DNA from: Terriglobia bacterium
Lineage (GTDB): Bacteria; Acidobacteriota; Terriglobia; Terriglobales; Acidobacteriaceae
Length of the DNA stretch: 64,000 nt
Direction: 5' to 3'
Assembly (NCBI GenBank): GCA_020072645.1
Contig: JAIQGK010000023.1
Span: 1-64,000 of the forward strand
Shown: in pieces, positions 1-64,000 of the stretch
How positions within the stretch are numbered: position 1 is the stretch's first letter
Layout of the letters: every line of letters begins with the position of its first letter
Position numbers and translations under genes: made by a program
The notes under the pieces: generated by a model
What the model was told of the DNA's origin: nothing
Database searches by the model: none
Seen by the model: only the letters and a program-made list of their open reading frames with translations

Positions 1-58
1 CTTCCTCGCAACACTGCAAGATTCTGCGCCGCAACTCGTCTCCGAATGCTTTCGCCAT
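1..58 (-). CDS. IS630-family transposase, N-terminal fragment (runs off the left edge)
   Basis: Reading the minus strand from 58 gives 19 codons beginning MAKAFGDELRRRILQCCEE. This resembles the opening helix of the helix-turn-helix domain that starts IS630-type transposases (typical opening MAKAYSDDLRRK...). A purine-rich AGAGG lies directly before the ATG. The rest of the gene lies outside the window, so whether the element is intact cannot be told. The inverted repeat of this end should lie between 59 and about 180, but I could not identify it. Another small DNA-binding protein with the same first helix is possible. Confidence 0.5.
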   Translation of the reverse strand, partial: MAKAFGDELRRRILQCCEE

Positions 59-188
59 CCTCTATGTTGCCGCAGGAGCTTCGCCGAACTTACAGTAGCA
101 TAGCTTCAATCAGTACCCTATTAACTAAAATGGTATAGCCGCCAGCAGCTAGTGGCTAACAGCCTTTTGATACAATCCTTCTTCCCCA

Positions 189-728
189 ATGCCGACCAAG
201 ACCAACATGAAAATCCTCATCTCCCGCACACAGATTGCCGAGGGTGTTGCCCGCATCGGCCAGGAGATTACGCGCGACTTCGCCGGACAGTCAGTAATCC
301 TGGTTGGGGTGCTCAAGGGCGCGTGCCTTTTTCTGAGCGACCTAGCGCGCCAGATTGAGCTTGACGCCACGTTTGATTTCATCGCTGTACGCAGCTACGG
401 AACACAGAAAGAAAGCGCCGGTGAAGTCCAGCTCATCAAGGACGTAACCTCGCCGCTGGAAGACAAAAACGTGATCCTGGTGGAGGACATCCTGGACACC
501 GGATTAACCTTCAGTTTCCTGCGGAAGTTGCTGATGGCGCGCAAGCCGCGCACGCTCAAGTTCGCCGCTCTCCTGGATAAGCCCTCACGCCGCCAGATGC
601 CGGTACAGGCTGATTACGTTGGCTTCAAGATACCGGATGAATTTGTGGTCGGCTATGGTCTGGATTACGCGGAGCGCTTCCGTAACTTACCGGACATATG
701 CGTCTTTTCTGAAGATGCTGAAAAGTAG
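189..728 (+). CDS. hpt: Hypoxanthine phosphoribosyltransferase
   Basis: This cytosolic purine salvage enzyme converts hypoxanthine or guanine plus PRPP to IMP or GMP. The protein has 179 residues, the usual length for the family. The PRPP loop VILVEDILDTGLT is at residues 95-107, the pyrophosphate loop LKGACLFL at 42-49, and the flexible-loop SYG at 69-71. The C-terminal purine-binding segment is GFKIPDEFVVGYGLDY. A second ATG at 207 would give a start (MKILIS...) closer to the family average; neither start has a clear ribosome binding site. deoC follows after 18 bases in the same direction, so the two probably share a transcript. Together they belong functionally with the nucleoside salvage genes at 26-32 kb. 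Confidence 0.93.
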   Translation: MPTKTNMKILISRTQIAEGVARIGQEITRDFAGQSVILVGVLKGACLFLSDLARQIELDATFDFIAVRSYGTQKESAGEVQLIKDVTSPLEDKNVILVEDILDTGLTFSFLRKLLMARKPRTLKFAALLDKPSRRQMPVQADYVGFKIPDEFVVGYGLDYAERFRNLPDICVFSEDAEK

Positions 729-746
729 TGGTACAATCCGTTCTGG

Positions 747-1472
747 ATGTCACAGGTCCTGACAGATCCTCAGGTTTCTCTTCGGAACTGGCAAACGGTT
801 GCCGGCTTCATTGACCATACCCTACTCAAATCAGAAACCACGGCAGACCAGATCGTCCGTCTGTGTGAAGAAGCCGCGTGCTTCAACTTTGCCGCCGTCT
901 GCGTGAATCCCTGGTGGATTGGGCTGGCTGTCTCCGTACTGCACGGGACGCCCGTAAAAATTGCCACCACCATTGGTTTTCCTCTGGGCGCGAACCACAC
1001 GACGGTTAAGCGTTTTGAAGCCGCCGAGGCCGTCCGCCTGGGCGCGCATGAAGTGGACATGGTGATGAATATTGGGGCGCTGAAATCGGGCGACCGCCAG
1101 GCCGTGCTGAATGACATTGTGGCCGTGGTGGAAGTCGCGCATGGCAGCGGAGCGATTGTTAAGGTGATTCTTGAAACTCCGATGCTCACTCTGGAAGAGA
1201 AAATTCTTAGCTGCCAGCTCAGTCTCGCCGCCAAAGCTAACTTCGTTAAGACCGCTACCGGCTTCTTTGGCTCGGCCACCCCGGAAGATGTTTCTCTGAT
1301 GCGCGGCGTGGTCGGAGACCAAGCAGGAGTGAAGGCTTCCGGCGGGATTCGCACGGCAGCCAATGCCAATGCAATGATCGATGCCGGAGCTAACCGAATC
1401 GGCGCAAGCGCCGGCGTAGCCATCGTCCGCGAACTCGGCGCGCCGGAGTTCACACCGAAAGCGAAAACATAA
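747..1472 (+). CDS. deoC: Deoxyribose-phosphate aldolase
   Basis: This class I aldolase splits 2-deoxyribose 5-phosphate into acetaldehyde and glyceraldehyde 3-phosphate, the last step of deoxynucleoside catabolism. The Schiff-base lysine is visible in FVKTATGF (K168). The proton-relay pair is D104 in EVDMVMNIG and K196 in VKASGGIR. The length of 241 residues fits the DeoC family. It lies 18 bases after hpt and is followed by a good intrinsic terminator, so hpt-deoC looks like a closed two-gene unit. Phosphorolysis by the two nucleoside phosphorylases encoded near 30 kb would, via phosphopentomutase, supply its substrate. Confidence 0.95.
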   Translation: MSQVLTDPQVSLRNWQTVAGFIDHTLLKSETTADQIVRLCEEAACFNFAAVCVNPWWIGLAVSVLHGTPVKIATTIGFPLGANHTTVKRFEAAEAVRLGAHEVDMVMNIGALKSGDRQAVLNDIVAVVEVAHGSGAIVKVILETPMLTLEEKILSCQLSLAAKANFVKTATGFFGSATPEDVSLMRGVVGDQAGVKASGGIRTAANANAMIDAGANRIGASAGVAIVRELGAPEFTPKAKT

Positions 1473-1482
1473 ATTATAAAAT

Positions 1483-1528
1483 TGTCCTTCTGGCGTATCC
1501 CATCCGTAACGGATTAAGGACATTTTTT
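1483..1528 (+). terminator. Intrinsic terminator after hpt-deoC
   Basis: TGTCCTT at 1483-1489 pairs with AAGGACA at 1516-1522. A second small hairpin (ATCCGTAACGGAT) lies in the loop, and six T follow. It begins 11 bases after the deoC stop codon. Confidence 0.7.
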
Positions 1529-1595
1529 CTCAACCTTTTCCGCGCCGCTCCGTCACAATAGAAGCTCAATACTTCGCAGGAGGCATTACCGAAAG

Positions 1596-2117
1596 ATGCG
1601 CAAGATTTTTGTCCTATTTACTTTTCTACTTCTCTCCATCGGCAGCTGGGCCCAGAAAACCCATGACATGAGCCATGAAGGTTCATCCGGCGATATTTTT
1701 GTCGGCTATTCACTCCTCAACGGCGACACGCTCTCGCATGCGAGCGGATGGGAAGCCGCTCTCACCGGGAACGTCAATGACTGGTTCGGCCTGAAGGCGG
1801 ATCTGGGCGGCAATTACAAATCGTTTGGCGGTGGAACGGCACGCGAGTACAACATTCTGTTTGGCCCACAGCTCTCGCATCGCGTGGAGAAGTTCAACGT
1901 TTTCGTCCACGGATTGTTAGGCGTTGCGCATGCCAGTGCTGATGGAGGTCCCAGCAGCACCGGCGCAGGCTGGGTGATTGGCGGCGGCGCTGATTACAAC
2001 CTGAACTCCAACTTCGCCATCCGTCCGGTGCAGCTTGATTACCACGGCGCCCATGTCTTTGGCACCAATCAAAAAGACGCGCGCTATTCCGTCGGCCTCG
2101 TCTATCGGTTTAAATAG
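1596..2117 (+). CDS. Small outer-membrane beta-barrel protein
   Basis: A 173-residue exported protein. Residues 1-19 form a typical signal peptide (MRKIFVLFTFLLLSIGSWA) followed by QKTHD. The mature part alternates polar and hydrophobic residues, is rich in Gly, Tyr and Asn, and ends in YSVGLVYRFK, an aromatic C-terminus typical of proteins inserted by the BAM machinery. It resembles the small eight-stranded OmpA/OmpW-like barrels. AGGAGG lies 14 bases before the ATG. It stands alone between the deoC terminator and the next gene. The substrate or role (porin, adhesin, structural) cannot be told from sequence. Confidence 0.7.
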   Translation: MRKIFVLFTFLLLSIGSWAQKTHDMSHEGSSGDIFVGYSLLNGDTLSHASGWEAALTGNVNDWFGLKADLGGNYKSFGGGTAREYNILFGPQLSHRVEKFNVFVHGLLGVAHASADGGPSSTGAGWVIGGGADYNLNSNFAIRPVQLDYHGAHVFGTNQKDARYSVGLVYRFK

Positions 2118-2240
2118 CCCCTTGGTTTATCTGCTGAACTCAAAACTTCTCCAATCGCTCTGGATGAGCCTTTCCAGGGCGATTGGTTTGTTGAACCTGT
2201 TTTCCACCCTCTCGCGCAGCCGCGGCTAACTGTTATCATC

Positions 2241-3995
2241 ATGATGTACCCGATGGCTACCACTACACCACCACCGCAACGCGTGGACGTTGAAGCACTT
2301 CTTATTGAAGTGGCGGACGTTCTTAACACCACGCTTGATCTCGATACGCTCCTGCAGCGCGTGGCTGAGATGGTGAAGCGCGTCATCGATTATGAAATTT
2401 TCTCCATTCTTTTGCTGAACGAACGGGCGCAGGAACTGCGATTTCGCTTTCAGATTGGCCATCTCCCTGAAGTTGCGGAGCGGATTCGCGTGAAGGTGGG
2501 TGAAGGCGTGACTGGGCGCGCCGTCCAGGAACGCAAGGCCATCCTGGTAGACGACGTTTCAAAAGAGACAGAATATATTGAGGCGGTTCCCCGTGTTCGG
2601 TCAGAGCTGGCCGTGCCGCTGATCAACAAGAACCGCGTTATCGGCGTGATGGACCTGGAGGCGAAGGAGCGCGCGTATTTTAAGGAAGAACATGCGCGGT
2701 TGCTCACGCTGATTGCTTCGCGCATCGCCGTGAGCATTGAAAACGCGCGGCTGTACACACGGATCGTAAAGCAGGCCGGCACATTGGCATTGCTGAATGA
2801 AATCAGCCGCGATCTTACCTCGATCCTGAATGTTGACCAATTGCTCAAGCGTATCGGCGACCTTCTATTGAAGGTCATCGACTACCACATGTTCTCCATC
2901 CTGCTGTTGGACGCTACCAAACAGAAGCTGGTGCACCGTTTTTCTGTCCGATTTAAGGAGAATGTCCAGATCAAGCATGACATTCCCGTCGGTCGCGGCC
3001 TGGTGGGCGCAGCGGCGCAGAGCAAGAAGCCGGTGCTTGCCCCCGATGTCGCCCGCGATCCGCGTTATATCAAGGCCAATCCTGAAACGCGCTCAGAGCT
3101 CTGCGTGCCTCTCATATATAAAGACGAAGTCATCGGTGTTCTTGATCTGGAGCATACGCGCCGGGGTTATTTCACTGAGGACCATTTGCGCACCGTGAGC
3201 ACGCTCGCGGCGCAGGTGGCCATTGCAATTGAGAATGCAACGCTCTATGAGCGCATTGCGCGTGAAGAGCAGCGCATGGAGCGTGACCTCTCCATGGCGC
3301 GGGAAGTACAGCATCATCTGCTTCCGCCTACGTGTCCCAGTATGCAGTTTGCCGAAGTTGCGGCGCGCTTCAATCCCGCGCATGCCATTGGCGGCGACCT
3401 CTACGATTTTCTCGATTACACGTTGCCACGCGCCTGCATTGTGGTGGGCGACGTGAGCGGTAAAGGCGCACCTGCTGCACTTTATGCCGCGCTGGTCAGC
3501 GGTATCCTGCGCAGCCTTGCCCGCGACGAGCCTTATCCCGCGGATATGCTCAATGCCGTCAACCGCTCGCTGAACCATCGCCGACTGGATGCGCAGTACC
3601 TTGTCCTCACATGCGCGCTCTGGGACGACGAAAAACGTACTTTGCGTGTGGCCAACTCGGGAAATCCCCGTCCAATTTACTGCCATGATGGCCACGCACA
3701 CATGCTGGAAGCTGCCGGCCTTCCATTAGGTATGTTTGAAGACGTTTCCCATGACGAGGTCACGATTCATGCCCAGCCGGGCGATGTGTTCGCCTTTTTT
3801 AGTGATGGCATTGTTGACGCCAGTAACTCTAAGGACGAACCGTTTGGCCGCAGCCGCGTGGAGCACGTCATCGCTAAAAACGCGGGCGGCACCGCGCGAG
3901 AGATTGTGGATGCTATTTTCAGAGCAACAGACGAGTTCGCCGCCGGTGCAGAGGTTTTCGATGACCAAACCGCAGTGATTCTTAAAGTAAAATAG
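2241..3995 (+). CDS. GAF-GAF-PP2C (SpoIIE/RsbU-type) serine phosphatase
   Basis: A 584-residue cytoplasmic signalling protein with no membrane segment. Two GAF sensor domains cover roughly residues 15-165 and 180-340. A short coiled-coil linker follows (about 335-365, EEQRMERDLSMAREVQ, the usual junction to this phosphatase). The PP2C-like domain covers about 375-584. Metal-binding aspartates are seen in GGDLYDF, VGDVSGKG, FFSDGI and DDQTAV. Such proteins dephosphorylate anti-sigma-factor antagonists in partner-switching pathways. No anti-sigma kinase or STAS antagonist gene is next to it, so the partner is unknown. Starts at 2241, 2244 and 2253 are all possible; none has a strong ribosome binding site. 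Confidence 0.85.
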   Translation: MMYPMATTTPPPQRVDVEALLIEVADVLNTTLDLDTLLQRVAEMVKRVIDYEIFSILLLNERAQELRFRFQIGHLPEVAERIRVKVGEGVTGRAVQERKAILVDDVSKETEYIEAVPRVRSELAVPLINKNRVIGVMDLEAKERAYFKEEHARLLTLIASRIAVSIENARLYTRIVKQAGTLALLNEISRDLTSILNVDQLLKRIGDLLLKVIDYHMFSILLLDATKQKLVHRFSVRFKENVQIKHDIPVGRGLVGAAAQSKKPVLAPDVARDPRYIKANPETRSELCVPLIYKDEVIGVLDLEHTRRGYFTEDHLRTVSTLAAQVAIAIENATLYERIAREEQRMERDLSMAREVQHHLLPPTCPSMQFAEVAARFNPAHAIGGDLYDFLDYTLPRACIVVGDVSGKGAPAALYAALVSGILRSLARDEPYPADMLNAVNRSLNHRRLDAQYLVLTCALWDDEKRTLRVANSGNPRPIYCHDGHAHMLEAAGLPLGMFEDVSHDEVTIHAQPGDVFAFFSDGIVDASNSKDEPFGRSRVEHVIAKNAGGTAREIVDAIFRATDEFAAGAEVFDDQTAVILKVK

Positions 3996-4440
3996 CCATT
4001 TGCGTGCAAACGCCGCCAGTGTGCCAGGGCGTTCATGCTAAATAAGCTCTTATTTCTGCAAAACATACACAATAGGCGGAGCTTTCTTGCGCTTTAGAAG
4101 AGTCCGCACGCTTCGCGACAGATTCGCCGATTTTCAATCCCTATTTTTCCGCAAGTTCCTCAAGATAAAAGTCTTTTGAAATTTTAATCTTCTACTCGCT
4201 CGATTCTAATGACGCGGGCGCATTGTACTGCCTGAGGGCTGACACCGTCTTCCGGCTGTGCAGGTCGAGATGGCCGCGCAAAAACCATCTGCAGTCGATT
4301 TGCATGGGTCTATTTGACATCGGCAACAGGTTCCAGAGAGAGATAAATAGGGACCGGGCCATTGCGTGTCAGCGCTTGTTCCGAGCCACGGCCAATGAGC
4401 CCGTAGCCGGATGCAGGTAAACACTTAAGGAGCGCAGCCA
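3996..4440. other. Spacer with no recognisable gene
   Basis: There are 445 bases between the phosphatase and the multicopper oxidase. No coding frame resembles a known protein and I see no strong hairpin or repeat. AAGGAG at the right end is the ribosome binding site of the multicopper oxidase. The promoter for that gene is probably here, but I cannot place it. Confidence 0.5.
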
Positions 4441-6816
4441 ATGAGCCGTAAACAGCCTGAAGGATTTTTCCTGTCTGAAAATTCCTCCAAAGCGAGACTT
4501 CGGGAAGCGGAAAATGCAAGAAACAATAGAGCAGAGATCGTCAAAGCCTATTCACAAGGCAAAGTCTCTCGTCGCGATCTAATCAAGTGGGGCTTAATCA
4601 CAACTGGTGGCATGCTGGCCCCCATTCACGGTCTTAACCCATTCGTTAACAGCGCGTATGCAGGTTCATTAAACGGTCCCACAGGCGCACCGCCCAGCCC
4701 AGGACTCAACGGTCTGGCATTTACGCAGCCGATGCTTCGCTTTGAGCTGCTTGATCGCAATCCGATCTCCACAGCCAGCCCGGTTCCCACAGCATTATCC
4801 AATCAGACGCCCATCAATATGGCCCCTGAATTGGGCGGCGGTCTTGGCCCGATGGAAGGCCGTCCTCCGGGACAGGATTGGGCCCACCAGCGTTTTGATG
4901 AATTCGCGCCGCAAGTGCTGATTGAAGCCACACAGGAAGGCGCCAAGATCAACACCAAAAACGGCCAGAGCATTCATCCCAAGTTCCATCCCAATCTTCC
5001 CGATCAGGGTCCGCTGGCCATGTGGACCTTCAACGGCACCATTCCGCCCAAGTTGGCGATTGGCCGTTACGGCGAACCGATTATCTTCCGTCATCACAAC
5101 ATGCTTCCCGCTGATGTCACGAAGAACGGTGGCTTTGGACGCCACACGATTTCGACCCACGAGCACAACGGACACCACGGCGCGGAAAACGACGGCTTTA
5201 CCGGCGCATTCTTCTTCCCCGGACAGTTCTACGACTATCACTGGCCGATCATTCTGGCCGGACATGACAGCATCAACGTTGACGCTACCGATCCAATGGC
5301 CGGAAGCCCGACCGACGCGGGCGGAATCAACAAAGTCCCCGGCGACTGGCATGAAACCATGTCAACTCACTGGTTCCACGATCACATGTTCAGCTTCACT
5401 TCGCAGAACGTGTACAAGGGCAACGCTGCCATGTTCAACATTTACAGCGCCCTGGATCGCGGCAACGAAGAACTGAATGACGGCGTAAACCTGCGGCTGC
5501 CCAGCGGCTCCTCAAAGTCATGGGGCAACCTGGATTACGACATCAATATCATGCTGGCTGACAAGGCATGGGACGCAAACGGACAGCTCTTCTTCGATAT
5601 CTTCCAGCTCGATGGATTTATCGGCGACGTGATGACCGTGAACCTGTGCTACAAACCGTTCTTTGAAGTGGAGCGCCGCAAATATCGCTTCCGCATTCTG
5701 AACGCCAGCGTCTCTCGCTTCTTCAAGCTGTCATTGAGCGACGCGTCTCCGATGGTCCAGATTGCCAACGACGGCAACCTGATGCCTCAACCGGTTACGC
5801 TGACTCAGCTCGACGAACAAGGAATCGCCGAACGCTATGACATCATCATTGACTTCTCCCGCTACAACCTTGGCGACAAAGTCTGGATGGTGAACCTCTG
5901 CGAGCATCAAGATGGCAAGAAGCCCTCAGCTGATCGCTCACTGGCTGACGCGCTAGCGGGCAAGTCGTCCGATCCTTGCGTTGGTAAATTCCTGGAATTC
6001 CGCATCACGGCAAATCCGGCCAAGCCTGATCTGAGCCAGATTCCTGCGCAAATGATCCCCAACCCTGATCTCTCGAACATTCCCGTGGTTCGCGAGCGGA
6101 CGTTTGAGTTTGGCAGCGGCGCCAAGAGCCTTACGGATCCGACGGACAAAGACCCGTGGGGCGTTAAGACAGACGGTGGCACCATGCTGCAAGCCGACTA
6201 TGGCCGGGTCTCCGCGGCGCCCACACCGGGCACGCGTGAAATCTGGACCCTGAAAAATGCCGGCGCTGGCTGGGATCATCCAGTTCACATTCACTTTGAA
6301 GAAGGCCAGATTCTTGCCCGCAACGGCAGCGCAGCCAATGTGCCCGCGTGGGAAAAAGGCCGCAAAGACGTGTATCGCCTGCGTCCGGGTGGAAGCGTAA
6401 CTCTCACCATGCAGTTCCGCGAGTTCTTTGGAATGTTCATGGAGCACTGCCACAACACCGTGCATGAAGATCACGCCATGCTGATTCGTTGGGAACTGGA
6501 TCGCGGCCTGGTACCGATGCCGATGCCGATCCCGACTCCACAGGGTGTGGGCTACATTGCATCAACCACGCTGCCGACAGCGTTCAATCCAACACCAACC
6601 AACGTCTCGAACAAGAGCACTTCTGGCTCAGGCGGCGGTTCCGGCTCTGGCAAGGGTGGCAATGGTGGTGGCGGGCTGGATAATGGCACCTCCGGCGGCG
6701 GCTCTGGCAAAGGTAAATCCAGCAGCGGCGGCGGGAGTGGTTCCGGCAAAGGCTCCAGCGGCGGCGGGAGTGGTTCCGGCAAAGGCTCCAGCGGCGGCAG
6801 CGGCAAAGGTAAATAA
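4441..6816 (+). CDS. Tat-exported multicopper oxidase with Gly/Ser/Lys-rich tail
   Basis: A 791-residue laccase-like oxidase couples oxidation of a substrate (metal ion or organic) to reduction of oxygen to water. A twin-arginine motif SRRDLIKWG at residues 43-51, before a hydrophobic stretch, indicates folded export. Copper ligands are in the usual order: HEHNGHH (240-246), HWFHDH (310-315), HPVHIH (613-618) and HCHxxxHxxxxM (669-680). The spacing of the last motif fits a type 1 site with methionine. From about residue 725 the protein becomes a low-complexity tail of Gly, Ser and Lys with tandem 11-residue repeats. AAGGAG precedes the ATG. The SCO/cytochrome c gene follows 91 bases later. 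The substrate cannot be told from sequence. Confidence 0.9.
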   Translation: MSRKQPEGFFLSENSSKARLREAENARNNRAEIVKAYSQGKVSRRDLIKWGLITTGGMLAPIHGLNPFVNSAYAGSLNGPTGAPPSPGLNGLAFTQPMLRFELLDRNPISTASPVPTALSNQTPINMAPELGGGLGPMEGRPPGQDWAHQRFDEFAPQVLIEATQEGAKINTKNGQSIHPKFHPNLPDQGPLAMWTFNGTIPPKLAIGRYGEPIIFRHHNMLPADVTKNGGFGRHTISTHEHNGHHGAENDGFTGAFFFPGQFYDYHWPIILAGHDSINVDATDPMAGSPTDAGGINKVPGDWHETMSTHWFHDHMFSFTSQNVYKGNAAMFNIYSALDRGNEELNDGVNLRLPSGSSKSWGNLDYDINIMLADKAWDANGQLFFDIFQLDGFIGDVMTVNLCYKPFFEVERRKYRFRILNASVSRFFKLSLSDASPMVQIANDGNLMPQPVTLTQLDEQGIAERYDIIIDFSRYNLGDKVWMVNLCEHQDGKKPSADRSLADALAGKSSDPCVGKFLEFRITANPAKPDLSQIPAQMIPNPDLSNIPVVRERTFEFGSGAKSLTDPTDKDPWGVKTDGGTMLQADYGRVSAAPTPGTREIWTLKNAGAGWDHPVHIHFEEGQILARNGSAANVPAWEKGRKDVYRLRPGGSVTLTMQFREFFGMFMEHCHNTVHEDHAMLIRWELDRGLVPMPMPIPTPQGVGYIASTTLPTAFNPTPTNVSNKSTSGSGGGSGSGKGGNGGGGLDNGTSGGGSGKGKSSSGGGSGSGKGSSGGGSGSGKGSSGGSGKGK
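6727..6810 (+). repeat. 33-base tandem repeat encoding the basic glycine-serine tail
   Basis: The 3' end of the multicopper oxidase contains two near-perfect copies and a partial third copy of a 33-base unit encoding GSGKGSSGGGS. The same codons recur in order, which points to recent duplication by slippage rather than selection at the amino acid level only. Confidence 0.75.
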
Positions 6817-6830
6817 CTGAAGAGGGCACA

Positions 6831-6868
6831 AGTGGCGGGCCGTCCTTCCGGGGCGCCCCGCTACTTTT
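6831..6868 (+). terminator. Hairpin with T-run between multicopper oxidase and SCO gene
   Basis: AGTGGCGGG at 6831-6839 can pair, with a one-base bulge, with CCCCGCTACT just before TTTT at 6864-6868. It could terminate or attenuate transcription between the two genes, reducing the SCO transcript relative to the oxidase. Confidence 0.45.
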
Positions 6869-6907
6869 AAAAACATGATTATTTGGGAACCGAAGGGACC
6901 AGACACC

Positions 6908-7936
6908 ATGCGACGGAATGGTTGGGCCATCCTTGCGGCAACAGCTGCATTTATGCTGTGTGCTGCTTTCTACTTGACGGTCGGCGTAACGCCGGCTGCT
7001 GCTGACAACTCCTATTGGGGCGCGAACTATTTCCCCAACGTGCCGCTCATCACACAGGATGGCAAAACCATCCACTTTTATGACGATATGCTGAAAGGCA
7101 AAATCGTCCTGATCAACTTTATTTACACCGAATGCGGGGAAACCTGCCCGCTTGAAACCGCCAAGCTTGCCCAGGTTTATAAATTGCTCGGCGACCGCAT
7201 GGGCAAAGACATCTTTTTCTATTCCATTACAGTTGACTCCAAGCATGACACCCCCTCCGTCTTAAAGGCCTATGCAAAGAAATTTCATACTGGCCCTGGC
7301 TGGTACTTCCTGACCGGTAAGAAGGAAGATATCGATACCGTGCGCAAAAAGATCGGCATGGCCGGACGCTTGGACGAAGATCCCCTTACAGGCCACACGA
7401 GCAGTCTGACCCTGGGCAATGAACCGCAGGGTCAATGGATGCAGGACAGCTCATTTGATGATCCGCGTTTCATTGCAACCATCGTCGGCAATTGGCTTAC
7501 GGCCGGATACCGCAAGGCCAGTAATAGCTATGAGAACGTGCCGAAAATTGACGAATCTGTTGGCGGTGGAGGGCCATCAATGTTCCGCACGCGCTGCGCA
7601 GCCTGCCACACCATCGGCGGTGGCGATGGCGTCGGTCCGGACCTGCTCGGCGTCACCACAGCTCACGGTCGCGACTGGGTCACCAGATACATCCTTGCGC
7701 CAGACAAAGCGCTGGCCGCAAAAGATCCTATCGCCATGGCCCTATTCAAAAAATACAACAAGGTCAAGATGCCGAACCTGCATTTGACTCCGGTCGATGT
7801 GAAGACTTTGCTCGACTATTTCGATAAACAAACAGCTACCGTCACACAGGCCGGTGATTCATCCGCGGACAGTACAAGCGCGATGAAGCCCGAGCCGGTT
7901 TCCACCAAAACCAGCCAGGCGCCAGGCAGAAATTAG
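6908..7936 (+). CDS. SCO1/SenC copper chaperone fused to a cytochrome c domain
   Basis: With the start at 6908 the protein has 342 residues and begins with a hydrophobic export segment (about 7-32). The thioredoxin-like SCO domain has the copper-binding CGETC at 76-80 and the third ligand histidine in TGHTSSL (H163). A mono-haem cytochrome c domain follows, with CAACH at 230-234 and a likely axial methionine in VKMPNLHLT (M288). SCO proteins deliver copper to CuA sites or act as thiol reductases; the fused haem suggests electron transfer to or from the copper site. An earlier ATG at 6875 has no ribosome binding site. The position after a multicopper oxidase suggests a joint role in periplasmic copper handling. 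Confidence 0.88.
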   Translation: MRRNGWAILAATAAFMLCAAFYLTVGVTPAAADNSYWGANYFPNVPLITQDGKTIHFYDDMLKGKIVLINFIYTECGETCPLETAKLAQVYKLLGDRMGKDIFFYSITVDSKHDTPSVLKAYAKKFHTGPGWYFLTGKKEDIDTVRKKIGMAGRLDEDPLTGHTSSLTLGNEPQGQWMQDSSFDDPRFIATIVGNWLTAGYRKASNSYENVPKIDESVGGGGPSMFRTRCAACHTIGGGDGVGPDLLGVTTAHGRDWVTRYILAPDKALAAKDPIAMALFKKYNKVKMPNLHLTPVDVKTLLDYFDKQTATVTQAGDSSADSTSAMKPEPVSTKTSQAPGRN

Positions 7937-7959
7937 TTGCCGTCCAGGCTGCGAGTGGG

Positions 7960-7995
7960 CCGCCCGATGCTTGAATGCGTCGGGCGGTATTTTTT
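7960..7995 (+). terminator. Strong intrinsic terminator after the copper module
   Basis: CCGCCCGATGC pairs with GCGTCGGGCGG (one G-T pair) around a six-base loop, followed by TATTTTTT. It closes the multicopper oxidase-SCO unit. Confidence 0.85.
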
Positions 7996-8145
7996 CACAC
8001 CCCGAGCGGAGCGAGGGGGCCCTATCGTCACTATAATATTTATAAGATCATCAAAGCGAATTCATAATCCTGAAGAAGCGTTTTAGATTATAGGGATCCC
8101 TCGCTTTGCTCGGGACTTCGGAAACCCTGCTAGAATCCTTTCCTC

Positions 8146-9435
8146 ATGTTTACGCGCCCCCCGGGATTCACATACAAAAACGACGAGCTGCATTGCGACG
8201 GCCTGGCTATCAACAAGCTCGCGAAAAAGTTTGGAACGCCTTTGTACCTTTATTCCGCCACCGCCATCCGTGAGCGATATCGCGTGCTGGAAGGGGCATT
8301 CCACCACGTTAAACACACTCTGTGCTACTCGGTAAAGGCCAATTCAAACCTGAGCATCCTGCGCCTGCTGGCGGGGATGGGAGCGGGCTTTGACATTGTT
8401 TCCGGCGGTGAGTTGGAGCGGGTTCGGCGCGCACATAAAAAGTCGCTCAGCAAAGTGGTGTTCTCCGGCGTTGGCAAGATCGCCGACGAACTGCGTCTTG
8501 CGCTGCGCAGCGGCATTCTTCTGTTTAATGTTGAGAGTGAAGGTGAACTGGAGCTTCTGGCTGCCTGTGCCGCCGAGATACGCAAAGTCGCGGATATCTC
8601 TTTGCGCGTGAATCCTGACGTACCGGCGGAAACGCATCCTTATATCTCGACTGGTCTGCGCGAACACAAATTTGGCGTGCCCATCAGCAGCGCGCGCGAG
8701 CTCTCCCGCCGTGCCGCGCAACACAAATATCTGCGCGTGGCCGGTGTGAGCCTCCATATTGGCTCGCAGATTAGTGACGTTACGCCCTTTCATCTGGCCA
8801 TGGAGCGAGCCGTGGATCTGGCGCTGGAACTTATAGCCGACGGCCATAAAATCCGTTTCATTGACGCGGGAGGCGGTCTTGGCATCTCATACAACAGCTC
8901 TGCTCCCGTAGAATTTAACGACCTCGCCCATCGCTATGAGGAAGCCATTACAGAGCCATTGCTGAGAATGAAGAAACCCGTTCCACATTTGCTGCTGGAA
9001 CCCGGCCGCTCCATCATCGCGCCTGCCGGTGCACTGATCACGCGTGTGCTCTATCTGAAGCGCAATGGCAACAAGCGTTTCACCATTGTAGATGCGGCCA
9101 TGAACGACCTGATTCGCCCGTCGCTATACCAGGCCAGGCATGAGATCACGCCGGTGAATCTGGTCAAAGGTCGAATCGAACGCGTGCAATCGGATATCGC
9201 CGGGCCCGTCTGCGAGAGCGGTGACTTTCTGGCCCGCGACGCGATGCTGCCGGCTGTCGCACAGGGTGAAAACTTGTGCGTGCTCGATGCCGGCGCTTAC
9301 GGCATGTCACTGGCTTCGAACTATAATTCCCGTCCACGCGCGGCTGAAGTTCTGGTCGACGGCACCCGGGCTCGCCTCATCCGCCGCCGTGAAGCCATTA
9401 AAGACTTATTGCAACAGGAGGCCGCCTGCTTATGA
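8146..9435 (+). CDS. lysA: Diaminopimelate decarboxylase
   Basis: This PLP enzyme converts meso-diaminopimelate to lysine. The 429 residues form an alanine-racemase-type barrel with the PLP lysine in YSVKANSN (K64). Further motifs are HIGSQI (a substrate and PLP contact), GGGLGISY (phosphate binding), EPGRSI and the CESGD substrate loop, which contains the catalytic cysteine. All are characteristic of LysA rather than ornithine/arginine decarboxylases. The stop codon overlaps the ATG of the next gene (ATGA), implying translational coupling. No other lysine biosynthesis gene is in the window. Confidence 0.95.
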   Translation: MFTRPPGFTYKNDELHCDGLAINKLAKKFGTPLYLYSATAIRERYRVLEGAFHHVKHTLCYSVKANSNLSILRLLAGMGAGFDIVSGGELERVRRAHKKSLSKVVFSGVGKIADELRLALRSGILLFNVESEGELELLAACAAEIRKVADISLRVNPDVPAETHPYISTGLREHKFGVPISSARELSRRAAQHKYLRVAGVSLHIGSQISDVTPFHLAMERAVDLALELIADGHKIRFIDAGGGLGISYNSSAPVEFNDLAHRYEEAITEPLLRMKKPVPHLLLEPGRSIIAPAGALITRVLYLKRNGNKRFTIVDAAMNDLIRPSLYQARHEITPVNLVKGRIERVQSDIAGPVCESGDFLARDAMLPAVAQGENLCVLDAGAYGMSLASNYNSRPRAAEVLVDGTRARLIRRREAIKDLLQQEAACL

Positions 9436-9902
9436 CCGATCTCAAGGCCCTGGCTTATGAATTTCTTCATGAAGCCCAGAACTCGCTCAAGACCGAAGGC
9501 TACCTCAATCCCACGGCCATCGTCATTACGCCCGACGAGAACCTTATCTTCGATATTGAGTTTGAGACGGAAGAAGAGCGCGACGAAATTTATTCTGAGA
9601 TGATGGATGTCGCGCAGCAGAAGAATGCCAGCGCCATCATCACCGTGAATGACGTATTTCCAGATGACGCCGCGGGCTCTCCTGCCCAGTTGCAGGGTGA
9701 AGGCTGGGGTCATTTAGCTGAAGCGCCGACTGAAGCCATCCTCATCACCGTCTCTGGCAGCGGCTTTGATACATGGAGCCTGATCTGCCCCTACTTCAGG
9801 CGCGATGACCGCATCAATTTTCATCCGGCGCGGGAAATTCGAAATCCCGGCGGAGAAGTTGAATTGCTGGACGATTGGACCGGCAAGGCAGGAGCGGCGT
9901 GA
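9432..9902 (+). CDS. Unknown protein coupled to lysA
   Basis: A 156-residue soluble, acidic protein that I do not recognise. The N-terminal half is predicted helical and charged (EFETEEERDEIYSEMMD). The C-terminal half has aromatic and proline-rich segments (DTWSLICPYFRRDD). There is no signal peptide or membrane segment. It starts inside the lysA stop codon (ATGA overlap) with AGGAGG 12 bases upstream in the lysA tail, so it is translated with LysA. A regulatory or accessory role in lysine metabolism would be a guess. Confidence 0.65.
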   Translation: MTDLKALAYEFLHEAQNSLKTEGYLNPTAIVITPDENLIFDIEFETEEERDEIYSEMMDVAQQKNASAIITVNDVFPDDAAGSPAQLQGEGWGHLAEAPTEAILITVSGSGFDTWSLICPYFRRDDRINFHPAREIRNPGGEVELLDDWTGKAGAA

Positions 9903-10290
9903 TAGGAGCAGCTAGCAATTAGCAACTGGCAATTAGCCAAACCTTAACCACGGATTTACGCGGATCATCGCGGATAAAAACCTAAAGAGTGAAAAGCAAT
10001 CGTCGATTACAAAACGATCAGGCGCCGGATTCGATAGAACTTGAATCTTGGCGAAATTCACTCATCGCCACAAGTCAAAGGCTGATTGCCAATTGCTAAT
10101 TGCCAGCTGCTTCTCTTCCCCGCATCAACACTGATTTTTCCTTACATTTTCACATTCGCAAAAATCACAAAAATCGCGCTGCACCCGCATGGATATTGGA
10201 CTTTAGTAACCGGCTGCACCGATTCCTGTTAACACCTCTGTGGAAGCGCCGCAAGCTCCTGATTCTGTTTGAGTTATAAATGCGAAAATC
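9903..10290. other. Spacer with low-complexity repeats, no gene
   Basis: Two stretches built from the words AATTAGC and AATTGCC lie at 9908-9939 and 10081-10112 in opposite orientation, so the roughly 140 bases between them are flanked by an imperfect inverted repeat. An ACGCGGAT-type stretch lies at 9952-9986. No open frame with protein-like composition was seen. Confidence 0.6.
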
Positions 10291-10293
10291 TGT

Positions 10294-10321
10294 TTGACTT
10301 AAATTACAGACCGCGTAAATT
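10294..10321 (+). promoter_or_regulatory. Candidate sigma-70-type promoter for the tandem RNA
   Basis: TTGACT at 10294-10299 and TAAATT at 10316-10321 are separated by 16 bases. Transcription would begin near 10328, just before the first structured domain. A second TTGACA at 10334 lacks a matching -10 element. Confidence 0.4.
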
Positions 10322-10331
10322 CACAATTGTT

Positions 10332-10480
10332 CTTTGACATTACAAAGTTTTCCCGGTTGGCGGCGAGTCCGGGTCCCAAGCAAGGTCACCCCGCAACAGC
10401 GCAAGCTGTAAAGCAGCGGAAGGCCGGTAAGGGTCTATTCAGCGAACTGCTGGTTGAGGAGAACGTGAAATGTTTAAAGG
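10332..10480 (+). ncRNA. Structured RNA candidate, copy 1 of 2
   Basis: The outer stem pairs CTTT, ACATT and GTT within 10332-10350 with AAC, AATGT and AAAG within 10461-10479. Inside lie a CCCGG/CCGGG hairpin (10352-10373) with loop TTGGCGGCGAGT, a CCCAAGC strand, an ACAGC-GCAA-GCTGT hairpin with a GNRA loop (10396-10409), and conserved AAGGGTCTAT (10429-10438) and AGCGAACTGCTGG (10441-10453). All inner elements recur in the same order in copy 2, while the outer stem differs in sequence but not in pairing. No protein-like frame covers the region. I cannot assign it to a known RNA family. Confidence 0.55.
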
Positions 10481-10489
10481 CAAAGATAG

Positions 10490-10675
10490 AAGCCCTGAGG
10501 TGTTGACCGATTTACCCGGTTGGCGGTAAGCCCGGAGCCCAAGCTTCAGCGTAAGCTGATTAAAGATCGCACTTTGTGGGTTTCGCAAGAAACTAAGACA
10601 GAGAAGGCTGGTCGGCAAGGGTCTATAGCGAACCGCTGGGCGAGGTGAATGGGTCAACCACAAACTCGGGGCTTC
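10490..10675 (+). ncRNA. Structured RNA candidate, copy 2 of 2
   Basis: AAGCCCTGAG and GTTGACC at 10490-10508 pair with GGTCAAC and CTCGGGGCTT at 10652-10675. The core repeats copy 1: CCGG/CCGG hairpin (10516-10535) with loop TTGGCGGTAAGC, CCCAAGC, CAGC-GTAA-GCTG hairpin (10547-10558), AAGGGTCTAT (10617-10626) and AGCGAACCGCTGG (10627-10639). It has an additional hairpin of about 45 bases (10565-10605) absent from copy 1. The closing stem is followed by a T- and C-rich stretch (10677-10697), so the stem could double as a terminator. The next gene is on the opposite strand, so this is not an obvious leader. Confidence 0.55.
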
Positions 10676-10798
10676 TTACTGTTTTCTCTCCTCTCTTACC
10701 CCGATTATCCCAACTTGCAGACATCTAGATACAACCTATCCCCAAGGTAGCCCTGTCGGGCGTTCGCGACTGCCAGGCGTCGACCGCTGGATGGATCG

Positions 10799-11659
10799 TC
10801 AGCGATTCGTGACCGCTCTGGCTTCTTCGTGCTTGGCTCGGGAGGTAAGCGCAATCTCAGAGTCCGGGGCCGTCCCGCGATCTGAATAGGTGATGTATAT
10901 CGCCAGCCCTGTGAAAAGCGCTCCTGAGAGGATATTTCCCAGAGTGACGGGGATCTGGTTCCACAACCACCAGTTGGCGGTAGAGACCGGCGCACCCAGA
11001 AACTTTCCCGCTGGAATGAGAAACATATTCACGATGGAATGCTCATAACCCTGGGCGAAAAAGGTCACAATCGGCAACCACATTGCCGCGATCTTGCCGA
11101 TTGTGGAACGGGAGATCAGTGCCAGCAGCGTACCTATGGTAACCATCCAGTTGCAAAGAATGGCTTTGATGAATGCAGTTGCCCAGCCGCTTGGACCCGC
11201 CGCCATGTATCCCAAAGTTTTCTTTTGCGCCGTTTGTCGGACCAGATCGCCAAGCGCGCCGCCATTGTTGGTGCCGCAATTGGTGATCGCCAGGTAAAAC
11301 AGAAGGGCATAGAACATGCTCCCAGCCAGATTGCCCGCATACACCCAAAACCAATTGCGCAACAATTGTCTACCGCTTACCTGGCCGGCCAGAAGCGCCG
11401 GTGGAAGCAACGCAAAATTTCCCGTCGCAAGCTCAAGCCCCAGCAGCACCAGCATTACGAAACCCACCGGAAATAAAACCGCGCCGACAATCGGCGGCAA
11501 GCCTTGCGCTGTAACTACCATCGCGAGCGAGGTCGCGAAGCCAAGAAATGCTCCCGCCAGAAAACCACGCAGCAGCATGTCGCGAATCGAAAGTGTGGCT
11601 TTTTTGAAGGCCACGTTCAGCATTTCTGTCAACATTTCCGCTGGGCGAATATTGTCCAC
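10799..11659 (-). CDS. Formate/nitrite transporter (FNT) family channel
   Basis: A 286-residue inner-membrane protein with six hydrophobic segments, as in the pentameric FocA/NirC family that conducts formate, nitrite or hydrosulfide. The family's central histidine lies in GYEHSIVNMF, and LCNWMV in the fourth segment is also typical. It is the last gene of a minus-strand run (tlyA, nadK, amidohydrolase, this gene), 71 bases after the amidohydrolase. No formate lyase, formate dehydrogenase or nitrite reductase is nearby, so the substrate is open. The tandem RNA candidate lies beyond its 3' end on the opposite strand. Confidence 0.88.
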   Translation of the reverse strand: MDNIRPAEMLTEMLNVAFKKATLSIRDMLLRGFLAGAFLGFATSLAMVVTAQGLPPIVGAVLFPVGFVMLVLLGLELATGNFALLPPALLAGQVSGRQLLRNWFWVYAGNLAGSMFYALLFYLAITNCGTNNGGALGDLVRQTAQKKTLGYMAAGPSGWATAFIKAILCNWMVTIGTLLALISRSTIGKIAAMWLPIVTFFAQGYEHSIVNMFLIPAGKFLGAPVSTANWWLWNQIPVTLGNILSGALFTGLAIYITYSDRGTAPDSEIALTSRAKHEEARAVTNR

Positions 11660-11697
11660 GACAGACCTCCCTCATCATTTTGGTTGAGTACCAAAAC

Positions 11698-11723
11698 GGG
11701 AATCCCAAACTTCGCTTGGGATT
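11698..11723 (-). repeat. Hairpin between amidohydrolase and FNT genes
   Basis: AATCCCAA and TTGGGATT form an 8-base stem around a short loop just after the amidohydrolase stop codon. No good T-run follows, so it may stabilise the 3' end or weaken read-through rather than terminate. Confidence 0.4.
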
Positions 11724-11730
11724 TAGAAGT

Positions 11731-13428
11731 CTACTCCAATCCGCCATAAACGAGCTTGCCGCCCAGGTAGGTCGCTTCCACTTTCACGTTCTTGATGGCG
11801 GCCGGTGGGATCTTGAAAATGTCATCGGAAAGAATCACAAAGTCAGCCAGCTTGCCCGGGGTGATCGACCCTTTTTCTTTTTCCTGAAATTCCGCATAGG
11901 CTGAGCCCATGGTGTAGGCCTCAATAGCTTCAGTCACGTTCAGCTTTTGTTCCGGCACCCAGCCGTTCGGATTTTTGCCGTCCAGCGTGGCGCGTGTGAC
12001 GGCGGCATAGATGCTCAGCATCGGGCTCAACGGTGCCACCGACCAATCTGTGCCGAAAGCCAGTCGCACGCCGTTATCCAGAAACGTGCGAAAAGCGTAT
12101 GTGCGCTTGATGCGGTCGGGGCCGATGCGAGTCTCCGCCCAACGGCCGTCATCGATTGCGTGATAAGGCTGAACGGATGCAATCACGCCCAGCCGCGCAT
12201 AGCGCACAAAATCTTTTGCCGCCATGTGCTGTGAGTGCTCGATGCGCCAGCGCCGATCGCGCTTGCCATTGGTCTTTTCGATTTGCGTAAACATGTCAAG
12301 CGTCATGGAGATCGCGCGATCGCCAATGGCATGAATGCAGAGCTGAAGGCCCGCTGCGTCCGCACCGCGAAGGCGCTGCTGCATGGCGGACACAGGATGC
12401 ATCTCGTCGCTCAAGAGCCCGTGCGAGTTCGGCGCATCTGTGTATGCGTCAAAAAAATAAGCTGTTTCAGATCCCAGTGATCCATCAGCGTAGCCTTTCA
12501 CCGCTCCCATACGGAGGAATGGTGTGCCAAAGGCCCGTCTGATTCCGAGCTTGGCTTGATCTTTCCAGCCTGTTTCCATCGGTGCAGCATAGATTCGGAC
12601 AGTAAGCGCGTCCTGCTCTTGAAGTTCGGCATAGGCCTTCACGTCGTCATAGGACGGATTCATATCCTGAACGCTCGTCACGCCGAGAGAAGCCGCGTGG
12701 TCCAAGGCCTGATGAATCGCCCGCATGCGGTGCGCTGCGGTCATTGGCGGCATGACTTTGTTCACCAGCTCCTGCGCTGAATCTCTTAGCACTCCGGTGG
12801 GATTGCCCTGCGCATCGCGGACAATCTGGCCTCCGGCAGGGTCGGCGGTCTTCGACGTAATGTTTGCCAGTCGTAACGTGACCGAGTTTGCCAGTGACTC
12901 ATGCCCGTCATAGCGATTCACCCATACAGGCGTGTCCGGAGTCGATGGATCAATCAGTTCCTTGGTGGGAAGATTCGCAGGAGACCATTTCTGCTCGTCC
13001 CAATCACCGCCGACGATCCATTCGCCTTTTGCCGTTGTCTTTACGCGCTCGGCAATCTTGCGCGCAAATTCTTCCGGTGAAGCAGCGTCTTTCAGTTGGA
13101 CGGCCGAAAGATGGTCTCCGCCATCCACAAAATGCACATGCGCGTCATTAAAGCCGGGCAGCAGCAGCTTGCCTTGCGCATCCAGCACTTTTGTTTGTGG
13201 ACCGTGCCATGCGTCAACCTCCGCGGCGGTGCCTACGGCGACAATACGCTCGTCGAGGACGGCCAAAGCTTCAGCGTGCGGGCGGGTTTTGTCGACTGTC
13301 CAGATTTTTGCGTTGGTAACAATCAGGTCCGCTGAAGGTTTGGTCTGTGCGGGCGCAAAGTTGGCAAGTACCAGGGCGAGCAATACTACTGCCCATAGAC
13401 GCACGGTCATTGTGAAAGCCCGCCTCAT
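11731..13428 (-). CDS. Exported amidohydrolase (YtcJ-like, amidohydrolase family 3)
   Basis: The start at 13428 gives 565 residues with a signal peptide (MRRAFTMTVRLWAVVLLALVL...PAQ) and a good GGGGAGA ribosome binding site. It leaves a 4-base gap from nadK, whereas a longer frame would overlap nadK by about 40 bases. The metal-binding sites of this TIM-barrel family are seen: DAHVHF, the later HAIGDRA and RIEHSQH strands, and GTDW near the end. Substrates of the family are amides or ureas such as N-substituted formamides; the actual substrate is unknown. It probably acts in the periplasm. Confidence 0.85.
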   Translation of the reverse strand: MRRAFTMTVRLWAVVLLALVLANFAPAQTKPSADLIVTNAKIWTVDKTRPHAEALAVLDERIVAVGTAAEVDAWHGPQTKVLDAQGKLLLPGFNDAHVHFVDGGDHLSAVQLKDAASPEEFARKIAERVKTTAKGEWIVGGDWDEQKWSPANLPTKELIDPSTPDTPVWVNRYDGHESLANSVTLRLANITSKTADPAGGQIVRDAQGNPTGVLRDSAQELVNKVMPPMTAAHRMRAIHQALDHAASLGVTSVQDMNPSYDDVKAYAELQEQDALTVRIYAAPMETGWKDQAKLGIRRAFGTPFLRMGAVKGYADGSLGSETAYFFDAYTDAPNSHGLLSDEMHPVSAMQQRLRGADAAGLQLCIHAIGDRAISMTLDMFTQIEKTNGKRDRRWRIEHSQHMAAKDFVRYARLGVIASVQPYHAIDDGRWAETRIGPDRIKRTYAFRTFLDNGVRLAFGTDWSVAPLSPMLSIYAAVTRATLDGKNPNGWVPEQKLNVTEAIEAYTMGSAYAEFQEKEKGSITPGKLADFVILSDDIFKIPPAAIKNVKVEATYLGGKLVYGGLE

Positions 13429-13432
13429 TCCG

Positions 13433-14293
13433 CTATCTTTCTCCCCATTTAAGCTTGGTTCGCAGGACGTCAAAGAATGAGCGCCCCGCGAATTTAAAGA
13501 GTTTCACGTTATATTCTGACTTTTTGCAGACCACCACGTCATCATCCCCCAGCGGGGTTCCTACTTGTCCATCCACCGTCAAGAACGCCTGTTCTCGAGT
13601 CACAAGAATTCTGGCCTCGATGATCGCCGTATCTTTCACTACCAGGGGCCGATTCGTAAGCGCATGAGAAGCCACGGGAGTTATCACGAAACCGCGAAGT
13701 TCGGGAGAAAGAATGGGCCCGCCGGCGGCCAGTGAATATGCGGTTGATCCTGTCGGCGTGGAGATGATTAATCCGTCAGCTCTGTAATTTGCGACAAAAT
13801 GGCCGTTTACGCGGACCTCAAAATCCGTAATGCGTGCCACTGCGCTCTGGTTCATCACAACTTCATTGAGCGCCTCATGTGTAGCAACACATTTTCCGTC
13901 TCGCATAACTTCGCAGTGCAGCATGGTGCGCAGGCTCAATTCATAATCGCGGGCAGCGTCAACTTCCTCCAGCGCCTGCTCAATCTCTTCTCGCCGAATT
14001 TCAGTGAGAAAGCCAAGCGATCCCAGGTTAACTCCAAGGATGGGAATATCAGCTTGCGCGACGCACCGTGCCGTCGAAAGCAATGTGCCATCGCCTCCCA
14101 GAACGATCACAAAATCAGGGGCAACACGCGCCAGGTCTTCGCGCTCCGCCGGTTCGCAGTCAGGGCAGAATTCGCGGGTTGACGCGTCAGCGGTGATCGC
14201 GTAACCGTGATCGCGAAGCCAGCCTGCCACCTGGACAACAACCTTGCCCAGTTCCGGCTTGCCCTGCTTGGAGATAATGGATGCTTTCTTCAT
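13433..14293 (-). CDS. nadK: NAD kinase
   Basis: This enzyme phosphorylates NAD to NADP and is the only known de novo source of NADP in most bacteria. The 286-residue protein contains the GGDGT motif (66-70), VNLGSLGFLTEI, and the NAD-binding TPTGSTAYSLAAGGP segment, all diagnostic. It lies 29 bases after tlyA on the same strand, an association common in bacteria (tlyA-nadK, often with recN, which is not seen here). The amidohydrolase start follows its stop by 4 bases. Confidence 0.95.
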   Translation of the reverse strand: MKKASIISKQGKPELGKVVVQVAGWLRDHGYAITADASTREFCPDCEPAEREDLARVAPDFVIVLGGDGTLLSTARCVAQADIPILGVNLGSLGFLTEIRREEIEQALEEVDAARDYELSLRTMLHCEVMRDGKCVATHEALNEVVMNQSAVARITDFEVRVNGHFVANYRADGLIISTPTGSTAYSLAAGGPILSPELRGFVITPVASHALTNRPLVVKDTAIIEARILVTREQAFLTVDGQVGTPLGDDDVVVCKKSEYNVKLFKFAGRSFFDVLRTKLKWGER

Positions 14294-14322
14294 CAGACAG
14301 CTTTGTTCATCAGAAGGCTTAA

Positions 14323-15081
14323 TTAGAAATCTGCATGCAACAGAAATTCCCGGTTCCCTTCCATGCCTCGAATGGGGGATTCCATCAATTCTATGTTCTT
14401 GCCGCCCAGCTCTTCCACTTTTTGCTGGACTTTCTGCACCGCGTCCTGCTGGGCAGCTTCGTCCTTCACGATCCCACCTTTACCGACCCGCTCGCGCCCA
14501 ACTTCAAATTGCGGCTTGATCAGGATAACGGCCTCGCGGCGCGAAGATGCCGTCGGGGCCTGGGTCGCCGCGAGCACCGCAGGGAGAACGAGTGTAACAG
14601 AGATGAAGGAAACGTCGATGGCAATGAAGTTGATGGCGGCACCCGCGCCGGCCCGCGCTATATCTTCTTTTGTGAGATAACGAGCATTGGTCTTCTCCAG
14701 CAGCTTCACTCGCGAATCAGAACGTAACCGCGCATGGATCTGGCCGTAACCAGTATCGACAGCAATCACCACAGCCGCGCCGTGCTGCAGCATGCAATCG
14801 GTAAAGCCTCCGGTGGACGCGCCTACATCCATGCATGTGCGGCCGGTGAGATCAATTTTCCAATCGCGCAGCGCCGCTTCAAGTTTTAGCCCGCCGCGGC
14901 CAACGTACTTCAGGTCGTCGCCCAAGAGTCGTATTGCAGCTTCAGGATCGACGCTGACGCCGGCCTTCTCAATTTTCTGTTCGTTGACCAGCACGCGACC
15001 GGAAAGCACCATGGCCTGTGCGCGCTCGCGCGAAGGAACGAGACCGCGCTCCACCAGAAGCTTGTCAATGCGAACTTTCAT
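14323..15081 (-). CDS. tlyA: TlyA-type rRNA 2'-O-methyltransferase
   Basis: With the start at 15081 the protein has 252 residues: an N-terminal S4 RNA-binding domain (MKVRIDKLLVERGLVPSR..., about 1-62) and an FtsJ-like methyltransferase domain with the SAM-binding DVGASTGGFTDCML. TlyA proteins methylate ribose of cytidines in 16S and/or 23S rRNA; the version here has the S4 domain complete. The frame continues 61 codons further upstream, but the extra residues have no family match. It heads a minus-strand group with nadK, the amidohydrolase and the FNT channel. Confidence 0.9.
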   Translation of the reverse strand: MKVRIDKLLVERGLVPSRERAQAMVLSGRVLVNEQKIEKAGVSVDPEAAIRLLGDDLKYVGRGGLKLEAALRDWKIDLTGRTCMDVGASTGGFTDCMLQHGAAVVIAVDTGYGQIHARLRSDSRVKLLEKTNARYLTKEDIARAGAGAAINFIAIDVSFISVTLVLPAVLAATQAPTASSRREAVILIKPQFEVGRERVGKGGIVKDEAAQQDAVQKVQQKVEELGGKNIELMESPIRGMEGNREFLLHADF

Positions 15082-15509
15082 CACAGCAATTGTATGTGGA
15101 GAAAGTTGAGTTGGCCTACACTTCAGCCTGAACGGCGGTGCTTTGCACTGGGAGTAAGTTTCAGAAAACTTTTGCGTGATCGTTGGTGGCTGATAGTACA
15201 GCTTCAACGGTTGCAATGCAATAGATTGCAGAAAGAAACGTTCAAGAAAAGCTCTGCATAACAATTTTTGTCACACTGGTCTTTATTTTTTTTACGTGCG
15301 CGAAAGCGCGCACCTTTCCATGTGCAAAGCGTCAAAACACGCAGCTTTGCTACATTGTGCAATCGTTCATTGCCGTTTTCCACATTCTTTTTCACCGAAT
15401 TGTTGAAAAGAGGTAGGAATTATTGGAAACAAATTTGCGCGACGGTGATAAGGGAATCATTTCAACGAAAGATAAAGTTCGCATGCGGTAGAATGGTTCT
15501 CGCTTACCC
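15082..15509. other. Divergent promoter region, no gene
   Basis: There are 428 bases between the divergently oriented tlyA and E1-alpha-like genes. The right half is AT-rich, and a GCGCGAAAGCGCGC palindrome lies at about 15299-15312. No convincing protein frame exists. Both promoters should lie here. Confidence 0.5.
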
Positions 15510-16559
15510 ATGCCGCGCAAAAAGAAAAATAAATCCGTCGCCATCGCCAGAAAGCAAAGAGGCAAAAGCTCCAGGGCAAAGTCCCAGTCCTTACGTAAAC
15601 CTTCTGCGAAAAAGACCGTCGCGAAAAAACAAAAAACCGCTGAAATCCCGCCGGTTCTGAATGCTGAAAAGCTGAAAGAGCTATACGCCACCATGGTGAA
15701 GTGCCGGATGCTGGCGGAACGGATGCAAAACGAGCGCATCGTGAATAATTCCGTTCTTGGTTTTGAAGCCGCCCTGGTCGGCGCTGGCGCGCATCTTCTT
15801 TCCAAAGACTGCGTTGCGTTAGAGCAGGACAGTTTTGTCGCCAGCCTGGTAAAAGGAACGCCGTTGCATTGCATTCTTGCGCGCAACAAAGCACACCAAA
15901 GCAATGGCTCGGGTAAGGCGATTGCATCAAGACAGGACAACAACGGCACAACAGCTCTCACCGTTGAGACGGTTTTGAACCTGGCGGCTGACATGAAAGG
16001 CAAGAACGCCGTAGTACTGATGTTTTGTACGCAAGATGCAGAGTCGCTTCGTTTTGATTCCGCGGCAATGGCTACGTCCGCCACACAAAAGCTGCCGCTG
16101 GTGTGCCTGGTTGAGAGCAGTCTTGATTCACCGCTGGAATTGCCTAACCAGATTGCGTCAGGACCTTATATCGGAGCTGACCCAACGTTTTACCCACGAA
16201 TTCCCGTGGATGGCTGCGACGTTGTAGGAGTATTTCGCGTGGCGCAAGAGGCCATACGCCGCGCGCGCGAAGGCCATGGTCCGGCAGTGATCGAATGCCT
16301 GACCGCGCGCAGCAGCACGGCAACGATAAAGAAGGGTGAGCCAGCGTCCTCACAATATCTGGCGCAGGACCCGCTTTTATTCATGGAGCAGTATCTGCGC
16401 CGCAGGAACTTATGGTCTGACGAATGGTCGCAGTCAATCATCCAGGAATTTGAGCGGCAATTGAGTGAGGCTGCCTCGTCTCTAAAAAATCCAGACGACA
16501 TCGAAAGCCAGTTTGATAACGTGTACTCACATCCTCCGGCAGCAGCTTTGGCGCAATAA
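15510..16559 (+). CDS. Degenerate pyruvate dehydrogenase E1-alpha homologue with basic N-terminal tail
   Basis: A 349-residue protein. Residues 1-45 are a Lys/Arg/Ala-rich tail (MPRKKKNKSVAIARKQR...) like those of histone H1-like proteins. Residues 50-320 align by pattern with the alpha subunit of thiamine-diphosphate 2-oxoacid dehydrogenases (KLKELYATMVKCRMLAERM, GFEAALVGAG, KLPLVCLVESS, EGHGPAVIECLTAR). The thiamine-diphosphate motif GDG-x(n)-N that should sit near residues 170-200 is replaced by VVLMFCTQDAESLRF, and active-site histidines are missing. No E1-beta, E2 or E3 gene is adjacent. It is therefore probably not an active dehydrogenase; a regulatory or nucleic-acid-binding role is speculation. 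Confidence 0.7.
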   Translation: MPRKKKNKSVAIARKQRGKSSRAKSQSLRKPSAKKTVAKKQKTAEIPPVLNAEKLKELYATMVKCRMLAERMQNERIVNNSVLGFEAALVGAGAHLLSKDCVALEQDSFVASLVKGTPLHCILARNKAHQSNGSGKAIASRQDNNGTTALTVETVLNLAADMKGKNAVVLMFCTQDAESLRFDSAAMATSATQKLPLVCLVESSLDSPLELPNQIASGPYIGADPTFYPRIPVDGCDVVGVFRVAQEAIRRAREGHGPAVIECLTARSSTATIKKGEPASSQYLAQDPLLFMEQYLRRRNLWSDEWSQSIIQEFERQLSEAASSLKNPDDIESQFDNVYSHPPAAALAQ

Positions 16560-16648
16560 GAGTCTGAGCGAGAGATCATCTACTCTAACCCGCTCCGTCT
16601 TGCCTCTCAAGGAAAAACAGTGAGGCGCCGCGCCGGGCTGTCAGAATT

Positions 16649-17506
16649 TTAGCGGTCGAAGGTTGCTGCCAAGCTGTTAACTCGTTCTTCCTCTTTCCAT
16701 CCGGGCCTTCCCAGAAGATAACGCAACTTCAACCGCCACGTGTCCGCACGCCGTACGTCATTCCAGATGTCGATCCACTCATGGAAGGCGATGCGCAGCG
16801 GGTTATAGCTGTTGATATTCTTCGTCAGGCCGTAAATCACTTTTTCGCCTTCGGGCTCAAACGTGCCAAAAAGACGGTCCCAGATGATGAGCACGCCGGC
16901 GTGGTTGCGATCGAGATAACGGTGGTTCGATCCGTGATGGACGCGGTGGTGTGACGGCGTATTCATCACCCACTCCAGCGGCCCCATGCGGCGCACAAGT
17001 TCGGTATGAATCCAGAACTGGTAGAGCAAGCTTATGGACTGCATGGTGAGCACCATAATGGGCGCAAAGCCAATCAGCGGCAGCCACAGCCAGAAGATGA
17101 ACGACATGAAGAAGCCGGTCCAGGTCTGGCGCAAGGCTGTGCCCAGGTTGTAATGCTGCGATGAATGATGGACCACGTGCGACGCCCAGAACAGCCGGCA
17201 CTCATGGCTGGTTCGATGAAACCAGTAGTAGGTGAGGTCTTCAGCAAAAAATAAAATGGCCCACGCCCACCATTGATATCCGATATTGAAAATAGCGAAG
17301 CGATGGACTGCGGTGTAGGCTGCAAATGCCAGCGCTTTGCTGGCCGCGCCAAGAAGTACGCTTCCGGTGCCCATAGCCAGGCTGGCGGCAGTGTCCTTGA
17401 ACCGGTAAAGATCACGCCGCATGACAGCGTCAAGCACCACCTCCAGCAGCAAAAGCGCGACAAAGCCGGGGATGGCCAGGTTGATGAGGTTGGGTATCTG
17501 CGGCAT
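16649..17506 (-). CDS. Fatty acid hydroxylase / sterol desaturase family protein
   Basis: A 285-residue membrane protein with a di-iron centre built from histidine clusters: HRTSH (97-101), HVVHH (110-114) and the later HHRVHHGSNHRYLDRNH. Several hydrophobic segments lie at the N-terminus and between the clusters. Members hydroxylate or desaturate fatty acids, carotenoids, sterols or ether lipids using oxygen. The substrate cannot be inferred; no lipid or sterol gene is nearby. It converges with the E1-alpha-like gene. Confidence 0.85.
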   Translation of the reverse strand: MPQIPNLINLAIPGFVALLLLEVVLDAVMRRDLYRFKDTAASLAMGTGSVLLGAASKALAFAAYTAVHRFAIFNIGYQWWAWAILFFAEDLTYYWFHRTSHECRLFWASHVVHHSSQHYNLGTALRQTWTGFFMSFIFWLWLPLIGFAPIMVLTMQSISLLYQFWIHTELVRRMGPLEWVMNTPSHHRVHHGSNHRYLDRNHAGVLIIWDRLFGTFEPEGEKVIYGLTKNINSYNPLRIAFHEWIDIWNDVRRADTWRLKLRYLLGRPGWKEEERVNSLAATFDR

Positions 17507-17683
17507 GCGAATCAGCCCTGCTTCAGTGAGCAGTTTAGCGGAAATCTGAATCCAGAAGAAAGCTTTTCTTAAGCGATACGGCTGCTACTTCCCCTTGGTA
17601 TTTTTTATGACCGCGCACAAAACACGTTCCTGCAATTACAATTCCTGTGACGCTGTTAAACGCACTTCTTTAAAGGAGATCTC

Positions 17684-18007
17684 ATGGCTGGAGTAAAGTT
17701 GGTGGTGATGTACCCTCGTCCCAAAGATGTTGATGCGTTTGAAAAGGTGTACCAGACAGAACATGTGCCGATGGCGGTGGAAAAGCTGAAAGGCAAAACC
17801 AAGCTTGTTGCAACCAAGGTGACCGGATCGCCGCAAGGGACCGCCCCGTTCTATCGCATCGCTGAAGTCCATTTCCCTTCCATGGAAGCATTGCAAGCTT
17901 GCGCCGCTTCAGAAGGCGGCCAACAGACGATTGGCCATGCAATGAAGATTTCTTCCGGCGGTCCTCCCGTCATCATGATCGCAGAAGAAGAATCGTTCAG
18001 CTTCTGA
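17684..18007 (+). CDS. EthD-family small protein
   Basis: A 107-residue protein with the dimeric ferredoxin-like EthD fold pattern: an opening strand KLVVMYPRPKDVDAFEKVY, then EHVPMAVEKL and VHFPSMEALQACAAS. EthD proteins are accessory factors or small monooxygenase-like enzymes in degradation clusters. AAGGAG lies 7 bases before the ATG. It begins a same-direction run with a quinone oxidoreductase, an AhpD-like protein and a nitronate monooxygenase. Confidence 0.75.
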   Translation: MAGVKLVVMYPRPKDVDAFEKVYQTEHVPMAVEKLKGKTKLVATKVTGSPQGTAPFYRIAEVHFPSMEALQACAASEGGQQTIGHAMKISSGGPPVIMIAEEESFSF

Positions 18008-18089
18008 AGTAACATCAGGGCCCTGCGATTTCTGCGCAATTAATTCAACTTTCAGCGACCGCACTCTAGTACGGCGCAGCCAGGTATCT

Positions 18090-19058
18090 ATGAAAGCGAT
18101 TCAAATACAGAAAACAGGAGGACCAGAAGCCCTAACACTGGTCGATCTGCCGATTCCGAAGCCAAAAGCAAATGAGGCCGTGGTGAAGATCGCGGCCATC
18201 GGCGTGAATTTTATTGACGTTTACTTTCGTGAGGGGCGTTATCCCGCGCCGCTGCCATTTGTCGATGGACAGGAAGCAGCCGGAACTGTAAGTGACGTTG
18301 GCAGCCAGGTAACAACCGTCAAGCCGGGAGACCGTGTGGCATATACCGGCGTGATTGGCGCTTACGCTGAGTATGCGTCCGTGCCTGCGGACCGGCTGGT
18401 GCGCGTGCCGAATGGAATCACTGACCAGCAAGCTGCAGCAGCCATGCTGCAAGGGATGACTGCACACTATCTGGTGAACAGCACGTATCCCTTGAAGAAA
18501 GGTGAGACGGCACTGATCCACGCTGCCGCCGGCGGTGTAGGGTTGTTGCTGGTGCAGATGGCCAGGAACATTGGCGCGCGTGCCATTGGGACGGTGGGCA
18601 CCGAGGAGAAAGCCAAACTTGCGCGAGAAGCCGGCGCAGAAGATGTGATCGTTTATACGCAGCAGGATTTTGAAGCTGAAACCAAACGCCTGACCGAGAA
18701 CAAAGGTGTGCACGTGGTATATGACGGCGTGGGCAAGAGCACGTTTGAAAAAGGGCTGAATGTACTCCGTCCGCGCGGTTACATGGTACTTTTTGGAGGC
18801 GCCAGCGGCGCTGTTCCGCCGTTTGATCCCATTGCGCTCTCGCAAAAGGGCTCGCTGTTTCTCACGCGGCCCAGCCTGGTCCATTACATTGCAACGCGCA
18901 ATGAACTGGAACACCGGTCCACTGACATCTTCAATATGATCATTGCAGGCAAGTTGAAGCTGCGGATCGGCCATGTCTACAAGCTGGAAGAGGTGCAGCA
19001 GGCGCATCGCGATCTGGAAGGCCGCAAGACAACGGGCAAGATTTTGTTAGTGCCGTAA
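18090..19058 (+). CDS. NADPH:quinone oxidoreductase, zinc-independent MDR family
   Basis: A 322-residue enzyme of the quinone reductase (Qor) branch. It opens with MKAIQIQKTGGPEALTLVDL, followed by NFIDVYFREGRYP and a Rossmann nucleotide site AAAGGVGLLLVQMA. It ends with KLRIGHVYKLEEVQQAH and GRKTTGKILL. Zinc ligands of the alcohol dehydrogenases are absent. It reduces quinones or enones using NADPH. The stop lies 56 bases before the AhpD-like gene. Confidence 0.9.
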   Translation: MKAIQIQKTGGPEALTLVDLPIPKPKANEAVVKIAAIGVNFIDVYFREGRYPAPLPFVDGQEAAGTVSDVGSQVTTVKPGDRVAYTGVIGAYAEYASVPADRLVRVPNGITDQQAAAAMLQGMTAHYLVNSTYPLKKGETALIHAAAGGVGLLLVQMARNIGARAIGTVGTEEKAKLAREAGAEDVIVYTQQDFEAETKRLTENKGVHVVYDGVGKSTFEKGLNVLRPRGYMVLFGGASGAVPPFDPIALSQKGSLFLTRPSLVHYIATRNELEHRSTDIFNMIIAGKLKLRIGHVYKLEEVQQAHRDLEGRKTTGKILLVP

Positions 19059-19114
19059 GAGGGAGACGGAGCGATGCTACGTCTCCGCGGCGGGATTTTG
19101 AATTTAGGAGAACC

Positions 19115-19516
19115 ATGTCGACCCTTGGATTCATCGAATATGAACAAGCCAGCGCGGAAGTTCGCGCCGTGTATGACGACATCAAGGCCACGCGCAAGAT
19201 CGATAAAGTCACGAACTTCTGGAAAGCGCTCGCACACGATCCTGTCCGGCTGAAGCGTACATGGGAAGACACCAAAAGCATCATGGCGGCGGGAGCGCTT
19301 GATCCGCTGGTGAAAGAACTTCTCTATGTTGCCGTAAGCGTGAGCAACCAGTGCGATTACTGCATCGCAGCGCACACTGCGTCGGCACGCAAGAAAGGCA
19401 TGACCGAAGCGATGTTCAATGAGATGCTGGCGGTCGTAGGGCTGGCGAATTCCAACAACCGGCTGGTCGCGGGACTTCAGGTAGAAATCGACGAGCAATT
19501 CAAGGCGATTGGTTAA
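19115..19516 (+). CDS. Carboxymuconolactone decarboxylase / AhpD-like protein
   Basis: A 133-residue protein of the all-helical CMD/AhpD family. The redox motif CDYCIAAH (C80, C83, H87) matches the peroxidase-type members that act as thiol reductants or alkylhydroperoxidases, rather than lactone decarboxylases. TTAGGAG precedes the ATG by five bases. It lies in a run of small redox genes. Confidence 0.85.
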   Translation: MSTLGFIEYEQASAEVRAVYDDIKATRKIDKVTNFWKALAHDPVRLKRTWEDTKSIMAAGALDPLVKELLYVAVSVSNQCDYCIAAHTASARKKGMTEAMFNEMLAVVGLANSNNRLVAGLQVEIDEQFKAIG

Positions 19517-19549
19517 GGGCACAAGTGCTGATCGTGGAACCCAAGTTGT

Positions 19550-20623
19550 ATGAATGATTTTTGTCGCAAGTATGGGCTTAGCATTCCTGTGGTGCTGGCG
19601 CCGATGGGCGGTGGACCGTCGACACCAGAACTTGTAGCAGCAGTTTCAAACGCAGGCGGACTCGGGTCGCTGGCAGCGGCCTACTCCAACGCCGAGCGCA
19701 TTGAGCAGGACATTGCCGCGATCCGAAAGCTCACGACAAAGCCGTTTGCCGTGAATTTGTTTTCGGCGCAGGCGCAGTTGCCGCTTAATGATGGCGTTAA
19801 GGCTGTAGCCGATTTTCTGCGGCCTTATCATGAGCGGCTTGGCTTGAAAGCGCCTGAGCTTCCGCAAAAGCCAATCGAAAATTTTGATGAACAATTGGAA
19901 GCAGTGGCAAAAGCGGCTCCGCCTATTGTGAGCTTCACCTTTGGGTTGTTATCGCAGAAGGCCAGCGATCGGCTCAAATCGCAGGGGACGTATCTGATGG
20001 GCACGGCCACAACCGTGGAAGAAGCCAGACAGCTAGAAAAAGCAGGTGTAGATGCGGTGATCGCGCAAGGCAGCGAAGCGGGCGCGCATCGCGGCACGTT
20101 TGCGGTACCGGCTGAAGAAGCGCTGGTAGGCACAGTGGCGCTGGTTCCACAGGTGGTGGATGCGGTGCGTGTTCCGGTGATTGCATCCGGCGGCATTATG
20201 GACGGGCGCGGTCTGATGGCGGCATTGGCGCTGGGCGCAAGCGCGGTACAGATGGGAACGGCATTCCTGGCGTGCAAAGAGGCGGGGACGAACGGTGCTT
20301 ACCGTGAGGCACTGCTGCATGGCGGGAAAGCCGCGACGACGCTGACGCGCGCGTTTTCCGGACGCATGGCCCGCGGCCTGAGTAATGAGTTCATTAAAAA
20401 ATGGAATGCGGCGGGCGTGGAACACCTGCCCTATCCGTGGCAGAATGCGTTTACACAGCCGATGCGGCGGGCGGCTGCGGCGGCAAAGCAAGCTGGGCTT
20501 CTTTCTTTATGGGCAGGCCAGGGACTTGGGATGTTGCGGGAAACCACGGCAGAGCAGTTGATGAAGCACTTGCAGGAAGAGATGAAACAAGCTTGGGCAA
20601 AGCTGAAAGAACAGATGAAGTAA
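19550..20623 (+). CDS. Nitronate monooxygenase (2-nitropropane dioxygenase family)
   Basis: A 357-residue FMN-dependent TIM-barrel enzyme that oxidises alkyl nitronates such as propionate-3-nitronate. Typical segments are the opening IPVVLAPMGGG, the catalytic-histidine loop QGSEAGAHRGTF, the phosphate-binding PVIASGGIMDGRGL and the following ALGASAVQMGTAFL. It is the last gene of the plus-strand run; its stop is 20 bases from the end of the convergent livF. Confidence 0.88.
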   Translation: MNDFCRKYGLSIPVVLAPMGGGPSTPELVAAVSNAGGLGSLAAAYSNAERIEQDIAAIRKLTTKPFAVNLFSAQAQLPLNDGVKAVADFLRPYHERLGLKAPELPQKPIENFDEQLEAVAKAAPPIVSFTFGLLSQKASDRLKSQGTYLMGTATTVEEARQLEKAGVDAVIAQGSEAGAHRGTFAVPAEEALVGTVALVPQVVDAVRVPVIASGGIMDGRGLMAALALGASAVQMGTAFLACKEAGTNGAYREALLHGGKAATTLTRAFSGRMARGLSNEFIKKWNAAGVEHLPYPWQNAFTQPMRRAAAAAKQAGLLSLWAGQGLGMLRETTAEQLMKHLQEEMKQAWAKLKEQMK

Positions 20624-20642
20624 ATGGCCTGGACTTTCGACT

Positions 20643-21392
20643 TTAAAGGCCCAGATAAGCTGCGCGAACCATTGCATTGCTGAGAAGATTTTTTGCCTCG
20701 TCTGCCAGCAGCACGGAACCATTTTGCACCACGTAACCGCGATCAGAGATGCTCAGGGCGCTGACTACGTTCTGCTCCACGATCAACATGGTGATGCCGG
20801 TGCCGCGGACTTCCTGAATTTTCTCAAAAACTTCTTCAACGATCTTGGGGGCCAGACCAAGGGAAGGTTCGTCGAGAAGAAGAAGCTTGGGCTGGGCCAT
20901 GAGTCCACGCGCAATCGCCACCATCTGCTGCTCGCCGCCGGAAAGCGTTCCGGCCAATTGGTTGAGCCGTTCCTCCAGCCGAGGAAAAAGCGCGAGCTGT
21001 TCCGCCATCAGTTGTTTTACATTGGCGCGCGCTCGCGGAGTATAAGCCCCGAGCGAAAGATTTTCTTTCACCGTCATGAAGGGAAAGACCTGGCGGCCTT
21101 CAGGCACGTGGCTTATGCCTCGCGATACCATATCGTGCGCGGGAACGCGTGAGACATCCTTGCCCGCAAAACGCACGGAGCCGCTGGCGGGCGGCTTCAT
21201 CCCAGAAATCACGCGCAGGATCGTGGTCTTCCCTGCTCCGTTCGCGCCGATGAGAGTGACAATTTCACCGGCATTCACCTGAAGCGAGATATCAAAGAGC
21301 GCCTGTAGATCGCCGTAGAACGCCGTCACGTTGCCGACTTCCAGCAAGGGCGCGCCTGCCATGGGATCGAGCGAACTGGTGGGCGCGTTCAC
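20643..21392 (-). CDS. livF: Branched-chain amino acid ABC importer, ATPase LivF
   Basis: A 249-residue ATPase with Walker A GANGAGKTT, signature LSGGEQQ, Walker B LLLLDEPSLGLAP and the H-loop region LIVEQNV characteristic of LivF. It is the last gene of livK-H-M-G-F on the minus strand. Its start overlaps the livG stop by 4 bases. Confidence 0.92.
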   Translation of the reverse strand: MNAPTSSLDPMAGAPLLEVGNVTAFYGDLQALFDISLQVNAGEIVTLIGANGAGKTTILRVISGMKPPASGSVRFAGKDVSRVPAHDMVSRGISHVPEGRQVFPFMTVKENLSLGAYTPRARANVKQLMAEQLALFPRLEERLNQLAGTLSGGEQQMVAIARGLMAQPKLLLLDEPSLGLAPKIVEEVFEKIQEVRGTGITMLIVEQNVVSALSISDRGYVVQNGSVLLADEAKNLLSNAMVRAAYLGL

Positions 21393-22126
21393 TGGGTCAG
21401 CTCCTTGTATTTAGGTCCGAGATAAGCTTCGATGACTTCAGGCAGCTTTACCACCTGAGCAGGCACGCCTTCAGCGATTTTGGCTCCATAATCGAGAACG
21501 ATCACGCGATGGGCGATCTTCATGACTACCTGCATCACGTGTTCCACGCCGCCCACTACGCTCACGCCCCATTCAGGGAGACGCTTGACCAGTTCCGCCA
21601 ATGCCAGCGCTTCGCTGGTGGTGAGTCCTGAGACAACTTCATCGAGAAGAATCAGCTTGGGTTTAGTCGCCAGTGCGCGTGCGATTTCAAGACGCTTGAG
21701 TGCAGCCAGAGGCAGACCTTTGGCAGAAAACTTGCTTAGGTGCGACATCTGGAGAAAGTCGAGAATCTTTGCCGCTTCCTGGGCCGCATGGCCCAGACTG
21801 CGGGTATGCATGAACGCGCCCAGCATCACGTTTTCCAGCACGGTCAGGCTGGGTATGGGCTTTACGATCTGGAACGTGCGGCCTATACCCAGGCGTGCGG
21901 CACGGTCCGGCGACATCTTGGAAATGTCTTTTCCTTGAAAGCGAATAACGCCCTCATTGGGATGGAGGAACCCGCTGATCAAATTAAAAACCGTAGTCTT
22001 GCCCGCGCCATTGGGACCGATGATAAAAAGTATCTCGCCCTCGTTCATCGAGAGTGTAACGCTCTTCACGGCCCTGAGACCGCCAAAGCGCTTGGTGACG
22101 TTTTCCATTTCCAGAATGGGCGTCAT
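21389..22126 (-). CDS. livG: Branched-chain amino acid ABC importer, ATPase LivG
   Basis: A 245-residue ATPase with Walker A GPNGAGKTT and the LivG-type FQIVKPIPSLTVLENVMLG. The signature region reads GLPLAALKRLEIARAL instead of an LSxGQ-type motif, Walker B reads LILLDEVVSGL, and the H-loop is GVEHVM. To my knowledge this resembles a recognised variant branch of LivG proteins (DEVMAGL and EHVM motifs), so it is likely functional. It overlaps both neighbours by 4 bases. Confidence 0.9.
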   Translation of the reverse strand: MTPILEMENVTKRFGGLRAVKSVTLSMNEGEILFIIGPNGAGKTTVFNLISGFLHPNEGVIRFQGKDISKMSPDRAARLGIGRTFQIVKPIPSLTVLENVMLGAFMHTRSLGHAAQEAAKILDFLQMSHLSKFSAKGLPLAALKRLEIARALATKPKLILLDEVVSGLTTSEALALAELVKRLPEWGVSVVGGVEHVMQVVMKIAHRVIVLDYGAKIAEGVPAQVVKLPEVIEAYLGPKYKELTQ

Positions 22127-23106
22127 TGCGCAGCTCCGTCCATGACCGGTTGCGGCTTGACGTCTTTGGGTGGTTTGATCCGTTTGCGGAACAGATGTTC
22201 TAGTCCGCCGACAATACCCTCCGGCATGAACAGCACTACCACGACGATCAAGATGCCATAGATGAGAAGATGGCTTTCCTGGAAGACATTCTTGAACGCT
22301 TCTGAGGCGGTCAGCAGCAGCACTGCGCCCACAATCGGGCCGAGCAACGTTCCAGCGCCGCCCAGCATGGTGATGATGGCAATCTGGATGGAAATATCAA
22401 TGGTAAGAATGCTGTCTGGAACAATGAACTGGAACGCGCTGCCGTAAAGAGCGCCGGCCAGAGCGGTAAGGAACGCGCTTATCAGCAGCGCATATAGTTT
22501 GCAGCGAGCTGTGTTAATTCCGACCGCCGCGGCTGTATCTTCATCTTCACGGATGGCCATAAGGTAATAGCCAAAGCGCGAGCGCGAGGCCCAATAATTG
22601 GTTATGAAGGACATTACGGCCAACGCTACAGCGGCGAGATAAAACGATCGCCAGAACGTCCTACCGACGAAGAGAGCGGGCATGGTTAAGCCAATGGCTC
22701 CGCCGGTTACGTTCAGATTGGTGGCGGCAAGCCGCAAGACTTCAGCAAAGGCGATGGTGGCAAGAGCGAAATAAGGACCGCGAAGCCGGAAGGAAATCGC
22801 GCCGATTAAAGCGGCGACTGCGGTGGAGACAATGGCGGCGAGGAAGGCGGCGATCCAGACGGGAACCCCAAGTTCAGTAAAGATAGCAAGCCCATAAGCG
22901 CCTACGCCAAAGAAGGCTACATGGCCAAGCGAGAGCTGTCCGGCGTAACCGCCGACCAGGTTCCAGGCAAGTCCGAGTGCGGCGAACAGAGTAATGCGGA
23001 AGAGCACCTGAAGCTGATAGTTGTTATGGATAAACCATGGCATGCGCCCCCAAACCAGCACAACGACAATAGAGACCCAGAATTTCCAGCTCTTTAAAAG
23101 GCTCAT
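22123..23106 (-). CDS. livM: Branched-chain amino acid ABC importer, permease LivM
   Basis: A permease of 327 residues when started at 23106 (MSLLKSWKFW), whose ATG overlaps the livH stop as ATGA. Typical LivM segments are LGLAWNLVGGYAGQLSLGHVAFFGVGAY, and the cytoplasmic EAA-like loop RSRFGYYLMAIREDEDTAAAVGI that contacts the ATPases (each given in part). About nine hydrophobic segments are visible. A longer frame reaches 23187 but runs into livH. Confidence 0.9.
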   Translation of the reverse strand: MSLLKSWKFWVSIVVVLVWGRMPWFIHNNYQLQVLFRITLFAALGLAWNLVGGYAGQLSLGHVAFFGVGAYGLAIFTELGVPVWIAAFLAAIVSTAVAALIGAISFRLRGPYFALATIAFAEVLRLAATNLNVTGGAIGLTMPALFVGRTFWRSFYLAAVALAVMSFITNYWASRSRFGYYLMAIREDEDTAAAVGINTARCKLYALLISAFLTALAGALYGSAFQFIVPDSILTIDISIQIAIITMLGGAGTLLGPIVGAVLLLTASEAFKNVFQESHLLIYGILIVVVVLFMPEGIVGGLEHLFRKRIKPPKDVKPQPVMDGAAQ

Positions 23107-23969
23107 GCGCGCTGCCTCCCAAAGATGCCCGCGGGCTTGAATGAGAGCACCAGGAGAAACAAAACGAAATCGACGATCAAGGCCCACTGGTTGCCGAAAT
23201 AAAGGCTGGTCAAGCTTTCTGAAAGGCCAAGCACCAATCCGCCGAAGGCCGCGCCTTCAATGGAACCCATGCCTCCGAGCACGACCATCACAAACGCTTT
23301 GGTGGTGTAGTCTTCGCCGACGCCAGGAAAAAGATAGAGGCGAGGCAGCAGCAGACCGCCCGCAATGCCGGCAAGCGCAGTTCCCAAAGCAAAGCTGATG
23401 CCCTGAATGCGCACAAGATTGATGCCCATGAGTGGCGCGATCTCTGCATTCTGCGAGATGGCGCGCAAGGCCTGGCCGGTGAGACTGCGAACTACGAATG
23501 AACGCAGGCCGATGACAAACGCAACAGCGATGGCAAACGAAAGAACTTCAGCCGCATTAGCGCCAAAAGGCCCAAGATGAATGCTGCGGTTGATGAGGTC
23601 AATGTTCGTCTGGCGATAATCGGCTTTGAAGACGAGCTGCGCGGCGTCGGTCAGGATCAGTCCGATTCCCATTGTCATGAGGATCTGCATGAAGTGGGAG
23701 CGATCACGAATCGGCCTGATCAGCGCCATGTAGACCAGATAGCCGAAGATAAACAGCGCGATGCCTGCAGGAATGAAGCCGATGTAGGGATTGATTTTGA
23801 AGTAATCGAAGAGAACATAGGTGGCATACATGCCCACCATGAGAAAAGCGCCATGAGCAAAATTGACAATGCGCATGACGCCAAAAATCAGGGCCAGGCC
23901 CATTCCGATCACGGCATAGAGTGCTCCCGTCAACAGACCATCAGCACAGGCTTGTAAGAAACGAACCAA
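23103..23969 (-). CDS. livH: Branched-chain amino acid ABC importer, permease LivH
   Basis: A permease with ALYAVIGMGLALIFGVMRI and NFAHGAFLMVGMY, the hallmark LivH opening. A TTG at 23969 gives 288 residues, the normal family length. The first ATG in frame (24068) would add 33 residues encoded by a palindromic spacer repeat, with no family match. I therefore prefer the later start, though no strong ribosome binding site supports either. The ATPase-contact loop is LRAISQNAEIAPLMGIN. Confidence 0.85.
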   Translation of the reverse strand: MVRFLQACADGLLTGALYAVIGMGLALIFGVMRIVNFAHGAFLMVGMYATYVLFDYFKINPYIGFIPAGIALFIFGYLVYMALIRPIRDRSHFMQILMTMGIGLILTDAAQLVFKADYRQTNIDLINRSIHLGPFGANAAEVLSFAIAVAFVIGLRSFVVRSLTGQALRAISQNAEIAPLMGINLVRIQGISFALGTALAGIAGGLLLPRLYLFPGVGEDYTTKAFVMVVLGGMGSIEGAAFGGLVLGLSESLTSLYFGNQWALIVDFVLFLLVLSFKPAGIFGRQRA

Positions 23970-24098
23970 ATTTCTCGAGACCTCGTCTTTCGGGGCTGAA
24001 GCCTTTGTTCCCACCCTTTCCGTAAAGAACACGGAAAGGATGCGGCACCCGAAGTGGAGACGTAGCATGCTACGTCTCTACGTAAGAATTCTCGTGCT

Positions 24099-25280
24099 CT
24101 ATCTTTTAGACCACACCGGCGCGGGAATAATCGGCTTGGTTTCCGCTGCGTCGGCGGGGAAAACCACGCGATATTGTCCTTTCTGCACTTGCGTGATCAG
24201 CACGGGATGCTGGTTTTGTCCGTTATCAAACTTGATAGGACCAAATGGAGTTGAAGACATGTTGATGTTCTTGATGGCGTCGCGAATTTTAGCCGGATCC
24301 AGAGACTTGGCATTGTTCATGGCCTGAGCGGCAACGCGCAAGGCAGCATACGCCTGGATGGCATGATAAGCCGGGTGGGACTTGAAGCGCTTGAAATATT
24401 CGGCGTCAAATTCCTTTGAGCCTGCCCACTTTGCATCCGGCAGCCATTGAGAAACAGAGAAGGTGTATTCGGCGTTCTTGCCCGCGCCTTTTTCCGTGGG
24501 AAATTCCGCGGCGGCAAATCCGGTGCCGGCGGAAGTGTAATACTTGGGATTCAAATCCACTTCCCGGGCCTGACGCATGAGGGTGGTGGCGTCAAGAAGA
24601 TAGGAACAGAGGTAGATCACATCTGGATTCGCTTGTTTCACGCGCTGCAAAACGGCCTTGTAGTCCGGCGATTTGGCCTCGTAGGATTCGACCGCGACAA
24701 GCTCAATGCCTGCATCTTTGGCTGCAGCCGTCATGGCCTTCATGTTCGACTGGCCGAAGTTGGTGTTCTCATAGACAATCGCCATTTTCTTGGGCGCGCC
24801 ATTGGCCTTTAAGAATGCGATAGTCGCTTTGGCATAATCATTGGCGCCGGCACAGACTCGGAAGATCCAGGGCGACTTGGAGTCCATGACGTTATCGGCA
24901 GTGGCAGTGGGAATGATAAGAGGCGTCTCTCGCTGTGTGACCGCAGGCACAATGGCCTTGGTGCTCTCACTGGAATAAGAACCGAGCAGCACGGGAACCT
25001 GGTCTTGGTCAATCAGCTTGGAAACACCTTGAACAGCCTGATCGGGCTTGCTCTGGTCGTCATAAAAATCAAGCTCAATTTTTTTGCCCAGAACTCCGCC
25101 CTTGGCATTGATCTCATCGAGCGCGATGGCATAGCCATTTTTGTGCGCTTCTCCGAAAGCGGCCAGGCTGCCGGTGAGAGAAGTGATGACGCCGATCTTG
25201 GTTGTGGCTTGTCCGAAAGCTGGAACGACGGACGCGAACAAAGACAGAATTCCTAAGGCAGCGATTGCTTTAAAGCGCAT
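24099..25280 (-). CDS. livK: Branched-chain amino acid ABC importer, periplasmic binding protein
   Basis: Started at 25280 (GGGGGA four bases upstream) the protein has 393 residues and a clean signal peptide MRFKAIAALGILSLFASVVP...FGQ. The mature part shows the type I periplasmic binding fold: GVITSLTGSLAAFGEAHKNG, AIALDEINAKGGVLGKKI and IYLCSYLLDATTLMRQARE (each in part). Ligands of this family are branched-chain amino acids, amides, short-chain amines or aromatics; the ligand here is not certain. It heads the liv operon. Confidence 0.9.
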   Translation of the reverse strand: MRFKAIAALGILSLFASVVPAFGQATTKIGVITSLTGSLAAFGEAHKNGYAIALDEINAKGGVLGKKIELDFYDDQSKPDQAVQGVSKLIDQDQVPVLLGSYSSESTKAIVPAVTQRETPLIIPTATADNVMDSKSPWIFRVCAGANDYAKATIAFLKANGAPKKMAIVYENTNFGQSNMKAMTAAAKDAGIELVAVESYEAKSPDYKAVLQRVKQANPDVIYLCSYLLDATTLMRQAREVDLNPKYYTSAGTGFAAAEFPTEKGAGKNAEYTFSVSQWLPDAKWAGSKEFDAEYFKRFKSHPAYHAIQAYAALRVAAQAMNNAKSLDPAKIRDAIKNINMSSTPFGPIKFDNGQNQHPVLITQVQKGQYRVVFPADAAETKPIIPAPVWSKR

Positions 25281-25362
25281 AATCCCCCACATGGTTAAAA
25301 GTGATCGCCAAGCGCGAGAATTATACAACCAGCGTATCGATGACGTTTCGCCAGGCGACAAA

Positions 25363-25378
25363 CCCGCCTTGCGGCGGG
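25363..25378 (-). terminator. Short GC hairpin upstream of livK
   Basis: CCCGCC-GCAA-GGCGGG with a stable tetraloop lies after the 85-residue gene and before livK; only three T follow. It could end the small gene's transcript. Confidence 0.35.
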
Positions 25379-25398
25379 CCGGTTAGGGGTTTGAGGGT

Positions 25399-25656
25399 TC
25401 ATTCATTGGGTGGCTGAGAAAATTTCTCGCGGTCGCGTTCTTCAATGCGGCGCATGGCCCCGAGCAGATGGTAATTTGCTCCTGCCCGAAGGTTCTCATG
25501 CTGGCGGTTAAGCTTCTGCATCATGAGCGGATCGAAAATTCCGACCTGTTCTAATGCTTCCATGTTGCGATGAACGCGGGCGTATGATGCGTTGAGACGG
25601 TGGAGTAGATCGTAGATGAGGAGTTTTGGTGCGCTGCTAGAATCAGTGTCAGCCAT
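25399..25656 (-). CDS. Small protein of unknown function
   Basis: An 85-residue soluble protein, strongly helical, with a charged C-terminal segment (RRIEERDREKFS). There is no signal peptide, metal motif or recognised family. The AGGAAAGG ribosome binding site before the ATG supports translation. It lies just upstream of the liv operon on the same strand, separated by a hairpin. Confidence 0.55.
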   Translation of the reverse strand: MADTDSSSAPKLLIYDLLHRLNASYARVHRNMEALEQVGIFDPLMMQKLNRQHENLRAGANYHLLGAMRRIEERDREKFSQPPNE

Positions 25657-26057
25657 AGGTTGCCTTTCCTAGAAGGTGATTTGTGGTTAGGGCCGCGTCC
25701 GGTGTTAGTAGCACCGGCGTGGCCCGTTAGCTTTTATAATGCGCGGCGAAGGTGGACGCAACAAAATAGCGAAGCGTTTTGAAGAAACGAATAAAGTTAA
25801 GCGGCGGGCGAAGATTGTTAAGAGCAGCAGCTAGCAATTAGGAACTGGCAATTAGCCAAAACCAGCTCCTAACTCTTAGCCGTTAGCTCTTAGCTAGAAA
25901 AATCAAAAAGAAAATCTATCGCAGGCGAGGGCGGACTGCGATCCCATACGTTTTATTGGACACAGGCAGGAATGCGCGGCACAAAGGCCCGCTCCACCCC
26001 GTAGTGTAAGTAATCGCAGCCATGAACGCTGGCGCACAAAGCAGCATCGGGACAATC
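25657..26057. other. Spacer with hairpin and low-complexity repeat
   Basis: A strong imperfect hairpin lies at 25690-25725 (GGGCC and CCGGTG pairing with CACCGG and GGCCC). A TTAGC/AATTAGC-type repeat fills 25826-25897. No protein-coding frame is convincing. Confidence 0.6.
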
Positions 26058-27326
26058 TCAGCTCCGCATCAAGAGGCCCACAATCGAAGCTGACATAAGA
26101 TTTGCCATGGTACCGGCGATCATAGCGCGGAAACCCAGCTTGGCAAGCTGGTCACGCTTGTTCGGCGCTAAGGCACCGATGCCGCCGATCTGAATGCCGA
26201 TGGAACTGAAGTTGGCAAAGCCGCACAGAGCAAAGGTCGCAATGGTAACGGAGCGCGGATCGAGCGCGGCCTTCATTGCGCCGAGGTCTGAATAAGCAAC
26301 GAGCTCATTGATGACTGTTCGCGTGCCCAAAAGACTGCCCACCGCGCCGATGTCTTTGCCCGGCACACCGATCAGCCACGCGACCGGAGCAAAAATGACG
26401 CCAAGCACCTTTTGAATGCTGGCGGGGAAAAAAGCGAAGTGGTTGTGCGTCCAGCCCATGATGCCGTTGACCATGGCGATGAGTGCGAGAAAAGAAATGA
26501 GCATGATGGCGACGTTAAACGCGAGCTGTCCACCATCGATGGTGCCCCGAGCGATAGCGCCAAGAATGTTTGCGTCCTTATGCATTTCTTCTTTTGAGAT
26601 TTCCACCGTGCCGGCGGTCTTGGGATGCTCCGTTTCCGGCACTAGCATCTTGGCCATCAGGATGGTGCCGGGCGCGGTCATGATGACGGCCGCCAGCAAG
26701 TTTTCCGCTTTGATTCCGTAACCGATATAGGCCGCCATAATTCCGCCGGAAACATGCGCCATGCCCGCCGTCATGATGGTCATTAATTCAGATTTTGTGC
26801 ATTCGGGAAGCAGAGGCCGGATGGTGAGAGGCGCTTCTGTCTGGCCCATAAAGATGGATGCAGCGACATTTAGAGATTCCGCGCCGCTCACGCCCATCAA
26901 GCGGTTCATGACCCACGCCATTCCCTTGATGATGATCTGCATCACGCCCAGGTGATACAGCAGCGCGAAAAACGCAGAGATAAAAATAATCGTCGGCAAC
27001 ACCTGGAAAGCGAAGATGAACCCAAGCTGAGACGAACCCGGATCCAGAAAAGGCAAATGCGCATTGGGGTCAGCAGGATAGCCTAGATTTCCAAAAACAA
27101 AAGTTGATCCTTTAAAAGCGTAAGCCAGCAGTTTATTGACAGCAGTTCCGGCTGTTTGCAGTGTCCGCTGGCCCCAGGTAAAGCGAATCACGATCCAGGC
27201 AAACAGGAATTGCAGGCCAAGTCCCCACAAGACTGTCTTCAGCCGGATGGCGCGGCGGTTGGTGGAGAAGAGATATGCGATCGACAAAAAGACGATGATG
27301 CCCAGCAAGCCCGCGTATCGCGACAT
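26058..27326 (-). CDS. nupC: Concentrative nucleoside transporter (NupC/CNT family)
   Basis: A 422-residue inner-membrane symporter that imports nucleosides with H+ or Na+. CNT hallmarks include the motifs MGQTEAPLTIRPLL, GMAHVSGGIMAAYIGYG, GTRTVINELVAYSDL and CGFANFSSIGIQIGGIG, which line the nucleoside and cation sites. It opens the salvage island: adenosine deaminase, purine and pyrimidine phosphorylases and cytidine deaminase follow within 5 kb. It lies 82 bases downstream of the deaminase on the same strand. Confidence 0.93.
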   Translation of the reverse strand: MSRYAGLLGIIVFLSIAYLFSTNRRAIRLKTVLWGLGLQFLFAWIVIRFTWGQRTLQTAGTAVNKLLAYAFKGSTFVFGNLGYPADPNAHLPFLDPGSSQLGFIFAFQVLPTIIFISAFFALLYHLGVMQIIIKGMAWVMNRLMGVSGAESLNVAASIFMGQTEAPLTIRPLLPECTKSELMTIMTAGMAHVSGGIMAAYIGYGIKAENLLAAVIMTAPGTILMAKMLVPETEHPKTAGTVEISKEEMHKDANILGAIARGTIDGGQLAFNVAIMLISFLALIAMVNGIMGWTHNHFAFFPASIQKVLGVIFAPVAWLIGVPGKDIGAVGSLLGTRTVINELVAYSDLGAMKAALDPRSVTIATFALCGFANFSSIGIQIGGIGALAPNKRDQLAKLGFRAMIAGTMANLMSASIVGLLMRS

Positions 27327-27408
27327 TGGGTCCCTTTAAGCCAGAAGTTAGGATTGCGTTGAAAAAAATCTCGTCCATTGTAGCTGGATTGTCAAGAAGC
27401 AAAGGCAC

Positions 27409-28998
27409 TCAATTTTTGCCTGAGCTCCCAGAGCGACGAGCTTTGGCCGGTGGCGTAAAGTGATTCTCGAATTCATTCAAAGTAAGTTCCAGCTTGAGTT
27501 CAGCCTCGGCTTTCGGGTTGTTCTTAAGCAACTGCTCGCAGGCAGGGCGCGAGTTGCTCATAGATTGAACGTCAGCGCACGCGCTCTTCATTTCATACGA
27601 TCCTCTGCTCTTCCAAAGACTCTCTCCGGGCAAGAAGCTGTATTCCAGGCTGGCACGAGCGAACTTTTTCAGGTCTCGATATTTCAGATGGAAGGTCTCC
27701 GCAGCGCGCTGGAATTCCTGCGTGATGTCGTTGCGGGAGACGCCGGGATCGTCCGTGGCCAGCGCAACGGGCACGCCAAACTTCAGATACATGGGCAACG
27801 GATGATGATCGCCAGTGACGTTGAGAATCACATCATTGCTAGTGAGGCAAATTTCGACCAGAACATTTTCGTGGGCCATCATGCGCAAGAGCGCTTCGGG
27901 GTCGGGCTCCTGCATTACGTCCACGCCGTGGCCAACGCGCTCAGCATGGCCCTGTTCAATGGACGCGCGGACATGGAACAGTTCTTCCGGGGGAACAAGA
28001 TTTTGGGTGAGCTCTCCGGCGTGCAATGTGATGTGGACTTTGGGATAGAGGCCGTGAAGAAAATCCAGCATACGCATGTGCAGGTTGAAGTCATGGATTG
28101 GAAGGTACGCGTCTTCAGGCATCACCAGATTCAGGCCGACAACGCGCGGGTCCTTTGACGCCATCTCAAAGCCGGCAAGAATCTGGGCGAAGACCATTTC
28201 CTTTGGCAGGCCGCGCGCCACTTGATACAGATAGCGGGCCTGCACGTTGCAGCCGTGATCTGGTTGGGGCTGGCCGCAACGGAGCTCTTCCTGCTCTTTC
28301 TTCTCCGTATCGTCGAGAAATTTGCTGGCGTCAGCCACGATTTTGGTGAGCCCGCCAGACAAAAGCTGTTCACGCAGTTTGCTGAGATCGTCATTCCATC
28401 CCAAGGACGCGCCAAGGCGTGCTGCTGCGCCTCCATCGGGATTGAACATTGTTTCCAGATATTGCAGATGACCTGCGGCGGCGCGTGACCTGACTTCCGC
28501 CAGCATCTCCGCAACGTGACCGTTGGTGGCGGAACCGAACTTGCCGAAGGTGGCGAAGAAATGGTCATGACCGGATTCAGCGCCGGCGACGAACTGGCGC
28601 ATGGAGAGCGCGTCCAGCAGATGGCCGTACAGAGTGCTGTCCTGCAGGGCTGCGCTGGCAGGAGGCTTGCCGGTGGAAGGATCGCACGGAGGCTGCGTGA
28701 GCGCAAGAGCAACGCGATCAACACACAAGCCGTCTTCCGCAGCGAATTTAACAAAGCTTTCCGCATACACTGCGCCGGAAAGATGGTTGTGAAGATCGCC
28801 GCCTTTGGGCATCTGCTGCAGGAATGCATGCAAGAGCAACGGCTGGCTTCGAATCGACTCAAAATAGCGCGCGGTCTTTTGCTCCGCTGACGCAGCGTGC
28901 GCAAGCTTCTTTTGAGGCCATGCGGAGGGAGCATAGATCGCAATAAAAACGGTAAGCAGACAGATGCGCAGAGTTTTCCACGAGCGAGAGACTAACAT
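27409..28998 (-). CDS. Exported adenosine deaminase family protein
   Basis: From the ATG at 28998 the protein has 529 residues and a signal peptide (MLVSRSWKTLRICLLTVFIA...WPQ). A GTG at 29034 would add 12 residues. The amidohydrolase fold of adenosine deaminases is visible: zinc ligands in GGDLHNHLSGAV, HAGE (catalytic Glu with a zinc His), VGHGVD, and ATDDPGVSRND. It is longer than cytoplasmic adenosine deaminases (about 340 residues), with extra sequence near residues 70-260. Export suggests that adenosine is deaminated to inosine in the periplasm before uptake by NupC, the next gene. The exact purine substrate is inferred. Confidence 0.85.
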   Translation of the reverse strand: MLVSRSWKTLRICLLTVFIAIYAPSAWPQKKLAHAASAEQKTARYFESIRSQPLLLHAFLQQMPKGGDLHNHLSGAVYAESFVKFAAEDGLCVDRVALALTQPPCDPSTGKPPASAALQDSTLYGHLLDALSMRQFVAGAESGHDHFFATFGKFGSATNGHVAEMLAEVRSRAAAGHLQYLETMFNPDGGAAARLGASLGWNDDLSKLREQLLSGGLTKIVADASKFLDDTEKKEQEELRCGQPQPDHGCNVQARYLYQVARGLPKEMVFAQILAGFEMASKDPRVVGLNLVMPEDAYLPIHDFNLHMRMLDFLHGLYPKVHITLHAGELTQNLVPPEELFHVRASIEQGHAERVGHGVDVMQEPDPEALLRMMAHENVLVEICLTSNDVILNVTGDHHPLPMYLKFGVPVALATDDPGVSRNDITQEFQRAAETFHLKYRDLKKFARASLEYSFLPGESLWKSRGSYEMKSACADVQSMSNSRPACEQLLKNNPKAEAELKLELTLNEFENHFTPPAKARRSGSSGKN

Positions 28999-29077
28999 GG
29001 AGGGAACTATAGCATTACAATTTGAGTTCCGCACGCGCTCAAGCTGCGCTGGCGATTAGAAAGGATTTGCGCGAGCG

Positions 29078-29926
29078 ATGAGCATCAGTGACGATTTTAC
29101 GCAGGCGGAATTTGCAGCTAAGCATATTTCCTCAAAGAGCCCGATCAAACCGACGGTAGCCATTGTGCTGGGGTCGGGGCTGGGAGGATTTGCCGACGAG
29201 ATGACGGAGGCGGTCCGCATCAGCTACAACGATATCCCGCATTTTGCGCGCTCCACCGCCGTGGGACACGCAGGCCAGCTCGTGATGGGCAACATTGGCG
29301 AATGTCCGGTGGTGGTGATGCAGGGACGCGTGCATCTTTATGAAGGATATCCGGTGCGCAGCGTGGTGTTTCCGATGCGAGTGTTTTCGCGCATGGGAGT
29401 GCGAGCGGCAATCCTGACGAACGCCGCAGGCGGCATCAATCCAGAGTATGGACAAGGGCGGCTGGTGGCGATCAGAGACCACATCAATCTGCAAGGGCAA
29501 AACCCGCTGGTGGGGCCGGAAGATCCGAACTTGGGTTTGCGGTTCATCGACATGAGTGAAGCGTATGCGCGGGATTATCGGCGGATGGCGATCGATGCGG
29601 GAAAGCGGCTGGGAATTCCCGTGGGCGAAGGCATTTACGCAGCCATGCTCGGTCCAAGCTATGAAACGCCTGCAGAAATACGCTTCCTGCGGACGATTGG
29701 CGCGGACCTGGTGGGAATGTCCACGGTGCCGGAAGTGATTGCCGCGCGACAGATGGGAATAAAAGTGCTGGCGATTTCCTGCGTTACAAACATGGCGGCC
29801 GGAACAACCGACGCGACGATCAATCATGAAGAGGTGCTGGAGATCGGGAAAAAGATTTCCGGACAGTTTAAAGCGCTGCTGCGCGAAGTTGTGCCGCTGA
29901 TTGCAAAGGACGTGGCGCAGGGATAG
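29078..29926 (+). CDS. punA: Purine-nucleoside phosphorylase
   Basis: A 282-residue cytosolic enzyme of the trimeric class that cleaves inosine and guanosine with phosphate to free base and ribose 1-phosphate. Hallmarks are the phosphate site GSGLG (32-36), GRVHLYEGY (83-91), TNAAGGI, LGPSYETPAE and VGMSTVPE. It is transcribed divergently from the adenosine deaminase (79 bases between starts) and ends 9 bases from the convergent pyrimidine phosphorylase. GAAAGGA precedes the ATG. Its product hypoxanthine is the substrate of Hpt at 189-728. Confidence 0.95.
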   Translation: MSISDDFTQAEFAAKHISSKSPIKPTVAIVLGSGLGGFADEMTEAVRISYNDIPHFARSTAVGHAGQLVMGNIGECPVVVMQGRVHLYEGYPVRSVVFPMRVFSRMGVRAAILTNAAGGINPEYGQGRLVAIRDHINLQGQNPLVGPEDPNLGLRFIDMSEAYARDYRRMAIDAGKRLGIPVGEGIYAAMLGPSYETPAEIRFLRTIGADLVGMSTVPEVIAARQMGIKVLAISCVTNMAAGTTDATINHEEVLEIGKKISGQFKALLREVVPLIAKDVAQG

Positions 29927-29935
29927 CAGCAATGC

Positions 29936-31249
29936 TTATTCGTCGCCGATGACACGATGGACGAGCGGCCTTTTTTGCAGCAGCGGAGCGGCTGCAATCG
30001 TATAACTCTTTTCAATCAGCGGAGCGGCATTCGCCAGACGCTCGGCTGAGTTGTAATAAACGGTGCAGAGCGCTTCGCCTGCGGAAACGGGATCGCCAAC
30101 TTTTTTGTGGACGATGATCCCCACAGCGGGATCAACGGAATCTTCTTTCCGCGCGCGACCGCCGCCCAGTAGTACTCCAGCCGTACCGATCTGCTCACAC
30201 ATGATGGCGGTAACGAAGCCGGAAGCTGAGCTTTTGATGTCGGCTTTTTGTTTTGCCTGCGGCAGAAGACTGGGATCATCGATCACTGCCGCGTTGCCGC
30301 CTTGCAGGCGAATCATCTCGCGGAATTTTTCACGGGCCTTGCCGCTGGCAATCATCTGCTCGGCCAGTTCCCTGCCTTCAGCAATGCTGCGGACACGCTT
30401 GCCCAAAAGAAACATTGAAGCGGAGAGCACAAGGCTAAGCTCGCGCAGATCGTCCGGGCCGTGGCCGTTCAGGACGTCAATGCATTCGGCAACTTCCAAG
30501 GCGTTGCCCACGGCGCGGCCCAGAGGCTGGTCCATGTCAGTAATCAGCGCAGAGACGCGCTTGCCCAGGCGCTGGCCGGTTTCAACCATCAGTTCGGCGA
30601 GAAACACCGCGTCTTTTTCGGACTTCATAAACGCGCCGCTGCCGGTCTTTACGTCCAGCACCAGCGCGTCAATGCCTTCCGCCAGCTTCTTGCTCATGAT
30701 GGAAGCGCAAATCAGGTACGGGCTTTCCACTGTGCCGGTAACATCGCGCAGCGCGTAAAGTTTTTTATCGGCTGGGGCGATCTCGGCGGTCTGGCCGATC
30801 AATCCTGCGCCGCACTGCGCCAGCACGCGGCGAAATTCACTGACAGAAAGATTCACGTTGAATCCCGGGATTGATTCCAGCTTGTCCAGCGTGCCGCCGG
30901 TGTGTCCCAGGCCGCGTCCGCTAATCATGGGGACATACAAGCCGGCCGCCGCGACAATCGGCGCAATGATCAAAGAAGTTTTGTCGCCCACTCCGCCGGT
31001 GGAGTGCTTGTCCGTTTTGGCCGCTGGAAGCTCAGAGAAATCGAGCACCTGGCCGGAGTGGAGCATTGTTTCAGTAAGCGCGGCCAGTTCGGCGCGCGAC
31101 ATGCCGCGCAGCAGCACGGCCATCAGCCACGCCGACATCTGGTAGTCGGGAATCTCATCACGGGTGTAGCCGTTGACGAGAAACTCGATTTCATTGCGCT
31201 GCAGCTCAACGCCATCGCGCTTACGGCGGATCAGGTCTGTGACTAGCAT
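29936..31249 (-). CDS. deoA: Pyrimidine-nucleoside (thymidine/uridine) phosphorylase
   Basis: A 437-residue enzyme with the family signature SGRGLGHTGGTLDKLES and the phosphate loop KHSTGGVGDKTSL. It splits thymidine, deoxyuridine or uridine into base and (deoxy)ribose 1-phosphate. Bacterial members are either thymidine-specific (DeoA) or broad (Pdp); I cannot tell which. The C-terminal swivel domain is complete. It lies 163 bases downstream of cdd on the same strand, with a palindromic repeat in between. Confidence 0.92.
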   Translation of the reverse strand: MLVTDLIRRKRDGVELQRNEIEFLVNGYTRDEIPDYQMSAWLMAVLLRGMSRAELAALTETMLHSGQVLDFSELPAAKTDKHSTGGVGDKTSLIIAPIVAAAGLYVPMISGRGLGHTGGTLDKLESIPGFNVNLSVSEFRRVLAQCGAGLIGQTAEIAPADKKLYALRDVTGTVESPYLICASIMSKKLAEGIDALVLDVKTGSGAFMKSEKDAVFLAELMVETGQRLGKRVSALITDMDQPLGRAVGNALEVAECIDVLNGHGPDDLRELSLVLSASMFLLGKRVRSIAEGRELAEQMIASGKAREKFREMIRLQGGNAAVIDDPSLLPQAKQKADIKSSASGFVTAIMCEQIGTAGVLLGGGRARKEDSVDPAVGIIVHKKVGDPVSAGEALCTVYYNSAERLANAAPLIEKSYTIAAAPLLQKRPLVHRVIGDE

Positions 31250-31261
31250 GCTCTCTTTTCA

Positions 31262-31322
31262 GGGGCTAAAGCCCAATTTTCTTGAGCTTACGGGGCGGCT
31301 AAAGCCGCGCCCTGACACTTGT
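31262..31322 (+). repeat. Palindromic spacer element (copy A)
   Basis: Two palindromes, GGGGCTAAAGCCC (31262-31274) and GCGGCTAAAGCCGC, are followed by GCCCTGACACTTGT. The last 13-14 bases are shared with copies at 32687-32771 and 40739-40804. Confidence 0.7.
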
Positions 31323-31412
31323 ATGGCATGATGAAAAATTTTTCCGATGTGCAAGATTGCGGCAATAGCCGAAGCCGCGCCTCCGTACCTACAGAGCTAA
31401 AGCAAAAAATTA

Positions 31413-31823
31413 TCAGGTCAGGCGGAAAGTTTCCGGCAACATGTCGGCGATGTTCATCTCCATGTAGTCGGTCTGGCCGCGAAAGACCACAGCCGTGTTA
31501 GCGCCGAATTCGGCAATCACCTGGCGGCACGCGCCGCAGGGAGCGCACGGCACGTCATTTTCCGTGACTATGGCAATGCCTTTCAGCTTGAGCTTGCCCT
31601 GCACCTGGTGGACGGCGTTAAAAATAGCCGCACGCTCCGCGCAAATGGTGAGTCCGTAAGAGGCGTTTTCCACGTTGCTTCCGGTATAGAGGTGGCCGTC
31701 GTCGGTAATGACGGTGGCCCCAACGCGAAACTTCGAATACGGCGCGTAAGCATGTTGCAGCGCGGCGGTGGCCATCCCCAGCATCATGGCGCGCTCCTTG
31801 TCTGTAAGCGAGATTGGTGGCAT
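31413..31823 (-). CDS. cdd: Cytidine deaminase
   Basis: A 136-residue zinc enzyme that converts cytidine and deoxycytidine to uridine and deoxyuridine. The zinc site is in TICAERAAIF (Cys with catalytic Glu) and PCAPCGACRQV (two Cys), as in homotetrameric deaminases. It feeds uridine to the pyrimidine phosphorylase downstream on the same strand. A GAGGAGC-type ribosome binding site precedes the ATG. Confidence 0.93.
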   Translation of the reverse strand: MPPISLTDKERAMMLGMATAALQHAYAPYSKFRVGATVITDDGHLYTGSNVENASYGLTICAERAAIFNAVHQVQGKLKLKGIAIVTENDVPCAPCGACRQVIAEFGANTAVVFRGQTDYMEMNIADMLPETFRLT

Positions 31824-31978
31824 TCAGTAGCTCCTCAGTGAGAACAGATACAGTAACATTTTGTGGTGAATTTGATATCGTAACGCATTTTGACGAGCGA
31901 ATCAATAGCGAATAACGAGGCGGGTATTTATAGCTGGGCGAACCAATCGGATTTTGAGAAAAGAGAAAGCAGGCCCTT

Positions 31979-32008
31979 TCAAAAAACGGGCCGAGCGGCG
32001 CTCGGCCC
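31979..32008 (-). terminator. Intrinsic terminator of the GDDRGG-repeat protein gene
   Basis: On the minus strand GGGCCGAGC pairs perfectly with GCTCGGCCC around a three-base loop, followed by GTTTTTTG. It starts about 20 bases after the stop codon. Confidence 0.85.
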
Positions 32009-32028
32009 TGTGGTGGAGTTGGGCAGAA

Positions 32029-32370
32029 TTAGCGGTTAAGGCTGTGGTCGTCGCCCGGCTCAAGATGCTTGCCGCCACGTCCGCGATCATCGCCCGGCTC
32101 AGGATGCTTGTTGACGCCGCCGCGATCATCGCCCGGCTCAGGATGCCGACTGAGGCCGCCGCGGTCGTCACCCATCTGAGGGCGCCTGTTGAAACCGCCG
32201 CGATCGTCACCCCGCTGAGCCTCGCCTCTGGACGGGAAGGTCATTCTGCCGTTGCCGCTTTGGCCACCACCACCACGGGACCCTGAGCGGCCTTGAGCGA
32301 ATGCGGCTGAAGAAAATGTTACGGTTGCGAGACTGAAGCACAGTGCCAATGTCATGCTTTTACGAGTCAT
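32029..32370 (-). CDS. Exported protein with 13-residue GDDRGG repeats
   Basis: A 113-residue protein: a signal peptide (MTRKSMTLALCFSLATV...AFAQ), a Gly-rich stretch, then four tandem 13-residue units of the form GDDRGG-x(3)-HPEP and a final partial unit GDDHSLNR. The DNA repeat period is 39 bases. Alternating acidic (DD) and basic/His positions could bind metal or form an extended filament, but no family is recognised. AAAGGAG lies upstream of the ATG and a strong terminator follows. Confidence 0.65.
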   Translation of the reverse strand: MTRKSMTLALCFSLATVTFSSAAFAQGRSGSRGGGGQSGNGRMTFPSRGEAQRGDDRGGFNRRPQMGDDRGGLSRHPEPGDDRGGVNKHPEPGDDRGRGGKHLEPGDDHSLNR

Positions 32371-32929
32371 GCTGAATTTCTCCTTTAGGATTTAAGTTAT
32401 GGCCCTCAGCCCGGCCTGCCATTTGCCGCGCGCTTGAGACCCCAGCAACTTCGGGTGCGACTAACATCCGAAGTTTGCTGTCCGTCATTAGCTAAGACAG
32501 AAGTCAGCGATCCGGCAGAACAAGGAATCGGGACCGCGCACAGAGTGTGCGTAAGGACAGTGGGCGAAGGGACTAGGTAGAGAGCAGCGGATGTCTCTGA
32601 TGCCGGTGAAGTAGTGGCTTTAACGTGCTCCGCTTCGCTGCGCACGAGCCTGCGGCGCAAGGAAGGAAATTTTTCGCGGGCTTTATGGCACGACTTCGCA
32701 GCCCTCGATTCCCCTTCGGCAAGCTCAGGGTCATCTCAGGCAGAGCGCTAAAGTCGTGCCCTGACACTTGTTTCTTGGATGGAAACAGCAAGACTAAATG
32801 TACGCAGGAGATTGCCAGGCGATGGCGCTTACGGAATTTATATCCCGCAAAGGACAGGGCACCCATTTGTGTCGTGAGGGATGGAAAAAGCTGGGGAACG
32901 GCGGGCCACCCGCCACCCGGCGGACGCAG
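32371..32929. other. Spacer with palindromic element (copy B)
   Basis: There are 559 bases without a convincing gene. At 32687-32771 a long hairpin, GGCACGACTT paired with AAGTCGTGCC across about 60 bases, is followed by CTGACACTTGT, matching the tail of copies A and C. Protein frames crossing it are by-products of the repeat. Confidence 0.6.
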
Positions 32930-33130
32930 TCATTTCTTTCCGGACACCGCAAACTTCAGAAAACGGAATGCCATATAGAAGGCGCTCAGCATGAGCACAC
33001 CCGGAACGAGTATCGCCACAGCGCCGGAGGGCAGCGTGTCTCCCTTGAAGTTGGTGGGTATGTAGTCGGACGCTGCCAGTCCGGCGACCGCGAGCACCAA
33101 GCCGAGAATGGCTGAGAAAACACGATGCAT
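32930..33130 (-). CDS. Small membrane protein
   Basis: 66 residues: a hydrophobic helix at the N-terminus (MHRVFSAILGLVLAVAGLAA), a short polar loop with DYIPTNFKGDTLPSG, a second helix VAILVPGVLMLSAFYMAF and a basic end. GAGGGA lies 8 bases before the ATG at 33130. A longer frame to 33289 lacks a ribosome binding site and looks non-coding. The family is unknown. Confidence 0.55.
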   Translation of the reverse strand: MHRVFSAILGLVLAVAGLAASDYIPTNFKGDTLPSGAVAILVPGVLMLSAFYMAFRFLKFAVSGKK

Positions 33131-33231
33131 TATTTCCCTCGATCTCAGACGGCATGACGGAGCTTCGCTGCAAGGATTGCCATGGGGCCGTGAAGCTGTT
33201 TGGGAAAAATGTGGCGCACGGCCCCAGCACC

Positions 33232-35361
33232 CTACTTGCTGAATTGACCAATGGTGTAGACTCCCTGACCACCGCCGTCGATGTTCCAAAAAGAGGTTCC
33301 GCTTTCAAAGCCGGCATTCTGCAATTGATTGCTTCCCCCTGCGGGCCCCAAGAAAGTGTCATCGATGTACATTGTGGCAGGTCCGCCGTAATAGCCGATT
33401 AAGTTAAACCGATTCACGCCAGTGCTGCCCGTGTTGAAGACTGGCGTGCTGCACTGTGTCCAGGTTGAAGTCGCTGTACACTCCGTTTCCGCCAAAACAG
33501 TGCTGTTGTATAAAGCTTGCAACTGAATTGACCCAGAACCTTGAATCCAAATGCTGGCAACCCAGTTGCTTTGGTTAGCAGCCCAGCCTCCCGTCTGAAA
33601 GAGCGAACCATAGGACGGCGAGACAGGAAGATTCGCCTGCGCGCACCAAGTCCCTGTGTGACACAACGAACCAGTGCCAGGGGAGTACGCTCCAATGCTC
33701 GGTGGAGTGGTCAATGCATTGTTATAGTAATCACGCCCGCCATTGTTCGGCACCGTCACACCAGCAGCAATCGCCGGCGAACCCGATTGCAGCGTGTAGG
33801 CCGATGGGCACGGCTGTGGTCCGCTGGTCTGCGACGGGGACCAGTTGCACGTTCCCCCATTGCCGGCATTGCTGAACAACGGGTTGCCTTCAATGGGATT
33901 CGATTCAATTCCCGCCGTTTGCCACTGTGAGAAACTCGAATAAACATTTCCTCCCCAGAGCCAGTTTTGCAAATGGGTCGAGTAATAGAGATTGTTTGAT
34001 ACCGTCATGGTATAGGCGCCGGGGTTGTAAAAGAAGTAGGACCGACCAAACTGATCGTAATTATCCATATTGCAGATGTTGTCTGCGATCAGGGAGCCAC
34101 TGGGCCATGCTACCCCCGTCCCATACCCGATGTAAAAGCATGCGGCAGGCTGTGTCTGATTACCTGCCATGTTTTGAAACAGCGTGTTGCCATAAATGTA
34201 CAGCGGGTTCGCAGGTGCATTCGGTGCCACCGTGAATACTCCGAAGCATGAGTTGTATTGGCTGCACAACCATTGATCATTTTCTGAAATATTGAAGCGG
34301 AATGTATTATTCCCCCAAGTGTCTCCATTTGCGTCCTCATCGTGGGCCAGCAGACCAGGTCCTCCATTATGGTGGGTGTAGTTATATTCGACAAAGGAGT
34401 TCGAAGTACCGTTATCCAGATCTATTCCGACCCAATCACATCCTGCTGTGAAACCCGGAGAGGGCTGCACGTTGTACACCTCGTTAAACCGGACCGTGAC
34501 GTTGTTGGAGGTATACGCCTCGATACCCGACATCCCACCGCATGACGTTACGTTCGCGCCGATGTCATGGATCAGGTTGTACTGAATCGTAGCCCCGTTC
34601 CAACCATCCGCGACGATGCCCGCGCCTGGATCTGACGTGGCTCCGCCGATGTTATACACCGTGTTCCCCTGCACCAGAACATTGGTGATGTTCTCGCCGA
34701 ATCCATAGCCTCCGATGCCGACATAGTCGCCTGCTGTCACACTGGCCCCGTGCAGCGTGTTGTTGAGGATCTGGACGTCATTCAGCGGACCGTTATTGCC
34801 ATTCATTGCGTCACCGATTATGACAATGTCACCACCGGTATTGGGGCTGCCGGGGGGCGGCGCGAATCCGGTGATCTCGGAATTCTCGACCACTACGGTC
34901 TGCGTAGGTAAAGTGGAACTTTGATTCTCCAGCAGGACGCCGGTAGCGGTAGAACTGCTGGCGCCGGTCGCAAAGCCGTTCACGATTTTTAACCCATTGA
35001 GATGAAAGCCATTCACATTGTCGGCGATCACCGCAGCGGAAAGGTTTCCTGTACAACCTGATTGAATCGTCGCCATACCGGTACCATAGGAATTCACGGT
35101 AAACGGAGTAGACGCTGAAGAATTTTGTACTGTGTTGGAATTAAACATCAGACAGCCCGTGAAGGTCTGGCCTCCTTGAAAGGAAACAGTATCGCCGCCG
35201 TTAAAGACGAAGCTATTGACTTTGCTGATGGTTGCCCATGGGCTCGACGGAGACGTACCGCTGTTGTTGTCGTTTCCGGCTGGCGAGACATAATACTGAC
35301 TTGCACTCACTGGCAATGCAAGAAGAAGAGTTCCTAAGACAAGCAGCAATACCCGCTTCAT
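33232..35361 (-). CDS. Exported right-handed beta-helix protein
   Basis: From 35361 (GGAGA six bases upstream) the protein has 709 residues: a signal peptide MKRVLLLVLGTLLLALPVSA, then YYVSPAGNDNNSGTSPSSPW, the standard opening of parallel beta-helix proteins related to polysaccharide lyases and adhesins. Long runs of Asn-rich coils (VLVQGNTVYNIGG, VTVRFNEVYNV, VEYNYTHHNG) form the solenoid to about residue 500. The last 170 residues resemble a carbohydrate-binding beta-sandwich. It probably binds or cleaves extracellular polysaccharide; catalytic residues could not be assigned. Confidence 0.75.
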   Translation of the reverse strand: MKRVLLLVLGTLLLALPVSASQYYVSPAGNDNNSGTSPSSPWATISKVNSFVFNGGDTVSFQGGQTFTGCLMFNSNTVQNSSASTPFTVNSYGTGMATIQSGCTGNLSAAVIADNVNGFHLNGLKIVNGFATGASSSTATGVLLENQSSTLPTQTVVVENSEITGFAPPPGSPNTGGDIVIIGDAMNGNNGPLNDVQILNNTLHGASVTAGDYVGIGGYGFGENITNVLVQGNTVYNIGGATSDPGAGIVADGWNGATIQYNLIHDIGANVTSCGGMSGIEAYTSNNVTVRFNEVYNVQPSPGFTAGCDWVGIDLDNGTSNSFVEYNYTHHNGGPGLLAHDEDANGDTWGNNTFRFNISENDQWLCSQYNSCFGVFTVAPNAPANPLYIYGNTLFQNMAGNQTQPAACFYIGYGTGVAWPSGSLIADNICNMDNYDQFGRSYFFYNPGAYTMTVSNNLYYSTHLQNWLWGGNVYSSFSQWQTAGIESNPIEGNPLFSNAGNGGTCNWSPSQTSGPQPCPSAYTLQSGSPAIAAGVTVPNNGGRDYYNNALTTPPSIGAYSPGTGSLCHTGTWCAQANLPVSPSYGSLFQTGGWAANQSNWVASIWIQGSGSIQLQALYNSTVLAETECTATSTWTQCSTPVFNTGSTGVNRFNLIGYYGGPATMYIDDTFLGPAGGSNQLQNAGFESGTSFWNIDGGGQGVYTIGQFSK

Positions 35362-35488
35362 CGCGATCTCCATTCGAAAGGGTCTTTGACGTCGCAACAC
35401 AAGTGGTTGGCCATGGAACGGCGGTATGACCCTACGTTCCATTGGGGGTGATTCCCAAGTCCCACTCGATCACTCCGCCATGCTTGGC

Positions 35489-35638
35489 TTATCTGAAATC
35501 GTATCCGCGCTCATCGACGGTGGGTCCAACTCCGCTTCCAGCGGCCGCGGCCCCCGGACCGGAAGCCGACGTAGCATCGCCGCGCCGGAAGATGATTAGC
35601 CCCGGCTTGAGTTTGGTCTTGTCGATGATGAAGTTCAT
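35489..35638 (-). CDS. Possible small protein, 49 residues
   Basis: The minus strand from 35638 encodes 49 residues beginning MNFIIDKTKLKPGLIIF and ending DERGYDFR, with a Gly/Ala-rich middle. GAGG lies 8 bases before the ATG. The frame stays open for more than 30 codons upstream, so it could instead be the end of a larger, decayed gene. No family recognised. Confidence 0.3.
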   Translation of the reverse strand: MNFIIDKTKLKPGLIIFRRGDATSASGPGAAAAGSGVGPTVDERGYDFR

Positions 35639-35755
35639 GTCCAACCTCGGGCCGGTGTGAGTTGTGCAGATTCCGTGCAGATAATCCTTGTAAGCTATGG
35701 ATTCAAGGTCGCTGTGCAGGAGTTGTATGGGGATCGCTGATAAGTGATTCAGATT

Positions 35756-35780
35756 CAGACACTTACAATATATGTGTCAG
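35756..35780. promoter_or_regulatory. Imperfect palindrome upstream of the ECF sigma gene
   Basis: CAGACACTTA and TATGTGTCAG form 10-base arms with two mismatches around CAATA, about 125 bases before the likely start of the sigma factor. It could be an operator; nothing identifies the regulator. Confidence 0.3.
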
Positions 35781-35905
35781 AGCGAGGTCCTGATGATCCC
35801 CAAAGATGTGGAGCACCACTTGAGGAGGTGAAAAAGGGCGAAAAAGATAGTTGTTCCAGGCAGGTACTTACCTTTGTCTTATCAGTTGTAAGGGAAAGGA
35901 CACCT

Positions 35906-36580
35906 GTGGCAGCGCAATCGACATCTGTGGCTTCAATGTATCCGGGGGCAACGGAAGCAGCCAGGGACGAGGCAATTGCTATAATCCCGCAAATGGGCTG
36001 GCAGGAGCTTACGGACGAGGCGCTGATCGCCCGGTACCGCGCGGAAGCCGGCCAGGCACAAGCGGAACAGTACCTGAATGAGCTGTTTCGGCGGCACCAC
36101 GTAAAGGTGGCGCGCTGGTGTTTGTCGGTCACGGGAGACCGTGAGTCGGCGGCTGATTTGGCGCAGGAAATCTGCGTAAAAGCCTACCAGAACCTCTCTT
36201 ACTTTAAAGGTCAATCCAAGTTTTCAACCTGGCTCTATTCCATTACCCGCAATCACTGCCTCAATGCAGTAAGGTCCAGAGCGAGCGCCCCGCAAACGGA
36301 CTCTGACGAACTGGTAATGGACACGCTGCCGGACGTTAAAGACAGCCCACTGGCGGCGGTGGAGCGGAAGCAACAGGCCGACATTGCGCGGCAGCTAATT
36401 AATGAGACGCTGGAAGAAACCGAGAAAGCCGTTTTTACCATGCACTTTGGGGAAGAGCTTCCGCTGGACGTGATTACGCGCATGCTCAACCTGACGAACG
36501 CCAGCGGAGCGAAAGCTTTCCTGGTAAGCGCCAAGAGAAAACTGGATAAAGCAGCAAAACGCTGGCAGGCAAGAGCATAA
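35906..36580 (+). CDS. ECF-type RNA polymerase sigma factor
   Basis: A sigma-70 family factor with region 2 (LFRRHHVKVARWCLSV, DRESAADLAQEICVKAYQNL, KFSTWLYSITRNHCLN) and region 4 (LEETEKAVFTMHFGEELPLD...). I prefer a GTG start at 35906 with GGGAAAGG upstream (224 residues); an ATG at 35936 is also possible, and the frame stays open to 35744 without family match. The anti-sigma gene follows after 17 bases, the usual operon arrangement. The target regulon is unknown; the exported CHAT protein convergent with the pair is a candidate by position only. Confidence 0.85.
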   Translation: MAAQSTSVASMYPGATEAARDEAIAIIPQMGWQELTDEALIARYRAEAGQAQAEQYLNELFRRHHVKVARWCLSVTGDRESAADLAQEICVKAYQNLSYFKGQSKFSTWLYSITRNHCLNAVRSRASAPQTDSDELVMDTLPDVKDSPLAAVERKQQADIARQLINETLEETEKAVFTMHFGEELPLDVITRMLNLTNASGAKAFLVSAKRKLDKAAKRWQARA

Positions 36581-36597
36581 ACCCGAGGAGATTTGTC

Positions 36598-37317
36598 ATG
36601 GCCGACAACACAAAAACCTTAAAGATGTGGCAGGAAGCAGCAGCCGAGACGAAAGATTGCCTGCCGCTGGAAACGCTGGAGCGGATGGCGGACAACACTT
36701 CCCGCGATGCAAAGGCCGCGGCGCACCTGGCTGGCTGCGCACACTGCCAAACCGAATTGGCCATGCTGAAGAACTTTGAACAGTCCACGCCCTCCGCCGA
36801 CGAAGGCGCTGCCGTGGCGTGGATTGCCGCCCAGTTGGAACGCCAGCAGAATGCTCCCGTGGCGCAGCAGAAAGCTGCCGCTGTTCCTTTCTGGCGCACG
36901 ATGTTCCGTGTGCCTTATATGGCTGGAGCTGCGGCGCTGGCCGCGGTGCTGATTTTTGGAATCTCTCTTTACCACGGAAACTCAGATGGCCCCGGCAAGA
37001 TCAATCCGGGCATTGGCAGCGGACAATTCCGTAGCGGCTCGATTCACCTTGTGAGCCCGATTGCAGATCAGAAAAGCGCGCCCGCTGAGTTCCGTTGGGA
37101 CGCAGTGCAAGGCGCCAGCAGCTACCAAGTTGAACTAAAAGACGTTGCCGGAATCACGCTGGCGACAGCCAAGTCATCGCAGAACGTGCTGCAAGTAACT
37201 CCGGAAATGAAAGCCAACATGATTTCCGACAAACCGCTCAAGTGGAAAGTAACGGCTCTGGACGCGACTGGAAATGAAATTGCAAATTCGAGCATGGAGC
37301 AGTTCAAGGTGAAGTAG
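36598..37317 (+). CDS. Zinc-finger transmembrane anti-sigma factor
   Basis: 239 residues. The cytoplasmic part contains the HC2 zinc finger HLAGCAHC (H43, C47, C50) that binds ECF sigma factors. One membrane helix lies at about 106-124. The external part (about 140-239) looks like a fibronectin/beta-sandwich sensor domain (PAEFRWDAVQGASSYQVEL), which may bind polysaccharide or cell-wall material. GAGGAG precedes the ATG. It should hold the upstream sigma factor inactive until an external signal arrives. Confidence 0.85.
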   Translation: MADNTKTLKMWQEAAAETKDCLPLETLERMADNTSRDAKAAAHLAGCAHCQTELAMLKNFEQSTPSADEGAAVAWIAAQLERQQNAPVAQQKAAAVPFWRTMFRVPYMAGAAALAAVLIFGISLYHGNSDGPGKINPGIGSGQFRSGSIHLVSPIADQKSAPAEFRWDAVQGASSYQVELKDVAGITLATAKSSQNVLQVTPEMKANMISDKPLKWKVTALDATGNEIANSSMEQFKVK

Positions 37318-37381
37318 TTGTCCGGCGGAATTGATTTGCGACGTGATCGAGGTTTGATCGCCGAGCTAATTTGCAAGGGGA

Positions 37382-39949
37382 TTAAGCGGGTTTCGCAACG
37401 AGTTTTTTCTTCCGCCGCACACGAAAGTAGATGAACACGGCAAGAGCAATGATCGGAACAGGGATCGCCAGCACCTGCCAGGGAATGAATCGGGGAACGG
37501 GCTCCGCACCATCGCCATTGAGCACAAACGCAGCCCAGTATCGCGGATGGCTAAGCTCGGTCCCGGAATGCAGAAACTCCAGCTTGGTGAGCCGCAGCGC
37601 TTCTGCTTTGGATTGATGCTTTTTCAACAGATAGAAATAGAAGTGCTGCATGAATTGTGATGTCGGCCCGTCTGGAACGCGCCACAGCGTGGTCAGGGCG
37701 GAGCGCGATCCGGCAGCCAGCAGTGCGCGGCTGAAGGCCTGAATTCCCTCGCCCGGGACAAGCCGTCCGCGTTCGGTATCACAGGCGGAAAGCGTAGCCA
37801 GGTTGGTGCCGCGAAGGTCGAGATCGTAAAGCTCTTTGAGAAATAAATAATTGTTCGGCTGGCCGGGTTCGTCCGGCGAGAATAGCAGGCGCGAGCGCTC
37901 AGGGTCATCCATGTCCGCCACAGCGTGCGTGCTCACATGCAGCAGTGCAGCGCCGGAATGCGCGGACTCAAAGAACATCTGCTTGCGGTCATCGGCCCCA
38001 AGAAAAAGTTTTGTTCGACCGGCGCTCATGCGGGCAATACCGCGAATTTCCTGGCCAGATGCAGGAAGCGATCCTGCTACCTCTCCGCGAGGAGCACTGG
38101 TGAGCGAGCTTTCACCGCCTCCGATCACCGCGGGATCGCCAAAGCCCACGAGTTGTTGCTGCCACGGCAAGCGCGTGGCAGAAGCTTTTTGCATCGCGCC
38201 GCGCAGCAGCAGGACGGCGCTGGGCATGTATGTGACGTCACGCGTTTCAAGCAAGAACTGTCCTGAAGATGTCGGCAACAGTTCGACGGGCAGCAGACTG
38301 AGGAAACCATCAGGAACGATCAGCACATGCGAGTAACGGTCTTGAGCAAAAGGCGCAATGTCCTTGGGCAGCATAGCGCTGATCTTCTGAAAATCTTTCT
38401 GCCAGTCATTGCTCAGATTGTCAGGAAGCCCTGTAACTAGGCGCTGCAGCGCATTCATTTCAGTGGCGGAAAAATGGCGTTGTGAAATGCCGACCGTTTC
38501 GCGCGTGACCCACACCGCGGCCACGCCTTCCGCGCCGGCCCAGAATTCAACAAGCGCGGTCTGCGGATCGAGTCGCGCCTGGATGGAGTGGAGCGTGAGA
38601 GCGCCGGGCGAAAGTTTGTTACCAAAAAATCTATCCTGAAAAACTCGGGCGCGGCTACGCTCCATGAACTCAAACGCCGCGGCGGCATCGTTGCGTTCCA
38701 ACAGAAGCTTGATCAGTGCGTCGTAAACATCGCGCTTATCGGCCAGAAAATCCGCCTTCAACCGCGAGAGCTGCAACTGCGAGCGCATGCTTTCAATCCG
38801 CTGGATAGCATCGCGGAATTTCGTTTCCGCCAAGTCACGTTGGCCGCGCTTCAGCGCGATCTTGCCCAGCGCGTTCACGGCTTTCCACTGCTCCTCCACG
38901 GTGCCCAGCTTGTCCGCCTCTGCCAGTGCTGCGTTGAATTCCTTTTCAGCTTCCGGCAGTTTATCCATGCTATCAAGTGTCTCGCCGCGATAAAGCAACG
39001 CCTGCATGGCTTCACGCTGGTTATTGGTTTTTTCGGCCAGCGCGCGCACTTGATCAAATTTCTTCAGCGCGTCCGGCAATCGTTCGAGCTCCAGCGCAAG
39101 AACGATGCCGCTGTTCATTAACACTCCCAGTTCGCCATCGACATCTTTTTCTTTCGCGTAATACTCATCGGCATAGCCGTAGAACTGGAGAGCTTGGTTC
39201 CCATCGCCCAGGCGCCGGTAAAGTGCTCCAATATTGGCATTAATATGGCCAAGATCGCGCGGCGTAATAGCTTCCGGATGGGCCAGAACATCGTTATAAG
39301 TGTTGATGGCGCGCTGGTCGTTTCCCAGCCGTTGATAAAGAGTTGCCAGATTCAGCAGCGTGAACTGCCGCCATGTTGCGCTCCAGGATTCGGTACGGGA
39401 TTTCTCCACGTATTGCAGCGCAGATTCGTACGTCCGCAGCGCCTCAGAATATTTTGCCTGGTAGTAATACACAATGCCGAGATTGTTCAGGATCAGCACT
39501 GCCGTTTGCGCGTTCCCGGTTTCCGCCGTCAGCTTCAATGCCAGATCGAGTTCGGCTGCGGCTTCCGGATAATTCCCCGCGTTGGAGAGAGCCAGGCCGG
39601 CATCGTCATGGGCCAGCGCTTCACAGTTTTTATCGTGCATCTTCTGGCAGGCAGCAGCGCTCTCGCGGGAAAGCCGCACGGCGCGGGAATATTCGCCAGC
39701 CATGGTTGCGATGTCGCTGAGGTTGTTGAGCGTGTCAACCAGTTCGGGGCTTGCTGCTTGTGCGCGCAGGGGCGGCAGCACGGATTCATAAATTTTTTTC
39801 GCTTCGTCAGAAGATCCGGCGTCACGCAAAGATTTGGCCTTCTCAATCTGCGCCTTGAATTGTCCATCCGTCGATGCCTGTCCAATGGCGCCGACTGGGG
39901 CAAACAAGATTGCCAGCCAAGAGACAAGGATGATGGTTTTCTTTGGCAC
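37382..39949 (-). CDS. Exported TPR-CHAT protein, membrane anchored
   Basis: 855 residues: signal peptide (MPKKTIILVSWLAILFAPVG), about ten TPR-like repeats (roughly 40-400), a CHAT caspase-like peptidase domain (about 520-815) with the catalytic pair H675 (HVSTHAVAD) and C723 (LSACDTERG), and a C-terminal membrane helix (about 822-842) with a basic tail RVRRKKK. The topology would place the protease and TPRs outside the cytoplasm. CHAT proteases act in programmed cell death and in defence (for example with CRISPR type III), but usually inside the cell; the role here is unknown. It converges with the ECF sigma/anti-sigma pair (64 bases). Confidence 0.85.
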   Translation of the reverse strand: MPKKTIILVSWLAILFAPVGAIGQASTDGQFKAQIEKAKSLRDAGSSDEAKKIYESVLPPLRAQAASPELVDTLNNLSDIATMAGEYSRAVRLSRESAAACQKMHDKNCEALAHDDAGLALSNAGNYPEAAAELDLALKLTAETGNAQTAVLILNNLGIVYYYQAKYSEALRTYESALQYVEKSRTESWSATWRQFTLLNLATLYQRLGNDQRAINTYNDVLAHPEAITPRDLGHINANIGALYRRLGDGNQALQFYGYADEYYAKEKDVDGELGVLMNSGIVLALELERLPDALKKFDQVRALAEKTNNQREAMQALLYRGETLDSMDKLPEAEKEFNAALAEADKLGTVEEQWKAVNALGKIALKRGQRDLAETKFRDAIQRIESMRSQLQLSRLKADFLADKRDVYDALIKLLLERNDAAAAFEFMERSRARVFQDRFFGNKLSPGALTLHSIQARLDPQTALVEFWAGAEGVAAVWVTRETVGISQRHFSATEMNALQRLVTGLPDNLSNDWQKDFQKISAMLPKDIAPFAQDRYSHVLIVPDGFLSLLPVELLPTSSGQFLLETRDVTYMPSAVLLLRGAMQKASATRLPWQQQLVGFGDPAVIGGGESSLTSAPRGEVAGSLPASGQEIRGIARMSAGRTKLFLGADDRKQMFFESAHSGAALLHVSTHAVADMDDPERSRLLFSPDEPGQPNNYLFLKELYDLDLRGTNLATLSACDTERGRLVPGEGIQAFSRALLAAGSRSALTTLWRVPDGPTSQFMQHFYFYLLKKHQSKAEALRLTKLEFLHSGTELSHPRYWAAFVLNGDGAEPVPRFIPWQVLAIPVPIIALAVFIYFRVRRKKKLVAKPA

Positions 39950-40011
39950 AGTGCTTAACAGAAGTATATGTGAGATTTCCGGGCAGAGTCATGCAGGCGG
40001 ACGCAAGCCGC

Positions 40012-43000
40012 TCAGTGAAAATCGTGCGACTGCATCTCTGCCGCCGTCACTTTCAGCGGCATAATTTTCTGCGCTTTCAGATGCACAATGCCATCCTGGT
40101 TCTGGACCACGCCCTTCACCTTGAGAAAACGCTCATGCAGCACTACCAGCGGATCGCTGCTGTAAAGGTCGGGCATAACAATAATATTGGAGTTGCCGGT
40201 TTCATCTTCCAGCGTGATAAAGATCAGCCCTTTGGCGGTTCCTGGTCTCTGCCGTGTGATTACGCTTCCCGCAACCACTGCTTGTTTTCCGTGCGGCGAC
40301 TCTCGCAGCTCCGCGGCGGAAAGTATTCCCATGCGCCGCAACGCGCTCCGCTGATACGCCATGGGGTGAGGTCCCACTGTCATGCCGGTTCCGTGATAAT
40401 CCGCCACCAGCCGTTCTTCAATCTCCATCTTACGCAGAGGTGATGCCGCGTCAGGCTCGATCACGTTCTCCAGCAGCGGTCCCACTTTACGCGCAGCCTT
40501 TTCAATTTGCCACAGCGCATCCCGCCGATGCATTTCTGTATTAGGATTTATGTGGTTCAACGCGCCGATCCTCGCCAGCATCGCCAGATTCGCGCGGCTC
40601 AGTTGCGGAACACGCAACGCCAGGTCTTCGGTCGATGTAAATGGTCTTTGCCTGCGTTCCTCGATCAGCGCTTCTGCCGCCGCTTGTTGCAGCCCGCGCA
40701 CGTAGCGCAGGCCGATCCGCAAAGCAATGGCTTTGGCAGGGGCTAAAGCCCCAGGGCTAGAAGGCATTTTTACGGCACGACTAACGTCGTGCCCTGACAC
40801 TTGTCTTGCCGACGCAATGAGTGTGGAACAAGTCGCAGTGTTCTCCTCATTCTCCAGCGTGCAATTCCACTCTGAGCAGTTTACGTCGATTGGGCGCACT
40901 TTCAGCCCGTGCCGCTGCGCGTCTTTCACCAGGGTTGCAGGCGAATAGAATCCCATCGGCTGGTTGTTGAGCAGTGCCGCTGTGAATGCCGCCAGGTATC
41001 GCACTTTCAGAAATGCGCTGGCGTAGGCAATCAGCGCAAAGCTGGCCGAATGCGACTCCGGAAATCCGTACAGCGCAAATGAGCTGATAAACTGCACAAT
41101 ATCGTCCTGCGCTTTTGGTGGGACTCCGTTCTGCGTCATCCCCGCGCGCAGCTTTACTTCAATTTCTTTCATCCGCTTTTCTGACCGTTTGTGTCCCAGC
41201 GCACGGCGCAGATCTTCCGCCTCGCCTCCAGTAAAGTTGGCGCAGATCATCGCCATCTTCAAAAGCTGTTCCTGAAACAGCGGCACCCCCAGCGTCCGCT
41301 CCAGCACAGGCTCCAGCGATGGATGCGGATAGCTCACCGCTTCCTTCCCTTGTCTGCGCCGCAGATACGGGCTGGTCATCTGCCCCGTGATCGGCCCCGG
41401 ACGAATCAATGCCACCTGCGTTACCAGGTCATAAAACTTTTTGGGATTATTCCGCGGCAGTGACGACATCTGTGCGCGACTCTCAATCTGGAACATGCCA
41501 ATCGTGTCCGCCCGCTGGATTACCCCATAAATGTCCGGACAATCCTGCGGCAAATGCGCCAGATCCACTTCTTCGTGATAGTGGTCCTGGATCAAGCCGA
41601 TTGAATCTTTTAGCACTGCCATCATCCCCAGCCCCAGCAGGTCAACTTTGACGATTCCCAGGTCGGCGCAATCATCCTTGTCCCACTGCACCACCACGCG
41701 CCCGGGCATGGTGGCCGGCTCCAGCGGAACGACGGAATCAAGCTGACCCTGGCACACCACCATCCCGCCGGAATGCTGGCTCAAATGTCGCGGCAGGTCC
41801 TGCACGCGCACGCACAGGTCAAGATATTTGGAAATGCGGTCCTGTGTCAGGTCCAGTCCAGCATTGGTGAAGTGCCGATCAAATGTGTCTTCCGGACCGC
41901 GCCACTCCCAGCCACCCACCAGTCCGGAAAGCTTGTTCAGGGTCTCGGTATCGAAGCCAAAAACTTTTCCCACCTCGCGCTCCGCCAGCCGTCCTCTGTA
42001 AGTGCAGACATTCGCTGTCATCGCCGCGCCCAGCTCGCCATAGCGCTTGTAAACGTACTGGATCGCCTTCTCGCGCTCGTCGCCACTCGGCAGATCCAGA
42101 TCGATGTCAGGCCACTCGCCGCGCTCTTCTGAAAGAAACCTTTCAAAGAGTAAGTCCATCCCCACTGGATCGATGGCGGTAATTCCCAGCGCATAACACA
42201 CTGCGCTGTTCGCCGCTGAGCCTCTTCCCTGCACCAGGATTCCGTTCTCGCGGCAGAAGCGCACAATGTCCCACACGATCAAAAAATATCCCGCAAGCTT
42301 GAGCTTGCCGATCAGCGCCAGCTCTTTCTCTAACTGCCGGCTTACGCGTTCCGTAATCGGCTTGTAGCGATCGCCAGCGCCCTTCATGGTCTGCGCCCAC
42401 AGAAAATCAATTTCCTGTCCGCCCTCCGGCACGGGATATTGGGGAAACTGGTAGCCAAGATTTTCCAGCGAAAATTCCAGCCGCTGTGAAAGCTCAACCG
42501 TGTTGGCAATGGCCTCAGGCAGATCGGCAAATAACCGAGCCATCTGCTCCGGCGTGCGCAGGCGGCGCTCCGCATTGCGGCACAGCAGCCGCCCAGCCGT
42601 CACCAGTTGCCGTTTGTTCTTGATGCAGGTGAATACGTCCAGAATCTCGCGGTCGGCTGCCGTGGCATAGCAAACGCCGTTGGTGGCCACGATAGGCAGC
42701 TTCAATTCCCGCGCCAGTTCCACCGCCGCATGGTTGCGAGCTTCCTGATGGCGCTCCAGATGACGCTGCAACTCCACATAAATATTCTTTGGCCCGAAGA
42801 TCGCCGTCAGCCTTTCCAGCAGCTTGCGTCCAGCGTCTTTGCCGTCATTCTCCAGCGCCCGGGCCAGCGGACCGTCTTCATCGCCGGTCAGGCAGATTGT
42901 CCCTGCGGCATGCTCTTCCAGTTCTTCCAGCGTCGCCCAGGATTCGGCATGCTTGGGCACACGCAGCTTGGTGCGAGTCAGCAACCGGCAGAGGTTCTGG

Positions 43001-43356
43001 TAGCCGATACGCGATTCGCACAGCAATGGGTAATAGACAGGTCTGATTTCTGTTGGCTCTTGGCTTTGTTTTCTTCGTCCCGCCAGACCTGATTCTGCGA
43101 AGCTTGATTCTGAGAAACGGTGTTCTGAGGGACCGCCGTTTTCATCCTTGATCGAAATTTCCACCCCAATATGGGCCTTTATGCGAAGTTTTTTCGCGCT
43201 CATATGAAATCGCGGCGACCCGTAAAATCCATTGCGGTCCAGCAGCGCCATGGCTGGCATGTTCATGGCCGCGCCCATATTCGTCAGCTCCTCCGGAACA
43301 GACGCTCCCTCCAGAAATGAAAAGGCTGAGCGGGTATGCAGTTCCACATATTTCAT
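40012..43356 (-). CDS. dnaE2: Error-prone DNA polymerase III alpha subunit DnaE2
   Basis: 1114 residues, the family's usual length. It opens YVELHTRSAFSFLEGAS (PHP domain), contains the catalytic aspartates in EWPDIDLDLPSGDER, and ends with an OB fold. It performs damage-induced mutagenic translesion synthesis, normally with ImuA and ImuB, neither of which is in the window. Residues of about 852-873 (RQVSGHDVSRAVKM followed by PSSPGALAPAKA) are not conserved polymerase sequence: they are encoded by a palindromic repeat element (40739-40804) inserted in frame between the CTLE and RIGLRYVRGL segments. The insertion keeps the reading frame intact, so the protein may be functional. Confidence 0.93.
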   Translation of the reverse strand: MKYVELHTRSAFSFLEGASVPEELTNMGAAMNMPAMALLDRNGFYGSPRFHMSAKKLRIKAHIGVEISIKDENGGPSEHRFSESSFAESGLAGRRKQSQEPTEIRPVYYPLLCESRIGYQNLCRLLTRTKLRVPKHAESWATLEELEEHAAGTICLTGDEDGPLARALENDGKDAGRKLLERLTAIFGPKNIYVELQRHLERHQEARNHAAVELARELKLPIVATNGVCYATAADREILDVFTCIKNKRQLVTAGRLLCRNAERRLRTPEQMARLFADLPEAIANTVELSQRLEFSLENLGYQFPQYPVPEGGQEIDFLWAQTMKGAGDRYKPITERVSRQLEKELALIGKLKLAGYFLIVWDIVRFCRENGILVQGRGSAANSAVCYALGITAIDPVGMDLLFERFLSEERGEWPDIDLDLPSGDEREKAIQYVYKRYGELGAAMTANVCTYRGRLAEREVGKVFGFDTETLNKLSGLVGGWEWRGPEDTFDRHFTNAGLDLTQDRISKYLDLCVRVQDLPRHLSQHSGGMVVCQGQLDSVVPLEPATMPGRVVVQWDKDDCADLGIVKVDLLGLGMMAVLKDSIGLIQDHYHEEVDLAHLPQDCPDIYGVIQRADTIGMFQIESRAQMSSLPRNNPKKFYDLVTQVALIRPGPITGQMTSPYLRRRQGKEAVSYPHPSLEPVLERTLGVPLFQEQLLKMAMICANFTGGEAEDLRRALGHKRSEKRMKEIEVKLRAGMTQNGVPPKAQDDIVQFISSFALYGFPESHSASFALIAYASAFLKVRYLAAFTAALLNNQPMGFYSPATLVKDAQRHGLKVRPIDVNCSEWNCTLENEENTATCSTLIASARQVSGHDVSRAVKMPSSPGALAPAKAIALRIGLRYVRGLQQAAAEALIEERRQRPFTSTEDLALRVPQLSRANLAMLARIGALNHINPNTEMHRRDALWQIEKAARKVGPLLENVIEPDAASPLRKMEIEERLVADYHGTGMTVGPHPMAYQRSALRRMGILSAAELRESPHGKQAVVAGSVITRQRPGTAKGLIFITLEDETGNSNIIVMPDLYSSDPLVVLHERFLKVKGVVQNQDGIVHLKAQKIMPLKVTAAEMQSHDFH
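40739..40804 (+). repeat. Palindromic element (copy C) inside dnaE2
   Basis: GGGGCTAAAGCCCC (40739-40752) and the 8-base-stem palindrome GGCACGACTAACGTCGTGCC (40774-40793) are followed by CTGACACTTGT. The order and tail match copies A (31262-31322) and B (32687-32771), which lie between genes. Confidence 0.8.
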
Positions 43357-43361
43357 AAAGC

Positions 43362-43401
43362 GACTCTTAGCCTTTAGCCATTGGCTCTTTGGCTAGCTTC
43401 C
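43362..43401. repeat. Low-complexity spacer repeat upstream of dnaE2
   Basis: ACTCTTAGCC, TTTAGCCATTGGC and TCTTTGGCTAGC follow one another. Similar words recur at 9908, 10081, 25826, 44061, 44254, 48241, 51771 and 56191. The 200 bases to the FKBP gene contain no convincing gene. Confidence 0.6.
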
Positions 43402-43601
43402 TTGGTGTTCCTCCATGTCCTTGTCATCCAAGGCCTTTGACCCGCGCAAGCTTATGAAAATCGGTTTTTCGACCTTTGTGGTAACGTCTTCCTGCGATGG
43501 CGGCGATTCTTTATTGTAGCGAACAAATAACGAAAGAAAAACTTCGCCCGTCCTGAAGGACTGCAATTCCTGTATCATTCCCTTTCTACCGAGGAGAAAC
43601 C

Positions 43602-44057
43602 ATGCAGAGAGCCACCCTGATCCTTTTGCTAATCCTGTCGATTGCCATGCTCGCCCAAACCAAAAAGCCCGCCAAAGCCGCCGACAAGAAGGACGGTCCC
43701 ACCGCCGTTACCGGCAAACCCACTACCACGCCAAGCGGGCTGGAATACTGGGACATCAAGAAAGGCACGGGCAAACTGGCAGAAAAAGGGAAAAAGGTAA
43801 GCGTGCATTACACCGGCTGGCTCACCGACGGCAAAGAATTTGATAGCTCGCGCGACAGGGGCGAGCCCATTGATTTTAATCTGGGTACAGGCCAGGTCAT
43901 TAAAGGCTGGGACGAAGGCATTGCGGGGATGAAGGTCGGAGGCAAGCGCCAACTGAAAATTCCACCGGCGCTGGGCTACGGCGCGCGCGGGTTTGGCTCT
44001 TCCATCCCGCCTAACGCCACTTTGGTGTTCGATGTTGAGCTGATGGATGTGAAATAA
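43602..44057 (+). CDS. Exported FKBP-type peptidyl-prolyl isomerase
   Basis: 151 residues: a signal sequence ([18 protein letters not shown]), a Lys-rich linker (about 20-45) and one complete FKBP domain with [29 protein letters not shown], and [12 protein letters not shown]. It accelerates proline isomerisation during folding of exported proteins. GAGGAG precedes the ATG. It stands alone, ending before a large hairpin shared with the convergent Nramp-like gene. Confidence 0.92.
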
Positions 44058-44138
44058 GAAAAGCTTCTGGCCACTAGCTTTTGGCTTCGACAGCTGGCTC
44101 TTGGTTTTGGCCAACTACGCAATCAGCCAAATAAAATC

Positions 44139-44214
44139 AGCCGCGAATCAACGCGAAAAAGACACGAATCATATTTTTAGTTTTTGATTCGTGTTATTCG
44201 CGAAATTTGCGGCT
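44139..44214. repeat. Large imperfect hairpin between convergent genes
   Basis: AGCCGC, CGCGAA and ACACGAATCA on the left pair in order with TGATTCGTGT, TTCGCG and GCGGCT on the right, with a T-rich loop. About 25 base pairs form. It may act as a bidirectional terminator for the FKBP and Nramp-like genes, or be a repeat remnant; TTAGC-type words flank it on both sides. Confidence 0.65.
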
Positions 44215-44287
44215 AATTTCTTTCCTGTCTGCGGAAATCTGCGGCAATGCTTCTTTGGCTGAAGGCTGATTACTGAGTGCTAATTGC

Positions 44288-45532
44288 TTATCTCGCCAGA
44301 AACCAGAAAAACAGCAGGTTAGAAATCAACATGCCCGTCATGGCGCAGCCCAGCCAGAAGTTTTCAAATCGGCTGTTGATGGTGCGCATGACCTTGGAAT
44401 TGTTTGAGAGCAGCAGAATATAAGCAAAGATCGGCACCAGGACCACGCCCGCAAGCGCCTGCGACCAATACAGCACGTGTACCGTATTTACGCCGAAGAA
44501 GTCGATCACCACGGCCAGAAACACCGTCGCGGAGATCATCACAAAGAAAAGCCGCGCATTCCATGGCTCCATCGAGAGGCCGGAGCGCCAGCCTGCGGCT
44601 TCCGCCACGCTGAAGCACAAAGACGCCACAAGAATCGGCAGGGCAATCATGCCGGAAGCGATAATTCCCAGCGCAAACAGCACTGTCCCTAGAAATCCAA
44701 AAGATCCCAGCGCGTCTGATGCAACGCGCGTTGTCATGTTTGAGGGATCGGCCACGTGCATGTGCGATGCCACAACCATGGCTGACAGTGAAATCAGGCA
44801 GGCGACAAACGTTCCCGCATGCGACTCCGTTACGTGTGCTTTGGCCAAGCCTTCCGGCAGTCCACGCTTGGAACTGGTCTGCCATACGATAACGTCCGGG
44901 GTAAGCAGTGATCCAAAAACCGCTACCACTCCCATCATGTATCCGGAATTCACCTGCATCCGCGGAAGCAACACGTCTTTGGCCAGCGTGGCGAAGGAGT
45001 CGGTAACGCGATACGCCGCCAGCACATAAGCGACCAGGATCAGCGTAAGTCCGCCCAGCACTTTGGTGGTCTTCTGGTAGTCGCCAATGATCAGCACATA
45101 CCAGACAGTGAATCCCACGATGGCCAGAAAAAACAGGCGCGGAGACATGGTCAGGAGCGAACAGCTATCGCTCACGGCAACGATATCGCCCACGATCATG
45201 GCCAGATTGACCGCCACAATCAGCAAAGCGATCACCATGGCCATCTTGCGTCCATGTTGCTCCCGGATCAGCTCAACCAGGCCTTTTTTGGTTTCCTGGC
45301 CAATCCGCGACGAGACAGCGAACACGCTGAAAAGAACGGGGACGCACAGCACAACCACCCAACCCAGTGACGTTCCAAAACTGGCGCCCGCCACAGTGGC
45401 CGTCAGGACCGCTGCGGGATCAAGGTCTGCGGCCCCGGCAATGATCCCGGGCATAGTACGCGCAGCCTTATGAAAGAGAGTAGATTTCGGATTTTCAGGC
45501 GCAGTTTTCTGCGCCAGATGAAGGGCTTCCAT
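44288..45532 (-). CDS. Divergent Nramp-family metal transporter
   Basis: A membrane protein of 414 residues from the ATG at 45532 (a GTG at 45547 adds five), with about 11 hydrophobic segments and the LeuT-like Nramp pattern. The metal-binding motif of helix 1, DPGN in canonical Mn/Fe transporters, reads DPAA (AADLDPAAVLTAT), and the helix 6 MPH motif reads SHMH. The cytoplasmic loop RIGQETKKGLVELIRE is typical. It may carry a different ion (Nramp-related Mg transporters also lack DPGN) or be regulated differently. It stands alone. Confidence 0.8.
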   Translation of the reverse strand: MEALHLAQKTAPENPKSTLFHKAARTMPGIIAGAADLDPAAVLTATVAGASFGTSLGWVVVLCVPVLFSVFAVSSRIGQETKKGLVELIREQHGRKMAMVIALLIVAVNLAMIVGDIVAVSDSCSLLTMSPRLFFLAIVGFTVWYVLIIGDYQKTTKVLGGLTLILVAYVLAAYRVTDSFATLAKDVLLPRMQVNSGYMMGVVAVFGSLLTPDVIVWQTSSKRGLPEGLAKAHVTESHAGTFVACLISLSAMVVASHMHVADPSNMTTRVASDALGSFGFLGTVLFALGIIASGMIALPILVASLCFSVAEAAGWRSGLSMEPWNARLFFVMISATVFLAVVIDFFGVNTVHVLYWSQALAGVVLVPIFAYILLLSNNSKVMRTINSRFENFWLGCAMTGMLISNLLFFWFLAR

Positions 45533-45687
45533 TTTAGATCCATTCACTTAGAAGCAGATGCAGCTCTGCTAGTTGGAAGCCTTAGTAAATGAAGGGTTGG
45601 GGAAAATTTACTCCTCCTGGGCTATTTTCCCAAAATGGAACTGCTTTTCTACCTGGAAATCCAAGGTTGAGCCTTGTCCGTATTGGA

Positions 45688-46617
45688 TCAGAGTGGCTCC
45701 CAAGTCTGGCATTCTTCGACTGTGGGTGGTGTGGTTAGCGGGCCGCCTGACCGTGATCGAATGACCGCGTCTGATACAGAGCAATAGCTGCGCCGTCCTG
45801 TATTGAAGTTGATCGGCGTGGCGACAATGACATATTCCGCACAGGCATTTTCGGTACCCTGCGGCTGTTCGCCAAAAAGAGCTGGCGCGCAACTTGAACT
45901 GAGGGTGTATTTGTACTGGCCTTTCTGGCACCATACGCCGGACGTGCAGTTGGCTTGGGCCAGCTGGCTGTCCAGCAGGCAGGCGTGTTGCGCCGTCCCG
46001 CCACCGCTGCACCCGTTGGGCGAACCTGGACCAAGTGTTGCCAGATCGCGAGCATAGCCCTGCTCCGGATACGTGGTTGAATAGGTGATCTGGGAAGTGT
46101 TGATCGTGCGCACAGTGCTCCTGGCGGCGGCTTCATTGGCTGAAATTCTGGCGCGCAACAGGTTGGGAATGGCGATGGCGGCAATGATCGGGATGGCTAG
46201 AAGGCTGATATAGCCCAAAATCAGCCCAGTCAAAGCCAGGCCATCGCCCTGCAATCGTCCCATGCTCTTCTTGATCTTCGACCGTGAAATATGTCCCAGA
46301 ACGATGGCGGGAATTCCCGCAAGGAATGAGAGACACAGCACGAATGAAGCGATTCCCAGGACCATGCTGGCGATGGCGCCGCCGTCGGTCTTGGGCGGTT
46401 GATACGCCCGATAAGGCTGGGCTTGCGGGGGATATTGCTGTGGCTGTTGCGATGGAGCAGCAGGCACATTCAGCCAGGCCGATGTGGAAGCCGGGTTGGG
46501 CGTGCTGGCCTGTTGCGGCGGTGGCGGAGGCGTGGGCATTGCTTGCACCGGAGCTGAGCATTGCGGACAAACTGTCGCATCTTCGGGCATGGACGCCCCA
46601 CATTTAAAGCAAAACAT
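45688..46617 (-). CDS. Zinc ribbon-DUF4190-pilin-like fusion protein
   Basis: 309 residues in three parts. Residues 1-21 form a zinc ribbon (CFKC at C3/C6, CPQC at C17/C20). A Pro/Gln-rich linker runs to about 75. Two hydrophobic segments of the DUF4190 type (VLGIASFVLCLSFLAGI and ALTGLILGYISLL) follow. Then comes IPIIAAIAIPNLLRAR and ANEAAARSTVRTINTSQ, which resembles the N-terminal helix of type IV pilins and type II secretion pseudopilins, and finally a Cys-rich globular domain with six or more cysteines. No prepilin peptidase site follows a basic leader in the usual place. No pilus genes are adjacent. Confidence 0.75.
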   Translation of the reverse strand: MFCFKCGASMPEDATVCPQCSAPVQAMPTPPPPPQQASTPNPASTSAWLNVPAAPSQQPQQYPPQAQPYRAYQPPKTDGGAIASMVLGIASFVLCLSFLAGIPAIVLGHISRSKIKKSMGRLQGDGLALTGLILGYISLLAIPIIAAIAIPNLLRARISANEAAARSTVRTINTSQITYSTTYPEQGYARDLATLGPGSPNGCSGGGTAQHACLLDSQLAQANCTSGVWCQKGQYKYTLSSSCAPALFGEQPQGTENACAEYVIVATPINFNTGRRSYCSVSDAVIRSRSGGPLTTPPTVEECQTWEPL

Positions 46618-46767
46618 TCACACCTCGCTCGGCTTCCGCCCGTGGTTAATTGGTTTTTTGGGGGGTTACGCAATCGGAAAAGTACTTCATTCACATTGAA
46701 AAGGCAATCACTTCCCGAATTACGGAATCATCTTTAGTAATGCATCAGGTGCCCACCCAAAAGTGTG

Positions 46768-48219
46768 TTAAGCAAAGCGCTTGAGCGCAGCTTCGGCGGC
46801 AAAGTATCCGCACATACCATGGACGCCCGGCGCAGGCGGTGTTGAAGAAGAACAGAGAAAGACGCCATCGAGCGGCGTGCGATACAGGCTGGCCGTAGGG
46901 CGTAAAAACATCTGGCTCAAATAAGCCGCGCCGCCGCCAATGTCTCCTCCAATGAGGTTGGGATTGTGCCGCTCCATTTCCACCGGGCCCATGACGGAAC
47001 GGGCGGCAATGCAGTCCTTGAAGCCGGGCGCGAAACGTTCCACCTGGTTTTCAATCGCCTCGGTCACGTTGCCGATAAAGCCGTTGGGGACATGGCAGTA
47101 CCCCCAGGCCGTGTGCTTCCCCACCGGAGCGCGAGACGGATCGAACAAGCTGGCCTGGGTAAACAAGACATAAGGACGGTCTGAAACCTTTTCCTGCCAT
47201 GGCTGCCGTTCAGACTCGCAGATTTCGTCCATCGTCCCGCCGAGATGAACAGTCCCTGCCTTGGCGCATTCTTTCGCACGCCATGGGACGGGCTGGTGCA
47301 AAGCCCAATCCAGCTTGTAAACGCCCGGGCCGTACTTGAAGCTCTCTAGACTTCGTCTATAGGAACCCGGCAGCTTGGCGCCGGCCATACGGATCAGTTG
47401 CCGGGGCGTTACATCCAGCAGGATTGCGCGCGCCGGGGGCAACTGCTCCAGCGACTCCACGTAACAATCAGTGATTACCCGTCCGCCCAGAGATTCCAGA
47501 TATCTGACCATCGCAGCCGTAAGCTGCTGGGAACCGCCGCGCGCAAAAGGCCAGCCCGCCGCATGGGCAGCGACAGCCAGCACAAGAGCCACCGCTGAGG
47601 TGGTTAGTTTTTCCAGCGGCAGAACGGAATGTGCCGCCAATCCGGCAAACAGAGCCTTGCCGCGTTCAGTCTTGAAATAGGCACGCGCCAATGACGTTGC
47701 GGGACGGATCGCCCGCATCCCAAATTTCGCAAAGAAAACCGGATGCCTGGGAATTCCCGGTGGCGCAAACACGTCCTGCAACAGGTCCTGCCAGCGCGCC
47801 ACAAGATCACACATCAGCCGCCGATAGCCGTCGCCATCAGCACCCCCCTTCGCGCTCAACGACCGTGCAGTTTCGTCCACTGAATGGTGCAGCATGACCG
47901 CCGAGCCATCATCCAAAGGATGAGCCAGCGGTGCAGGGGGAAAGGCCCAACTCAATCCGTGCTTATCGAGAGGCAGGTCACGCAGAAAAGGCGAGCACGC
48001 GACCATGGCATAAACAGTAGAACAAATATCGTGGGTAAACCCGGGCAGCGTCAGTTCCGCCGATCGCACGCCGCCGCCGGGCGTGCTGGCGCCTTCCAGC
48101 ACGACTACCCGCTTGCCTCGCTGGGCCACGCGAATCGCTGCCGCCAGCCCGTTCGGTCCCGAGCCTACAACGATAGCGTCACAGTCAGGAACTTCAAGCT
48201 TGGCTGGTTTGTGTGGCAC
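46768..48219 (-). CDS. Phytoene-desaturase-like FAD-dependent oxidoreductase
   Basis: 483 residues with an N-terminal Rossmann FAD site (DAIVVGSGPNGLAAAIRVAQ) and the second family motif near the C-terminus (GVFLCSSSTPPAPGVHGMCG). It belongs to the carotenoid desaturase/isomerase branch (CrtI-like, also prenylcysteine oxidase-like); the actual substrate is unknown since no carotenoid gene is nearby. It lies alone, flanked upstream by a TTAGC/TTGGC spacer repeat at 48241-48299. Confidence 0.85.
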   Translation of the reverse strand: MPHKPAKLEVPDCDAIVVGSGPNGLAAAIRVAQRGKRVVVLEGASTPGGGVRSAELTLPGFTHDICSTVYAMVACSPFLRDLPLDKHGLSWAFPPAPLAHPLDDGSAVMLHHSVDETARSLSAKGGADGDGYRRLMCDLVARWQDLLQDVFAPPGIPRHPVFFAKFGMRAIRPATSLARAYFKTERGKALFAGLAAHSVLPLEKLTTSAVALVLAVAAHAAGWPFARGGSQQLTAAMVRYLESLGGRVITDCYVESLEQLPPARAILLDVTPRQLIRMAGAKLPGSYRRSLESFKYGPGVYKLDWALHQPVPWRAKECAKAGTVHLGGTMDEICESERQPWQEKVSDRPYVLFTQASLFDPSRAPVGKHTAWGYCHVPNGFIGNVTEAIENQVERFAPGFKDCIAARSVMGPVEMERHNPNLIGGDIGGGAAYLSQMFLRPTASLYRTPLDGVFLCSSSTPPAPGVHGMCGYFAAEAALKRFA

Positions 48220-48355
48220 GGGGGTAAGGATAAATCATTAGGAAGCTGTTAGCTGCTGGCTCCTAGCTTCTAGAGATTGGCTGTTGGCTCTTGGCCACTC
48301 GCGTCGGACATTGACTAAAAGGGCATCCATCACACGGCCAGACAACCGTGTCCCA

Positions 48356-48937
48356 TTAGCGCTTCACCCTGAGTTTCCGCGTCACGGATTTTCCGTTGCG
48401 CGTGGCTTGCACCATGACCGCGCCGCGATTCAGTACGTCTTCAGTTAGAGCAATTGAAAGAGACGTCGAGCCGGAATCGTCGGTCACACCCCGCGCCAGC
48501 TCTAGGCCATCCGAGGCGATCACGCCGCGCACCACGATCTCTGCTCCGCTGGCGGGCTGGCCTGAATCGAGCACCTGGAAACTTACCGGAAGGTCAGAAG
48601 CATCAGCCGCCGGTGCCGGCGCTTTCCACTGCAATGAAAGCCCTGAGCCGCCAATGTCCTGAACATCGGCCCCGCTGCCCAGCACGGAACTCATCTGCCC
48701 CTGCTGGATGGCATCGATCACCGCCTTGTGCTGCGTCTTCAGCAGCTCATGCATGGCTTCCGTAGAGAAGCCCGGATGCGATATCTCATGGGCGTAAGAA
48801 AATGCCTGCTTGCCCACGCACTGGCCTTTCACAAATACCAGGGTCTGCAACAGCAGGTCGTTTTGCCGAGCTTCACTTTGCACGTGGTAGACCACGTCTG
48901 CCAGCTTTACATCCGTATTGAACCCAAAAATCGTCAT
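48356..48937 (-). CDS. Protein of unknown function
   Basis: 193 residues, soluble, no signal peptide. The N-terminal half (about 1-85) opens MTIFGFNTDVKLADVVYHVQSE; its KLADVVYHVQSEARQ and GQCVGKQAFSYAH segments are typical of conserved hypothetical proteins I have no name for. The C-terminal half is an immunoglobulin-like beta-sandwich (PVSFQVLDSGQPASGAEIVV, DDSGSTSLSIAL). Position upstream of the nuo operon on the opposite strand gives no functional hint. Confidence 0.6.
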   Translation of the reverse strand: MTIFGFNTDVKLADVVYHVQSEARQNDLLLQTLVFVKGQCVGKQAFSYAHEISHPGFSTEAMHELLKTQHKAVIDAIQQGQMSSVLGSGADVQDIGGSGLSLQWKAPAPAADASDLPVSFQVLDSGQPASGAEIVVRGVIASDGLELARGVTDDSGSTSLSIALTEDVLNRGAVMVQATRNGKSVTRKLRVKR

Positions 48938-49116
48938 AGAAAATCAAAGGAATCCCGCGGAAAACACCATCATTACACGAGCAAGTTCCAGCGCCCGCCA
49001 GCCGCCATTTAAAAATCACTAACTCCATTCAAAGTCAAGGCCTTGACACTGTTGCGAATGGAAATTACATTCGAATGTTTGGCAGTTGTAGTTGCTCTTT
49101 GCTGTACAGGCCTTTC

Positions 49117-49509
49117 ATGCCGGAGAACAGTTACTTCGCTCATTATATTCCGTTGCTGTTTCAGGTGATCGTTGCCATAGCCCTGGCCACGGTCATGGTC
49201 ACTCTTTCTCATCTGCTGGGCAAGCACAAATGGTCGCGGGCCAAGAACACCGCCTATGAATGCGGCATTGAGCCCACCGGCGACGCACAGCAGCGCTTCA
49301 GCGTAAAGTTTTACCTGGTCGGCATGCTCTTTATCCTGTTTGACGTGGAAGCCGTTTTCCTCTATCCCTGGGCCATTATCGCCCGCGAACTCAAGATGTT
49401 CGGCTTCTGGGAGATGATGATTTATATCGGCTTGGTCCTCGTCGGCTTCTTCTATATATGGAAGAAAGGCATCCTGGACTGGAACGCCTCTGAGAGGACA
49501 ATTAAATAA
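49117..49509 (+). CDS. nuoA: NADH-quinone oxidoreductase subunit A
   Basis: 130 residues with three membrane helices and the conserved YECGIEPTGDA and FDVEAVFLYPWA segments. NuoA lies next to the quinone channel of complex I. An ATG at 49075 in the same frame would add 14 residues with no family match. The stop codon overlaps the nuoC start as TAATG. nuoB, which normally follows, is absent. Confidence 0.93.
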   Translation: MPENSYFAHYIPLLFQVIVAIALATVMVTLSHLLGKHKWSRAKNTAYECGIEPTGDAQQRFSVKFYLVGMLFILFDVEAVFLYPWAIIARELKMFGFWEMMIYIGLVLVGFFYIWKKGILDWNASERTIK

Positions 49510-50000
49510 TGCCTCTTGCGCCGGCCATCACCGACATCGAACAACTCAAAGATCGCCCTTTTGTGGCCGACCTGCTGTCCTGGCGGGCCGACGCCGTTGA
49601 GGGCGCTCGCTTTGATCGGAACGAGCTTACGATCTATATCGCACGTGAGGCCATCCGTGAAGCCTGTGCCCGGCTGAAAGCTCAGGGACTCACTGACTTC
49701 ATGTCTGATCTTACCTGCGCCGACTTTTACCCCCGAGAACCGCGCTTTGAACTGGCTTACCACCTGCTATCGATGAAACGCAAAGAGCGGGTACGGCTGA
49801 AAGTTCGCCTGTCGGGCGACGAGGCGTCGCTGGAGTCGATCATCTCGGTCTGGCCGTCGGTAAACTTCTTTGAGCGCGAGCTCTTCGATCTGTTCGGCAT
49901 CCGCTTTATGGGCCATCCTTACCTGCGCCGCATCATGCTGCCGGAAGACTGGGAAGGCCATCCCCTGCGCAAGGACTATCCGGTGGAGGGCTACCGTTAA
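49509..50000 (+). CDS. nuoC: NADH-quinone oxidoreductase subunit C
   Basis: 163 residues of the 30-kDa subunit family, with the C-terminal FERELFDLFGIRFMGHPYL and RIMLPEDWEGHPLRKDYPV motifs. It belongs to the peripheral arm that connects to NuoD. It overlaps nuoA and nuoD as TAATG. It is a separate gene, not fused to nuoD. Confidence 0.94.
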   Translation: MPLAPAITDIEQLKDRPFVADLLSWRADAVEGARFDRNELTIYIAREAIREACARLKAQGLTDFMSDLTCADFYPREPRFELAYHLLSMKRKERVRLKVRLSGDEASLESIISVWPSVNFFERELFDLFGIRFMGHPYLRRIMLPEDWEGHPLRKDYPVEGYR

Positions 50001-51205
50001 TGGGCCACTTGAACGCCAATCCGGTGCTGGATCCAACCGAAGACAAGACAATGATCCTGAATATGGGTCCGCAGCATCCATCCACGCACGGCGTGTTGCG
50101 TCTGTTGCTGGAGATTGACGGCGAAACCATCGTCCGCATGATGCCGGACATCGGCTTCCTCCACACCGGAATTGAAAAGACCTGTGAAGCCAAGTTTTAC
50201 CAGCAGATTGTCCCGCTCACGGACCGCATTGACTATCTTTGCCCCATGGTCAACAACCTGTGCTACGTGATGGCCGTGGAGAAGCTTCTGGGGCTGGAAA
50301 TTCCCCCGCGCGCACAGTGGATGCGTGTGATGTTGGCCGAACTTCAGCGCATCAGTTCGCACCTGGTCTGGCTGGGCACGCACGCCATGGACATTGGCGC
50401 GATGTCGGTCTTTCTGTATTGCTTCCGCGAGCGCGAAGACCTGCTGCGCATTTATGAGATGGTCAGCGGCCAGCGCATGATGACTTCTTATTTCCGCATC
50501 GGTGGACTGGCGCTGGATCCTCCGCTGGGATTCTTTGAGAAAGTAAAGAAGTTTCTTGATCGCTTCCCGGAGAAAGTGGACGAGTACGAGAACCTGCTCA
50601 CGGGCAATCGAATCTTCATCGATCGCTTGAAGGATGTGGCGAAAATCACTGGTGAAGACGCGCTTGCCATCGGCCTGACCGGCCCGTCTCTGCGCGCCAG
50701 CGGTGTTGATTTCGATATCCGCCGTGACATGCCTTACTGCGGTTACGAGAACTTCAAATTCAAAGTCCCGGTCCGACAGGATGGCGATGTCTGGGCTCGT
50801 TACGTCTGCCGCGTTGAAGAGCTTCGGCAGTCGCGTGAGATCGCCAAGCAGGCGCTGGAAGGAATGCCCTCCGGCCCGACCAAAGCCGAGGCTCCGAAGA
50901 TCGTGCTGCCCGACCGCGAGAAGATGAAGACGCAGATGGAAGCCCTCATCTATCACTTTAAGATTGTCACGGAAGGCTTTGCGGTACCAGCAGGTGAGGT
51001 TTATCACGCGATTGAATCGCCGCGCGGCGAAATGGGCTATTACGTTGTAAGCGACGGTACCGCCAAACCGCTGCGTGTCCATATGCGGTCGCCCTCGTAT
51101 GCCAACCTTCAAGCGTTACCTCAGATGTGTGAAGGAAGGCTCATCGCTGATGTAGTAGCGGCGATAGGCAGCATTGACATTGTTCTCGGAGAGATCGATA
51201 GGTAA
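50000..51205 (+). CDS. nuoD: NADH-quinone oxidoreductase subunit D
   Basis: 401 residues of the 49-kDa subunit, related to the hydrogenase large subunit. NMGPQHPSTHGVLRL (with the conserved His at the quinone site), PDIGFLHTGIEK and the central VMAVEKLLGLEIP are typical. With NuoB it forms the quinone-binding cavity; NuoB is encoded elsewhere. Stop and start of the neighbours overlap as TAATG on both sides. Confidence 0.95.
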   Translation: MGHLNANPVLDPTEDKTMILNMGPQHPSTHGVLRLLLEIDGETIVRMMPDIGFLHTGIEKTCEAKFYQQIVPLTDRIDYLCPMVNNLCYVMAVEKLLGLEIPPRAQWMRVMLAELQRISSHLVWLGTHAMDIGAMSVFLYCFREREDLLRIYEMVSGQRMMTSYFRIGGLALDPPLGFFEKVKKFLDRFPEKVDEYENLLTGNRIFIDRLKDVAKITGEDALAIGLTGPSLRASGVDFDIRRDMPYCGYENFKFKVPVRQDGDVWARYVCRVEELRQSREIAKQALEGMPSGPTKAEAPKIVLPDREKMKTQMEALIYHFKIVTEGFAVPAGEVYHAIESPRGEMGYYVVSDGTAKPLRVHMRSPSYANLQALPQMCEGRLIADVVAAIGSIDIVLGEIDR

Positions 51206-51690
51206 TGGCGCCCATCTCTGAAAAACTCGATTCTTTCTTTACGGAGAAAATGAAGGAATATCCGACCAAGCGCGGGTTCCTGGTACCTATGCTGCTTTAT
51301 ACGCAGGATGAACTCGGCTACCTGAGCGATGATGCGATCGCACACCTGGCAAAAAAGACCGAGCTGACCGAACTCGAAGTCCGCAACGTGATCAGCTACT
51401 ACTCCCTGCTGCACACCAAGCCGATGGGCAAGTACCATGTCCAGGTTTGCACCAACATCAGCTGCATGCTGCGCGGCGGTGAAGAGATTCTGGACCATTG
51501 CAAGAGCAAGCTGGGCATCGGCCACAAGCAGACGACTGCCGACGGGACATTTTCTCTGGAAGAGGTTGAATGCATCGGCGCTTGCAGCTGGGCCCCGGCG
51601 CTGCAAGTGAACTATGACTTCCACGAGAATTTGACGAATGATAAGGTCGATAAAGTTTTAGAGCAGTACAGGAATAAGTCGCGGCATTAA
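51205..51690 (+). CDS. nuoE: NADH-quinone oxidoreductase subunit E
   Basis: 161 residues of the 24-kDa thioredoxin-like subunit. Its [2Fe-2S] ligands are in VCTNISCMLRGG (two Cys) and VECIGACSWAP (two Cys). It forms the NADH dehydrogenase module with NuoF and NuoG. A 105-base spacer with a repeat separates it from nuoF. Confidence 0.94.
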   Translation: MAPISEKLDSFFTEKMKEYPTKRGFLVPMLLYTQDELGYLSDDAIAHLAKKTELTELEVRNVISYYSLLHTKPMGKYHVQVCTNISCMLRGGEEILDHCKSKLGIGHKQTTADGTFSLEEVECIGACSWAPALQVNYDFHENLTNDKVDKVLEQYRNKSRH

Positions 51691-51770
51691 CAAACACAAG
51701 TTCCCTCGCCTCTATTGGGTCGCTGAAGAAAACGCGGCCCCATAAACGAGGCTGGGGATGACGAAAACAA

Positions 51771-51802
51771 GCTAAGGGCTAAAGGCTAAGAGCTAATGGC
51801 TG
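51771..51802 (+). repeat. Low-complexity repeat covering the nuoF start
   Basis: Tandem words GCTAAGGGCT, AAAGGCTAAGAGCT and AATGGCT run up to and across the nuoF ATG at 51796. It belongs to the same family as the repeats at 43362 and 48241. No good ribosome binding site remains between it and the ATG. Confidence 0.6.
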
Positions 51803-53124
51803 TTTTAACCTCACATCCCGACGAAATAAAAGTTGTCTCCAAGCGCTTTGGCAAGGGCGCGGCGGACATCGAGCAATACTTGAAACTCGATGGCTACAAA
51901 GCCGTGCAAAAGGCCTTGACCATGTCGCCGGATGACATCATTAATGAGGTCAAGGCTTCAAACCTTCGCGGGCGCGGCGGCGCGGGCTTCCCTACCGGCA
52001 TGAAGTGGAGCTTTGTTCCCAAGGACACGACCAAAGCCAAATACATCCTGGTGAACGGCGACGAGAGCGAGCCCGGCACGTGCAAAGATCGTCCCATCCT
52101 GGAGCACGATCCCCATGCCGTGATTGAGGGCGTAATCATTGCCGGCCTTGCTGTCGGAGCCAAGATCGGATTTGTTTACATTCGCGGCGAGTACAGATAT
52201 TTGGTCGACATTATGCGCAAGGCCATTGCCGATGCCTATGCCAAAGGCTACCTGGGCAAAAATATTTTTGGCAGCGGCAAGGACTTTGACGTTCGCTGGC
52301 ATACCGGCGCAGGCGCTTATGAAGTGGGTGAGGAATCCGCGCTCATGGAGTCTCTGGAAGGCAAGCGCGGCATCCCGCGAATCCGTCCACCCTTCCCTGC
52401 CGTGGTTGGACTCTGGGGCGGCCCTACGGTCATCAACAACGTGGAAACGCTGGCTTCTGTTCCACACATTATTCTTATGGGCGGCCAGAAGTTTGCCGAT
52501 TTCGGCCCACCGAAGAACGGCGGCACGCGCCTCTTCTGCCTGAGCGGACACATCAACAAGCCCGGCGTCTATGAACTGCCTCTGGGCTATCCGCTGAAAA
52601 AGATGATCTATGACGTGGGCGGCGGTATCCCCAACGGACGCAAGCTTAAGGCCGTTGTCCCCGGCGGATCCTCCACGTTTGTGCTGACTGCGGAAGAAGC
52701 TGAGCAGATGAACATGGATTTCGATTCCTTCGGCAAGCGCGGAGAATTTTTGGGCTCCGGCGGCGTCGTGATCCTGGACGACCAAACCTGCATGGTCAAG
52801 TTCGCTTTGCGCGTGATGAAGTTTTACCAGCATGAAAGCTGCGGCTGGTGTATTCCCTGTCGTGAGGGCACAGACTGGCTCAAGAAGACGCTGACGCGCT
52901 TCCACAACGGCGGCGGCCTACGGAAAGACATCGACAACATCAAGTATCTGGCGCAGAACATGCTTGGCCGCACCTTCTGCCCGCTGGGCGATGCGGCAGC
53001 CATCCCGACCATGTCAATCGTCGATAAATGGCGCAGCGAGTTTGAAGCGCATCTTGAAGGCCGTCGATGCCCGTTTGATCCGGCGGCAAAGATTACTGAA
53101 CTTCCAGTGGTGGGGGCACACTAA
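51796..53124 (+). CDS. nuoF: NADH-quinone oxidoreductase subunit F
   Basis: 442 residues of the 51-kDa subunit carrying the NADH site, FMN and [4Fe-4S] cluster N3. FMN-binding LRGRGGAGFPTGMKW and VNGDESEPGTCKDR, and the cluster ligands in ESCGWCIPCREGT plus GRTFCPLGD, are all present. The ATG lies in a spacer repeat with no strong ribosome binding site. The dinB gene follows two bases after the stop. Confidence 0.95.
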   Translation: MAVLTSHPDEIKVVSKRFGKGAADIEQYLKLDGYKAVQKALTMSPDDIINEVKASNLRGRGGAGFPTGMKWSFVPKDTTKAKYILVNGDESEPGTCKDRPILEHDPHAVIEGVIIAGLAVGAKIGFVYIRGEYRYLVDIMRKAIADAYAKGYLGKNIFGSGKDFDVRWHTGAGAYEVGEESALMESLEGKRGIPRIRPPFPAVVGLWGGPTVINNVETLASVPHIILMGGQKFADFGPPKNGGTRLFCLSGHINKPGVYELPLGYPLKKMIYDVGGGIPNGRKLKAVVPGGSSTFVLTAEEAEQMNMDFDSFGKRGEFLGSGGVVILDDQTCMVKFALRVMKFYQHESCGWCIPCREGTDWLKKTLTRFHNGGGLRKDIDNIKYLAQNMLGRTFCPLGDAAAIPTMSIVDKWRSEFEAHLEGRRCPFDPAAKITELPVVGAH

Positions 53125-53126
53125 TT

Positions 53127-53681
53127 ATGAGCGCACAGCCCAATCCAGCGACGGCGGTGGTAATCGACAAGCAGTTCCTTCTGGATCGCCTTCAAGAGAC
53201 CCGCGAAATATTCCTGCAAAGCTTTGCCGGTATCACTGAAGAACAAAGCCGGCTAAAGCCTGCTCCGGACCGCTGGTCTGTGCTGGATACGGTAGAGCAC
53301 CTAACCACCGCTGAGACCATTCAACTCAAATTGATCAGCACACAGCGCACTCCGCGTCCTGCTGACACGCCGAATCGCGAGCAAGCATTTCTGCACATGA
53401 TCCCGCAGCGCGTTCACAAGATGGAATCTCCGGAAGGCGCAAAGCCAATTGGTCGCTTTGCCACTTTTGCAGAAGCCGCGGAACAATTTAAAACCACTCG
53501 TGCCGGTGTGATTCAGTTCCTTGAGCAGTACAAGGATGATCTACGCGCCAGTGAAGTGAAGCACCCTCATCCGGCTGCTGGAATGGTCAGCATTTGCGAA
53601 ATGCTGGTTGCAATGGCCATGCATGCCAAACGGCATGCAGCACAGATTGAGGAAATCAGGAAGACGTTGAAGTTGGAATAA
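53127..53681 (+). CDS. DinB-family protein inside the nuo operon
   Basis: 184 residues of the DinB/YfiT four-helix-bundle family. Histidine positions for metal binding are seen in DTVEHLTTAE and MAMHAKRHAAQIEEI. DinB-family members include damage-inducible and thiol-transferase (for example bacillithiol) proteins, not related to polymerase IV. It lies two bases after nuoF and 139 bases before nuoG, same strand, so it is co-transcribed unless the spacer contains a break. It is not a known complex I subunit. Confidence 0.8.
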   Translation: MSAQPNPATAVVIDKQFLLDRLQETREIFLQSFAGITEEQSRLKPAPDRWSVLDTVEHLTTAETIQLKLISTQRTPRPADTPNREQAFLHMIPQRVHKMESPEGAKPIGRFATFAEAAEQFKTTRAGVIQFLEQYKDDLRASEVKHPHPAAGMVSICEMLVAMAMHAKRHAAQIEEIRKTLKLE

Positions 53682-53689
53682 GAATATTT

Positions 53690-53790
53690 GGTAATTGAGT
53701 AAATTGGTAATTTCGTAATTAAAAATCAAAAGCAAAACTATCGGGAACGCTAGCTAATTTACCAAATTACTCATTTACCAAATCAGCAAA
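53690..53790. repeat. AT-rich imperfect inverted repeat between dinB and nuoG
   Basis: TTGGTAATTGAGTAAATTGG on the left and ACCAAATTACTCATTTACC on the right form an imperfect hairpin with an AT-rich loop. It may affect transcript stability or read-through into nuoG. Confidence 0.55.
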
Positions 53791-53820
53791 ACCGCTGAAC
53801 AGGGAAAAAAGCTTAAGACC

Positions 53821-56190
53821 ATGGCCGAAGTAAAAAACGTAACCATCACCGTTGACGGCAAGCAGGTTACCGCTCCTGCGGGCACGCTGCTGATTGAAGC
53901 CTGCAAGGCCGTGGGAATTGAAGTCCCATCGTTCTGCTATTACCCGGGGCTTTCTCTTCAGGCCGCCTGCCGCATGTGCCTGGTGCGCATTGAGAAAATG
54001 CCTAAGCTCCAGACCGCCTGCACTGTACCGATAACCGATGGCATGGTCGTGGCCACTGATACGGATGAAGTTCGCCAGGCGCGCAAGTCGATGATCGAAC
54101 TCCTGCTTGGTAACCACCCGCTGGACTGCCCCGTGTGCGACGCCGGCGGCGAATGCGAACTGCAGGACATGACTTTCAAGTATGGCGCGGCGGAATCGCG
54201 CTATATGGAAGGCAAGCTGCATAAAGAAGAGCAGCAGTGGTCGCCGGTGGTCTTCTTTGATCGCCCGCGCTGCATTCTCTGCTATCGCTGCGTGCGCGTC
54301 TGCGGTGAGGGCATGGACGTCTCCGCGCTGGGCGTTCAGCTTCGCGGCTCCAGCTCGGTGATCGCCCCGAACGAAGGCGACCATCTGGACTGCGAAGAAT
54401 GCGGCATGTGCATCGATATTTGTCCAGTCGGCGCGTTGACCTCCGGCGCTTACCGCTACAAGACCCGTCCGTGGGAGATGAAGCACGTTGGCACCATCTG
54501 CACGCACTGCGGCGATGGCTGCAAGACCACGCTGGGCGTCCGCCGGTCTGACACCGGAATGGACATTGTTCGCGGCGATAATCGCGACAAGAGCGGCATC
54601 AATGGCGACTTCCTCTGCATCAAGGGCCGCTACGGGTTCGATTATTTTGATCACAAAGACCGTCTGCGCCAGCCTCTGGTCCGCAAAGACGGCAAGCTTA
54701 CGCCTACTACCTGGGAAGAAGCCATTGAGCATGTGGGCAAGCGACTGCGCGAGATTCGCGACAGCAAGGGCGGCCAGTCGATTGGCGTGATTGGCTCCAA
54801 TCGGACGACCAACGAAGAAAACTATCTCTTGCAGAAGTTCGCGCGCACCGTGCTGGGCACCAATAATATCGATCACCACCGTACGGCGGATTTTGCCGGT
54901 TTTGCCCGCGCAGTCTCCGGAAAAGAAAATGCTACGGCCACTATGCGCGACGTTGCCAGCGCGCCGGCCATCCTGCTGATCGGCAATGATCCCACGGAGC
55001 GCCACCCGCTGCTGGCGTGGAATATCCGCACCAACGTCCGCCTGCACCAGGCAAAACTTTTTGTGGTGAATTCGCAGCCGATCAAGCTGCGCCGCCAGGC
55101 TACGCGATTTGTGCAGGTGCCAGCCGGACGCGAAGGCAAGCTCATCGCGTTCCTCAACGGCGACGATGCCGCGGCGGGCACGCTCACGGGCGGCGGCGGA
55201 TCCAATGACGCGCTGAAACAGCTGCGCGACGAACTGAAAGCGCAGAAAGACCTCGTCATCATCTTTGGCTCTGAGTTGCAAGGCGCCGATATAGCAGCGC
55301 TGGTCAAGTTCGGCGCTGCTACGAATGCCAAATTCATATGCCTGGGCGACTACGCCAACTCGCGCGGCGCGGCTGATATGGGACTCTATCCCGATCTGCT
55401 GCCCGGATACGTCGCACTGGACGGGCCGCACAAGTACAACGAAGAATGGGGATCGCTCTCCAAGACCAAAGGCTTGTCTTTGCAGGAAATGATGCAAGCG
55501 GCGAAAGCCGGCAAGTTGGCAGCGCTTTATGTTGTCGGATCGAACCCAGTGGTCGACTACAACTTTGATCCGGCAGCGTTGCAGAATACCTTTGTCGTTG
55601 TGCAGGAGCTGTTCCTGACGGAAACGGCCATGCTGGCAGAAGTGGTTTTGCCCGCGGCTTCAGCGTATGAAAAAGGCGGCACATTCACCAATACTTGCGG
55701 CGACCTGCAGTTGCTGAAAAAAGCCGGCGACATTACCGGCATCAAAAGCGATTTTGAAATCATCGTTCGCGTGGCTGAGCGAATCGGCACGGAAATTCGC
55801 AAGCTGGTGCCTTTCGGTGGCGGCGTCCGGGCTGACATGGGGCAGACCCGAGGAGCGCAATCCGGCGAAGCAGACCGCCACTCCGTGTGGCTCACGGCCA
55901 ACAATCTTGAGCCGAGGCTCAGCCCTTTCGATCCTTACGCCATGCTGGATGAGATCCAACGGCTGGTACCGGGATATGAATTTTCGCGGCTGGGCCTGCT
56001 GGCCGGAAACGATCAGCACATGCTGGCTGCCGAGCGCAGCGCCGCGGGCGCGGGCGATGGACTGGTACAGATTGTCCCCGCCAATGACACGCTGTTTACC
56101 TCAGGAACGCTGGGACGGTATTCGAAGACGCTCAACAGTGTGATCGAAAATAAACGCGCGCCAGCGGACAAAGAAGTGATGGCGGACTGA
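53821..56190 (+). CDS. nuoG: NADH-quinone oxidoreductase subunit G
   Basis: 789 residues of the 75-kDa subunit. The N-terminal [2Fe-2S] ferredoxin domain has C in SFCYYPG, AACRMC and TACTV. The His/Cys cluster motif is CPVCDAGGEC. A two-cluster ferredoxin-like pair is CILCYRCVRVC and CEECGMCIDIC. A further CTHCGDGC (C227, C230, C234) with a later Cys (about C266, LCIKGRYG) matches the pattern of the extra cluster N7 seen in some bacteria. A molybdopterin-oxidoreductase-like domain follows. It transfers electrons from NuoF towards NuoI and NuoB, which are absent from this locus. Confidence 0.94.
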   Translation: MAEVKNVTITVDGKQVTAPAGTLLIEACKAVGIEVPSFCYYPGLSLQAACRMCLVRIEKMPKLQTACTVPITDGMVVATDTDEVRQARKSMIELLLGNHPLDCPVCDAGGECELQDMTFKYGAAESRYMEGKLHKEEQQWSPVVFFDRPRCILCYRCVRVCGEGMDVSALGVQLRGSSSVIAPNEGDHLDCEECGMCIDICPVGALTSGAYRYKTRPWEMKHVGTICTHCGDGCKTTLGVRRSDTGMDIVRGDNRDKSGINGDFLCIKGRYGFDYFDHKDRLRQPLVRKDGKLTPTTWEEAIEHVGKRLREIRDSKGGQSIGVIGSNRTTNEENYLLQKFARTVLGTNNIDHHRTADFAGFARAVSGKENATATMRDVASAPAILLIGNDPTERHPLLAWNIRTNVRLHQAKLFVVNSQPIKLRRQATRFVQVPAGREGKLIAFLNGDDAAAGTLTGGGGSNDALKQLRDELKAQKDLVIIFGSELQGADIAALVKFGAATNAKFICLGDYANSRGAADMGLYPDLLPGYVALDGPHKYNEEWGSLSKTKGLSLQEMMQAAKAGKLAALYVVGSNPVVDYNFDPAALQNTFVVVQELFLTETAMLAEVVLPAASAYEKGGTFTNTCGDLQLLKKAGDITGIKSDFEIIVRVAERIGTEIRKLVPFGGGVRADMGQTRGAQSGEADRHSVWLTANNLEPRLSPFDPYAMLDEIQRLVPGYEFSRLGLLAGNDQHMLAAERSAAGAGDGLVQIVPANDTLFTSGTLGRYSKTLNSVIENKRAPADKEVMAD

Positions 56191-56215
56191 GCAACTGGCA
56201 ATTAGCAATTAGCTT
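56191..56215. repeat. Low-complexity repeat between nuoG and nuoH
   Basis: GCAACTGGCAATTAGC followed by AATTAGCTT, the same words as at 9908-9939. The rest of the 139-base gap up to nuoH holds no gene. Confidence 0.55.
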
Positions 56216-56329
56216 GAATGCGAATAGATCAGGCTCCTTAGTAGTAGTCAGCAAATAGTAGAGGCATGCAAATCGGCGCCTTAATGGGAATGGATCGACC
56301 TGGGCTTTGGCCCTGAATGTATAGGGACC

Positions 56330-57415
56330 GTGGATACAAAAACTTTTATTATCGCCGCAGTAATTAAGATCGCGCTGGTGGTCTTCATCATGCTCACGGG
56401 CGTGGCCTATACCACATGGCTGGAGCGCAAAGTGATCGGTCGCATCCAGAACCGTTGGGGACCAACGCGCGTGGGCCCGTTCGGCCTGCTGCAACCGCTG
56501 GCCGACGGCATCAAATTCATCTTGAAAGAAGACCTGCTGCCGGACTACGTCCACAAGGGCCTGTTCATTCTTGCGCCCATGTTGGCGCTAGTGATGTCCC
56601 TGATTTCGATTGCTGTGATCCCCTTTGGCGAGACCATCACCATTGCCGGACATACCACGGCCTTGCAGATCAGCGGCATGGTGAGTTCCAGCGGCGGCAT
56701 TAGCGACATCAACATCGGCCTGCTTATCATTCTTGGCGTAACGTCGATCGGTGTGTACGGTGTGGCGCTCGCCGGGTGGTCATCGAACAGCAAATATTCC
56801 CTGCTCGGCTCATTGCGCGCCAGCGCCCAGATGATCAGTTACGAGCTTGCGCTCGGACTGTCGCTCGTCGGCATTCTGCTGCTCTCCGGCACCTTGAGCC
56901 TGCGCCAGATCGTATCCAGCCAGAGCGGCAACTGGGTCCTGGGCGGACATGACACGCACGTTCCTCACTGGTTCATTTTTCCGCAGATCGTCGGCTTCTT
57001 TATTTATCTGCTGGCGGCATACGCTGAGACCAACCGTATACCTTTTGATATGCCGGAAGCCGAAACCGAGCTGGTGGCGGGCTATCACACCGAATATAGT
57101 TCAATGAAGTTCGCCATGTTCTTTATGGCGGAATACGTGAACATGTTTACGGTTGCGTGCCTGGCGACACTGCTGTTTTTTGGCGGATGGCACGGGCCGC
57201 ATCTTGCATTCCTTCCGCCCATCGGGCAGGCACTGCTGCCGGTGGTTTATTTCGCGGCCAAAGTTTTCTTTTTCATCTTTCTCTATATATGGATTCGCGG
57301 CACGCTGCCGCGTTTCCGCTATGACCAGCTCATGGCGTTCGGCTGGAAGTTTCTTCTGCCGCTGGCCATTGCCAACATTATTGTCACCAGCCTGATTGTG
57401 GCGTGGGGGGCATAA
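56330..57415 (+). CDS. nuoH: NADH-quinone oxidoreductase subunit H
   Basis: 361 residues with about eight membrane helices. Conserved loops at the quinone entrance include GRIQNRWGPTRVGPFGLLQP, LADGIKFILKED, and ETNRIPFDMPEAETELVAGY. It starts with GTG, with AGGGA upstream. In most operons nuoI follows; here nuoJ begins four bases after the stop. Confidence 0.95.
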   Translation: MDTKTFIIAAVIKIALVVFIMLTGVAYTTWLERKVIGRIQNRWGPTRVGPFGLLQPLADGIKFILKEDLLPDYVHKGLFILAPMLALVMSLISIAVIPFGETITIAGHTTALQISGMVSSSGGISDINIGLLIILGVTSIGVYGVALAGWSSNSKYSLLGSLRASAQMISYELALGLSLVGILLLSGTLSLRQIVSSQSGNWVLGGHDTHVPHWFIFPQIVGFFIYLLAAYAETNRIPFDMPEAETELVAGYHTEYSSMKFAMFFMAEYVNMFTVACLATLLFFGGWHGPHLAFLPPIGQALLPVVYFAAKVFFFIFLYIWIRGTLPRFRYDQLMAFGWKFLLPLAIANIIVTSLIVAWGA

Positions 57416-57419
57416 CCGG

Positions 57420-57920
57420 ATGGTCCATCAGGTTCTATTCATCGCTTTTGGTCTGATCTGCGTGGCCGGCGCCATCAATCTGCTGGTGCAGCGCCACCCC
57501 ATCAGCAGCGCGCTTTCACTGGTGGTTGTGATGGCTTCACTGTCTTTGATTTATCTGCTGCTGGGCGCGGAATTTGTCGCCGCCATTCAGGTAATCGTCT
57601 ATGCCGGCGCAATCATGGTGTTATTTGTCTTTGTGATCATGTTGCTGAATGCTGGGGCAGAAGAACGAACACGCGGCAGCAGGATGGCGCTTTTTGTCGG
57701 CGTGCCAGGCGTAGTGGTCCTGGCCGGCACCGTAGGCTGGATGCTGGTGAGCGGCAGCGGACGGTTGGGCACAGTCAGCATCAGCTCCAGCAACTTTGGC
57801 GAAACTCACAACATCGCCCACCTGCTGTTTCGCGACTTTTTATTGCCGTTTGAAATCACTTCAGTGCTGATCCTCATTGCCATTATGGGAGCGGTGGTGC
57901 TGGGAAAGAGGGAGAACTAA
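57420..57920 (+). CDS. nuoJ: NADH-quinone oxidoreductase subunit J
   Basis: 166 residues with five membrane helices. [20 protein letters not shown] is the conserved helix with a pi-bulge that links quinone chemistry to proton movement. The start at 57420 lies four bases after nuoH; nuoK begins one base after its stop. Confidence 0.92.
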
Positions 57921-57921
57921 A

Positions 57922-58254
57922 ATGGTTCCACTTTCCTGGTATCTCATTCTAAGCGGCATTCTATTTGCGCTGGGCGTGTTGGGCTTTCTGCTCAAGCGCA
58001 ACATCATCACCATTTTTATGTCGATTGAGCTCATGCTCAACGCCGTGAACCTGAGCTTTGTGGCGTTTGCCAATTACTGGAACACGCATCCTGCCGCCGA
58101 CAAATCGATCATCCCGCTGAGCGGACAGGTGTTTGTTTTCTTTGTAATGGTTGTGGCCGCAGCGGAAGCCGCTGTTGGACTGGCAATTATCATTTCTGTT
58201 TTCCGTACCCGTGAGACCCTGAACGTTGATCGCGTGAACCTGCTGAAATTATGA
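57922..58254 (+). CDS. nuoK: NADH-quinone oxidoreductase subunit K
   Basis: 110 residues with three helices; [14 protein letters not shown] contains the conserved membrane glutamate, and a second one lies in [13 protein letters not shown]. Both are part of the proton path. The stop overlaps the nuoL start (ATGA). Confidence 0.94.
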
Positions 58255-60347
58255 CCAAGAACCTAAATCTCTGGGTGATTCCGCTGCTTCCGCTGATCGG
58301 CGCGGCCATCAACGGCCTGCTAGGGCGTCGCTTCAAGAACGCGATGGTTAGCGCCGTTGCCCTGCTCTTTACCGCAGCATCATTCGGCTGGGCAGCATGG
58401 GCCGTGTGGACAGCGTGGCCGGGTAGCGGCATTGCCCTACCCCACATTGAAACGCTGGCCACGTGGATTACCGCCGGCACGTTCTCCGCGCCTTTCGGGT
58501 TCCAGCTTGACCAGCTTTCCATGATCATGGTCCTGGTGGTCACGGGCGTCGGTTTCCTGATTCATATTTATTCCGTCGGGTACATGGCGCATGAAGGCGG
58601 CTATTATCGGTTTTTTGCCTACCTGAACCTGTTCATGTTCTTCATGCTCACGCTGGTTCTGGCAAACAACTATCTGCTGATGTTCGTAGGCTGGGAAGGC
58701 GTGGGACTCGCGTCGTATCTCCTGATCGGTTTTTTCTTTCTCAAGGACTCCGCAGCCGACGCGGGCAAGAAAGCTTTCATCGTTAACCGCATCGGCGACT
58801 TCGCGTTTCTGATCGGGATGTTCCTGCTGATCCAGCATTTCGGCACGCTCACATTTGCCGGCGATACCGGCGTCTTTGCCCAAGTGGCAAAACTGCCACA
58901 GGACACCGGCTGGGGTTGGATCACCATCACAGCCCTCTGTCTGATGTTTGGCGCCACAGGCAAATCCGCGCAGGTCCCGCTTTACGTCTGGCTACCGGAC
59001 GCCATGGAAGGCCCAACGCCGGTTTCCGCGCTGATTCACGCAGCGACCATGGTCACAGCGGGCATTTACATGATTGCCCGCTCGCATGCCATCTTTAATC
59101 TGGCTCCACATGCGCTTCAGATAGTTGCCATCATCGGCTGCATCACCGCAATCTTTGCCGCCACCATGGGGCTGGCGCAGACCGATATCAAGCGCGTGCT
59201 GGCGTACTCCACTGTTTCGCAGCTTGGATACATGTTCCTCGCTTGCGGAGTCGCGGCCTACTCGGCCGGAATCTTCCATCTGATGACGCACGCGTTCTTC
59301 AAGGCGCTGCTCTTCCTCGGCGCAGGCTCAGTGATTCACGCCGTGGGCGGTGAGCAGGACATGCGCCGCATGGGCGGCCTGCGCAAGCTGATCCCCGTTA
59401 CATTCTGGGTGGTCACGATCGCAACTATCGCCATAGCTGGAATTCCACCCTTCGCGGGTTTCTTCAGCAAGGACGAGATTCTGGGCGCGGTGTTTCACAG
59501 TCCTTATGGCGGGCCTGTGATCTGGGGCATCGGCGTTCTCACAGCCGGACTTACTTCGTTTTATATGTTCCGTCTGTGGTTCATGACTTTCTTTGGCGAA
59601 CTCAAGCTCGGTTCAGTCGATCTTGGCGAAGAGGCGCACGCAGCAAATGCTCCAGCACAGGCTGCACATGGCGCTGCTTCACACTCGCACGGCCACGCCG
59701 ATGACAAGTCCCACGGCCATGGAGGCGTGCACGAATCTCCATGGGTCATGCTTGGGCCGCTTGTCATTCTGGCCGTGCTGTCATTTGGCGGCGGGTGGGT
59801 GGGCGTGCCGCAGTTCATGGGCGGTCATAATGAGGTCGAGCACTTCCTCGCGCCCGTAATGCAATCGGCACCGGCCGTCGCTGGCGAGGCGGTCTCTGAC
59901 AAAGATGCCACCACGTCTCACGCGGGTGAAGCGACGCCTGAAAATACAAGTGAAGAGTGGCTTCTTGCCGGCACCTCAGTCGCCGCGGCCTTGATGGGAC
60001 TGTTCTTTGCGTACCTCTTCTATTACAAGAGTCCCGAACTTCCCGATCGAATCACCGCAAAGATGCACGGCATTTACATGATGGTCCTGCACAAGTACTA
60101 CGTTGACGAAGGCTACGGCGCAATCTTCGTCAAGCCGCTGCTGGCGCTCTCCACGGTTGTGCTGTGGCGCGGAGTTGATCAGGGCGTGATTGATGGACTG
60201 GTAAACAGCGCTGGAACGGCGTCGCAAGGCGTGGGCAACGAGCTTCGGCAGATGCAGTCCGGCAATATACGCTCCTATGCGGCCTGGGTCGCCATTGGCG
60301 GCGCGGCCATTGTGGCTTACATGATCTGGCTGGGGGTGACGCGATGA
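58251..60347 (+). CDS. nuoL: NADH-quinone oxidoreductase subunit L
   Basis: 698 residues of the Mrp-type antiporter subunit with the long lateral helix at the C-terminus. Conserved proton-path residues are in [40 protein letters not shown], and [23 protein letters not shown] (each in part). At about residues 463-500 there is a histidine- and alanine-rich loop ([19 protein letters not shown] and [11 protein letters not shown]) not typical of the family. The stop overlaps nuoM as ATGA. Confidence 0.95.
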
Positions 60348-61948
60348 ATAATTCGATCCTCACGCTGGTCACGTTCGTCCCTGCCATTGGCGCGCTGGCT
60401 CTGATGCTGATGCCGCGCAATGATCGCGCTTTGCGCTGGGCTGCGCTCATCATCTCCATCGTCACCTTCGGCTTGTCTCTTTTTCTGCCGATGTATTACG
60501 ACTACGGCGCTTCAGGATTCCAGTTTGAGACAAATCGCAACTGGATCGGCCAGACCATCCATTACCACATGGGCGCTGACGGCATCTCCATGTGGCTGGT
60601 GCTGCTCACCACGCTGCTGGTTCCGGTGAGCGTGCTGGTTTCATGGAAGTCAATTCATGACCGCGTGAAGGAATTCTTCGTCCTGCTGCTGCTGCTGGAA
60701 ATGGCGATGATCGGCGTTTTCCTTGCGCTGGACATGTTCCTGTTTTACGTTTTCTGGGAAGCCACTCTGATTCCCATGGCGCTGCTGATTGGCATGTACG
60801 GGCATGAGCGCCGGGTTTACGCGGCAGTAAAGTTTTTCCTTTATACGATGGTCGCTTCGGTCTTCATGCTGGCCGCGATCATCTGGCTGTACACGCACAA
60901 TCCGCAACACAACTTTGAATACGCTGCATTCCGCGACGTGATTGCTCACGGCGGCTTCTCTTCCACCGCGCTGCAGTGGCTCTTCCTCGGATTCTTTATC
61001 GCCTTTGCCGTAAAGGTTCCGCTCTTCCCTCTCCATACGTGGCTGCCGGACGCGCACGTTGAAGCGCCCACCGCCGGCTCAGTCCTGCTGGCCGGCGTGC
61101 TGCTCAAAATGGGTACCTACGGCTTGTTGCGCTTCAACGTCGGCATGTTCCCTGACCAGGCTGCCTACAATTCAAGCTGGATCAATACGCTGGCAGTGAT
61201 CGGAATCATCTATGGCGCGCTGGTGGCGCTGGTGCAGCCGAACTTAAAAAAGCTGATTGCCTATTCTTCCGTCAGCCATCTAGGTTTTGTGGTGCTGGGG
61301 ATTTTCAGCCTTACGACCATTGGTACTGACGGCGCGGTTTACCAGATGCTGAACCACGGCATCTCCACTGGCGCGCTGTTCATGCTGGCCGGAATGCTCT
61401 ATGAACGCAAGCACACGTACGAGTTCAAAGAATTTGGCGGACTCGCCACCCCCATGCCAGTCTATGCAACATTCTTCCTGCTGGCGGTTCTTTCTTCTGT
61501 CGGTCTGCCGTTGCTCAACGGTTTCGTGGGCGAGTTCCTGGTGCTGAGCGGCGCATTCCAGAGCGCGGTACCGCATGCCATGCTGTTCGCGATCCTGGGC
61601 TCAAGCGGCGTGATCTGGGGCGCATGCTACCTGCTGTGGATGTACCAGAAAGTCTTCTACGGCCAGATCCACCATGACGAAAACAAGACACTGCCGGATA
61701 TCGATGGCCGCGAACGCATCTCTCTGGTTCCGTTGGTTGTGCTGGCCGTCATCATGGGTGTAGTTTCGCCCTACTGGATGAAGTCGATTCAACCCGCCGT
61801 CGTCAGTACCCTACCGCAAGCAGCGGGGGTGAAAGCCCAGGCGCAAAAAGGTCACAGCCAAGACAAACAAGATCTAAAGAGAGTCACTGCAGCTACACCG
61901 GCTGCTGCCCCAGTCCAAAACGCTTCCGCCACAGGTGGGCAGAAATAG
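60344..61948 (+). CDS. nuoM: NADH-quinone oxidoreductase subunit M
   Basis: 534 residues of the second antiporter-like subunit; FYVFWEATLIPMALLIG, FPLHTWLPDAHVEAPTAGSV and LKKLIAYSSVSHLGFV are typical. The last 40 residues form a polar Ala/Gln-rich extension (KAQAQKGHSQ...) beyond the usual family end. nuoN begins directly after the stop codon. Confidence 0.95.
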   Translation: MNNSILTLVTFVPAIGALALMLMPRNDRALRWAALIISIVTFGLSLFLPMYYDYGASGFQFETNRNWIGQTIHYHMGADGISMWLVLLTTLLVPVSVLVSWKSIHDRVKEFFVLLLLLEMAMIGVFLALDMFLFYVFWEATLIPMALLIGMYGHERRVYAAVKFFLYTMVASVFMLAAIIWLYTHNPQHNFEYAAFRDVIAHGGFSSTALQWLFLGFFIAFAVKVPLFPLHTWLPDAHVEAPTAGSVLLAGVLLKMGTYGLLRFNVGMFPDQAAYNSSWINTLAVIGIIYGALVALVQPNLKKLIAYSSVSHLGFVVLGIFSLTTIGTDGAVYQMLNHGISTGALFMLAGMLYERKHTYEFKEFGGLATPMPVYATFFLLAVLSSVGLPLLNGFVGEFLVLSGAFQSAVPHAMLFAILGSSGVIWGACYLLWMYQKVFYGQIHHDENKTLPDIDGRERISLVPLVVLAVIMGVVSPYWMKSIQPAVVSTLPQAAGVKAQAQKGHSQDKQDLKRVTAATPAAAPVQNASATGGQK

Positions 61949-63514
61949 ATGAACCCGATCCAAACAATCGACTATATTCGCATCCTGCCTGAGCTGGTGC
62001 TCACTGCCTTTGGCATTATCGTCATGATGGCTGATCCGCTGCTGAAGCCCGGAGCCAGCCGCAAAGGCCTGGGACTGGTTGCTCTGGCCGGCACCATCGC
62101 TGCCATTGCAGCCACTTTCTGCCAGATCGCGTGGAACGCCCGCGATGCCAGCTTCGGCACGCCGGGATGGTTTGGCATGGTACGCGTGGATAGCTTCGCC
62201 ATCTTCTTTCACCTGCTGATTCCTGCGATCTCAGGCGTTTGCATCCTCGCGTCGCTCGAATACCTTGACGCGCAGAACATCCGCAGCGGCGAATACTATG
62301 CCCTGATCCTGTTCGGCACTGTGGGCATGGTGCTGATGTCATCTGCGGTCGAGTTGGTGCTGATCTTTATCGCCCTGGAGATTTCTTCCATCTCCACTTA
62401 TATTCTTGCCGGGTATCGCCGCCGCAATGCTGGCAGCGCGGAATCGGCCATCAAGTATTTTCTGCTTGGGTCATTTGCCACAGCGTTTTTCCTCTATGGG
62501 GTGGCTTTGATGTTTGGCGCGACGGGCTCGACCAGCATTTTGAAGATCGGCCCTGCACTCGGCAGCAATCCCGGACTGCTGGCCATTGCCGCCACGGCGC
62601 TTATGATCGTTGGCCTAGGATTCAAAGTCGCCGCGGCTCCCTTCCACATCTGGACACCCGACGTTTATGAAGGCGCGCCTGCTCCCATTGTGGCGCTGAT
62701 GTCTACCGGCCCCAAGGCTGCTGCGTTTGCGGTGCTGCTGCGTGTGCTGTTTGCCACCACCTCGTCAGACTGGCTGCCGTTGATCTGGATCTGCGCCGCG
62801 CTCTCCATGACGCTTGGCAACTTTGGCGCGCTGATGCAAAACAACGTAAAGCGCATGCTGGCCTATTCATCCATTGCGCATGCCGGTTACCTGCTGGTGG
62901 CTTTTGCGGCCAGCAATGAAATTGGAAGGTCCGCAGCCATCTTTTACACCGCTTCTTATGCGGCGATGAATGTGGGCGCGTTTGCCGTGGTCAGCCACTT
63001 TGGCGCTGGTGGCGAGCGCTATGTCTCTGTCGATGATTACTCCGGTCTGGGCCGCCGTTCGCCGTTGCTCGCGTTTACGCTGACGATTTTCATGCTATCT
63101 CTGATTGGCATACCCGCGACCGCCGGCTTCCTGGCCAAGTATTACGTGTTCAACGCTGCTCTTTCAGCCAATGCGCATCCCACTGCGCTGGTGTGGCTCA
63201 CGATCATCGGCCTGGTTAACAGTGCAGTTGCTTCCTACTATTACCTGCGTTTAATTGTGGTGATGTATATGCGCGAACCCGTCATTGCTGAAGCTCCCGC
63301 GCCTGCTTCCGGCCCGATGAAGCTGGCGCTGGTTCTCGCCGCGATTGCCACAATTTATTTGGGTGTGATGCCGGGGCGCGTCCTTACCTATTCAGAAGCT
63401 GGCGCGCACGACCTGCTTCCTATAGCGGCGGCTGCCGGCAACGCAGTGCCGGTAACTTCAAACCCTGGAAGTTCAACCTTCCCAAGCCCCGTGGCGACTA
63501 CTCCGGAGAAATAG
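61949..63514 (+). CDS. nuoN: NADH-quinone oxidoreductase subunit N
   Basis: 521 residues of the third antiporter-like subunit, with FIALEISSISTYILAGY, KVAAAPFHIWTPDVYEGAPA, and MLAYSSIAHAGYLLVAF. About 35 residues at the C-terminus are a low-complexity Ala/Pro/Ser tail. It is the last gene of the nuo operon and overlaps the end of the convergent permease gene by 17 bases. Confidence 0.95.
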   Translation: MNPIQTIDYIRILPELVLTAFGIIVMMADPLLKPGASRKGLGLVALAGTIAAIAATFCQIAWNARDASFGTPGWFGMVRVDSFAIFFHLLIPAISGVCILASLEYLDAQNIRSGEYYALILFGTVGMVLMSSAVELVLIFIALEISSISTYILAGYRRRNAGSAESAIKYFLLGSFATAFFLYGVALMFGATGSTSILKIGPALGSNPGLLAIAATALMIVGLGFKVAAAPFHIWTPDVYEGAPAPIVALMSTGPKAAAFAVLLRVLFATTSSDWLPLIWICAALSMTLGNFGALMQNNVKRMLAYSSIAHAGYLLVAFAASNEIGRSAAIFYTASYAAMNVGAFAVVSHFGAGGERYVSVDDYSGLGRRSPLLAFTLTIFMLSLIGIPATAGFLAKYYVFNAALSANAHPTALVWLTIIGLVNSAVASYYYLRLIVVMYMREPVIAEAPAPASGPMKLALVLAAIATIYLGVMPGRVLTYSEAGAHDLLPIAAAAGNAVPVTSNPGSSTFPSPVATTPEK

Positions 63515-64000
63515 TCACATCGCGCCGCGCGAAGACCATCGCGGCGGCAATCCAGAAAAACAGGGCCTGAGCGATTGCGCTGACGATGAGTGTGTTCAGC
63601 GAATTTCCAAGCGGTCGAAACTGGAAACTCGTCCACAGCGTGCGAAATAGCGCACCGGCAGGAAAGAATGCCCAGGCCACTGGCACTCTAAATTCGAGGA
63701 AGATCAAAGGTAAAGCAAGGACGGCTGAAGAAGCTGCGGTCGCCAGCAGCGGATGAAAGAACGTCGCAAAAAACAGGCCGACAGAAACCGCAAAGACGCA
63801 GCAGCAGAAAAGCAGCGTCATAATCGCGGCCAATCCATCCACGGGAATTCTGCCCTGCTGGCCCAGCCAGGCTGCCGTGGCGCCGATCAGAAAACAGAAT
63901 AAAGCAGAAATCATGGTGCAGCCGCATAACAGTCCACCCAGATATTGCCAGCGATGAATGCCTTTGGAGAGCACCGCGAGAATACGGCGCGTTTTGCGCT
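63498..64000 (-). CDS. ABC-2-type transporter permease (partial, runs off the right edge)
   Basis: The C-terminal part of a membrane protein: KTRRILAVLSKGIHRWQYLGG, the usual segment before the third helix of ABC-2 exporter permeases, then four hydrophobic segments and a short polar end. The start lies beyond the window. Multidrug, copper (NosY-like) or gliding-type exporters share this fold; the substrate is unknown. Confidence 0.7.
   Translation of the reverse strand, partial: RKTRRILAVLSKGIHRWQYLGGLLCGCTMISALFCFLIGATAAWLGQQGRIPVDGLAAIMTLLFCCCVFAVSVGLFFATFFHPLLATAASSAVLALPLIFLEFRVPVAWAFFPAGALFRTLWTSFQFRPLGNSLNTLIVSAIAQALFFWIAAAMVFARRDVTISPE

Follow-up and report, generated by a model that had tools for sequence, protein, structure and literature searches.

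Rickettsia offers the best-known case of a small repeat colonizing coding sequence in frame: its palindromic elements (RPEs) lie in unrelated genes and encode a recurrent peptide; the account of them in PMC10969869 names no transposase in the passages that concern us. A transposase is in sight for REPs and REPINs—dispersed inverted pairs of palindromes that flank the gene of a REP-associated Y1 transposase (RAYT, or TnpA-REP)—and PMC6006769 gives classes of TnpA-Y1 transposases. REPs of the GTAG and CGTC families were also described inside genes by Di Nocera et al. in 2013, many of the hosts serving repair or replication and DnaE2 being named among them (PMC3733652). The same paper describes acidobacterial repeats (TIRs) that flank TIRYT tyrosine transposases in K. 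versatilis, T. saanensis, A. capsulatum, and G. mallensis. Among the titles listed by literature searches, with subscription journals mostly outside their scope, none deals with in-frame REPs of Acidobacteriota.

The locus described here lies in a window of 64,000 nucleotides (positions 1 to 64,000 of contig JAIQGK010000023.1) from the 6.44-Mb genome of Terriglobia bacterium GCA_020072645.1, called G000 below; other G numbers are its relatives. A complete gene for the error-prone DNA polymerase DnaE2 contains, on the opposite strand, one copy of a dispersed two-hairpin repeat. The features of the window are as follows.

40012..43356, minus strand: dnaE2, error-prone DNA polymerase, complete, 1114 aa, host of the insert
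40739..40804, plus strand (opposite to the gene): REP doublet inside dnaE2, two hairpins and a tail; 67.6 bits with model R1 and 81.2 bits with model R2, this copy being among the sequences that built both
40739..40752, plus strand: left hairpin, palindrome GGGGCTAAAGCCCC
40774..40793, plus strand: right hairpin, GGCACGAC-TAAC-GTCGTGCC
40791..40804, plus strand: conserved tail GCCCTGACACTTGT
40729..40806, minus strand: REP-encoded peptide RQVSGHDVSRAVKMPSSPGALAPAKA, DnaE2 residues 851-876, 26 codons
40735..40842, minus strand: inserted loop (DnaE2 residues 839-874) flanked by strands 833-836 and 877-880, with disorder predicted
31249..31342, plus strand: intergenic copy of the same doublet with both palindromes, 87.9 bits
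32681..32791, plus strand: copy of the right half, its hairpin loop about 57 bases long

How does this element compare with the described systems? It resembles REPs/REPINs with their RAYTs in its dispersed inverted pairs of palindromes and in the Y1 transposase gene that they flank, but it differs from canonical REP/RAYT systems in that some copies lie in frame inside genes. At the foot of the hairpin, neither the GTAG/GTGG nor the CGTC tag is present: the consensus foot is TCAG, where canonical REPs are described with GTAG or GTGG, so that the element stands outside the canonical super-families and also apart from the intragenic GTAG and CGTC families of PMC3733652. The TIR/TIRYT repeats likewise flank tyrosine transposases, a likeness drawn by description only; unlike the present element, they have no in-frame insertion reported in section 16 of that paper. 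With RPEs the element shares in-frame insertion in unrelated genes and a recurrent peptide, a likeness of behavior for which we claim no membership. It differs from the RPEs of PMC10969869 in phylum, in size (about 66-78 nt here versus about 150), and in having a linked transposase gene.

The repeat family and its linked transposases

How widespread is the repeat in its own genome? The tail GCCCTGACACTTGT occurs exactly at 33 places in G000 and with one mismatch at nine more, versus one place for a reversed control pattern; at up to three mismatches within the window alone it has 10 places against 4.85 expected, so loose tail matches carry little meaning. A genome search with a covariance model (right hairpin and tail) found at least 48 places at E < 0.01; because it scored 150 of 1921 first-look candidates, weak copies may have escaped. 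The model was built from 26 sequences, most of them among its own 48 places, and its alignment omits L009, L012, L017, and L030, in which the palindrome is absent or interrupted, as well as L024, a near-duplicate of L023. Both the tail and the hairpin of the dnaE2 copy are identical to those of other copies. The sequence-only reading had placed the same palindromes and tail between genes at 31262 and 32687; both palindromes are indeed present at the first position, but the second has the right hairpin only. Two copies of the right hairpin with a long loop similar to that at 32687-32771 lie at C5:110213 and C5:111243, and several copies near C5:110028-112165 are mosaic, carrying another left half of the GCGCTCCGC...GCGCGC type.

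The consensus doublet has the layout of a REP pair: its two halves face each other, and each starts with TCAGGG. Across 25 distinct genome copies, three pairs of the right stem are altered on both sides; examples of paired stems are GGCACGAC/GTCGTGCC, GGCACGAG/CTCGTGCC, and GGCACGGC/GCCGTGCC. In a hairpin covariation test 96% of stem cells are paired, and double changes fill 19 cells versus 5.7 in shuffles, with none of the 500 shuffles reaching 19. Two of the five measures of the test were unexceptional, namely double-change pairs (32 of 500 shuffles) and further pair types (158 of 500).

The genome has eight Y1 transposase matches and three RAYT genes. Two of the RAYT genes (C5:110324-111830) are 97% alike and have seven tails around them (C5:110028-112165), and the third (C13:24244-24708) sits amid divergent repeat copies at C13:23848, 24172, and 24737. 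The RAYT protein matches the NCBIfam model NF047646 (REP_Tyr_transpos) with 98.8 bits against a cut-off of 80. Its motifs NHFH, WQPGFSD, and YIDNNP resemble those tabulated in PMC6006769 for class 2 proteins (NHFH, WQ, YI..NP); the class 3 signature given there, Y....Q with a CnGA foot, was not found, the RAYT reading YIDNNP. A transposase gene in the relative G008 (C149:7479-7940) likewise has repeat matches on both sides, at 7400-7438 and 7957-8010. With dispersed short imperfect palindromes, often in inverted pairs, and a linked REP-associated Y1 transposase gene flanked by the repeat, the element is, judged from sequence, of the REP/RAYT kind, with the RAYT as its candidate transposase. 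The dispersed copies and linked RAYT genes agree with the earlier proposal that the element is or was mobile; movement itself we infer from them.

Across 37 genomes (G000-G036), RAYT presence weakly tracks the repeat and is a weak predictor of it: a RAYT match at E <= 1e-15 occurs in 15 of the 20 genomes with the peptide-coding repeat versus 8 of the 17 without. At this threshold G003, with 32 matches to the repeat, lacks a RAYT. In the same genome, VSGHDFSRAV units form an array next to the gene of a DnaE-like polymerase (L246, G003:C82:3754-3945).

The insert in DnaE2

The dnaE2 frame contains no internal stop across its 1114 codons, and its product matches the NCBIfam model for error-prone DNA polymerase (NF004225) with 1189 bits against a cut-off of 939. 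The insertion is thus in frame without stop or frameshift, as the sequence-only reading held. That reading had sized the insert at about 22-26 codons (residues about 852-873), which fits the REP-derived part, residues 851-876, and falls short of the whole linker. DnaE2 has 44 linker residues in G000 and in its sister G006 versus eight in G007, or 36 additional codons; set against the 26 that are REP-derived, this leaves about 10 extra codons without a recognizable REP. Assembly error is unlikely, as inserts are present in separate genomes, one of them (L274) on a 5.99-Mb contig, and an intron or intein was set aside by reasoning from size (about 78 nt).

Do related polymerases show empty sites, as was predicted for a mobile insertion? 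In the same genus, DnaE2 of G007 and of G003 have linkers of eight and nine residues, respectively, versus 44. Among the 30 loci that aligned best, in which the linkers were compared, the peptide is present in two, those of G000 and G006 only. It was found in none of 34 further DnaE2 proteins, the aligned part of 80 loci from named records of Acidobacteriota, mostly Terriglobia and Acidobacteriaceae. The peptide is therefore far from being conserved in all DnaE2 homologues, the observation that had been named as fatal to the insertion. The G006 protein is 95% identical to that of G000 over DnaE2 residues 641-1114 and carries the same insert; because the insert is common to both, the insertion appears to predate their split, and the sequences are most simply explained by one insertion in the common ancestor. 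The two copies have decayed differently: in G006 the right hairpin has the usual loop and the left palindrome is mutated, and in G000 the left palindrome and the right stem are intact and the loop is changed. Compared with the empty sites, the insert shows no evident target duplication of the kind looked for in MITEs, in an alignment with empty homologues that are only 75-78% identical in protein.

In the domain layout of DnaE2, the insert falls within the HHH_6 match. Stretches aligned by phmmer end at query residue 837 (885 in Taq polymerase III alpha) and restart at 880 (Taq 888). An AlphaFold2 model from 35 sequences (mean pLDDT 81.7) has strands at 833-836 and 877-880 and a pLDDT of about 25 for residues 839-874, a low value that is partly expected because most aligned homologues are without the segment. 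In this model, the peptide is predicted to fill a beta-hairpin loop and to be disordered there.

Constraint on the REP codons is relaxed. In the comparison of G000 with G006, dN is 0.111 and dS 0.237 for the 26 REP codons, compared with 0.016 and 0.349 for 434 codons outside the loop; their dN is thus sevenfold that of the remaining gene, with the frame still open. None of 408 outside windows of 26 codons attains their six nonsynonymous changes. The open frame and unchanged length of the insert in both genomes, at a synonymous divergence of about 0.35, favor the earlier suggestion that the element can serve as a peptide-coding insertion. We read the inserted peptide as a tolerated passenger or spacer, whose frame is maintained and whose residues are less so.

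Other genomes of the family can have long linkers of their own, both in the insert loop and in a second loop near residue 935 (up to 98 and 82 residues, respectively). When six long linkers were joined as one query and searched in their own six genomes, each linker found itself, with totals of 3 (G030), 36, 37, 40, 43, and 62 matches, some of which fell on another genome's linker. These linkers are other repeats (e.g., GTTTC-type inverted arrays and GC-rich palindromes). Because the long linkers match dispersed repeats, DnaE2 loops appear to gather different repeats of this sort. In-frame repeats in DnaE2 of relatives (L046, L048, L052, L054, and others) include a HGASRG...APEGRKN element in the translated frame and GTTTC inverted arrays.

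In-gene copies across the family

Are there other in-frame insertions of the element, as the sequence-only reading suggested collecting? In G000, 50 places were checked for an open frame across the repeat, a check whose reach extends to unbroken genes. Homology confirmed two copies as lying inside genes, one in dnaE2 and the other in a Ser/Thr kinase (Pkinase). Family scans covered these two frames; the other long frames L072, L092, L097, L186, and L195 were judged by eye. The kinase copy is as follows.

G000:C3:162838-162924: in-frame copy in the kinase (locus L091), between GLAK and GTPGYMAPE

The stretch between these motifs is what we take to be the activation segment. The kinase copy, QVSGHEFTRAVQDPLRSGALAPEN, uses the orientation and frame of the dnaE2 copy. 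A 73% identical orthologue in G004 keeps the insert open with degraded palindromes. Among 25 genomes there is no empty kinase orthologue, the gene being present in two, both with the insert.

A peptide model built from six in-gene copies in the sense frame and searched in 250 family genomes matches 145 of them at E <= 0.001. In other families of the class, the model has 89 matches in G051 and 120 in G056 at E <= 10. Of 40 places fetched—the other 28 frames that reach 400 aa and 12 shorter, hand-picked ones—38 were scanned (all but L279 and L284), together with three from 20 regions fetched earlier (L231, L232, and L235). NCBIfam scans of these 41 proteins (E <= 1e-40 or 1e-20) place the copy inside a recognized protein in 28 cases. 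The hosts are tlyA (four), alaS (three), rnr (three), argS, thiL, murC, ATP-dependent DNA ligase, and mnmG (two each), and recG, yoaA, an Lhr-like helicase, folC, metH, gyrA, a YdiJ-like dehydrogenase, and rsmG (one each). In 11 of the 28, one NCBIfam alignment runs through the copy, and Pfam matches lie on both sides of or across it in 16 more, three of which (L255, L276, and L285) rest on a second stretch given without its position. In L253, which begins at a contig end, one side only is available; L254 carries an identical copy. Among the other 13 proteins, the copy is N-terminal or the N-terminal part is lost in five (purF in four, agmatine deiminase in one), and eight match no family. In the agmatine deiminase (L281, from G203), the repeat stands just before profile residue 89-104 and the frame lacks the enzyme's first part; this is possibly a gene broken by the repeat.

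Several of these cases are probably shared by descent: tlyA, thiL, and the ligase are all from genus g50, and murC is from g28. Copies share one site between genera g9 and g50 in alaS (L251, L256, and L272), among g4, g69, and g29 in rnr (L231, L264, and L277), and between g9 and g61 in argS. This pattern may reflect recurrent sites or old insertions that have been much lost.

Is one reading frame preferred? Both confirmed genic copies in G000 are in the sense frame, though any of six frames would count; in the family-wide search, sense-frame dominance is biased by a search that itself used that frame. As a control, the antisense frame (SGAKAP-x-ARLKSCPDT) was searched in the same 250 genomes. 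Among the matches listed, stop-free frames of at least 400 aa number 33 of 150 for sense versus 8 of 150 for antisense. The sense count is 29 without the four rows that helped build its query, and Fisher p is 3e-5 and 1.7e-4 in a comparison that is unfair, since rows are related, the top 150 matches only are counted, and several of the copies behind the antisense query sit in genes in the sense frame, so that this query puts those very places at the top. One of the eight antisense cases is a clear internal insertion (MutS, L295, in G067), with the repeat in the opposite orientation; L292 has family matches only far from the peptide, and six match no family at E <= 1e-20. A sense-frame preference is suggested by these counts. 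An antisense frame is also open in 35 of 45 copies examined. The sense frame is open in 10 of the 16 doublets surveyed in G000, counting the two in genes; the repeat can thus often be translated on its own.

Competing explanations and their implications

What history best accounts for the dnaE2 insert? With considerable confidence, we favor a REP doublet (REPIN-like) of a family probably spread by an IS200/IS605 (Y1)-type RAYT, one copy of which would have entered the beta-hairpin loop just before the helix-hairpin-helix region of dnaE2 before G000 and G006 split. The insert would have survived because it offered an antisense reading frame without a stop (VSGHDFSRAV-x6-GALAP), a frame-keeping length, and a tolerant loop. 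It would now be translated as a probably unstructured spacer, drifting as protein and no longer kept as a repeat. Two other readings of the segment fare poorly. That it is an old linker lost elsewhere, resembling the repeat by chance, we consider extremely improbable; the varying linker length among relatives speaks for it, and against it stand the match of 67.6 bits (E 1.6e-21 for the window, with a model that the copy helped build), the exact tail and hairpin in other copies, and the short linkers of same-genus G007 and G003. Translational bypass elements are known systems, and the hairpins formed and their location inside conserved genes would suit a segment skipped by ribosome hopping or RNA processing. 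Yet such skipping needs neither freedom from stops nor frame-keeping lengths, and the inserts have both, orthologues differing in length by nothing or by multiples of three; the genic-copy search demanded an open frame, so that skipped out-of-frame copies lay outside its reach. We consider skipping very improbable.

A useful peptide, one that changes DnaE2 activity or partner binding, or a role of the mRNA hairpins in regulating expression, seems unlikely to us. Di Nocera and colleagues (PMC3733652) speculated in this direction about REPs in repair genes. The frame is intact in dnaE2 of G000 and G006 and in the kinase of G000 and G004, where the insert and the rest have the same dN (0.155 and 0.160) and the insert has the lower dS (0.48, from few sites, against 1.31). 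Many recognized hosts are replication, repair, and translation genes, but these are also the genes that families recognize most easily. Usefulness is further at odds with the sevenfold dN of the dnaE2 insert, with its presence in 2 of 30 and 0 of 34 DnaE2 proteins, and with a loop that elsewhere holds unrelated repeats or almost nothing.

Taken singly, the dnaE2 insertion belongs to a type already described, intragenic REPs having been reported in 2013 with DnaE2 among the hosts named in PMC3733652; the interesting part is the spread through the coding sequence of a family with a linked transposase. The RAYT-linked REP might be a translatable module, one frame of which tends to be open and which colonizes gene loops with the same peptide repeatedly, a generalization that we judge evenly balanced. 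If true, it would be a counterpart of the Rickettsia elements with the transposase in sight, and alaS, rnr, and argS would be recurrent loop sites across genera. The habit best known from Rickettsia is now seen in another phylum, in several genera of one family, with a repeat-flanked RAYT gene. This makes it testable how selfish repeats enter genes unbroken and whether the peptides they donate become useful. It is also a warning that polymerases, tRNA synthetases, and gyrase in this family may carry loop insertions that mislead alignments and annotation.
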